Below, one piece after another: positions 1 to 64,000 of a stretch of 64,000 bases of DNA (position 1 is the stretch's first letter; the number at the start of each line of letters is the position of its first letter). Made by a program: the position numbers and the translations under genes. The DNA is from Liolophura sinensis (Eukaryota > Mollusca > Polyplacophora > Chitonida > Chitonidae), in NCBI RefSeq assembly GCF_032854445.1, contig NC_088295.1, positions 85,170,644 to 85,234,643 of the forward strand. The letters run 5' to 3'. Below the pieces are notes generated by a model, which saw only the letters and a program-made list of their open reading frames with translations, was not told the DNA's origin and did no database searches.

Positions 1-44
1 GTACACATTTTCTATATTTCGAGTAGTCTTTTCTCTTCCTACAG

Positions 45-3000
45 CAGAAAAGACTCAAGTAGAAGAGCAACTCCGAATTAATGGCAAGGGGAAGAAAATG
101 CGAAAACCAAGAACGATATACTCAAGTCTTCAGTTGCAACAGCTAAATAAGAGGTTTCAACGAACGCAGTATTTGGCCTTACCTGAACGCGCGGAATTAG
201 CGGCATCTTTGGGTCTGACCCAAACACAGGTAAGTCCAAGTTCACGACAGGAAAATATAACAAACTCAGAATCTCATGATATACCCTCTGTATTAGCCGT
301 CGTGGTGCACAATATTAAAATCCGGGTAGGTAAACCATTGTTCAAAATGAACAGTCCTCTTAAATCATGCCCGTAAACTTTAAAATTACAGGTGGGTTTT
401 CCCTTGAAAAATAGTCGGTAAAAATCCAGCAAAGAATTATAAGTAGAAAATTAATAATTAAAAACTCCTGGTTATGTCGAATATTTGAACGTTTCCACGG
501 ATGCCATAGAGCAAACATACGTCCAGTTCCATATACGTATACTCAAAATCCTGCCACCTCGTCGTATGTATAAATCTGTGTGCGAACAAAAGAAATGAAG
601 CAATCTTGTAGACGGCTGCTCTTGCTGCCTGCCAGTCTCGTGCTATTTTCGGGTTTATATACGCGTCTGTGAATAGCGCAATTTCAATCTTGGTTCATTT
701 TCTCCGAGTAAAAGAGGACTTGCCATTTTTGATTACACTAAAGTATTAGTTTTGTCAACAGCTAAATTTGCCTTGATTCCCGAAATTATGCGCAATTTTC
801 TCCTAACGGTCCGGGACCAACTTTCATAATGACGTTCATGATTAGCCGTTTGAGTTTCCATAGTTAATTTATTTGACAAGATAAGTCTCTCTCTACATAC
901 GGAATTAGACGGTGTTTACCAAATCTTTCATCTGAGCGGATGTTACCTGTTCTCGGTCATTGATTTGACTATCATAATCGCTCTGCCTAATAACATACAA
1001 TAGCCGTCAAATTAACTATCATTTTCTCCAAGTCTCTAGTCTGGACAACTTCAACTGACGGTCGAAATAATACCACTATAACACCCGCCATTTTCCTTTC
1101 TCTTTTTCTCCGGCCGTATATAAAATGTGTGGTGATGAGGAGACAAAGTAGCGGACTGGGGCTGTTCTCTAGCTCTTCCCGAGGCCCAGTTCGCCACATG
1201 CCTATCATTTTCCTCTGGGGATATGTAATCGGCATCATTTGAAATCCTCAATTTTTACCGTTCGACTTTGACATTTTTTCTCTGAACTCCGATCGGTGTC
1301 TTATTATCTATCATTATGCAAATGATAGCCTCTCGTGGGAGGCGATCACTTTTGTATCACGTGGCCACTCTCCGTAGAGGTAACATTAGAGCCATTTTCT
1401 CTCCGCTGATTGAGTTCCTATTGTACATTTATCGGCAGCAGGGACTGGACTTCTATGTCATTTATTGCCAGGAAGCGTCTTCAAGCTAGAATTTCTTGTG
1501 TCCTAAATTGCATCCCTCGTGTTCACCTTAATTCATCTCTCGTCTACCGCTGGAAAAACTTCCCTGCCCTTGTCATTGCTACTGTGATTTTGCTTGCATT
1601 AATCCCTGCCAAGAAACATGTAGCTGCACCAATGAATGAAAAAAATCATGAAATATTTGGGAAAAAAATAATCCAGACCTTAAGTATTGAATGAAATATT
1701 CTGGAAATTTTTAATTTTTGAAACTGGCTGTCAGCGCGGATGTACATGATCCTGGACAGAGAAAGCCAAGTAGATTTCAGCGAAATGGGCTAGACTAAAT
1801 TGTCCCACCTGACTATCCACGTCTCACAAGAAGGCCGGTCAGCTGACAGGATTCCCCAACCCTTCACCCTAATTACGTGCTCTATCTACATACCATGTGA
1901 GCACCGATCAGACCCTCTTAACATTGAACAACAAGCCTTCCCCCGAGCTAAGTTGATCGCAAGGAATCGTTAATGATTGTGCACATGGTTGATCCATGCT
2001 AAATCTGCTGTTCCGTCTTTGTACCTGCACCACTGGCAATGTCTGTTGTCGCCCTGGGTGTTTGAACCCCTGTACCCGTGCACTACAAACGCCAGTCAGT
2101 ATCTCAGAAAGTTTCTTTGAACAAGAGCTTTTGTTGTTTCCGGTCTGAGATTGATGTTGAGATAACGGTCAGATAAGATCAGGTAGATCTCAGATAAGGC
2201 CCCACGTGGATGGAACACTGTCCCTCTTCCTTGGTCCTCTGAAGCCGTGAACTGTTCGTGTCGTGGGTGGAGTGAGTTTTCCACAAAAGTCTTTGTTCGT
2301 TTGAACAAGTTACTGTGTTCCATGTAGAATAGATCAACAGAAACATTTTGGTTTCGCTCTTCATTCTGCCTGTAAAGCGTATAACAATTTTCAGATTTGT
2401 GAAACATTCATGGGGCAATTCGGTCTTTCAGAGCATGCTATGTTAACACAAAATAACACTCGACTGAAGTGCATAGGACTAACGAGAATAATTTAGACAC
2501 ATGCATTGATCAAACAAGTAATTTTATCGTACATTTTTCTAATTTAATAATTATGTTATGGATCTTTTTTTTTTCCTACAAAAACGGGTTATATCAATGT
2601 AGAATAATAGACGCGTTAGATATACCTTTACAAGTCATATTTATCTCATATATATAGCGAAGCCTGTTAACATACTTTATTTTGCAAGAGTAATTAAATT
2701 TTCACATATGACACATTTTTGTGTTCACTATAAATTTAACTGATCACCGTGTGTCATATTTCTGCGGGCAATTTTGTTTATACGAACCGTTGACTGCTAT
2801 GGGTCAGTTCCCCAGACAACCAGACTTGCGTGATGCCGATTTTATTCTATCAATTTTCCACGCCCGTTTTGCCATTATGGTCTGATTAGCTCGAGTGGGG
2901 ACTCGCATCTGATCGGGGATCGTTTAATTTACAATTCCCCCGGCGATACTCAGAAAGCTGAGACGATTTCTCCGTCCCGGTGGACGGCTACCACTTGTTT

Positions 3001-5646
3001 CCCTGTCACATTTCTGCTAATAGTTAAACTGTAGAGCTTTAATCGGATCTATATTAGCGAATTACCAATTGTGTGATTTTTAAACGCAAATAGTCGTTAG
3101 AATAATTTACTTTTTGGAGATTTAAAAATTTGGTTTTCCTGTAAACTTTTAAATGGAAAATATCGCGACGTGATTTGTAAGTAAACGTGTTTAAATCCGC
3201 CCGTATTTCATCCAATCCGATAGTTACGATCATATTTATAGCATGGGAATTAAGTTATGAGTTAAGGTAAATTAGTAACAATTTTGTGTTAGTCCGCCGG
3301 TGGTCTTGTCACCGTGCGAGATCTTCCCCGCGCGGGAACGATAGCATTCAGATAGAGATGAAGGAACAACTTCAAGGTTCGGCAGATTAATAGCTAATTA
3401 TTACACCTGGTTTGCCTGTAAATTGAGGAGCCGTCTGCTAGACCTGTCAGGCCCGATCACTAGCCTCCCCGAGCCTCCCTATACCTGACAGTTGGCCGGC
3501 CTTTGTGTCCCGGGACTACATGGGAAGGCTGCACTATAATGTGGCCCTGATATCGCTGCTCTCTATCCCCTCGGCCAGCCCAGCCGGTACGGTCCCCCCG
3601 CTGTGAGCCTGCCACCTTGAAAACCAACAGAACTCAGCCATGCGTGGTCACTGGGATCCGCCATTGCCCTCGGCTCACAGCGCTTTTTCTGCCTTTTTGT
3701 CATATCAGTCAAATATTTGTATTAGCAGTTAGTGTAGAACGGATTCTAAGGATCTATCACGATGCACGCTAAAGAACCCTTTGTCAAAACGGAGAAAATA
3801 GATATTACAGAACGTCACCACATCGACGCTTATCCAGTGCTGTTCAAAAAACAATATATGTAAACAAACAAGGAAATAATTCGGCGGATATCACTATTAA
3901 ATAAACACTATCGGGATCAGTTTCTGGGGCTGATGGTATATCACTACTATTATTGCATGCATTCAAAGAGTTTCTATACGATACTTGGGACAGAATTCTT
4001 TGCTTGTGAGAATGACCAGAGCTTGTGTTCACGGGAGACTCATTACCCATAAATAACGCTAAGAATGGGACTTTTGTGAATTAACGCATATCCTGAACAG
4101 TTCATGCGAAAGTCGGTAGTCGTCAGTATAATACATCAATAACGAAAATGTTAAAAACATGTAGTCTGTTAAACTTGGTGTGTAAGCGATTTAGCAGTAT
4201 GTTAAAACAGTGGCGTGAGAACTAGGGATGGATATAGGAACAAGAAACTGTAGACAGGTGAAAAGAAAATGGAACTTGGTGAGCGAGTTTGGCCAAGGCG
4301 CCGTATCGGCAGATGTCACCGACACCATGGCCTGATAGGGAACACAATAGTGGGCTGCAGAGACTCGTAGGGTGAAGCACCGCCCTCCGCCTTGTCTCCC
4401 GCCCTCATATTCTGCCTCCACGGAGGAACCTATGCGCCAGCAATGAAAGCCTAACCAGTATCTAATAGCCCTCTCCCGGGAACTCCAACGGTGCCGGCGA
4501 ACACACGACGCCGCAAAATTACCTGAAATACCTTTTCTTGGTCCCGGGTTTAAGTGGCTGCTGACTGCCATTCGACGGGAGATGTTGTCATCATCATTTT
4601 TTAAAACAAATCACAACTATCGTTTTCGACGAAGGGAGAAGAAGCCAGAAAGACACTTACTGGTCTTGTCTGTGGTACAAACACACGTAGTACAGAGGCG
4701 TCCATTCCTCAAACTGTTACCGCCAATTAGGAATTAAACGCGCGATGATGCGATTTGCAGGTCCTCTCATGACATCCCAGCATTTCTTTTTGCCATTTTT
4801 AAAAATTTGTTCTAGGTATTTGCACAACACCTAATTTTAATAATTCAGAAAACTGGCTATTTCTAATAATTTCTATGTAATATTTACACCAAGGCGTGGG
4901 AACAGGCAGTGGCATACCAAAAACCGCAAGGCCGATTTCTAAAACAACGTCAAACATAAATCACCAAATAAGTAAGAAGATATATTACATGGTATGGAAT
5001 TAGGAAACCACTTCTCAGTGTTACCAGAAAGACCCAAGGAATGTTTTAGGCGTGTAAATCAGTATTCAAATCGTGTACTGTTCTAGTTTATGAATGATAT
5101 AGTTAATCAAAATACTATCTCTTTTGCGCATTATTTGTAATTGTTCATATACTCGAAGTGGTGATTTTATTCAGTATGATGCAAACGCCGTCCCTGGCTC
5201 TAAGCTGTACGAAATTAGTCACAGTTAGGAAGCAGGGCGCTTTTGATTCTGAACTCTTTAGGGGAATTATAAGTGTTTTTTTTTTCATTTTACAGGTGAA
5301 GATCTGGTTCCAAAACAGGCGATCAAAGTACAAGAAAATTATGAAACAACAACAGAACAACCCTGCCGCACCTGGTCAGCAACCTAACAGCCATCACTCT
5401 CCTACAGGACCCCAACAACAGAATCAGGCTCCTTCCCAGCAACCTCCTCAACCTCACACCCCTCAACACCAACAGGGCAGTCCAGTGGCACCCCAGCAGG
5501 CACCACCCATGCTTCCCCCACCTTCGTCAGTCACACCACCCTCCACATGGGCAGATATGTCTGCTACAGCACAAACTAACTCCTACATGTCACAATATCC
5601 CTGGTACACACAGAACGCCATGCAGCAACAGTCGTTGTTAACATAA
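45..5646 (+). CDS. Dlx: Distal-less (Dlx) homeobox transcription factor, last two coding exons; 5' end outside the window
   Basis: Sequence-specific nuclear transcription factor of the ANTP class, NKL subclass; Dlx proteins pattern appendages, anterior neural tissue and epidermis. Exon A is 45-229 (acceptor AG at 43-44, donor GTAAGT at 230). Exon B is 5296-5646 (acceptor TTTTACAG, stop TAA 5644-5646). Both join in phase 0. The homeodomain begins at [10 protein letters not shown] (codon 98) and is split between positions 44 and 45: exon A ends LGLTQTQ and exon B begins [15 protein letters not shown]48, Q50, N51 and R53 are present. Exon B then encodes a Gln/Pro/His-rich tail ending in the Dlx-like STWADMS, YPWY and QQSLLT segments, 116 residues from the splice to the stop. 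The N-terminal half and promoter lie upstream of base 1. Identity rests on near-complete agreement with the Dlx homeodomain, so confidence is high. The 5-kb intron between the exons is noncoding. Confidence 0.97.
3290..3700. promoter_or_regulatory. candidate intronic Dlx enhancer
   Basis: A relatively GC-rich island inside the Dlx intron. It contains GATTAA (3385-3390), TAATTA (3395-3400) and CACCTG (3404-3409) in a 25-bp span, then about 280 bp of non-repetitive, GC-rich sequence. TAATTA is the core site bound by Q50 homeodomains including Dlx. There is no open frame of note. Function is inferred only from location and composition. Confidence 0.25.
4970..5190 (+). repeat. diverged dispersed repeat, family R1, copy 1
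   Basis: This stretch aligns by eye with 9785-10030 and, over its middle, with 42845-42955. The shared core is GAATGTTYTAGGC followed by ATCAGTATTCAAATCGTGTAC. Copies 1 and 2 also share a downstream block (TTGCGC...CATATAYYCRARGTGGYGAT). The copies are old and gapped, and no terminal structure or ORF is seen. The element type is unknown. Confidence 0.6.
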
Positions 5647-5709
5647 CGTCATGAACTACTTTATGAACTGGTCTAAAAACGACGCCATCTGGCGACAATT
5701 ACTCTTGTA

Positions 5710-5715
5710 ATTAAA
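5710..5715 (+). terminator. possible poly(A) signal of Dlx (ATTAAA)
   Basis: ATTAAA lies 64 bp after the Dlx stop codon and is the nearest canonical variant. A further AATAAA occurs at 7029-7034, so the 3' UTR could be much longer. Which one is used cannot be decided from sequence. Confidence 0.3.
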
Positions 5716-8700
5716 ATGTGCTGAAAACAGCCCCTGTACCGGACTGGCCGCGTCAAACGGCCAGGGGTTGTGGTGGACAGGGTGGCCAGGTGCGAGCAAC
5801 CTCGGGAAAACCTGGAAAGTTTAGTACAGGAAAAAGACAAGAGGTGGTATTTGCCAGGCCGTGGTCACAGAAGGAGAGGAATGCGGGTTCGGGTGTATAG
5901 AATGACATGACAGGCCGTGTTAAGTACAAAACTTGTGGAGGTGTATGTGTGATTGCGTAAGAACTGACATGTGCATGCAGATACCGGTAAAGTGTGAGAC
6001 AGTACAATTGTAGGTGGCTGTGTTGTTGCCGTGTCAAGGTTTTGACCGCCACGGACCGAGCTGGTCAGCGGATCGCCAGGATCTAGCGGTGCCCTTCTCC
6101 CGCGAACAATCCACGACCACAAAACAATGGTCAGTGTGCGGGAGATAAGATAAACACCTCGAAACCCGTGAAATCTATGTGTGGGAAAGCGATCGCAACT
6201 GGGACTCGAAATGCCACATATACAATACATGGTGTCAACAGCTTTAAAGTGCGTAACACAGGAGTGGCATTCCAAAAAAACTGTTCTCACTTGAGAATCC
6301 ATATGTAGATGTATACCTCCCATGATAGCTGTACACGTCGAATGGCCAGTCGAGAAACCATTTCTATGACAATTGTCTAGTGAATTCAGGAAGAACATGC
6401 CGCTATTATTCCCGAAATGACACTTGTTAACGCAGTCTGAAATCCACGTATTAATGTTTTCCATGTCCTCTGCCTGTAGTTATGCCTACTACAACGAGTG
6501 ACTGGTGCATAAAAAATTTGTATTATAGAGGAACGTAATATGTCAAAATTAAATTTTGATGGTGCCTATATTATTTCCTATATTTATTTAAAAGCTTTAA
6601 TGTATACGCATTTACTTTACGTTATCATAGAATAGATCGGCGAAACCATTATCCTGTAGCGGACTTCAGAATACAGCAGACTTAATCTGTGCGTTAAATG
6701 ATCACCTGTTTCTAGAAAATTTACAGCTGAGAAAAGAGCGGAGAATGTTTTTAAAATCCAAACAACAGACGTATTTGAATTTGTTTCTTATGCCATTTGT
6801 TGTCTGCCAATGGTCATAGTGTCTGTCACTCTGAACATACATTCGTTGTGAAATTGTTACGTTTAATTGCTGTTGTATATTTTCTGTAAACGATACCCTA
6901 ATCTATGCGCATGCTCTGTCTTATTCGTCTCTTGACGTGTATTAAACTTCGATGTCATATATTCAGGCACGGTTCCTGATTTACTCTTCCGCATTGGCGG
7001 ATTCCGTTATAATGAGAAGTTCGTCGAAAATAAATGCATTAAGTGAAACTGATATCCTATTGTGTGAGTGTGTTCTTTGCTTCCTCGTTCGGTGTTGGGT
7101 GATGAAAAATTGCATTAAATTCGGTATGTTCGTTATAGCATCATTTGTAATTAAACACAGATTTTATCAATTTATTTACTTATTTGATTGTTGTTAAACG
7201 CCATATTCAAAAATGTTATTCAAAAATTTAAAATATATGATATATTAGATTTCCTCGCGAAAGTGAGAAATAGTACGTCGACACTGTACCATCAGTGTCC
7301 AGTGCTGCTCATTTGACGGTTATTTTACAGTAATTTTCATTAGTATGTTCATGTTGAACTCTGAAACTAGATTATGAAAACGGAGGTAAGAGCCACATTC
7401 ATATTACTGCCACGTGTTATAAACAAAAAAATGTCCAAAAATTAACAGATGCTGTTACCACAACACACTGGCAGGCGGTATGAACATTAACTTGCGCACG
7501 CTTTCTGGATATATTAGTTTTAAGTGGATTTCAGTAATATTTTGTCCATTTTTATACAATACACTTCCGAATACATGAATGGAATTTTGTGGTGAGGCCA
7601 TTAAATGTCCGTCGGCTGTGCGTAAGTCAAGGCAGACAATATGCTAGAGTCCGGCAATTATCAGAAAACATATTCCACTCTCTCAAATTAACCGAAGAAA
7701 CATTTTCTCAAGACGCGGCAATCTCAGTGAGAATTGTATGAAGTTATCTGGATGTCAAGACCGTCGAATTAGCCAGGGACAGGAGTCGATGGGAAATTGC
7801 CGTTGATTGGTCTGCTGTTCGACCGGCTGAGCCGAGTGAGGAGAAGGCCTATCATTTAGACTTCATTATGCCCCGTCGGAACGCATGAAGTCTTCTCTCA
7901 AGTCAATGCACATCGATTTTGAGCAGGAAAATTATAGATGATGACTTTATCAATTTATGACTGTCCGAAGACTCAGATATAAATGAGAGTGAAGTGGGTT
8001 TGCCTGCCTATGTCTGTTGTAAGAAGGATTTGTATGAATGTGCTACAGGAACCTGGTCAGCTTCCTACTGCTGTATATGGTTCGATCATGTTCCCTCTGT
8101 ACCTTTTCACAATCAGATCGTCTTTCCTTCCATTGTGTACCGTGGTTTTTAGATCGCTTCAGACGAAAGAATAAATGACGTCTTGTATAGTAGGCACAAA
8201 GCCTGATTTCATCCGGAATACGATCCGGCAGCAAAACGTATCGTTACATTTTATATTGTTTTGCGGTATTGGCTCAGCGACAATAAACATGTTGATATGT
8301 ACGGTATGTATTGTGTGTAACGGAACAGTTGTTACCCCATGTAATGGTATTGACAAGAAGCCTTTGATCTTTAGTATACGGTTTGTGAGCCGAGTTTACG
8401 ACCTATACTCTCTCGTCATCATTATATGCTGAGTGTTCTATCCAGCCCGTCCCAGCGGGAACCACTGGCGGTCAGATTGGCGATAACACATCACAAATAA
8501 CACAACTAGCTGAGGGTCACCGCTTCACAATCGCTGATTCTAATTTTTCATACGTTGTCGAATAGTAAATCGGACGTAGCGCTAAATTTAATGTCATCTC
8601 CACTTAGCTTGTCGACCACGATGATATATTGAGAGGGTTTGTAGTTAGTACAATTATTTGTTCGACGGTGGAGCGATATGATCTCATTGCTAATTGGCTG

Positions 8701-9784
8701 GAGATTCAGACAGTGCTCAAGTGATCCACTCAACGTTTTATTTCAAACAGGGAAAGGACTGGGTTAAAATCATGGTGATGCTATAACATAAGAGTGTGGA
8801 CTACAAGTTAGCTAAGTTGACATGAAAGAAGTTAAAGGCTAAACTGCCTTTCAGTGTCCCTAAGGTTTACACCAGGGAAGAGAATCGCTTGCTTTTTCAC
8901 CCGATCTACAAGGATTTATTGAAGTGAAAAATCTACAACCTAAACGCTGTCTACCACTTAAAATTAGTTGTATTATACTGTCGTTTCGATTCATTAATCG
9001 CTCATAGGAACTCAGTGGTGTGGCGACTGCTGGGAGCCGTCGAGACTAATGTTAGAAAGGCCGCCCTTTGTCAGATCTTGTTCTCCTTTTTTCTTGACAC
9101 TTTATGCCCTGTGCGCCATTGTAGTTGTGGAGGGAGTCTATTGAGCTGCGCTGGGAGCGGCTGACTGGTCATGCTATAGTTCCATGTAAACCCAGAACAC
9201 GCCCCCTCCCCCCACATTCCCTACACCTAGTCACTGTCGAATGTCATTATAGTGCTAAATCCCATCCCCCACTGCTCAACTGGACATGATAAATGAATAT
9301 TTCTACATAAATTTCAACATTTCCCAATCCGTGTTTTGTTATCAATGAAAAACTATTTATTTGTTTTTATTTAGATGTGCATGAATAGTCTAATTTTTTT
9401 CTTTTGTGTTGACCTCATCCAATTTTATTTTGATGCGTATAATATTTTAAAAAGAAAATTTAGTTTATATATGTTTTCCTGATATTTAACAAAATATGTT
9501 GTTTTGGAGAAACGGGGGAATAATTTTTTCTGTTCTTTTTCTATTTTTTCTTTGTGGTCTTTTTTTTTGTAGCAAGAAACATTTAGGTATGAATCAATGT
9601 ATTAATTTATTTTTATTTCTCTCTTAAAGCTCCATACGACCAAGTCACATGCTAAAATACTGCTCGTTCCAAGATGGTCTTTCCAAGAGTAATACTGGGC
9701 ATCGGGCAGTTTACTTCCAAACAGCAATGGTGCATGTGCTATATCTATGCGTCGAAACAGACATTTGTATAACACAAACCACGA
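5716..9784. other. intergenic sequence downstream of Dlx
   Basis: I see no coding exon with convincing splice signals or family similarity. Several 60-200 codon open frames exist here but show no domain, and they include the possible Dlx 3' UTR. The only repeat I recognise is a SINE remnant at about 7165-7225. A stretch near 8990-9250 is mildly GC-richer with no clear features. Confidence 0.6.
7165..7225 (-). repeat. SINE 3'-tail remnant
   Basis: The block TTTATTTACTTATTTGATTG followed by TTGTTAAACGCCATATTCAA matches, in reverse orientation, the 3' tail of the tRNA-derived SINE family seen throughout the window (consensus GGTGTTTTACGCCGTACTCAA). Only the last ~60 bp are recognisable. Confidence 0.6.
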
Positions 9785-10030
9785 AAGAAGTAAGAAAATA
9801 TATACAGTACGAAAATAGGAATAAATCATGCAAAGAGAAGCAGTCAAAAATTGTAAGTGATGTTGGAAAGACACAAGCTATGTTCTAGGCGATTGAGAGA
9901 ATCAGTATTTAAATCGTGTACCATGCTGGAGCATCAGTTGCCAAAAAACAAAATATGTGTCTCAGTTGCGCTTTAATTTCAGGTGCTCATATATCCAAGG
10001 TGGCGATCTAATTCAACACGATGAATATCC
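9785..10030 (+). repeat. diverged dispersed repeat, family R1, copy 2
   Basis: This aligns with 4970-5190 over about 220 bp, including the shared TGTTCTAGGC and ATCAGTATTTAAATCGTGTACC blocks. It abuts a SINE copy beginning near 10049. No ORF or terminal repeat is seen. Confidence 0.6.
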
Positions 10031-10048
10031 AGGTTGAGCGGAATACCA

Positions 10049-10258
10049 GGGGCATCCGTGGCCTAGAGGTTAGCATGCTATCTGAGCACAACTACCCAGG
10101 GACCTTTCATCATTGCGATCGCTATGAGTTCAAGTCCAACCTGCGGATGATCCTGGACCTCAGCGGTCTCTGCTTGGTTTCCTCCAACCGTAATGCTGGT
10201 CACGGTCGTATAAGTGAATTTTCTTGAGTACGACAGAAAATCCCAATTAAATAAGTAT
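10049..10258 (+). mobile_element. tRNA-derived SINE, forward copy
   Basis: The tRNA-like head has box A TGGCCTAGAGG (10059-10069) and box B GTTCAAGTC (10128-10136), the two internal RNA polymerase III promoter boxes. The body ends in the family tail GTCGTATAAGTGAATTTTCTTGAGTACG... and an A-rich end. It is moderately diverged but nearly full length, and no target-site duplication could be fixed. Confidence 0.85.
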
Positions 10259-13200
10259 ATAAATGTAATATAACTTGAAAAAGTAGCTCTGAAGAAATGC
10301 CTTGCCCAGCAGCTCATGAGTGACGAGAGTTCCGGTGAAGGATACACCTAAAAAGGCCCAAATTGTGCAGGGAAAGTCCATTCAAATACTTCTACAAAGA
10401 TAAGAAACACTTATTGCTTTTCACCGAATAAATTACTACAGTAAGGCTGCTAAATATTAATTTCTACTGTAGAAATTTAGTAAAAAAATTGAAAGGTTAG
10501 ATCAACACTCGCGTAGTGCTTTTGATTTCTGTTAATACTTACGTGTCTGTGGATTACGTAAACAGCCTAAAGACATCCTGCCAATGTTCTGAAATATTGA
10601 TATGTTGATAAATTCTAGAAGTATGGAATTGTACAAAGCTTCCAATAAATTTTCAGCACAGGATAAAACATAATAAAAAGGTACACACAGGGATTTTCAT
10701 ATCGGAGGTTACATATTTACGCGAATACTATTTGAATTAGGCCATTTGTTTACTAGCTACAAATATGTAGTTAAGGTTGTGAATGAAGTGACACTGTCAC
10801 CGTTTATCACAGCTTCTGTAGGCTTAACAATAGTATAATGGTTGATTAATGGACTTTTTATCATGTTATCGCTATGTCAATCCAAGATGGATGACACCAC
10901 AATGACTTCCGGCTCAGGTGGCCATGTGACTAAGGTTCGGCTGAGGCGCTGTTCGATTGGTTAACTAACGGATATAGGCTCTCCGTTATCTCCGTGCCGT
11001 GACAATGACATGTGACCAGGAGGGTGACACCATTGAGCTTTGGTTTTCCGGGTACAGGCATGGAACACCTGGGATAGCCAGCCTCCATTGTACTGCTCTA
11101 AGACTGGAGTCAGCGAGTTCGGGACCTGCCGATCTGAGAGAGACTGCCCATGCGGGTGCACGTGTGGATGCCTCTTACTAGTTGGATGGCCTCCACTGTT
11201 GACTCGCATCTGTTTGTTAAATATATTATTGGATTTTATCGGAGACATTGGAGTGATGTTGAGAGCATTAGGCGGGCGCGTGCGGGCTGTCCTCACTCAA
11301 GTGATGATTAATAACTGTACTAGAAAAAATCACACTGCACAGCATTGCTGTTTACAGTTATCAGTGTATACATGTATAGCCCACCAGAGTGGCATCATTT
11401 TAAGTGAGATTCGGAAGAATGCGATAAACCCACCATACAAACGCACGCAAGTCTAACACACAGGCGCCACAGTGTGATCAAGCGAGCAAACCGGCATCGC
11501 CTGTTATAAATGTACTCAGTTAATCCCACTTTAACAGGGTTCCGATCTAACCACACACGTGCAACTTTCACTCTAAACCTCAGATGCACGTTTGAATAAT
11601 GAAACATGTACTTTGTTCATTAATGATACAACAAAGTAATTGGATATCATTTATAAATAGGTGTACATGAACCCGTTTCCTTTTTTTTTATTTCATTAGG
11701 CCCACTAATTTGGACGTACATGTATTGAGTTCTTCCAGAAGTCGAACAGCCTCTCTTAAGTGAAGTGTTGTTCAAATCCAACTCACGCCGTCTCGGCCCA
11801 AGTTTTATTGCACATATTTCCTTCAAACTTACATAATAATGACACGAGCGTCCCATAAGCGAGTGCATCCATAAGCAACATTCACATGCCAAGCAAATAA
11901 AAATATACGTAATGCGAAAGAACACAATTCTAATTCCTACGAGGGGCAAAAGTACTAAAAGGCTAATTCAAAAAATACTATAATAAGCTGGATTCCAACT
12001 ATCTCTCTTGAAATTTACTCTCTATAAGCCCGTCCCTACTAAAGCTAAACACCCAAGGTATATTTATGTATAATATCGAGATTATGTCATTTTGGGGGCA
12101 GACAAAACGGAAGACGCTTTAATTATAGAACGATGAATAAAAGAAATGTCGCCAACAAAAAACTGGAAACGATCTAGACAATTATATGTTGGTTTCACCT
12201 AAATATGTACAGCGATTGTTTATTATCTGTGGTGTGCAAGCAGTGCCTTGAAAATTACTTCTGACCTTGCCTTTGGACACCTTGAAGATGGAAATGAATT
12301 ATTTTTACTAGTGCATACTGGATATATGATGAGCAGATTAAACCAGTTTTAAATAAGATGAGAAATAGCTTGAAGTGTGGAAATTGTCAAACATGTGTAG
12401 ATTTTTATATCAATACATTTCCATGTACATTGCAACAGAGATGAAGGTCAAAGAAATTTTAAAAATTACTATATACATTCTGGAATTATTGCACACATAT
12501 ATAACAAATAATTTTTTTTTTAATATATCTTGCTCACTTTTCATGCTTTAGTGTTAGGCTTCCATTTCCTCACAAACCCGTAGATAATCTTACAGGAAAA
12601 AGGCCAACTCGATACATTAGATACTTGTCAAACCAGTACAATGCGTTCAAAATTTTCTTGATCACGTGATAGGTGTGGGAAAATTTCTAAAGGTTGTGTT
12701 CCTATAGTGTTGTGGCGAGTTGTCGGTTCAAGCCATTCACCCGGGACAAGTTACCTGTGAGATCAACAACACAACAACGTCTCCACCCTGCGCAGTCAGC
12801 TATCTCATCCAGACATATATAGGTCCACAAAATGAATCTTAGATTTCAACACTTGGAGAGAAAGCTAGCGATGCTGGAAGAGAGAGCTGAAAGTTAACAC
12901 TTCTCTATTCACTCTTCTGTAACTATATACTACACACTGAAAAAGTGCAGTAGTCAGTTATTGAAGGAAACTCTATATCCATAGACGTACATCAGCTGCT
13001 TTGAAGTGATGACACATTTCTATGAAAGCACACCTTTACTATCACCGAAACTGAACTACTGCTGACATTTGAGTGCCTTTCGTTCACTTTTACACGCACA
13101 CTTCAATGGCCCCACAATATTGTCCATCATCCATACGCTGTCTACGAGACATCAATATCAACCGATACCCGACATACCGGTTCATATCAGGCCATGGCTC

Positions 13201-13679
13201 AGACAAAATGACACTTTTTTTCTCACACAGATTACTATCGATAGGTTTTTCCTGACATAATTTAGTGATTTATTGAACTACTTGATTACGCGATTACGTT
13301 AGTGCGTGTACAATAATCTGACACATTCTCAACGTTCGTGATACTCTGTCCGTTCTGTCATTTAAAAAGGGGATTTCTTTCTATGTACGAAACATATTCT
13401 CTGTGATTTATTTCTAAGAATTTCTAATCTATCATTATTTGGAGGATACAGTTTCATAAAATAACTCATGGTCATCCTTCACAATTTCCCCAGGTCAATT
13501 TATGTTGGCTAATTCTCAAAAATAAATATAGGTGGTATTTATATATTCATAAAAGTAAATAATGTTGAGTAACTGCCCGCTTTATGTTTCATTTCACTTT
13601 TTTATACATATTTTTATTTTCAAAGAATCGTAGTAAAATTTTACATATTATGTCCACGAAAGGGGTAAAATTTATATTT

Positions 13680-13960
13680 TCCGTTATACTGCCGTAACAT
13701 GGTTAATGGGCCCGGTCCCACGAAACGCCATAGGCCGGTCCCTCAAGCTGGCCCTTCTCGACCCCTGCTAAGCTGTGGTTGAACTTAGACCCCACCGCCA
13801 CCTGCACGCCTGTCTATCTCTGATTTAACCATATTTAATTACCAAGGCCCGCGTGAATTGATACGGGCTCTCTGTGAACGTCGTGCTAACGGCAATTTAA
13901 CGGCCATAAAAATCATATTCTACGTAGAATCATGATCCATGTTTTGTCGCCGTCAAACCC
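13680..13960. promoter_or_regulatory. candidate enhancer island with TAATTA
   Basis: A GC-rich block in AT-rich surroundings. It contains CCACCTGCACGCCTG (E-box-like, near 13798-13812) and TAATTA (13836-13841) within 50 bp. There is no coding potential. It could be a long-range Dlx or Nedx element; this is inference from composition and motifs only. Confidence 0.2.
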
Positions 13961-15179
13961 CACATCAAAAAGCTGTTTTCTGCAGTTTGCAATTCATGGT
14001 TTATTACCACGAATATTTTATATTATTGCCCTTAAAATGGTGTATTTCTAATGCTTATTCACGGCATTTATGTCAACTAATAAAGTAGAAGAAATCATAT
14101 CGAAATCTGAAGGCAAATTCGATATTTAAAATCGTCTACACCATCAACCCCTCGTTGCATAATATATGTCTGTGTACATTTTTAATACAGCTTCAGACGC
14201 GTCCTCTTGTCAATAGTTCAAGGCTACGGTTTCAAAATTTCAAATTACTGACTTTATATGAAAGAAGATAAAACTTTTACATCTTTTACTCGACACGCAA
14301 ATGGGTGCACGACTATGTAAATCAATATAACAAATATGAAATGTACATAGAATAGAGGTACTCGACCCTGTCCGCGTGTCGAATGGAACATCTGGCCGAG
14401 AATGCAGTATGATGTGAGGAAGAAATAAATGTCGTCTACTGTCAGTGAGGGCGGCTTAGCACGAGTGTCGTTAAGAAAAAGCCACAAAACAACCCCACAC
14501 AATTCCTTTCCTTATAAGAATACCCTTTGCTGTCGAAGTCCATTTTCCTTGCATGCGGCATATGGCTACTTATTGGCTTTCTAACTATGGCTGAATTGTA
14601 CCAGAATGTTTCGTCCGTTTGATAATTATTGTGTTTTCCTGAATAATCCACCTCTACTTGTCGTCATCGACTTACACCGACCGATGGGAAACAATGTGGA
14701 AATTTGTCAGTGTTATAAATTTGTCGTCTTGTTTGCCCTTTTCCGGAATGAGGATAATGAACTCTTCAGTGATGGGGGAGAATAATGTGGCCATCGATTC
14801 TGTACAAATCAAGGGTACGGCACACGCTGGCTGCATTGTCTCAGCATTAATGGAGTGATTTCTATGTTGTTAATTCTCAGGTGGCTCGGTATTATGAGGT
14901 ACATATGTTCATTTGCCCGCTCCTCTTCGCCGGATTAGCGCTATTAAGTACTTGTCGCTTCTCTACAATAGGATTCCTCCTCGGTTCATCGTCCACTAGG
15001 GACGGACCTCTTACAATGCGCTCACAGAACTCAGCCAGCAGATATGGAGATTTTTCTATAGGCACAAATGGACAATTCTTGAAAAGAGGGTTGGAGAGAG
15101 CAAAGATGACTGTCTTTGAAAGCGATAGTCTACCGGGAGGCTCGTTCGAATAGCAGCCGATAATCGGTAGTTTCTGGCC

Positions 15180-15560
15180 GAGTGAAGAAATTATGAGACC
15201 CCATATGGTCGGCCGGGCATCGTGGTTGGCACTATGGGATATGGAATTCCAATCGGGGCAGATTTTTCGTCCGTCTTTCATATGCACCTTTCTTACTAAT
15301 TCGGTCGCTTTATGGGCGTCAGTAGCTCAGGGGCAGGGGCAAATTGCGAGTTGTCTTAGCAAATAACCGGTTAGGGGACTGGCGACGCTGAGACGTAATA
15401 AGGTGTTATGGGAGATGGACGGTGTCCCATATGAAACAATAACTGCCCGCAGGACACAATACTTCCCTCTGTGTTTGATCAGAGGCGCAAGATGATTCGT
15501 ATGTTGTGATCAGATCACGTGACAACAATTCCAGTCGCAATTAAACGAGGCATGCAAATT
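15180..15560. promoter_or_regulatory. candidate SOX/POU-type enhancer island
   Basis: A non-repetitive, GC-richer block. It contains AACAAT at 15435-15440 and 15524-15529 (SOX core), a palindromic CACGTG E-box (15516-15521) and ATGCAAAT (15552-15559, the POU octamer). The second SOX core lies 22 bp before the octamer. Function is inferred from the motif cluster. Confidence 0.25.
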
Positions 15561-16065
15561 CCCTATGTTGCACCAATTATTTCCTCATAAATTTTCACCT
15601 CATTATTACGGATGACGTTTATTTATAACATCGCGCGGAAAATGAAAAGAGTTTCTATCCTCATAAATTTGAAATACATGGCTTATATTTCTGTGGACGA
15701 TGCCGCTAGAAAACCACAACACAGATACCGACCGCTCATTATTGGCAACAAAGGGTTTCAGTGCAAATGTCAGCATATGTCAGCTTATGTACGCACAAAA
15801 GGCCCAAAAATCATCATCAAAAATCATCACCTTTGTAGGTTACAAATAATGATGTAGGCCAAATGAGAATATCACTATGAAAAAATACTTAAATTTCGTG
15901 AAGAAAGTGACTTTACATATACAGAAAAAACACCGAATTCTAATTTTTAAGCTTCATGGATATTAGGACCGTAATAATACACATTTTTTTTAAATAGACA
16001 AAGTGTGAATGTTTAATATAGCTGTACGTTCATTTTTACTGCTAAATTGCACCTCTGCAATAACA

Positions 16066-16150
16066 ATCAATTGATTGATTGATTGACTGATTGATTTGGT
16101 TGCTTCTTAACGCCATACTCACAAATTGTTCACGTATGTGTACGACGGCG
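16066..16150 (-). repeat. SINE tail remnant
   Basis: (TTGA)n repeats followed by CTTAACGCCATACTCACAA match the reversed SINE 3' tail. It is too decayed to set limits and lies directly before a fuller reversed copy. Confidence 0.5.
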
Positions 16151-16260
16151 ACCAGTTTGGTAGCTGCAGAAGACGGAGTTCCCGGAATAAATTACCAAAA
16201 ATAGACAACTGACTTGCTAGTTAACTTTCTCACGCGTGTCATACAGTATGTTGGTATTTT

Positions 16261-16487
16261 TTATTTTTATTTGATTAGTGTTTTACGCCGTATTCAAGAA
16301 TATTTCACTTATACGACGGCATCCAGCATTATGGTGGAAGGAAACCGGACAGACCCCGGGAAACCCCAAGACCATGTGCAGGTTGATGACAGAACTTCCT
16401 ACCTACGAATGGAGAGGATGCCAGCATGAGCTGGACTCACAGCGACAGCATTGGCGGGTGTCTCTGTCATGGGTCATTGTGCCGCGA
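16261..16487 (-). mobile_element. tRNA-derived SINE, reverse copy
   Basis: Read on the plus strand it starts with the tail TTTGATTAGTGTTTTACGCC. It runs through the GACGGCATCCAGCATTATGG body and the TGAGCTGGACTCACAGCGACA region (reversed box B) to GGGTCATTGTGCCGCGAC. Near full length and diverged. Confidence 0.85.
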
Positions 16488-19400
16488 CGAGATATATATC
16501 ACGTAGTATTTATTCTCGGACGACAGTATAAACCTGTCTAAACCAAGACCAAAGGGACTTCCCATTCCAGCAGATGTCTTCAATATAACGGTTGCAAGCT
16601 GATATAAACATTGGGTCTTTAGTGAAGATGTTGGCTTCAAACACAACAGTATTTTAAAACGTTAAGCATGGTGTGCACAAGCTCGATTGGTGTCTTGTTG
16701 AATGAATACCTTTGGTGCACTTAATTTACGACTTCTCATTTTAATACCTAAATCCACAATATCTAACAATTGATATAACATACCGATGAAGTTTTCTTAC
16801 AAATGTATTATTTGATCATAAAAGATCTCTGTTTTCTGAAAACTGTAATCCCAGGATTTATCTCTGGAATTGGCTTTAAGAGAAAAAAGACGTCAGTGAA
16901 TTCACTTCAAATGGGGGAAACAAAAAAACAATTTATATCACTACCATTCTATAGAATTCAGTCAATGAACTACATTTGATTCACCATAAAAAGAAGAAAA
17001 TAGATGAAGATAGTTTGTGATATAGGCCTAGTCTTAGTGGTCGTTTCACTGACTCCTAAGAACCCATACTATTTTCTTTCATTTTAAGCCACTCTTCTCT
17101 AAAAAGGCTGTCACAAAACAAAACAAGAGACAAGAATGAAAACTTCTGGTTTATAGGCCTAGCATTACTGTATAATCGGAACACTTTCATTAAATCTTTG
17201 TTCAGTCCAAAATAAAGGTATAGGTGAATTCAATAATTGCTGAAAAGACTGGAGAGTCTAAAGGTATTCACTGTTAACATTATCCACAGACCAGACCTAT
17301 ACATATATACGCCAAACCTCAGACCGTGGTATGTACATCAAATCAGGTATCCTTCACAAAATCTGGTTATGGCGAAGAGCTATCGGCTATATCCGAGTAT
17401 ATGGAGTTCAATGAAACCTCCATTGTATATGAGTACAAAGTCTACATTTATTTTAATTATTGATATGTTACTCCGTATATCACAAATGTTTCATTTGTAT
17501 CGTCATTGTCAGGTGGTTTCTGTGCTGAGGGAAACAACCGCTGTTTGGAGAAAATCACCAGGTACTTGGCACGTTTTTTGAGCTGGATTTGAACTCGCAT
17601 CCTTATTTGTCGGTAGTTGCCTTTTTTGTCGTCTCTTGCATGTCAAACCAAAAATATGCGTTAAAAGGGGGTGAGTCCATGGTTTACGTATTTTGTCCTC
17701 CTGTTAATTTACCGAGATGAGAACCATGTAACGCATTTTGTCCTCAGGACATCTCAGGTTGTAAAGTCTTCAAACTATATAAGGCACCCATGCAAATTGT
17801 CGTTAAATAATGTTCACTCTTGCATGTTTCAGAATAAAATCCACCTGTTATCTTTCTAAGTTGGTGTCAGCATATCTACACTGTACAAACTCTAAAACGG
17901 GGGTGTGCTGTTCCTCTGTTCGTCTCTCTGTTGAAAATATTTTCTGACACTACCTTAATATTTGTTAAAAACCATTTTCGTAAATAAAACGTTATCAAAG
18001 TAGCACCTGACGAAACCAAGATGAAAAGATACTAGATTTATTTTGTTCAAAGAAGTGATCATTTTGACCTTATATTTCTATGTCTCACAAACACCAAGCC
18101 CGGGATAAGAATGAACAAATGAAGATAGTTTGATATGTTGGGCTGAAAACTAACTGTAACGCAAAATGTCGCCAAAACTGCGTCCTGTTGATGTAGGCAG
18201 AATTCGTCTTGGCAAATTTCGTAACACGACAAGATGTGTTATTAAATTGGGCATAGACGTGTTGTAAAGAGCGAATCGATACCTTCGAGGCAGACATGTG
18301 GCGATTTGTGGAGAAACTGTACAGGCCACATAACTGTAGAAAGAAATATACATTTTTTGTGTTTATTATATTTGTATTTAGGGTTCTACTCAAGAATTTC
18401 AAGTTCACTTCTATGACAATGGTAATGTTTATTAGTGCCAGATACTTAACGAACGTCTCGACTGACAGCCGCATGCGAAATTACTCATTCAGTGCCATAG
18501 AATATGTTTCACGTTGTCGAAAAACTAAGAAAATAATTGATTTGCCATAGTGAACAAATATCCTGACATTGCCACCACTGTCTCCCCAAATGTATGTAGA
18601 TCAATATCTTCGTCAATGGAGTGCTTTTTCTTGTGCATGTAATTTATGTAGTTTTTACATCCAGGTTTATGGAATGAAAACAAGAAATGTTGACAATAAT
18701 AAATCAATTTTCCTTTCAGTCTGACCAAAATTTAGTTTCAGAAATTTAAAATAATATACCATAAAATTTTATGTAAAACAAAAATGAATATTTTTCAATT
18801 CAAGAAATATTTCTTACCCAGACAGATGCTACCTAAATTAATAACGCAAAATTTCGAAAAAAAGAAAGCAAATATTTTATGTCAAGACACAAGTTTCATG
18901 TAAAGTTATGAATCCCATACATGTACATAAATTCCGACTACTCTCAATAGACCTACATCGCAATTGATGTTCATGAATCGTACGCACATTTTTGTCGGAG
19001 AGTGCCTTTGATGTCATCCAATCCAGCAAGAGTCAACAGGGTAACATTATCTTGACTTTCAATCGCTGTAAATCGACAACGATTGACCACGATCAACTTA
19101 TCGTGATAAATCGCTAAGGTCACAGGGAGTCTTAGCTCTGGAGGGACTGCAGCTTTACGGCGTTGTACAAGGAGTAGGCTATCCTTACATGACATATATT
19201 CCAGACAACTTTTATTCTTTGACTATCTAAGAACAACGTGACCTTCTAAATCTAGATGTGTCCTCACAATCTGATGACATCACCATCAGACGGTTGTCTG
19301 TAAGTCGGTCCAGATCATTATAAAATACAACTAGGCTGCGGATAGGGTGTGTTATGGACATTCACGTACGTGAAGTAGAGTCACGTCATCATCTGAATGA

Positions 19401-22400
19401 AATAATGTCTTTGCTGGGCAATATAAAATGTTTGACCCTGACGGAAAATTCTGTCGGGAAAATTTTTGTGTTCTGATATAAACTCCAAGATCGTAAATTT
19501 TTCATTCTTAATTGAAGGTTTGCCGGTCAGTGTAAATATATTGGTTTAAATGACATATTTGGCAAGTAAAATGAAGAAATTGAGCAAGCATTTCTTGTTT
19601 GGAATTTTTTGCGCTTTAGCAATCCAGGGAAGCCTGAAACTGAGCATTGTACCATCATGCACCTATATGTTTAGCTTCCAGCGCTGTGTTCTAAATGGAC
19701 AGATCAGCACTTAAAGCAGAAAAACATTTTCCTGAGAGACTTCCGGTTTGCATGCCACTGGGTCACGCTCGGCTAACTCCGGTATCACGGAACGCCGTCG
19801 GGTGGGGTCGGTCGTCCGATCTCCAGGCTAAATCCCGCCGTCCCACCAATGTGCTGCCGGCAACTCAGCCTCGGTACTGACGTGAACCCATTTATGCCAG
19901 TCACCTACTGTTTGTTTTGTAGCATACTGTGTTTAATGGCTATGTTAAAATAGTAAGTGTCATGTATATGAGGCAATTTTCACAGAATCACTCAGTGGAC
20001 GACAAGTCCGATTATCTTGAAACATCTCTAATTGGCACAAATACCTGCCCGATTACACACAAATTTGGTGAGAACTATTTCACATCATTATACTGTCCCA
20101 ACCTGGGCTTCCACTATATCCAAGTATTAACGCCTAATGGCGGATACTGTAGCTTTAGCAGCGCACTAGATTTGTATGCTTTAGTAAGCTGCCATTGTGA
20201 GAAATCGTACAACTGATAATTTCTGTACTTCATTTTTAACCCATCTACTAATAGGGAGAAGTTTACCTTGCAACGTGGTGTGTTTCATGAATTGAAATTG
20301 TAGCACTAAGTTTAAATGGAATTAAGCAGAAAGAAATAAGCAAGCTGGTTGCACAATAAAAATCAGCCATGTTCATGGTCACAAGATATATGCTACCAAG
20401 AAAATCCATAGATAAAAAAACACTGAAGTTACCATGTTGTTGTTATAAGTTTTATCATAAAAAGACCACAGTTTTATTGAAAGTAATTTATTCTTTGGAC
20501 ATCATACAGTGCAACAACAAGACCATGGTATGCATATAGCATAAACAAAAGCAAAATACCGAACCATGTATCGCTGTGTATTATTGCTCGGCTCCAGTGT
20601 GCATCTTTGGAGATGCCTAGATTACACAAAGAGCACAGCACTTTACGACAACTGACTGGGATTGACAATGCACCTTGTATGCAAATAAGACGTGACTCAG
20701 TTGTGCATAGCTATCCAAAAGCACATCATCTGCCCAATGAAACCAGAAATATTTAAACATCCAGGTGCAAATTGACTGACTCCGTACAATTAAAGGGTTG
20801 TAAGCTAAGCTTTCTGCGCCCACAGGAAATGTAACCAGCAGAACCAGATATGGAATGAGTAAGGGAATGATTTTATCAGCAGAAAGTATAACTGGCAGAG
20901 AGAAAGTCTAGTTATTCGTTTGACATGCGTGGCTGGTGTTGGCATTGTGGCCTATTTCGCGGTCTTTGTTTTATTGTAGGAAGTTTATGGCGAACACGAG
21001 AAGGCCATCTCCTGTGAGCGGGTAGCGTCGCCTGCCGGCCGTTTCCAGGTGAGTTCTCCGCAGGTAACGGGGCGCCGCAGGCCACACAGCCTACAGACAC
21101 GGGGAGTGAACTGTGATGTTTCCTTAGCGCTGCTCTGGCCCACCGTTCCGCTCAGGTGAAGATTAATCCCATACATCAATATCGGTAACAAATAAGTTAA
21201 TTTCATAAATTTGTATGTTTGATCAGCATTTCCGCAAACGGAAGCGAGCACTCTGATGGGGGACTTGTACATTTTGATTTGTGCCAAACAAAAGTTCCTC
21301 GGAAATAGTTTTGGCCATCCGTGTAAATGTGGTTGTCTTTTTTATAATTGTCTATCACAAAATTACCCGGATGGTAAGTTTGCCAGCAAATGAGTTAACA
21401 CCGCGCTGGAACTGTATCTACAAATGTGGTTGGCTGTGCAACATTCATATTACATGTATGTTAATTAGGAAATAACCGTTGACACATTATCGTAAAATCC
21501 AAAGAAAATTCAGGTAGTTTCTGTTAGCGAAATTCGTATTAAAAAGACTTTCAAGCTTGTTTAGTTTATCACTTGCAAACCAGTTGCCATCTTGAATACA
21601 TTCCAGTCTCTTGGCCACGTGCTAAACCATAAACCCAGACTTCAGTATAAATCTTTTTTCGGTCATTCATTCAAGCGTGGAATGGATACAACGTTTGGGA
21701 ACAATGTCATAGCCGGCGCTAATGGCAGTGACAATACGTGTGTTTATTCCAGTGAATTGTTACAAACTCCCCTTCTATATGACAACAGAAACTCTCCATT
21801 TAGACAGCAGCTCTTGTAGACCGGAGTCGACCGCTGCTCGCCCCACTTCCGCTCCGAGATGCACCGTGCACAGCCTAGACCCGCACGCTAGGTCGATGCC
21901 GTCTCGCCCCATCAACCCTCCAGTTTATTGATTTCAACTTGTCTGATAGACTTTCTCAACGTTGTATGACGTGTTGCAACGAAGTCAATGTGCTTGCTTC
22001 TCCTAATTGTGTAATTTGTATGAAATTATTCTTTTGAGCTTTACACCTAACGTACACGGTATAACCGTACTATTTACATGGCTTAACGGAAAGAATACCA
22101 TGCTGTATAACGCACAGGTATAGTTACTGGATGCGTTCATAAAGCGAATAATACTTCCTGCTGCTGTGAGTTACATCCATCAGTTACAAGACACAGTGTA
22201 GTGGAAAGAGAAACGTGGAAAAAGAGGTTACGTCATGAATACTGAAATCCGATATAAGGTTCTATGATATATACAGAAAACACACAAACGGGCACTTGTA
22301 AAGGATTTGTTAGCAGTTATACATACAATACGTACATTTTCCGGCATAATAACGACTCTGACCATTGATCTCCCGAAATGTAGAAGTGTGTTTCCAGCTT

Positions 22401-22750
22401 GCCCACAAAACGTCATCGCTTTAGGACTGGAATGAATAATATGGACTACACAGCTTAGGCCGAAATTGCTCTAGGCGTCATCAGTCTGTAGTCTCAAGCT
22501 GCATGACTTCCCATCAATTATATAAGCATAAACAGAACAGAAAAATAAATAAGAATCTAAATTATAACAGCGTATAAAATAAAGTAAGAATCAGATTCAA
22601 AATCGAAGAGAGCGCTATAGTTGTTTTCAACGTCATATTTAAAGAGACACACAACATAAAAATGAAGCATCAGTATAGAAAAACCATGTATTAAAATGTA
22701 TATGTCGGGTACCGTAAACGTAGTTACTGTTTATTAATATGGTAATGACT
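16488..22750. other. gene-poor intergenic region
   Basis: There are no confident genes. Open frames of 60-130 codons occur but lack domains, and several use non-ATG starts. A CpG-rich block at about 20915-21160 includes a 69-base exon-like segment reported separately. No repeat families shared with other parts of the window were recognised here. Confidence 0.5.
20980..21048 (+). other. exon-like segment, weak
   Basis: A pyrimidine-rich stretch ending in TTTTATTGTAG (AG at 20978-20979) precedes 69 bases that are open for exactly 23 codons in phase 0. They end CAG and are followed by GTGAGT (21049-21054). The peptide starts EVYGEHEKAISCERV. I recognise no family and found no partner exons nearby, and the reverse strand is also open. 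It may be a chance arrangement in a CpG-rich block. Confidence 0.15.
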
Positions 22751-22945
22751 GTGCGTGGCTGTGTGTGGCCGTGTGTTGCTGCGTGTGGCTATGCGTGGCT
22801 GTGTGTGACTGTGTGTGACTGTGCGTGGCTGTGTGTGACTGTGTGTGGCTGTGTGTCGCTGTTCGTGGGTACGTGTGGCTGTGCGTGGCTATGCGTGGCT
22901 GTGTGGCTGTGCGTGTGTGTGTGTGTGGCTGTGCGTGGCTGTGTT
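22751..22945 (+). repeat. 10-bp minisatellite
   Basis: Roughly 19 imperfect copies of a decamer close to GTGTGTGGCT / GTGCGTGGCT, with a few indels near the end. Because 10 is not a multiple of 3, an artificial Cys/Val/Trp-rich ORF spans it; that is not a gene. Confidence 0.9.
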
Positions 22946-23765
22946 TACGTTAAATTAAGCATTAGATTCGCTTTGATAAATGAAAAGTATATTCAGTGTG
23001 ATCCATCTTTTCAATATTTCCACAATGTTGTCAATAGTAGTGTGCTAAATTACAGGCCTATTTCATAGGTTCGTGCGCTGAATAGTTAAGTCGAGTAGTT
23101 TGCTGTAAGCCGTTTGATGACATTGCTGCCCTGTCGGTATTCTGTGGATGGTGTCGGTGATCGGATATGTGTGGGGCGGGCCATTGTCTTGTGGTGTATT
23201 TGGTTGGTGTACTGATTTTGGCAGATAAAGACCTATGGAGTAACTGTGTACTTGAAGTTGTAATGAGGATGGGCTTCGGGGGTTTCCCTTTGTATCGTCC
23301 ATTTGTGGAATAAAGCAGCCCTCCTCTCCCGTCTTCCTCTCCTTCATTGGGGCTCATGTGTCAGTGCTCTCCGACATAATCTAAAAAATACTTTTTTACT
23401 GTTTAGATTTTTGTAACTGAATTATACATGTACTATGTCAAATGTATGCGAAGTGTAGAGTGCAAAAGGCGAGAAGATAAATTCTTAAGTGCTTAACAAC
23501 TGGGTTAAGCTCTCATAAAAAAAAATTGCTTACGCACCCTGTGTTCACAACGTTAGTAGATTCCAACAAAACTGATTTTTTGCGGAGTCATGGAGCTGTA
23601 CCACGAAAGTTGTATCTATTCTCTTCGTGAAGTGAATCCAAGAAATAGTCATTTAGAAGAAAGGGACTGTCATGCAATTACGAAAAAAATAGGGAATATT
23701 TACGAAGTTAATTAAACGTTTCGCAGCTCTCTATAGTACTATTGGTCACAGGGATTTGACCGATA
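22946..23765. other. intergenic, nothing recognised
   Basis: A GC-moderate block at 23080-23370 is open on the minus strand in two frames without domain similarity. The rest is AT-rich. I see no gene or repeat that I can support. Confidence 0.5.
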
Positions 23766-24338
23766 TTAAAGGAGAAGAAAACTTTAAAAATGACATTATA
23801 GGCTGAAAAAAGAACATTTTCTTCTATCTGTCGGTGCCTGCTGCATAATTTTGCGATTTTTCCTCGCCATGCTCATAAAGACTGAAAACGGCAACGCTGG
23901 CATAAATCGCCCATTGCGTCCTCCATCTTTAACACCCCGTAATTTATGTTTGGAGTGTGTTGCCTAGCAGCCAATGAGAGTCGTTAAAACTGCCGGCTTG
24001 TTCGTGTAAACTCGGAACGTACGTCCAACATTCCGGTTTCCCGATCGTCAAGCGGAAAACGAACTGTACTGTTCGCTACTTTCTGGGAAGAAGAGTTCTA
24101 CGGGAAATGTACGAACTGCACTTCAGCGGTTTCCGACGGCATTTCTCCTCTTAACACAGAAGACTTCAGGACTAGTTCTTAGGAAAAATGGGGTCGCCCA
24201 CAGAGGATTTTGGCGCTGACTTTATTTATAATTTATCAACTTGAGGTACATATTAGAATTTTTATGGCATGTACCTGCGAGTAAATGCATACTCTTTCCA
24301 ATGGTATTTGATTGATACTTAAATTTTATTCTTTAATT
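23766..24338 (+). mobile_element. TTAA-ended MITE-like element, copy 1
   Basis: This aligns closely over its whole length with 53181-53759. It begins TTAAAGGAGAAGAAAA and ends in a degraded complement (TTTTATTCTTTAA). The interior is shared with the other copy: TGCATAATTTTGCGATTTTT, CCTCGCCAT, GCGGAAAACGAACTGTACTG and so on. The better preserved copy 2 shows that the ends are inverted repeats. No transposase frame exists, so this is a non-autonomous element. Confidence 0.75.
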
Positions 24339-24796
24339 GTGTCGGTGTTTATTAAAGCGGTCACCGCTATACATTAGGGCAGCAACGCCTTCTTCACATT
24401 CATTAATACAAACACGGGGATATTATCTATGGTATAATAATCTGAATAACGACAAATTAGTATATAGTGTATGCTTTGAATACAGATTTAACTCATTCGC
24501 CTAGTTTTTCCCTCATCATTGAAAATGCCCCTCCTTGTATGAATCCGTCCTATACCCTTACTCTGTATACTTATTAGTTAGTGGTTTGTGTTATTAGATT
24601 AGGTTTAGATGTTATTAGATTAGATTATTTACTTATTTTGTGTTAAAGTTTGTAGTCTTATGCATGCGATAATGTACTCGGAAAGTCCATTATGGTTGTC
24701 GGTAGGCATACAAATGTCTGTTTTGAGTTACAAATGTCAGTGGTCATTTTTTTTAAATACATGTACGTAATGTGTTTAATAATAATTACTTATTAT
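24339..24796. other. AT-rich intergenic, nothing recognised
   Basis: AT-rich sequence with short direct repeats such as TTATTAGATTAG (near 24591-24627). No coding or structural feature can be supported. Confidence 0.5.
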
Positions 24797-25060
24797 GTGC
24801 GTGGCCGAGTGGTAAGCGTGTTAGGGCACCATAATGTCTCGGGAACCTCTCAAGAATGCCATAGCTGTGAGTTCAAGCGTATCCTATACTGGCTGCCTAT
24901 CCAGTCGTACCTGAGAAGACCTGCAACAGCCAGCGAGTCGTCGCGGGTTGACTCAGGTTTTTTTCCGGTGTCCTCCATCCATAATACTGGTGTAAGTCGA
25001 ATATTCTTGAGCACAGTATAAAATACCAACAAAATGAAACAAATAAATACATAAATAAAA
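24797..25060 (+). mobile_element. tRNA-derived SINE, forward copy
   Basis: Box A is TGGCCGAGTGG (24802-24812), the Ser/Leu-type tRNA D-loop sequence. Box B is a variant, GTTCAAGCG (24871-24879). The body is followed by the GTCGAATATTCTTGAGCAC tail and an (AAATA)n end. Near full length. Confidence 0.88.
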
Positions 25061-25697
25061 ATGTGCAAGAAGCTGCCTTGTTCTTTCAACCAATCTGCTT
25101 AATTGTCACACGTTGAAAAACTTGTATACACATGTAGTTTGCAAAACGACAGAAGCTAATTCTTGATACCCATGAAACTAACCGCCCAGTATAAGTGACA
25201 CATTGTTCAGCACGGCCTTGAAATGAACCATTCTACAGTTCTGCCAGTAGGCCGCCTACGTGTATTTCGAGGTAAGCTCAGTATTCGCTCCTACGCTAGA
25301 CAATGTGGAATGCCAGTAACAGCATCATATTTTATTGCTATATATACAATATTAACATCAAAATCAATGGAGAGTTGATTCTGAAAATGGCTTGGTAATA
25401 ATCCAAGACGTGTATGTCGAAGATGACATGGATATTTGGATAAGTCACCCTCATACTGATAAGCTGCGGTACCTCACAGATACAATTGCACGGGTAATTC
25501 AATAGTGCTTACAACGGGTATAAACTGTACGCATAAGATGATTTGAGATTTGCTATTATTGTGCATGGTTAGGTTGGTATCATTGGTGATTGTCTTATAC
25601 GGTATAACTCTGAAGAGACCCATTACTGGGCGTCTGCCTCGAAGTCAGGAAACCTGGCATCAAACCTGGAAATATATACCAATAACTTTAAAAATGG
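25061..25697. other. intergenic, nothing recognised
   Basis: Unique-looking sequence of mixed composition between two SINE copies of opposite orientation. No exon, RNA gene or repeat unit could be supported. Confidence 0.5.
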
Positions 25698-25930
25698 TTT
25701 ATTTATTTATTTATTTGATTGGTGTTTTACGCCGTACTCAAGAATATTTCACTTATACGACGGCGGCCAGCATTATGGTGGGTGGAAACCGGGCACAGCC
25801 CTGGGAAAACCCACGACCATCCGCAGGTTGCTGAAAGATCTTCCCACATACGGCCGGAGAGGAAGCCACCATGAGCTGGACTTGAACTCACAGCGACCGC
25901 ATTGATGAGAGACTCCTGGGTCATTAGGCT
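25698..25930 (-). mobile_element. tRNA-derived SINE, reverse copy
   Basis: It starts (TTTA)n then TGATTGGTGTTTTACGCCGT and continues through ACGGCGGCCAGCATTATGG. The reversed box B region (TGGACTTGAACTCACAGCG) is well preserved. One of the best conserved copies in the window. Confidence 0.9.
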
Positions 25931-26006
25931 GAACTAGCTCGCACCATTGTTTACATATTTTCTCTAGAATGGAGCCATCATTGAAACAAATCATCATTAT
26001 CATTAC

Positions 26007-26486
26007 CTTGCACGGTTGATTATATCATAAGATGTTTACATGATGTCTTGCACGGTTGATTATATCATAAGATGTTTACATGATGTCTTGCACGATTGAT
26101 TATATCATAAGATGTTTACATGATGTCTTGCACGGTTGATTATATCATAAGATGTTTACATGATGTCTTGCACGATTGATTATATCATAAGATGTTTACA
26201 TGATGCCTTGCACGGTTGATTATATCAGAAGATGTTTACATGACGTCTTGCACGGTTGATTATATCAGAAGATGTTTACATGATGTCTTGCACGGTTGAT
26301 TATATCATAAGATGTTTACATGATGTCTTGCACGGTTGATTATATCATAAGATGTTTACATGATGTCTTGCACGGTTGATTATATCATAAGATGTTTATA
26401 TGATGTCTTGCACGGTTGATTATATCATAAGATGTTTACATGATGTCTTGCACGGTTGATTATATCATAAGATGTTTACATGATGC
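26007..26486 (+). repeat. 40-bp minisatellite, about 12 units
   Basis: Perfect-period 40-bp tandem repeat with unit CTTGCACGGTTGATTATATC + ATAAGATGTTTACATGATGT. Variation is limited to a few sites: CACGG/CACGA, ATCATAA/ATCAGAA, TTTACA/TTTATA, ATGTC/ATGCC/ACGTC. The high unit identity implies recent amplification. There are no distinct spacers, so it is not CRISPR-like. Confidence 0.95.
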
Positions 26487-29400
26487 TTCGATCAGGGTGA
26501 GAATACGGAGAAACTGGTATACATGCACTTGCATTTGACTTGAGTATTAATCATGTACATGTACTCCAGTTCTGAGTTTGACTTGGGTATAACTATGCTT
26601 GAAAGATCTTCCCTGGTGAAATTCCGCCTTTGGTTAATTTATTTTCGTTAGAGTTTTATCGCAAATCCTCGTGTAAGATCGTAACAACTTATGCATGGCT
26701 TAAGCAGAGCTAGGTTAAAGAAATGCAATGATGTCATTGGCGAATTGACAAATGTATCCACCCCGAGTCCCCTGGAAGTGTAATGTTCATTTTCTTACCG
26801 TGGTAATGGGTCTTACGATATGTTCACCCACCCATGGTTCATGATTTTCTTTGTACAAACATTGTAGAATAGTGTATGGTGGTGTCAGTAGGGTAAAGTT
26901 TATCATGTTAATGCAACCTTCAATAAATTTAATTTTTCCCGCATTTATTTTAGATCATTGACTCTTTGAAGGATAGATAACTAGCGTACAGCTGCAAAGT
27001 GTAGTAAAGGAAAGACATGGAACTTAAAAGTCGCACAAATAGGTAACAAATCATGGAACCGTCGCATATTTTATAACCTCACCACCTAGGCAGAAATCTT
27101 CACACAAAGGAGATGAACACGTCGCCTACTCAAAGCAATGGTGTCGTCTTTCCGCTGACTATCTGGCTTACATTTCGGACTTATGATCCCGGTTCTACAT
27201 TTGAAGCGGTCGGGTAGGTTTAGAGTAAACCGAGCAAGTCCCCGAATTCTCTGACAACAACAGAATCGAAGATCGCAGACCTCTGGGAAAAGAGGCTTAT
27301 ATACGTGCATAGATCGGATTGCGTTCATTTAGTACACACTTCATTGTGATTTATGAGCATAAGAGAGCGGGTGTTTAGCGGCCATGTTCCACCGAGAGCT
27401 CCTACAAAGACGCCGTACAACTACGACGTGTCATTATCTGAGACACTAGCCGAGACCTGTCGTAAGCCCCCCCCCCCCCACCCCTAGCCGTTGAAATACC
27501 ACAAAACAAATATTTGGTTTTAACTTTATCGGCCACAGAAGTGAAGGTAACGTTACCGAAAGAGTTCGACATGCGGAAAAGCGCCACGAGAATGCCTTAG
27601 TCCTGCTCTGACTGTTGCTATTTACTTTGTATCAACGATTCCGGAATAAAGTGACTTCTGAATGTACCTTACACATAGATCATGAGAACTATTTTACAGG
27701 TTTTGCATTTTGTGCTTCCTTTTGCTTATCAATTTGAAAGGGTCATCTCAATACATTTATATTATGTCTTGTTATTTCTAGTGCGGAGTTCATGCAGTTG
27801 TGTTGCCAATAACCATCAGCAACGTGTCTTTTGTATGTTAACATTGAACTGGTCTTTATAAAATATATTTTTACTTCATATATTCTCATTATCTGTATAT
27901 CATCAGAATACACTGATGCTTTACATTTAATTCGTGGAGTGAAAATTAAAGGATCTCTCGCATACGTGTAGGCGTAATTTTATCCACTGTTACTAAGACT
28001 TATTTTCAAAAACAAGCCCGAATACGTATTTATAGCTAACGCGGTAATCAAGTACAAGCATTAAGAATAGCGGTAAATACAAAATCAGACCGGTCGTTTA
28101 TGACTAATCTTCGGTAAAGGGGCCAGATTTATGTTGAAATATATAGTTGATCTAGCCTGTTTATATTAGTTTTACGTTGGGCGATCTTGGTGGGGATGTA
28201 AGTATTATATGACTGTATACTAGTAATCTATTATTGCACAAGGCAATGGCATATTTGCATTACATGTATTACAAATGCATTGCCCTAATGGTCAAATGTA
28301 CAAATGGATACGACACAAGGAGGGGCTGCGTATATACCGACACCTATAAGTTCAGCAGGCATATGGAAAAATACACCAACCCACACACTGTTAATGTAGC
28401 TGTTGACATTTAAACGCAGTGCCAAGAGCAATTTGTCATACATTCACTGCGATGAAAGGCCGTTGACATTACGTTTATTCAATTCATCACAGAGCTTAAA
28501 TGGCTGCATGTAGATAGACATCAAGTAAATATGCAAGATTTGGCATCAAACCTCACGTTCAGTTAAGACTGTGCATGGAGCCAGTGGCACTTAACCTATA
28601 CAATAGCTGGGCGAACGCACAGCAATGCTGCGTGGGTTAAATGTCAGTAGTGGAACTATTGCATGTGCAGTAGTCCTGTAATCTTTCACAAACATACATT
28701 CTTTTACCACATCCCCCGTTTGTATAAAATACGATTTGTACGTCTTTACAGTATATGAAATGAGATAAAGGTCAAAACGGTACATTTGCTGACTTATCCC
28801 AAGATTTCCTTTCCGTTTGCTTAAGGCGGATTTCAAACCTTATAGTTTTCAAGTATATTACCATTACCGCAGGCTCAACTGTGGAACATGCCATTTGCTT
28901 TTCGGTTTGCAGAAGACATATTGTCCCAAAAGCAACGGTGTAAACTTGTCTAACAGTTTCGACGACAGTACTACGTAAGACTGTTTTAGTGAGATGCTTA
29001 TATCTCACAAATACCACCGGGGTGAATTTGCCAAGTGCCCGTGACTGACGACTCATTATCATGACAATAAATAATGGTGTTTCGTGTTGGATGGCATTTT
29101 GTAGCCACAACGGCCTGAGCAAATGACTGGATGCATTAAAATTCCAACAAATTAAAATAAGCACAAACAACGAAAAGGTGTTGGTTTCGTGTTGCGTGTG
29201 TGTTTTAGCTGACGGCTAAATCTGTAAATATTGTCATTTACACGTTTTTAATTTTAGCAGTCTTGCCATGAATATCTATTGGCATTAAAAATAGAATACC
29301 AAAACAATGTTATTGGCATTGTAATTTTGTATGTAATATATTGGCTAATCTACAAGCAGATCGAGAGACAGAGACTTAAAGAGCTAAATCTATCTACAGG

Positions 29401-29640
29401 TTATAAATAAATCTGTCAACAGTGTCAAGATAAGCAAAATAAGTCTTTATACACGTTCATATGACAAACAAAAAACGACACTTTAAATCTCTCAGACCAC
29501 GCAGGTTAAACAAGAATGTAGACTCCGTTGGCTGCATGACAAAACTTATACATAAGCCAACTGTCACAGACATGTGATTTACACAGGAAGTAAACAATTA
29601 ATTCACTGATGCCCAGTGTTACGATGAAGCAATAACAAAC
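26487..29640. other. intergenic, no supported gene
   Basis: It contains a 13-C homopolymer (27467-27479) and several short open frames, including a 132-codon minus-strand frame (28772-29170) that begins with TTG and has no recognisable domain. I see no repeat family and no convincing splice structure. Confidence 0.5.
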
Positions 29641-29643
29641 CCG

Positions 29644-29886
29644 TGTGATGCCGTATCACCTTTAACTTAACCATGATGCTGGTGATACAGGTGTTAACAT
29701 ATGTCAGTGTGATGCCGTAGCATGTGTTAGCCAGGTCAAGTATGATGCCGTCGAAAGGATTAACCTTCCCGTACTTAAGTTAGCTGTCGGAGGTAATCTT
29801 AACCAAGGCCTGATGTGTGATGCCGTATATATAGCAGTATTAACCAAATTAAGCGTTAATTTGTGATGCCGTAGTAAAGGTTAACC
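29644..29886 (+). repeat. cluster of five TGTGATGCCGTA / TTAACC motif pairs
   Basis: TGTGATGCCGTA occurs at 29644-29655, 29708-29719, 29816-29827 and 29862-29873, with a variant TATGATGCCGTC at 29741-29752. Each is followed 7-12 bp later by TTAACC (29667, 29760, 29840, 29881) or TTAGCC (29727), and a solo TTAACC lies at 29799. Spacing between pairs is irregular (33-75 bp) and the sequence between them is not conserved. That is unlike an ordinary minisatellite and more like a cluster of binding sites. Confidence 0.8.
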
Positions 29887-29916
29887 AAAATGTAACTAAG
29901 ATGATAGACTATTGCA

Positions 29917-30060
29917 TGGAGAGAAAAAACCAGAGCAGCGTGATAGGTGGCAAATGGTCATATGTTACCGGTGAAATACGACCTCTTTTTTTACCTCAGT
30001 CAATTTACCTCAGTTTATCGCAACTATTTATGTAAATGCTGAAATAGTAACATGTAACTT
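29917..30060 (+). repeat. dispersed repeat, family R3, copy 1
   Basis: It shares GGCAAATGGYCAYRT and GGTGAAATMCG blocks, and a following pyrimidine-rich stretch, with 30543-30640 and, more loosely, 33390-33520. Diverged, with no ends identified. Confidence 0.5.
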
Positions 30061-30252
30061 ATCATACCTCAGCACCATGCATGAATAGGTTCCATAAAAC
30101 GAAGAATATGGATGTAAGAAAAGTAAGAAACATGTGCAAAAAAATAAATGAAAAATAAATTTTCATTCTTGAGGAATATTTTATATTTCCTAATAACCTC
30201 TCTGTTTTATGCATATTTTCCATCAACGATCTAACATACATGTATTCGGAAA

Positions 30253-30357
30253 TGACGTCACCAATGAGTATATACTGGGAAGGAAGGGACAGTTATACGC
30301 CCGAATTCGGGCTCTCCTCCAACAAAGTTGTTCTGACAACTAGCACCGTTGACGTCA
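30253..30357. promoter_or_regulatory. pair of perfect CRE palindromes
   Basis: TGACGTCA, each time followed by CC, occurs at 30253-30260 and 30350-30357. This full palindrome is the CREB/ATF consensus. It lies about 0.85 kb beyond the stop codon of the minus-strand peptide gene. Function is inferred. Confidence 0.35.
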
Positions 30358-30542
30358 CCACAGAAGGTTTGTCTGGACTGAGCGCCTTAATAAAAATGTA
30401 CTTTAAAGCAATTTTCATGCTCCATAAAGAAAGCTACGAGACGTTTTTGTTCTTTTATACTTTTCCCCATATCATATACTCCGTGTTAAGAAATAAAAAA
30501 CCAAGCGTTTCATATATTCTTTACACAAAATTAGGTCATAGA

Positions 30543-30638
30543 TGAGGGAGAGTAAAACGAGAGCAGCGAAATATTTTGTAATAGCTGGCAAATGGCCACG
30601 TAACTGGTGAAATCCGGCCTTTTAATGCCAGCAATTTA

Positions 30639-30640
<2 letters not shown>
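30543..30640 (+). repeat. dispersed repeat, family R3, copy 2
   Basis: The blocks GAGAGCAGCG, TGGCAAATGGCCACGTAACT and GGTGAAATCCGGCC match 29917-30060 in the same orientation, about 620 bp away. It runs directly into a poly-C tract. Confidence 0.5.
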
Positions 30641-30669
<29 letters not shown>

Positions 30670-30671
30670 GA
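30640..30671 (+). repeat. poly-C / (CA)n tract
   Basis: Seventeen C residues followed by about seven AC dinucleotides. Prone to length error in assemblies. Confidence 0.95.
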
Positions 30672-30861
30672 CACCGCCCGCACTATGGCTTCAGAAGAAT
30701 TAGGAATTAGGCCTAATCATGACTAGGAACTAATGAGAGCGAGCACAGTAGGCCGAATACCCAGAGCTCATGCAGCAATACATTTATGGATTTATCAAAC
30801 ACATTCATTTTAATACTAAAATGTATACACCAAGGACGACAACATTCCCACCGGGAATAAT

Positions 30862-30867
30862 TTTATT
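30862..30867 (-). terminator. candidate poly(A) signal (AATAAA) of the secreted peptide gene
   Basis: TTTATT on the plus strand reads AATAAA on the minus strand, about 340 bp after the stop codon at 31205. It is the first canonical signal I noticed downstream. Confidence 0.4.
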
Positions 30868-31204
30868 AAACAGACATACATAAAATTTAAAACAAAACAC
30901 CAAGGAAGTAACAGGAGATATTTCAAGTAAGTGAACATGTGCGCAACTTTTAGTCTCGCTCGAAATGTAAAAATGTAAAGCTATATCGTTTGTGGTTAAA
31001 GAGAGCCATTGACAGAGGAGTCTGTCAATACTGATAAAAACAGATGGTCAACTTAAGCGGAACTACCATTTGGAACTAATATGGCTGTTTTGGATACCAA
31101 CAGACTGTTAATATGACACCACGGCCTTCAAACTGTCACCGTTTAAGCCAACTGTTAAAGGGAGTCTATTCTTCCTGGAAGTTGGCATATCGGAATTACC
31201 TCCC

Positions 31205-32012
31205 CTATCGTCGACCAGGGACCCCAGGCTTACTACATTGACAGGCGTCTCCTCCCATCTGTATATAACACAGGTAATCGCATATATCGGTCGTGTAGGC
31301 TGGCTTGGTTGTCGTCCACGGTAACTTACCGAAGCCCGGGTCAGAGTCCATGTAGCTTACTAAAAGTAAATATCAAGATTGAATAGTTTGGAACACTGAA
31401 AAGTTATTTTTATCGAATAAATTGATCAGCATTCATCACCTAGTTAAACGGACCCTGGGATACACAACATACAATCGACCGTGTACAAATATTTTATTAC
31501 ACACATTGTGTACCACTGATACTGTGTTATTGTGGTGGTGTTACACAAATTACAAATTTTGTGAACTGCTGCACAGCTTTCAGTTTTAGAGAGTTTTGAC
31601 GCCTAGATCTATCACATGGATGTCGACATAAAAACATACAAGCAATGGCAATTCTAAAAGTCCCTAAAAGTGAAGAACTGTGTCAGTCTTTAGCGGGTTC
31701 AAGTTCAAACCCATGAGGTTTTTGCGCATACATAAGTGTATTTTGTGCTAGGACCATGAACTTTCTATTTTCAACGGAGTGCAGATTTATTCTCACTATT
31801 CTAATGAATACATACATGCACATTTAATATTTGCACCCTTATCGATCGTGCAATATGTATTTACCTGATGCAACCTTAGAGCAGAAACATCCGGGCACTT
31901 TTAAACCAAACGCACAGAAAGCATGACAGTTGCTTTCATCTTGGTTACTCGCTCCTGTAATGGCTGTGAAGTACAGTGTACACACGGAGAGGAATACAAG
32001 TGATTTCATCAT
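31205..32012 (-). CDS. secreted two-module cysteine peptide precursor, two coding exons
   Basis: Predicted 100-residue precursor; I do not recognise a family. Coding exon 1 is 32012-31865 (ATG ATG start, donor GTAAAT at 31864). Coding exon 2 is 31359-31205 (acceptor TACTTTTAG, stop TAG). They join in phase 1 and 148+155 bases make exactly 101 codons. Residues 1-20 form a signal peptide (MMKSLVFLSVCTLYFTAITG). Exon 1 then carries C-x3-C-x8-C-x-C-S-K (CHAFC ... CFCSK). Exon 2 carries a Thr/Pro-rich linker and a second module with identical spacing (CDYLC ... CQCSK). It ends VPGRR-stop, a dibasic-plus-Gly amidation signal. No internal dibasic site is seen. The mature product would be secreted, about 78 residues, with four likely disulfides. 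Its role could be hormone, defence or other. The matching cysteine spacing in two exons argues strongly against chance. Confidence 0.82.
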
Positions 32013-32650
32013 GACCAGTTTCCTGAATCAAAACAGATTAAACTATTTCAGAACAACCATTTAGAGCTGGAGAATAGTTCTTGCTCGTGACTTCATATTA
32101 AATCAGTAAATGTTCCCTTCGTGAAACCAGTACTATTGACAATTGGTCTTATCAGTGGTGCATTTTGTGCAGTATAATGAAAGAATAGTTTTGAATGCAT
32201 ATGTGTTCCTTTCGTTTTTTAAATATGTGCCAAAATTCTGTTCGACTTGTTTGTATGGCCAATAAATTGTTTTGCGCATTTACATTAGATCCAAAGTCTT
32301 TTTCTTTCAAGTAATTATCAGGTTTTGAAAGTAAAATGATTTTTCACATTTCAGAAATGAGTGTAACAAAAGTGCACACGTATCTCTGACCGCCTGCAAT
32401 CATTGTTATTCTCAATCAGATACTTACAAAAGCGCTATGAATAGTGTTTATTGTATTTATGTACATTTTCTTAAATATATAATTATATGCCGATAAAGTA
32501 AAATGAAGCATTCTGCTGGGATATCTGCAAAATTTAATCAGATGCAATCACTCAACAATGAGCCCTTGGTCATGTTACCAATATTTTAAATAGAATTTTA
32601 AGCAAGAGTATGAATTCAAAAATGCATGAAAGCCACTATGACAGACTTAC

Positions 32651-32797
32651 CTGCCGAAGTCGTTCTGCTTTACCGTTGTGTTTTATAATGTGGTCAATTA
32701 CGTCCGTATAACGTGGGCTAGTCTGTATGGACAGCAGATGTAAGCAGATGAACGCTACTGTCACACTTACGGCTTACAAGCATTATTACACCTACAG
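32651..32797 (-). other. likely 5' UTR exon of the secreted peptide gene
   Basis: On the minus strand CGGCAG|GTAAGT gives a strong donor at 32650. An acceptor (TTGATTCAG, about 32030) lies just before the two ATGs of the coding exon. The upstream limit is set only by a TATA box at 32830-32823, placing transcription start near 32797. The exon would be noncoding apart from a short upstream ORF. Confidence 0.45.
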
Positions 32798-32822
32798 AGA
32801 CTTGTCTCCAGGCTCATGTGAG

Positions 32823-32830
32823 TTTTTATA
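32823..32830 (-). promoter_or_regulatory. candidate TATA box of the secreted peptide gene
   Basis: TATAAAAA on the minus strand, about 180 bp upstream of the predicted first-exon donor. A second TATAAAA at 32687-32681 is too close to that donor to leave a usable exon. Confidence 0.35.
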
Positions 32831-33389
32831 TGAAGGCAGAAGCCCTTGTGGCCTTTTACCTGTCGCTATATCTGTTTAAATGAAAAAAATGTAAGGTTAA
32901 GGGTTATGAAGTGTTTGTCTTTCAGAATTCAAGTGAGAGTCTTCACGCCTGATAGGGGATAGAAATATTCGTCTGTTTACATTGTCCTGCAGTCAACAAG
33001 ATTCAGTGTTCTAAATACCAATGTTTCCAGAAAATACCACACGACTTCTTACAGGACACGTGAATTAAGAACATTAGCACTGCAGCTGAACTGGACAAAA
33101 CCTCGAGGATCGAACTACACGCCCACAATATGGCGTGTCGTGTTATGCTGCAAATGCACTACTTACAGATGTGGTTATTTGTAATCTTACGCCCCAGACA
33201 CGAAGCGTAACACACTACAAATATAATACTATAAAATCGTGCAGTATGTATCCAAATGCCATTGACACATTTAAGGATCTAAGTATTTGCACAAGGGAAT
33301 AGTAAACCTTGTGATTGACATTCGTCCATCCTGTAAATCAGAGGTATTAATGGAAACATGCCTTACAATATAACAAGACCACAGCATGC

Positions 33390-33520
33390 ATAAGGAGTAA
33401 AACTGGCTGATGGTCAACACGTAGCTGGCGAAATGCAGCTCCTTTTTAATTTACCTAAGTTATCTTTTCTTCTATAACTGTTTATTTAAATACTTAATAA
33501 GTAGCAACTGGAACGCCCCC
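33390..33520 (+). repeat. dispersed repeat, family R3, copy 3
   Basis: Weak alignment to 29917-30060: TGATGGTCAACACGTAGCTG, GCGAAATGCAGCTCC, then TTTACCTAAGTTATC and ACTGTTTATTTAAATACT. Diverged, ends unknown. Confidence 0.4.
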
Positions 33521-33550
33521 TAACACCTTGCAGAATTCAAGACGAATGTA

Positions 33551-33590
33551 ATTATTTAATTATTTGACTGGTGGTTTACGCCGGCTTAAG
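33551..33590 (-). repeat. SINE tail fragment
   Basis: ATTATTTGACTGGTGGTTTA followed by CGCCGGCTTAAG matches only the terminal ~40 bp of the reversed SINE. Confidence 0.6.
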
Positions 33591-34639
33591 CAGCATTAAG
33601 TGAATATAAATTGCATTTATGTAAATTGCATTGTATTACAAGTCACTGTCCTAGAATTAATCAAAGTTATGTGCTATCATCCTATTTAGTAAACAATCAC
33701 ATGAAAACAATACGAAGAAACGCTGCATTTATCGACGAAGTTATACCGTCACAATGACAATCGTATTTTCGGTATTGAATGACAAGCAACCTGTAGGCCA
33801 GGACCTGATCCCTCTTCAGCATTGTAGGGCATGTCATTTGGTTTAAACCGCTAAATCCTTTACTAAGGCATGTTTAAAGTTTCATAGCATGTTTACCAGT
33901 AAAATTCGTCTCGTGGTACTCTAGCTGAAACTGGACAACTTTCATGGTTTAAAAGTTGCCATGATATCACGATAAACGTTTGAGCCACTGGCCCTTGATC
34001 TTCACCTTAAAAAGAGGCCAGTAAATCATGTCACAGAGAAATCGTAGCCCTGAGTGGCCGAGTGACGAGATGTAATGTCAGTATTGAAGATAAATCTGTT
34101 TGCGCTTCTAATCTTGTACTGATTATCATGTAGGTCATCTCCAACAGCTGTGGAGGTAGTCAAGGTGAAATAGGCTAAACTTCTAACGTGTAATACTTTA
34201 ACCAAACATAAGTTTGTGGACCATTGAGGTTTCAAAAGGGCTGAATTTTACAGGTCATTTTAATAAAAGGCACATCGCTCGCTTGAACCCGTTTGAACAA
34301 AATAAGTATGCTTCGTTGATATTTAGCCTTCCATCTAGTTAAGAGGTTCCCGTTGTGACACAAATGGCTAATCAACATAATTCAGACTGACCAATGGAAA
34401 CGATCACAACATCGCTACAGTGAGCCGTAACATGTTGTTGTTGTTGTAAAGTTACTATATGGATGACCGAAGCGGAGAGGGTGAATACGGGTAGACTTAT
34501 ACAAAATTCGTTGTCAGAGATGGATTTTAGGTATGGAGACTATTTATGGTGCACTCTTTGTGACGCCAGGTTTCGCTGAAGTAGTTTTATTTCGCTGGAA
34601 ATACGGGGCTCGTTAGTCGACAACCTGTCTTTGTGTAAG

Positions 34640-34830
34640 TTATTTGAATATTAAAGAAGCCATACGTCCACTTCACCCAATGCAAATTTGTACTCGTTTA
34701 CCAAGGTGTTTCTCTCGTCCATTGGTTAACCCAGATTACGTCACCTATCACTCGTGGGAGAAAAACTGGTGTCTTCCGATAGAGCATTTGGTAGATAAGT
34801 TCGAACGGTGTGTCGTGGAGAGAGTAGTTC
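34640..34830. promoter_or_regulatory. candidate regulatory cluster (octamer, CCAAT, CRE-like)
   Basis: Within 64 bp lie ATGCAAAT (34680-34687), CCATTGG (34719-34725, reverse CCAAT) and TTACGTCA (34736-34743). The block is open for 63 codons on the plus strand but shows no domain. It could serve either flanking minus-strand gene or be fortuitous. Confidence 0.25.
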
Positions 34831-35539
34831 ATTGAGAATATTAGTGATTTGAGTGTTGGCGCAACAATAGATGTTTAACATGTGCGTGGACGGCGCAGAG
34901 GAAACTTATAGCGGAGAAGGGCTAAAGACGGCAGGGCACGAGTAGGCCCTCTTATTAAAGAACGGCCCATTTGGAATGGATTCGAACGCCTCATCATATA
35001 GTTTGTATAGCATGTAGTCACATATCACGTATCGGAAATGCTTTCTCAGCTACACTGGAAATATTCACTACCTATATAAAAACGCTATGTGATTGAGCGT
35101 GTTTGAAATAAACGTATATATAACCAAAGAGTTACTGCAAGTAAAAATAACTACAGTGAAGTAAAATATATGAAAACATTATAAAAGTTAAATTGCTATT
35201 AATGCACATGTAATGTCACATGTAAACGTATTGGCTTGTTAATCAAGACGTAATATATTCCACGGCTGAGTGCATTCTGGTGTTCACAGAAAGTTTCATT
35301 ATGTGGCGTCGAATATTAGGAGTCAAAGAGTTCATGTGCCAGGTACAAAAAAAAAAGAAACACACCGCTTGATGCGTGGTGTTCCATTGTCTGCTGTGCT
35401 AAAAAGAACATTTTTGTTAAAAATGACCGTTCTGAATTAAAATAAAGAAATAATCATGGAATTACTGAGCTGATAATTTTCAAAACCAAGACATTTTATT
35501 TTTTTATTTATACATATAGAACAAAATCATTTAAGCACT

Positions 35540-35770
35540 TTATTTGTTTGATTGGTGTTTTACGCCGACTCAGGAATATTTCACTAATACGACGGCGGCC
35601 AGCATTATGGTAGTATAGGTAACTGGGCAGTGTCCAGGGGAAACCATCGACCATCCCTAGGTTGGTGCCAGACCTTCCCACGCAAAACCGGAGTCGAGGC
35701 CAGCATGAGCTGGACTTGAAGTCACAACGATCGCATTGGTGAGAGGCTCTGCGCCGCGTTGGCATGCTAA
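35540..35770 (-). mobile_element. tRNA-derived SINE, reverse copy
   Basis: The tail TTGATTGGTGTTTTACGCC is followed by GACGGCGGCCAGCATTATGG and the reversed box B region TGGACTTGAAGTCACAACG, ending at GCGCCGCGTTGGCATGCTAA. Near full length and moderately diverged. Confidence 0.88.
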
Positions 35771-36321
35771 CGGAAGCCTCAGGTATTTCATTATGGCAAC
35801 ATGACGAACACAGTATAAGGTGGTTACGAATGTATGTGCCGCCTTCGAAATGTTTATACTGGAAATTGCTTTCATAATCTATTTGCTTATCTTGATTCGT
35901 TAAAAAACATTATCACGTGATTATAAGGTAGACATGTTTACTACTAAAACAGAAATACCAAGCGTTCCATCACTTGATGTCTTTAAATCTGATGGACCAA
36001 TTGGCCCAACGCAATAATGATCCATCTATCTATATCATTAAAACAAAACGATATCCCAGGATCAGTTGGTGCACACCGAGTTAGCTGACTGTGTTAATGT
36101 TTATGACAGATCAAACATCAGGATTGTATGTGATATAGACAGATATGTGACTATGTTAAGGAATCCATTATGTCACTCATCAATTCTGCAGATGACAAGC
36201 CATGTTTTCAGGAAGAAACATTACTGAAACCCACTTGTCTATCTGTACAGGATCTGGTCAGTTGATCACAACCATTCTTTTTCTTCTATGAATAAATGTA
36301 AGAGAACAGCTTAAATACGTT

Positions 36322-38650
36322 TTACTGTTTAGGAATCCAATCTCTGAATATGGTTCCATTTGCTACCGGTGCCATGGCTCCCCGTTGTTTGATATGATTA
36401 AAGAGTTGTGTGGAGATGTACGGTACTCTTGCGAAGGAGATGGGAGTGACGGTGGAATGCCAGGGAGTGAGGCCGCAACTGTGGGAGAGGAGTGGCGCGG
36501 AGGGAGGCTGCAAGCAACCCAGAGAACCGAAACCAGGGTGCCAAAATCCTAACTCATTCGCGTACTTTCTCTTCCACTTTGTTCGTCTGTTTTGAAACCA
36601 TATCTTCACCTAAAGAAAAATGAAATAGATTTGTTATTTAATTAACTAATTCATTTTTCATAATCTATGGCTGGAGGGGAAGCTAGTGCCCCTTGTAAGA
36701 CACATGTATCTGGTGACATATTGGCAAATCCAATCCTTTTTTATGAATTGTACCACAGAACCTCATTTCTGAATAGCATGTTGTCCCAAGTTAAATACTT
36801 CAGACCATTAAGCCAGTAAGAGCCCATAGATGATGGTTGATTGTTGGTATCTGGTATACCAAAAACTAAAAACCTGCAATTTTATAGCTATGTACGTGCG
36901 TAAAAGGGACATGGCGGTTTTCTTTTTTTAACAGTATGCTTTTTATTTTTTCTATTTCTGCAGTCGGAGTTTTCTGACTTTTAAGAAAAACTCCCACAAA
37001 AAGAGATCGGGTTGGAGTTTTTCTTTTTTTTTCTTGCAGGCGAAAAAAAAAAAAGAAAACCTCCCAGAAAAATGTCTCGGACTGCCGAGATAATCAGCCA
37101 ATCTCTGCTTTCGTCTGCTTAAAAAAAAACCCAACTCGATCTCTTTTTTCTGGGAGTTTTTCTCTTTTGGGGGTGGGGGGTGGGGGAAGGGTTGCTTAAA
37201 AAAATAAATAAAAAAGAAAACAGTCATCTCCCTTTTACGCCTCCGTAGTTATGCATGTCATCATGATTCCTACATGTACGTATAAAAACCCAAATTTATA
37301 CAGTGCAACGGGTGGAAAAACTTGGAGTTTCATGAACAGTTTTGAAAGACAAGATGCAAAAGTTTATGAAATTCGTTGCCTTTTCTGATAAAGGCGTCTT
37401 TCATTATTTCATTAAAAGTTTTTAAAACGCTGATAATGAATATATGCTCTATGCTTTGCAATCGATCTCAAAAATGACATTCATCTACAATATCCGGTGC
37501 TAGAAATGAAAATCTTTGTCACCGCAATACAAAAAATTACACGTAAACATGCACCGCTACTTAGAGAGTCATGTGTTATACGATTGAGTAACGATGAATA
37601 ACCGACATACCTGAGTCTCAGTGAGTCCCAGGGCTTGTGATAACTCCACCCTCCTCGACACCGAAAGATATTTGTTCACCTGGAATTCCCTCTCCAACTC
37701 CTTCACCTGGTCAGCAGTGAAGGCTGTTCGAGGACGCTTCCGGCGGTCACCTGTAAAGGAGAGTTTCCAGTTTAGCCAGTAGCCACATACAAGAGAATTA
37801 CCCAATAAAAGCTGTTTGATTTTAATATACGTAAAGGTATCTCGTCAATATCACGAGAAGATTTCCAAGAAAACAAATACAATCTAGCGAAATTAATACA
37901 ACCAACTTGCTATCCATAATGTTTGCTGGTCTTATTTTGCATGGAAATATTTGCCTATTAAGGCGAAATATATAGGCCTACTCTTGGAATTAGTCCTTCC
38001 ATAACTGAACTTGAAGTTTGCACATTAAACTTTACATTTAACTGCATCATTGTTTAACCAAAAACCTTACCGGCACTGAAACGTTCAGAGGTTTAACACT
38101 TAACGGGTTTGTTGTTGGCACAACGGTTTTACTGACCTGAATGAAAGTTTGTATCCGGTGGCTGGTTGACGTTAGCATTATTTGGCGCTTCTGGCGAGCT
38201 GCTAGAAGGCTGTGCCGATGTGTCCGATACAATTAGATAAGGGCTACAAGGTCTGTCCGTGCACGAAACTCTGTCCGACATCGGCAACGTGACGTCACCC
38301 AGGATGTTTCTGATAGAAAACGTGTGATTTGGTACTCTCTGAGCAACATGACGTGAGGGACTTCCAGCTTTGGGGAACACGTGTCGCATAGAGAGATCAG
38401 ATACGGCGTGGTTACCTGGAGGTGATGGGCTGGTTGTCTCCCCAGTACAGAACGCTGAGACAACGGTCTCATCGTCGCGAGATCTGAGATTGGAACCTCC
38501 GGCTGGATTCTGTGATGAGCATGATAGCATGAATTCAGAATCGTTCGCAGTGATTCTCTCAGTTGATTCTGAGTAAGTTACGGAAGGTACTGCTTCACAG
38601 CTGTCACAGGATGTTGGTCTAGTCCCCAGATGTGCTACAGACTCGGCCAT
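36322..38650 (-). CDS. Nedx: NK-like homeobox transcription factor, probable Nedx (next to Distal-less)
   Basis: Nuclear transcription factor, predicted 313 aa in three exons: 38650-38137, 37750-37611 and 36609-36322. Donors are GTCAGT and GTATGT, acceptors CTTTACAG and TTCTTTAG; phases 1 then 0, with frames closing exactly. Residues 110-118 (TFSIRNILG) form an eh1/TN motif that recruits Groucho/TLE corepressors. The homeodomain (residues 175-234) starts RKRPRTAFTADQVKELE, is split at position 44/45 and continues [16 protein letters not shown], with Q50 and N51. The combination KRPRTAF...NKYLSVSRR...[20 protein letters not shown] matches what I recall of the Nedx family (Drosophila CG13424/lms), and the gene lies about 31 kb from Dlx as the family name implies. 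Other NKL families (Msx, Barh, Hhex, Vent) fit less well. The homeobox call is certain; the subfamily is likely. Confidence 0.88.
36905..37240. mobile_element. foldback (long imperfect palindrome) in the Nedx intron
   Basis: About 335 bp that fold back on themselves. The arm near 36983-37021 (GAAAAACTCCCACAAAAAGA and GATCGGGTTGGAG) pairs with 37127-37163. Outer A/T-rich arms (GGTTTTCTTTTTTTAACAG at 36912 against AAAAAAGAAAACAGTC near 37214) also pair. The centre is TCTCGG-ACTG-CCGAGA near 37075-37090. There is no ORF. It resembles a non-autonomous foldback or MITE insertion. Confidence 0.7.
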
Positions 38651-40061
38651 CTACTCTTTTATGCAATTTCTGTGTCTTCACAAGGAAACTTCTGAAGCGC
38701 TAGGACTTGACAAGCATCTATCCCATCTGTTTCCAAATGGGTTCTGAGTGTTTTATCCAAACTAAGTCTCTTTAAAATAAATATTCTGAAGGATTACGTT
38801 TATTGAACAGGTTTATTCTTCAAATGGCGTTCTTATTGCGAGATTTGTTTGACAAAATGCGATTTGTGTTGATCTGGTGTAACACCTGTCTAAGGCCGGA
38901 AGCTGATGAGGAGAGCACCCGTCGATGGTTGTTCCCGAAAGAAGCTTGTCATAAGCGGATTAGGTAGAAGACGGGACTGACCGTGACTGGCCATAGGCTC
39001 CGTCCATTTCATGCTCATTATCCAGCAGCTATAGGCGGCGATGGCCGGCCTGTGAGATGCTAACGACACACCAACAGGCCAGTGAAGAGGACTCCGATAG
39101 TCTTGAGGTTACCACTTCTCTCCACTAACACCGACGTGCTTAACATATCACTTAACGCCCCGGCAACTCCTTTGCAAACATTACGGGGAATACCATGCTG
39201 ATGAGCTGTGGACGATCTATACAGGCAGGAACAAATCAGCCAATTCCCGGAGCACTCGTCTTCTGTTTGGGCTGAAAGTGATCCTACACTGCCGAATGGT
39301 CGATACAGAGAGCCTGAACAAACATTCTTAGCGGTCTGTCATTAGTGAATGCATACTCACTATCCACATCGTTAATTTTCCACAAACTTTCTTATTAGCT
39401 TTTGTTTCAATGTTGTTTTTCACAAACAATAACCATAAAATTCTTAGCAGCATAAAACCCACGTACAAATGATCATTTTGCCTATCTAACAAGCATAACC
39501 CTTTTCTTTAAATTTTCTAGAAGCTTTAAAACCGATGGACACAACATTGGTATTATAATGAATTGCAACGAAGTTGTGGTAGATGCATCCTGGTTCGGGC
39601 TCTCACATTTACATATATACACACCGCATTTTGCATACGACTAGGTGTTTTTTTCGTTTGAGGGTGACATGGACGGGTATCTGAAGGACCAGCGCCCATT
39701 AAGATGTCAAGTCTTGTTTCTTTTTATCGCTGGTTTTTATTAGAGCGTTGAAGAAACTCGAGAAATACAAAACTCGAGAAAAGCTTATTATGTATAGGAG
39801 TTTTAATCTCTTTACCAAATATAAACTAAACCTCGTATTAGAAATTTTAATATCAATGCAGAAAGGGACTTCTTTCTATCCAAGAACTAAGATTTACCAT
39901 TCACCACAACCACAAGTTCAAACCAAAACGCTTTTAATTAGAATATCAATTGCACTGGTATTTCCCATAGATATCGCGAAATTTCCAGAGTTGGGCAGTT
40001 CTGGATCCGTACATATCAAACAACTTAAGACTTAAGCCATAAACTGCAAGAGTTTAACTTA
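38651..40061. other. intergenic upstream of the Nedx-like gene
   Basis: The probable promoter region of the minus-strand homeobox gene, with a GC-rich block at 38880-39330 (GGATTA near 38958). No exon is recognised and no TATA box is obvious close to 38650. The remainder is AT-rich. Confidence 0.5.
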
Positions 40062-40227
40062 TTTGATTTGTTTATTTGATTGGTGTTTTACGCCGTACTC
40101 AAGAATATTTCACTTATACGACGGCGGCCAGCATTATGGTGGGTGGAAACAGGGCACAGCCCGGGGGAAACCCACGACCATCCGCAGGTTGCTGGGAGAC
40201 CTACCCACTTACGGCCGGAGAGCAAGA
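40062..40227 (-). mobile_element. tRNA-derived SINE, reverse copy, 5'-truncated
   Basis: Highly conserved tail and body (GATTGGTGTTTTACGCCGTA, CGACGGCGGCCAGCATTATG) ending at GGCCGGAGAGCAAG. The tRNA-like head is missing, as expected from incomplete reverse transcription. Confidence 0.9.
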
Positions 40228-40787
40228 GTTTAAAGAGCCAAACTCAGATCAGGAAATAAATGAAATTGTGGTTAATACAGTGTTCTACAGTAAAGAATCA
40301 CTGTACAAATTTTAAACTTTCTACAGCGAAATATTTTAATTTTAGTTGTGCATGAATTTCTGACTTAAGTCTTAAGACGTTTGATAAATGCGGGCCCGGG
40401 TTGTACTTCTAATAAAACTTACCTGTGCAATAAGTGCAGTAAAATGCAAATTCCATATGGTATCTTGTATATGAAATATCTATAGGCGTTATATCTCACA
40501 GAACATAAATATATATGTTCACATACATGTAACTAAAAAGATAGAAAAATAATGAGGTACATTTGTATATCAATACATATGTATAATTATATGAGGCACA
40601 CACATATAATACATAATTCTTATCACACATAGTCGGGAACATAATCAGCTGGTAATGGCGGAAATATGCCAAGGGGTCTAGAATAATTTTTTGTATACTG
40701 ACCAGTTCGTGGCCATGTGAATTTTCTTAATATCATATTATCTCACACTCGTGTTATTTTGATTCTCTTCGATGACAAACCACAAGT
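40228..40787. other. 3' flank of the MFS transporter gene
   Basis: AT-rich sequence downstream of the minus-strand transporter stop codon, likely including its 3' UTR. No clear AATAAA on the minus strand was found close by, and no other feature is seen. Confidence 0.45.
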
Positions 40788-42152
40788 TCATGTGGCTTGC
40801 TTACTTTTGTGTTCTCTTCCTGCAGTGGCAAATTCAGAGCGTGTGGTTAAAATGAGGAATATATTTAAAAGAATGGCACACGCAGTGAGTCCACACATCA
40901 TGACGAAGTTCCACTTCACGCAGATAAGTCCATAGCAGTTTGTGGTATCAGGATCCGTGATGAAGCTTTGATAAATCATCCCGTAACCCGCCTGGACCCC
41001 TATACCCGCTAGTGCCGCCAGCAGAATCACTATTCCCCAGTTCCTGCCAAAATCACGCAGCCCGAAATATTCGCTGATTACGGCGGGAACAAAAGTCCAT
41101 AAACTACCTATGGATATTCCGCTGAGGATGTTGGCTAGGATAAAGGCCCAGGATCTGTCTGCCAAAAAGATGCACATGAACTGGGAAGCGGCAAACACCA
41201 CATTTGTGATGAGCAGGATGTTGATACGGGCAAACCTCTCTTTTATGTGATCCGACAGGGGACCAAGTGTGAACCTGGCCAAAATACCAGTCACTGGGAT
41301 AAGTGCTGTCACCACAGAATCGATTTTGGACAACCCCACAGATTTTGTCACCACAGTCACGTTATTGACAAACGCTAGGCCTACAACAGAGGCAAAAATG
41401 AACATCCATAGTAAATACTGGAACTTCCAGTCAAGAAACAGTAACAGAATTTGTTTCATTTCGCTTGGCTTAGAAGACTTATTCGTTACACCTTTACTGT
41501 CTGGCACATCAGCATTAATACTGGCATTGTCGTCAAAAGATGAGTATGCCTGAGCGTCACTAGCTGATGCCCCGATGACTGTCTTTTCGCATTCCTCTGC
41601 CTGTACAGTTCCACTCTTGGAGACATTGTTAGAAATATTCTCTGAATCCGGAGGATAAATCCTGAGAAACAAAACACAGAGGAAGTTTGCGATAGCAAAC
41701 CATATAGCGAATAAAAGCATAAATCCAGCCACGTTTTGGTTTTGTTGATCCTCCGCGTGCCCATTTGTGTAGAATTCCGAGTAGACTAAAACGAAGATTG
41801 CAGGGCTTCCCCCAAAACAGGCATCCAGCAAGCCGATGATCTTTGCCCGGTGCTTATCCCTGAAGTTCCTTACGTTTGTCCCCAGTGCCGACATGTACGT
41901 GTAAAGGGACCCATGGCCTTTGGAATAAACACAAAGTGATCAACACAATTGGTTCACAATTAGATTTCACTAAATTGCTTTGAAATCACGCATTTCTCAA
42001 ATTAACGCAAAGCACTTCAATACCCAATAAAGCACTTGAAACCGCTTGGCTTCAAAGTCAGGAACAAGACATGATACAGCAAGATAATTCGACCATAAAA
42101 AATTCGATCATAAATCAAAAGAACCATTTTAAGGAAATTCAAAAAGAGTTAG

Positions 42153-42231
<79 letters not shown>

Positions 42232-43245
42232 ACCATACAATATACAATCGTGCATTGTATATCTGTAAATACAGAGTCATGTAGAACATATAGGATCATG
42301 CTTTCCACAAGTGTTGAAACAAAGCACCTTCATGTCCTAAAATTGTATGCATTTACTTTATTCAAGTCGTCTTCTTACCAATAATAAAAAAGTACAAAGC
42401 CATCAACGGATTTCTAGTGCTATAGAATGTCGGATTCTTGAAGGAACTCCAAATGAGTAAATAGCCGGCAGACGTGCTGAGTAACCCCACGATCGACGTC
42501 AGGATAGGGCCGAACTTGTCGAATACCATTCCTGCTGGAAGGCCCACGCCAAGACCCAGGTTCACCATGGACGCCAACAGCAGAACTGCCAATGGCAAAA
42601 CAATTCTTTACAGTAAAATAAAATCCATAGCACAATACATGTTCTTAAAAATTGTAATCGTTAATTATTTCATCGTGGGTCGGTGTTCAGGCGTCACATC
42701 AGACATTTGTATACCAATCGTCAACCATAATTGACGTTCTAGATCAATAATCCCAAATAAAGATCAATAAAGATTTCTAAAACACCGGTCATCACAAACC
42801 GCCTAGTAACTGAGGTAGTATAAACGGTCAGAATTCAGGACGCAGTCATGCATGTAAAGAAATGCAGTCAATGGTTTTTAATAATGCTGGAAACATGTAA
42901 CGAATGTTCTAGGCACCTAAATTTAATCAGTATTCGAATTGTCACCCTTTCATACTTCTGGATCGTGGCGGGAGAGGAGGGCAAACCGGGCGTATAAAGT
43001 CCAAGGAAACAACTGTAACTTCGTAACTCGTGGCAGTAGGCCGCAGCTGTAAATAATCATTCCATAATTAGGTGATATATAAACTTACCTTCAGTCTGCG
43101 TGTAGTTAAAGGTGGCTTTTATAGCATTTGAATACACATTAAAGGCGAATATTGAGCCTGCGGAGAATTTGGCAAGGCAACCGACGACGAGCACCAGTGC
43201 CCGAAGCAGGTTGGCTTTGGATGGTGGACGCCACGTACTCGCCAT
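40788..43245 (-). CDS. major facilitator superfamily transporter, nodulin-like type
   Basis: Predicted 497-aa multi-pass membrane transporter. Exons are 43245-43089, 42585-42379 and 41917-40788; donors GTAAGT and GTAAGA, acceptors TTGGCAG and TCCAAAG, all junctions phase 1. The start is ATG 43245 (MASTWRPPSK): an in-frame stop lies upstream and earlier in-frame starts are non-ATG. TM1 is in exon 1 (GCLAKFSAGSIFAFNVYS). Exon 2 has the YTQTE...NLGLGVGLPAGMVFDKFGP block typical of the Nodulin-like/NFD4 MFS group. Exon 3 holds the remaining helices, a long Ser/Asp-rich central loop (about residues 190-250) and the second-half signature LGPLSDHIKERF. About 12 helices are expected. Substrate is unknown; plant members and yeast Mch1-like proteins are distant relatives. 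Both introns are short, and the one before exon 3 carries an (AT)n tract. Confidence 0.88.
42154..42228. repeat. (AT)n microsatellite
   Basis: About 37 uninterrupted TA dinucleotides in the intron between exons 2 and 3 of the MFS gene. Confidence 0.98.
42845..42955 (+). repeat. diverged dispersed repeat, family R1, copy 3
   Basis: It aligns with the middle of 9785-10030 through TCATGCA, GCAGTCAA, ATGCTGGAAA, ATGTTCTAGGC and ATCAGTATTCGAATTGT. It lies in the first intron of the MFS gene. Confidence 0.5.
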
Positions 43246-44490
43246 TGTGCGAACGTTTAAATTCTGTGCAGTGGTCACCGGTCATGTACCTTCTCCCATG
43301 TAAATAGGTAGTCTGTTGTGACCTCAATAGATCAAAATATACACCTGACCCACGTGGAATGTTGTACCTACAAAGCAATGTGATATTAGGTCCAAATGTT
43401 CAACATTATAGGGAAAAATTGAGAAGGGCATATATGTTACAACTTACAAGGGAAGTAGTGCAGTATTTGATATTTCACCAGACATATGTGTACAGCACAT
43501 ACATGTATGTACAACTGACCCTTGTATTTCCTTAGCGACCCGCCCAAGAATAGGAAGAGCGTCTATAGCCGGTATGATCGGGTCAGGTGATCCGAAATGA
43601 TAAAGCGATCTCTCTTCTACTTCTGTTGTGTACGTCTTTTGACGTGTCACTTCTATACATCTCGGTCAGTGCTGATCGTGATAAAGTTGGGGATTTGTTC
43701 CACCTAGTGATGTCACTCGAAGTATGACTCTACATCCCATTAAGTTACCTATCCAGTCATATTCCGCAGGTGTGTAGATGGAATCATTTTGCTTTTTTCT
43801 TTTAACACGCAAAACTAAAATTATCAACAGTTCACAAGTACATGGCACGTTTGTTTTCCTGAGCATGTAAATTCATTCCGTCATTATATAGTTTGCTGCC
43901 TTGCACGCGGATACTCAACGTTATTACATGTTTGTGACCTTGTATATTTCTTGTTCCATTAACTTCATATACGTAGACCAGTGGGCGAAAATCGACACCT
44001 GCATACATCAGCCTATTTACATTAGTTTTCTGGACATCAGTGCAGCCTTTATCGACCTAATATATCTAGGAATATAAACTTAAGAACTATATAACAACGA
44101 CAAGCTGACACAGATAAATATACCTGGCTGACGTCATCTAAGGTACAAGCTTGAAGATCTGTCAAATTTTTCAGACTTTTCAGTTCTGTTTTCCCCCTCG
44201 GGCCGTGGGGAATATATTTGTTGAGACTTAACGCTCCAACGGCGAAAATTCGGTCAGCTTTGAACAACGCGTACATTTGCAACTTATAAATTGTTAGCTG
44301 AGTCAGAACTTCACACGTTAATTGTGAAGAATAATGTTAAATTGGAGAGTCATTGTGCCATTCGGAGGAATGGGTTTTTTTCGTCTTGACAGAATCACGT
44401 GTATTAAATTCACCAGTGTACTAAACAAATGATAATTCAATGCACATGTTGAATAATGTATCTAAATAATGTAAGTTGCATGTGGTTTTC
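43246..44490. other. upstream flank of the MFS gene, nothing else recognised
   Basis: This includes the 5' UTR and promoter of the minus-strand transporter; no TATA or other core element stands out. No further coding exon is supported. Confidence 0.5.
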
Positions 44491-44980
44491 ACAGCACTCT
44501 GTCCTTATCGCCTGTACACAAACTGAAATCCTCATATAACACTCTCCTTTCACGTAACGGTAACTATACGCCAATATCATATCCCTTGAGCACCGGGTGA
44601 CGAAGAAAGCACAAAAGGCTTTATTTGCATGTCAATTTATACTCATAAAAGTAGACGACAATTACATTTACCCGTGGTTATCCCACAATATTTTCATTTA
44701 ACAAGACAATTTTTCAAATTGTTTCCTAAAACCACATTAACGATAAAATGCGTACAATTAATTAGCTATAGTCTGTGTTATTGTACAGTTAACAGCAATT
44801 CTCTACAACAGAGAATACATACAATGTTCAGGCATATATGTACCTGGTTAAGCGCGGTGGTTTTCTTCGGGTGATTTTAATTGAGTACAGCACTCTTTCC
44901 TTACTGAATGTACACAGATTGATGTCCTTAAGTTCACGTGACAGTATCTATACACCAATATCAAACCAACACACTGAATG
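44491..44980 (+). repeat. diverged direct duplication, inner pair
   Basis: The stretch 44491-44590 (CAGCACTCTGTCCTTATCGC ... TATACGCCAATATCAT) is repeated, diverged, at 44886-44980 (CAGCACTCTTTCCTTACTG ... TATACACCAATATCAA). A second duplicated block, 44585-44875, lies between them and recurs at 47120-47410. Confidence 0.7.
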
Positions 44981-45559
44981 CTGAATACACATATGTTGAT
45001 TAACTGCAGGTCAAATGAATCAAATGGCTGAAAAACCGATGTATTAAATATCGCTTCGTTAGTCTGCTTGAAACAGGGCTTGATCAGCAGGATCATATAT
45101 ATAGCACATTTGTATTGTTATATGTAGCCCACATACATCTAGTCTGCAATGAGCAGGTGCCCGTACATTTATACAAAGCCATTAGGCTATTTAGAGACTT
45201 TCTACATCTTTGTTTTAAAACCAAAATTACTATGTAAAAAGAAAAACTACATAAATTTGTGATAATTTTTTCACGCTACTAAGCCTTGTAGCTCGCATTA
45301 TAACTAGTTTATATAAAGAGGTCATCCACTGGATAAGCATGCGTAATGGCGAGTTATAATTTTTTTATGTAAATTAATCGTCTGTTTCAAATGAGCAGTC
45401 TTACAAATATGAGGCCTTAGAAAAGTCTGACATCTACATTTTCTACAAAACCGTGGCTTTCGACTTTCACTTTTGTTTCATTTTTTAACGCTTGTGCTTC
45501 ACACAGACACCCGAGAAAGTAGTCACAACGTCGGCATGTATACTATATACATATAAGCG

Positions 45560-46497
45560 TCACATGCTTCCCTTGGGTGGACAGAGAAAGTGATCACAAT
45601 ATTGGCCTGCATTCCGTATAAGCACCACAGGGTTCCCTTTTGTGCACCGGGAAAATAATAGCAATATTAGCCTGCATTCCTTATAAGCGCAACCGGGTTC
45701 CCTTTGGTGCACTGGGAAAGTAATCACAATAATGGCCTGCATTTCGTACAGGCGCCACAGGGTTCCGTTTGATGCACCGGGAAAGTAATCACAATATTAG
45801 CCTGCATTCCGTATAAGCGCCGCAGGGTTCCCTTTGGTGCACCGGGAAAATAATCACAATATTGGCCTGCATTCCGTATAGGTGCCACAGGGTTCCCTTT
45901 GGTGCACCGGGAAAGTAATCACAATATTGGCCTGCATTCCGTATAGGTGCCACAGGGTTCCCTTTTGTGCACCGGGAAAGTAATCACAATATTGGCCTGC
46001 ATTCCGTATAGGCGCAACCGGGTTCCCTTTGGTGCACTGGGAAAGTAATCACAATAATGGCCTGCATTTCGTACAGGCGCCACAGGGTTCCGTTTGATGC
46101 ACCGGGAAAGTAATCACAATATTAGCCTGCATTCCGTATAAGCGCCGCAGGGTTCCCTTTGGTGCACCGGGAAAATAATCACAATATTGGCCTGCATTCC
46201 GTATAGGTGCCACAGGGTTCCCTTTGGTGCACCGGGAAAGTAATCACAATATTGGCCTGCATTCCGTATAGGTGCCACAGGGTTCCCTTTGGTGCACCGG
46301 GAAAGTAATCACAATATTGGCCTGCATTCCGTATAGGCGCCACAGGATTCCCTTTGGTGCAACGGGAAAGTAATCACAATATTGAAATGCATATATACTG
46401 TATAGGCGCTACAGGGTTCCCTTTCGTACACGGAGAAAGTAGTCACAATATTGGCCTGCATTTCGTACTAGCGCCACGGGGTTCTCTTTGTAAAATA
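45560..46497 (+). repeat. 65-bp satellite with five-unit higher-order repeat
   Basis: About 14 units of exactly 65 bp. The unit starts GGTTCCCTTTGGTGCACCGG and continues GAAAGTAATCACAATATTGG then CCTGCATTCCGTATAGGCGC. Five adjacent variant units repeat as a block of 325 bp: 45696-45955 appears identical by eye to 46021-46280. Flanking units are more diverged, the usual pattern of homogenised centre and decayed edges. Confidence 0.95.
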
Positions 46498-47119
46498 TCC
46501 CTCACCAGTATATATAAAATCATTAAAGACATCTTTGACTGACTTTCATTTCTCTGACAACTGCACTCCGGTACTCCGTTACTTTGATTGGCAGTACCCA
46601 TGTGTCATTTAAACATGAGCTAGTATATACATATATAATACTAGAGGGAAATCAACCCATCTAGCCCATCTAGCCCATCACAGACAATCACTCATCTCCA
46701 GACTTGATCTATACGAGGAAATTTCGTCAATGTAAATGAATATAGCTTTTTCGGATCAAATAATAAAACCGTTGCCAGTTAGTATATAGCGTGTAGTACT
46801 GTTTATGATACAGTGCTTAGATTTTACTCACTCCACTAACGATATCTTTTGGGATACATAAGATTTATATAGATGTACATAAAACACAGTATATGAAGAT
46901 TTAAAGCAGAACTTCATAAACATACTAATTATTATACCTTAATGTCACATCATTGTTTTCCATGCATCTGTCAGTGTCCAAGGCCTATGGCTCTGATATA
47001 TTATGTACATGTCGTATATAGACAATATGAACATGGGTTGAAGTCACACTAGCCGTATGAATGGCTTCATGGCAACAGGTGTTAGATACGGTCTCTTACA
47101 TCATGTGCTTAAATACTCA
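46498..47119. other. AT-rich spacer, nothing recognised
   Basis: Spacer between the satellite and the second duplicated block. It contains short direct repeats such as ATCTAGCCC (near 46660) and nothing I can assign. Confidence 0.5.
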
Positions 47120-47410
47120 GTCCCCCAAGCTCGGGGTGACGATCAATGCACAACCGGCTTTATATGCATGTCAGTTTAAATTCATAAAAGTGGACGACAA
47201 TTACATTTTGCCCGCAGTTATCGCGCTAATTTTCATTTAACAAGATTTTTCAAATCGTTTTCCTAAAACCACTTTAACGATAAAATGTATACAATTTATC
47301 AGCTACAGTATGTGCTATTAAACAGTTAACACCAAATCTCTACAGCAGACAGTAAATACAATGGTCAGGTAGATGTACCTGATGAAGGGCGGTGGTTTCA
47401 TTCGGCCAAT
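47120..47410 (+). repeat. diverged duplicate of 44585-44875
   Basis: Shared blocks in the same order: GACGACAATTACATTT, TTTTCATTTAACAAGA, CCTAAAACCAC, TTAACGATAAAATG, ACAGTTAACA, CAATG(T)TCAGG and GCGGTGGTTT. I estimate roughly 80% similarity by eye. The copies are 2.5 kb apart with the 65-bp satellite between them. Confidence 0.75.
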
Positions 47411-48509
47411 CCTATCAAGTTGACCCAAAATGTAAATAAACATAAATAAAACAGTTATACACTAAATAAAGTATTGAATTTTAAAACTCCAAATGATTTA
47501 GTTTAGTTCTCGCTTTTCTTTGTGATGTAGTAAATTACAAATATGAACAATAAATATGAATTATATAAGGATTTACTGACATCAACATGCTGTCATTCTC
47601 GTGGTAAGTTAACATTAGTATAGTTAACAACGAAGCTATTTGTACAAATCATGTGCACTGAGTTTTACAAACTGAGTGAACTAACTAACAGCTTACTGAA
47701 TAAATAACGTTATGTATATATCCGCTATTGTAGGCATAAGCCACTGAACAAACCGATAAGACAGTAATGGAGCGATGAGTTTGTAGACAATGTACACGCA
47801 TGCCACCTCAGATAAGGGTATGATGTCACATAAAAAGTGATTTTTGGTAAAAGTATACTTGTGGTTTGAAATGCCCCTACCTCACAAAGAAATGCACATA
47901 AAATAAGATTGCATGGAGATCAGCAATTACCCGTTTAAAATTAGTTACAGCACGACGAAGTAGAGATAGCCCCAGATTAAATTCAAATAGACAAAAACAC
48001 AGCATATGTGTCACAGTTGACATTTAAAGAGACTATTCTGGGATTTTGGGCCAAAAAACTATCGGTGAAATTTAATCGAATTTTTGCTATTATTTTTGAA
48101 TAGCCTGAATAATTACGTTTCATAAAATACATGTATCAGCCTTGTATGTGCACGTGTTATCATTTATAATTCGATAATAATTTTTTTTTTAAATTTATAA
48201 GGCTTAATAATAATTTCACCTGACCAGCGAATATGGATTTTTCGCCAGAATCTCTCCCATATACATGTACGTATACAATAAACTTCATAAACTTCTGGAA
48301 CACGTGACGTGACTCATCGCTAGAGCGTCTTCCGTGGGAAATCATCATGGCCATGTAAAATCTTAGTGCTGGCGCTGGATTGAGCATAAATATCGGGATG
48401 GCCGCAGGCAGCATTTATAAACCCAGTACGTTACGACATATCGTGTACTCTCTATATTATCACTTTCACACCTAACATGTCGAAATATCACATGGTGTTT
48501 TGTACAAAT
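47411..48509. other. intergenic, nothing recognised
   Basis: AT-rich sequence with small open frames only. No splice-supported exon or repeat match was found. Confidence 0.5.
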
Positions 48510-48732
48510 TTATATATTTATTTATTTGATAAGTGTTTTACGCCGTAATAAGGAATATCTCGCTTATACGACGTCAGCCGGCATTATAGGAGAAAACCGC
48601 GCAGAGCCTAAGGGACCCCCCCCCCCCCACCCCCAATATGACCGGAGAGGAAGACAGCATGAACTGGAACTGAAGTCATAGCGACCGCACTGGTGAAAGG
48701 CTCTTGAGTTTATTGGGCCGCGCTGGCACGCC
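48510..48732 (-). mobile_element. tRNA-derived SINE, reverse copy with poly-C expansion
   Basis: The tail TTATTTGATAAGTGTTTTAC, the body ACGACGTCAGCCGGCATTAT and the reversed box B region (AACTGAAGTCATAGCGACCG) are recognisable. The GGGGAAACCC segment of the consensus has become a C-rich run (48616-48634). Confidence 0.8.
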
Positions 48733-49527
48733 AGGCACACTGCAGAGGTAAATGTAGCTGAGGCTATGGTTGTTGCGTCCATTGTGACTCGAAATCACTT
48801 ACATCCATGTAGCAGATCAATACCCATCGCTAATAAAAATGTATTGACAGTTTTCATCCCAACTTGGTCAGTTCTTCTCTGTGTAGTCTTATACTAATAA
48901 TATATATGGAAGTCTATGGAAGGTTATGTGAAAGATTAGGAAAACAATCAGGCCTATTCTAACAAGTTTTATTATAACATACATAGGCCTAGCTGATAAT
49001 AAACTATTTCAGTAACATAACACAACGCCGTCTGTATGTGGTTGTATTATGAACAGCCATTTATTCCCCTCTAGTATTAGGGTTACACTTAAAACATATA
49101 CAACTGATTGTGTGAGGCCTCGAGAGTAGCTAATCCTCCATAGGTATAAATGCGCTCAAAATTACTACACATACAAGTCTAAAGCATGTGCAATGCCTAC
49201 AGCATTGTTTGGCGAGATTCGATACATCGCTTTTTTTAAATTTTGTTTCATTGAAAGATGCTTTGTGCAGTGACTATGGGAAGGCAGATCCAGAGCACCT
49301 AATAAACCAATAGGTGAATTGAACCTCATAAAGTAGTAAACTGTGTCCAAAGTGTGGTGAATAAATGAACAGCGATTTACATTCCCCATCACGCATTCAG
49401 GGGAGTTAACTGCTACATGGACATTGTCTTACAGCATTTACTGGTACCGTGTAAGAGTGCAAGGTGCGTGGTCTAAGTAACAGTAACACCAGTTACAGCA
49501 AAAGGAAGAGAAACGTTCAGTATAACC
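48733..49527. other. upstream region of the LDH2-family gene
   Basis: This should contain the promoter and 5' UTR of the plus-strand dehydrogenase. No TATA box close to 49528 stands out and no other gene is seen. Confidence 0.45.
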
Positions 49528-63099
<13,572 letters not shown>

Positions 63100-63176
63100 C
63101 CGGAAGGAATTTAATCGTTATAATGAAACGTGCTTTCACCCCGTTAACTGAAGGGAGTTTTCGAAGGTATATCAAA

Positions 63177-63182
63177 AATAAA
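63177..63182 (+). terminator. candidate poly(A) signal of the LDH2 gene
   Basis: AATAAA 78 bp after the TAG stop, followed by an A-rich stretch. Confidence 0.55.
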
Positions 63183-63929
63183 AAAAAAACTTAGGATGAC
63201 GTGTTTGTTGAGTCGGCCGCGAAGACGCGTTTTCTATGAGACAGTATTAACGATGATCATGTATGATGTTCAACCATGTGTGTTGTCAATAATACTCATA
63301 CCATATGTACTCAGCACATTGAGATGTATATTAATTTCTTGTGTACAGAAATATAGATATTACTGCGCCACGATGCTGCGATAAAATTCGTCGCGAAGTT
63401 TGTTTGTTTTTTTTTTTCATTTTGACAGAATCACGAGTATTCAAACCTAAAACACATTATCATTATTGCAACATCATGAGTCTGAGTTCAGTTCGTGTAC
63501 TCATGTATAGTTTGAGTTCCTGGTGAGGGAGGCTTATATAATCAGCGTTGTCAGATAGAGAGTTATACCATGGATTAAGGTCGTCAATATCAATCGCAGG
63601 TTATGCATACTCTAGACAGAAATACTGTTTTTTTGGGTTGATGGGGGTGTGTTTGTGGGGGAGAGGGGGGGCAGGATGTGAAATCATATATAGTTGTTGG
63701 ACTGCATCCTCTGATACTGTGCTGATAACAGCGGATACTTTTCAACAAGGTGAAGTAAGTTAGTGTACTTAATAAAAAAATACTGCCTATATAGTATTGC
63801 AATTACTTATTACTATTGCCTGTTTGCACAGCACGTCACCCTGCTGCGAATTTGTACTTAGTATTAAAGTGATCAGTGTATATCCAAGCTTCCCAGCCCA
63901 TGCGAAGAATCGTGCTTGACTGCTATTAG
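63183..63929. other. 3' flank of the LDH2 gene
   Basis: AT-rich sequence with a G-rich patch near 63640-63673. No gene is supported; short open frames lack domains. Confidence 0.5.
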
Positions 63930-64000
63930 TGTTTATATCTCTGATTTGTGTTTAACACCATACTCAAGAATATTTCACTTCTATATATGACGGCGTTTGT
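63930..64000 (-). mobile_element. SINE, reverse, cut by the window edge
   Basis: TTTGTGTTTAACACCATACT then CAAGAATATTTCACTT and GACGGCG match the start of the reversed SINE tail. The remainder lies beyond base 64000. Confidence 0.75.

Follow-up and report, generated by a model that had tools for sequence, protein, structure and literature searches.

Does this stretch of chiton DNA genuinely encode a secreted peptide that contains two cysteine modules, and what might such a peptide do? Within the window, by which we mean the whole stretch of 64,000 nucleotides analyzed (C1:85170644-85234643), two minus-strand exons join in phase 1 to give 303 nucleotides in frame and 100 residues, as established by direct reading and by script. 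The initial annotation, which had proposed these exons together with a signal-like N-terminus, is confirmed on these points, and we hold it very probable that the gene is real. Its elements are listed in order of transcription:

32825..32830, minus strand: TATA-box-like sequence about 0.8 kb 5' of the ATG, a possible promoter by sequence match only
32023..32650, minus strand: predicted 5'UTR intron, with 32650 as its first base and the next exon from 32022; from splice scores
31865..32012, minus strand: coding part of exon 1, residues 1-49 and the first base of codon 50, with the ATG at 32012; kept in the related protein P0001
31950..32012, minus strand: signal peptide, residues 1-21, cut at about A21/S22; from a Kyte-Doolittle hydrophobic core
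31875..31928, minus strand: module 1, C-x3-C-x8-C-x-C-S-K, residues 29-46; from sequence, 18/18 residues identical in P0001
31360..31864, minus strand: GT-AG intron of 505 bp, phase 1; from sequence and splice scores
31205..31359, minus strand: exon 2 including the stop codon, the remainder of codon 50 through residue 100; from sequence
31324..31329, minus strand: GTAAGT, a strong donor inside exon 2, possible alternative splicing; from splice score
31229..31282, minus strand: module 2, C-x3-C-x8-C-x-C-S-K, residues 76-93; from sequence, no relative found
31208..31216, minus strand: C-terminal Gly-Arg-Arg just before the stop, a likely amidation signal leaving ...Val-Pro-amide; from sequence
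30862..30867, minus strand: AATAAA, the first AATAAA or ATTAAA 3' of the stop; from sequence

The signal peptide was judged by hydropathy alone and its cut site was placed by eye. Splice sites were scored with an approximate metazoan matrix set up from general knowledge, and percentiles are relative to minus-strand sites. The donor at 31864 ranks at the 99.4th percentile among 3913 minus-strand GTs and the acceptor before 31359 at the 84.6th among 3311 minus-strand AGs, the latter being only moderate in strength. A 5'UTR intron upstream of the ATG is plausible, its donor at 32650 scoring at the 99.9th and its acceptor before 32022 at the 99.1th percentile; of the junction originally given for it, the last exon base 32651 was right, whereas ~32030 lay about eight bases off and is replaced by 32022. 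Together with the TATA-like box and the AATAAA, this intron would make for a complete-looking predicted gene. Within exon 2, the internal donor at 31329 reaches the 99.5th percentile on the same approximate matrix and is paired with a weak acceptor before 31258; splicing between the two, read by hand, would deprive module 2 of its first two cysteines and shift the frame, a possible alternative splicing that would remove this module. The intron between the coding exons harbors a segment (31477-31575) that matches, at 76-80%, four further sites in the genome, which appears to be a short dispersed repeat, its four DNA matches looking repeat-like rather than exonic.

Both modules share one spacing and a trailing Ser-Lys, beginning at residues 29 and 76 as first described, and the claim that such a pair is very unlikely by chance withstood simulation. 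In six frames of the window, C-x3-C-x8-C-x-C occurs twice, as modules 1 and 2 only, against an expectation per window of 0.083 (first-order Markov model, 60 simulated sequences of 64 kb each) or 0.094 (a larger simulation, 83 modules in 113,280,000 positions); the count is post hoc, with a wide margin over expectation. A module with Ser-Lys arises at ~9e-9 per position, a rough figure from one simulated event. At the simulated rate, a module would turn up by chance somewhere in the frame of exon 2 with a probability of ~2.6e-5, and one with Ser-Lys with a probability of ~3e-7, a figure that rests on the same kind of single event. A flanking control of 180 kb, reaching 90 kb to either side of the window in 18 stretches of 10 kb, contained one bare module on the minus strand (L011:8499) vs ~0.26 expected from the larger-simulation rate; it has neither Ser-Lys nor a signal-like start and probably reflects chance. 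No tandem paralogue, in the form of a further module with Ser-Lys, was found in these 180 kb. Lone bare modules do arise by chance, whereas a Ser-Lys pair in one gene frame should not. Loosening the middle loop to C-x3-C-x6-12-C-x-C gave four flanking matches (L011 twice, L013 and L014), taken as chance, with the exact spacing found only at L011:8499. The loose pattern matched 13 times within the window vs 1.03 expected; 11 of the 13 fall in Cys-rich sequence, one stretch near 1565 and another near 22750, and were set aside; the other two are the modules.

Conservation was found for exon 1. Among 5.8 billion proteins searched, one is related to the peptide, namely P0001 of 70 aa (E = 1.1e-19; two candidates scored). 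Identity is complete over residues 1-14 (14/14), drops to 2/9 over residues 15-23, is complete again over residues 24-49 (26/26), and the similarity breaks up past the predicted exon 1 donor. Selection on a real exon gives just such a pattern, with the module held rigid, looser sequence where the signal peptide is cut and similarity that breaks off at the splice junction. P0001 itself would represent exon 1 extended into non-coding DNA on both sides, and its residues before Met-Met would fit AG-G at a matching 5'UTR acceptor, if its Arg codon is AGG. The cysteines of module 1 are thus intact in one other source, and it is on this single sequence that the conservation of exon 1 rests; a profile built from exon 1 and P0001 recovered only P0001 again. 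For exon 2, no homologue appeared among the same 5.8 billion proteins, a set from which short ORFs may be missing. The check on cysteine conservation therefore lent no support to module 2, for which the single argument is its match to module 1. A genome search for a second copy (609,464,459 bases in 632 contigs; E <= 10; two candidates scored) returned only the gene's own two exons. Within the reach of that search, P0001 is consequently not a second copy from this assembly, where the gene is apparently single-copy.

An origin of the two modules by exon duplication, as suggested initially, is unsupported. Outside the cysteines and Ser-Lys, the modules have 0 of 12 residues in common, 13 of 42 nucleotides match outside the Cys codons, and a permutation test on their residual similarity gave p = 0.14. 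Their Ser codons, TCT and AGT, belong to different families that lie two base changes apart. Moreover, the exons lack the symmetry of copies, as exon 1 bears the signal peptide and exon 2 ends in the stop codon. Possibly the modules arrived at one spacing independently, or a duplication is too old to see.

Further features were recorded across the window, in which Rfam (gathering thresholds) and tRNA scans found nothing. Two homeodomain pieces at 1-373 and 5107-5643 (plus strand) belong to what we take to be a Dlx-like gene; past the homeodomain, 5347-5643 (plus strand) has no Pfam match. A second homeobox gene (36325-38650, minus strand) has its homeodomain split over exons 37572-37844 and 36325-36609, and an open frame upstream contains the stretch TFSIRNIL; 37572-37844 matches the Pfam Homeodomain at E 8.6e-15, and its closest PDB sequences are engrailed, then GBX and others. 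From its position near Dlx, this gene may be Nedx. Beyond it lie a major facilitator transporter gene (40791-42607, minus strand; Pfam MFS_1 E 1.6e-18 for 40791-41939), an exon of the malate/L-lactate dehydrogenase family (49477-49725, plus strand; Ldh_2 E 8.4e-11) and a small heat shock protein (56999-57511, minus strand; HSP20 domain E 1.5e-19, open over 171 residues). A sequence dispersed on both strands (25573, 50444, 52031 and 54530, with other frames near 16275, 40067 and 48421, located by eye) has a translation resembling [20 protein letters not shown] and is probably a SINE-like repeat. Open frames at 51301-52055 (plus strand) resemble, by eye, pieces of reverse transcriptase, and repetitive Cys/Trp/Val-rich open frames from tandem repeats were likewise seen at 22750-22900 (plus strand) and 52382-52720.

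The precursor of the two-module peptide ends in Gly-Arg-Arg, a feature that the initial annotation does not mention and that is the usual amidation signal in peptide processing. This terminal GRR holds the only dibasic pair of the precursor, and none lies between the modules, which makes a single chain of ~76 residues with a C-terminal amide the likely product. The trimmed product is acidic, with a computed pI of 4.9 and a charge of about -2.5 at pH 7, and with GRR left untrimmed it is near neutral (computed pI 6.5); the trimmed value counts against an ordinary cationic antimicrobial peptide. As the reduced free acid, the trimmed chain has a computed mass of 8158.2 Da, which four disulfides and an amide would bring to an average of about 8149 Da. 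AlphaFold models of low confidence place a helix at 24-34 of exon 2 (mean pLDDT 57.5, single sequence) and at 5-17 of exon 1 (mean pLDDT 65.3, two sequences), in both cases over C-x3-C, with neither helix nor strand over C-x-C. Structure prediction, which had been proposed for probing the module fold, hence weakly suggests a helix over each C-x3-C; it yields no strand, at low pLDDT, and the exon 1 model found no match in a PDB fold search.

In line with the initial annotation, the two-module peptide could be placed in no named family: neither Pfam (E <= 1), NCBIfam (E <= 10) nor PDB sequences (E <= 10) gave a match. Its status as undescribed holds as far as the titles and abstract openings listed extend, with most subscription journals outside them; among these, no description of the peptide was found, and a literature search on such cysteine spacings gave no match.

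Likenesses to known peptides exist at the level of the single module. J-superfamily conotoxins, cone-snail venom peptides grouped by a signal sequence particular to them, have C-x3-C and C-x-C in the order seen in the chiton modules, with a slightly longer middle loop. These peptides (type member pl14a) are described as highly helical, with a C-C-C-C type XIV framework and a C-terminal amide (PMC4278219, PMC11355921), and pl14a as 25 residues with one four-cysteine unit, other members being similar in length (PMC4278219). The chiton peptide is likewise molluscan and has four-cysteine units, with helix and amide predicted. Each module fits the type XIV framework, but the full predicted product contains eight cysteines in all and, at ~76 residues with two modules, differs from the short mature J-superfamily form unless it is cut at Gly-Lys as considered below; we do not claim it as a member. 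Vil14a-type conotoxins share the type XIV framework, with a structure like CS-alpha/alpha scorpion toxins and I-IV, II-III connectivity (PMC4278219); the chiton C-x-C stretch would be ill suited to a two-helix hairpin. C-x3-C and C-x-C, common to both chiton modules, are named as key determinants of the cysteine-stabilised (CS-alpha-beta) fold (PMC5234102), represented by invertebrate and fungal defensins and scorpion K-channel toxins. The complete six-cysteine framework, C...C-x3-C...C...C-x-C, is however absent, as the chiton modules have four cysteines and are without Cys 1 and Cys 4. Of the helix and strand of this fold, the models predict the helix over C-x3-C but no strand over C-x-C, at low pLDDT.

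Among molluscan precursors, PXRX proneuropeptides of conchiferans have four conserved cysteines with two likely disulfides, form a cluster that is solely conchiferan and, two exceptions aside, carry P[FM]R[WY] (PMC6425005). The chiton modules have four cysteines each, and P[FM]R[WY] is absent by eye from the 100 residues. Of the general traits of neuropeptide and peptide hormone precursors, the chiton precursor has a signal peptide, judged from the hydropathy of its N-terminus, and a basic site as terminal GRR, but no dibasic pair between its modules. A 2019 survey of molluscan neuropeptides notes that systematic studies were still lacking for five classes including chitons, of which the survey itself sampled some transcriptomes (PMC6425005).

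The reading that we put forward, and on which our own judgement is nearly evenly balanced, is that of a real chiton gene for a secreted, amidated chain of two cystine-stabilised helical modules that would serve as a ligand outside the cell. Once the signal peptide, some 21 residues long, is removed, a ~76-residue product would remain, in which a Thr/Pro-rich linker joins the modules. In each, the C-x3-C helix would be pinned by two disulfides, expected as I-III and II-IV, to the extended C-x-C, forming a minimal cystine-stabilised helix, while GRR would be trimmed and its Gly turned into the amide. The modules would most likely remain on one chain, there being no dibasic site between them. This scaffold of two minimal cystine-stabilised helices is moderately supported, given the predicted C-x3-C helices, the motifs of the cysteine-stabilised fold and the precedent of J-superfamily conotoxins. 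We infer a function as extracellular signal or as modulator of a channel or receptor; the product would most likely be a two-headed ligand, be it a peptide hormone, a neuropeptide or an endogenous modulator of some channel or receptor, its target being presumed. Internal dibasic sites are missing here, which would be unusual for a multi-peptide neuropeptide precursor and counts against a signalling role.

Other fates of the precursor have to be weighed against a single two-module chain. Cleavage at the single Gly-Lys between the modules (residues 60-61), a second Gly-basic site, would release two separate amidated four-cysteine peptides, each half containing one module and its own amidation signal. 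A single Lys without a basic residue at -4, -6 or -8, as found here, is nevertheless a poor convertase site, and we regard this outcome as unlikely. A little less probable again is that exon 2 is normally spliced at 31329, leaving module 2 out of the principal product and module 1 as the only one in use. The 99.5th-percentile score of this donor and the restriction of the known relative to exon 1 fit such splicing; the recurrence of the identical spacing in exon 2's frame, at odds with chance at ~2.6e-5 or, with Ser-Lys, ~3e-7 (one simulated event), does not, nor does the way in which this frame ends, in an amidation-type signal followed by the stop.

The nature of the product can also be read differently. 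A defensin-like role in host defence would suit a secreted, cysteine-rich peptide carrying C-x3-C and C-x-C, core motifs of the defensins' cysteine-stabilised fold (PMC5234102), yet each module is without two of the six defensin cysteines, the trimmed product is acidic (about -2.5 at pH 7) and the genome search found no second copy; we give it a low probability. A role in structure or matrix, or as a small inhibitor released from the cell, we rate similarly low: secretion, the Thr/Pro-rich linker and the absence of internal dibasic sites agree with it, whereas the peptide is short and non-repetitive and its C-terminal amidation signal suggests a regulated secretory product. That the open frames are accidental and no gene exists is very improbable. 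The exons are short and the 180-kb flanks do contain a lone bare module (L011:8499), but exon 1 recurs in P0001 at E = 1.1e-19 with conservation ending near the predicted donor, a pattern by which chance appears largely refuted, and 0.08-0.09 modules are expected in 64 kb where two occur, both with Ser-Lys.

If the secreted two-module ligand is taken further, it may belong to a group of peptide hormones or endogenous channel modulators restricted to the chiton lineage (Aculifera), with two minimal cystine-stabilised helices on one amidated chain serving as a natural bivalent ligand; this we consider possible, while leaning against it. Molluscs commonly have orphan peptides that are secreted and rich in cysteine, and the locus would add one more such gene, of modest novelty and without amounting to a system of a new kind; its wider impact hinges on expression and on whether other species have module 2. 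As a secreted peptide whose first exon is conserved, with a signal for amidation and a clear idea of its fold, the product is a concrete candidate for a chiton signal. If the lineage-restricted reading is true, a four-cysteine scaffold of the type found in cone snail venom would also serve endogenous signalling in a mollusc only distantly related to cone snails.
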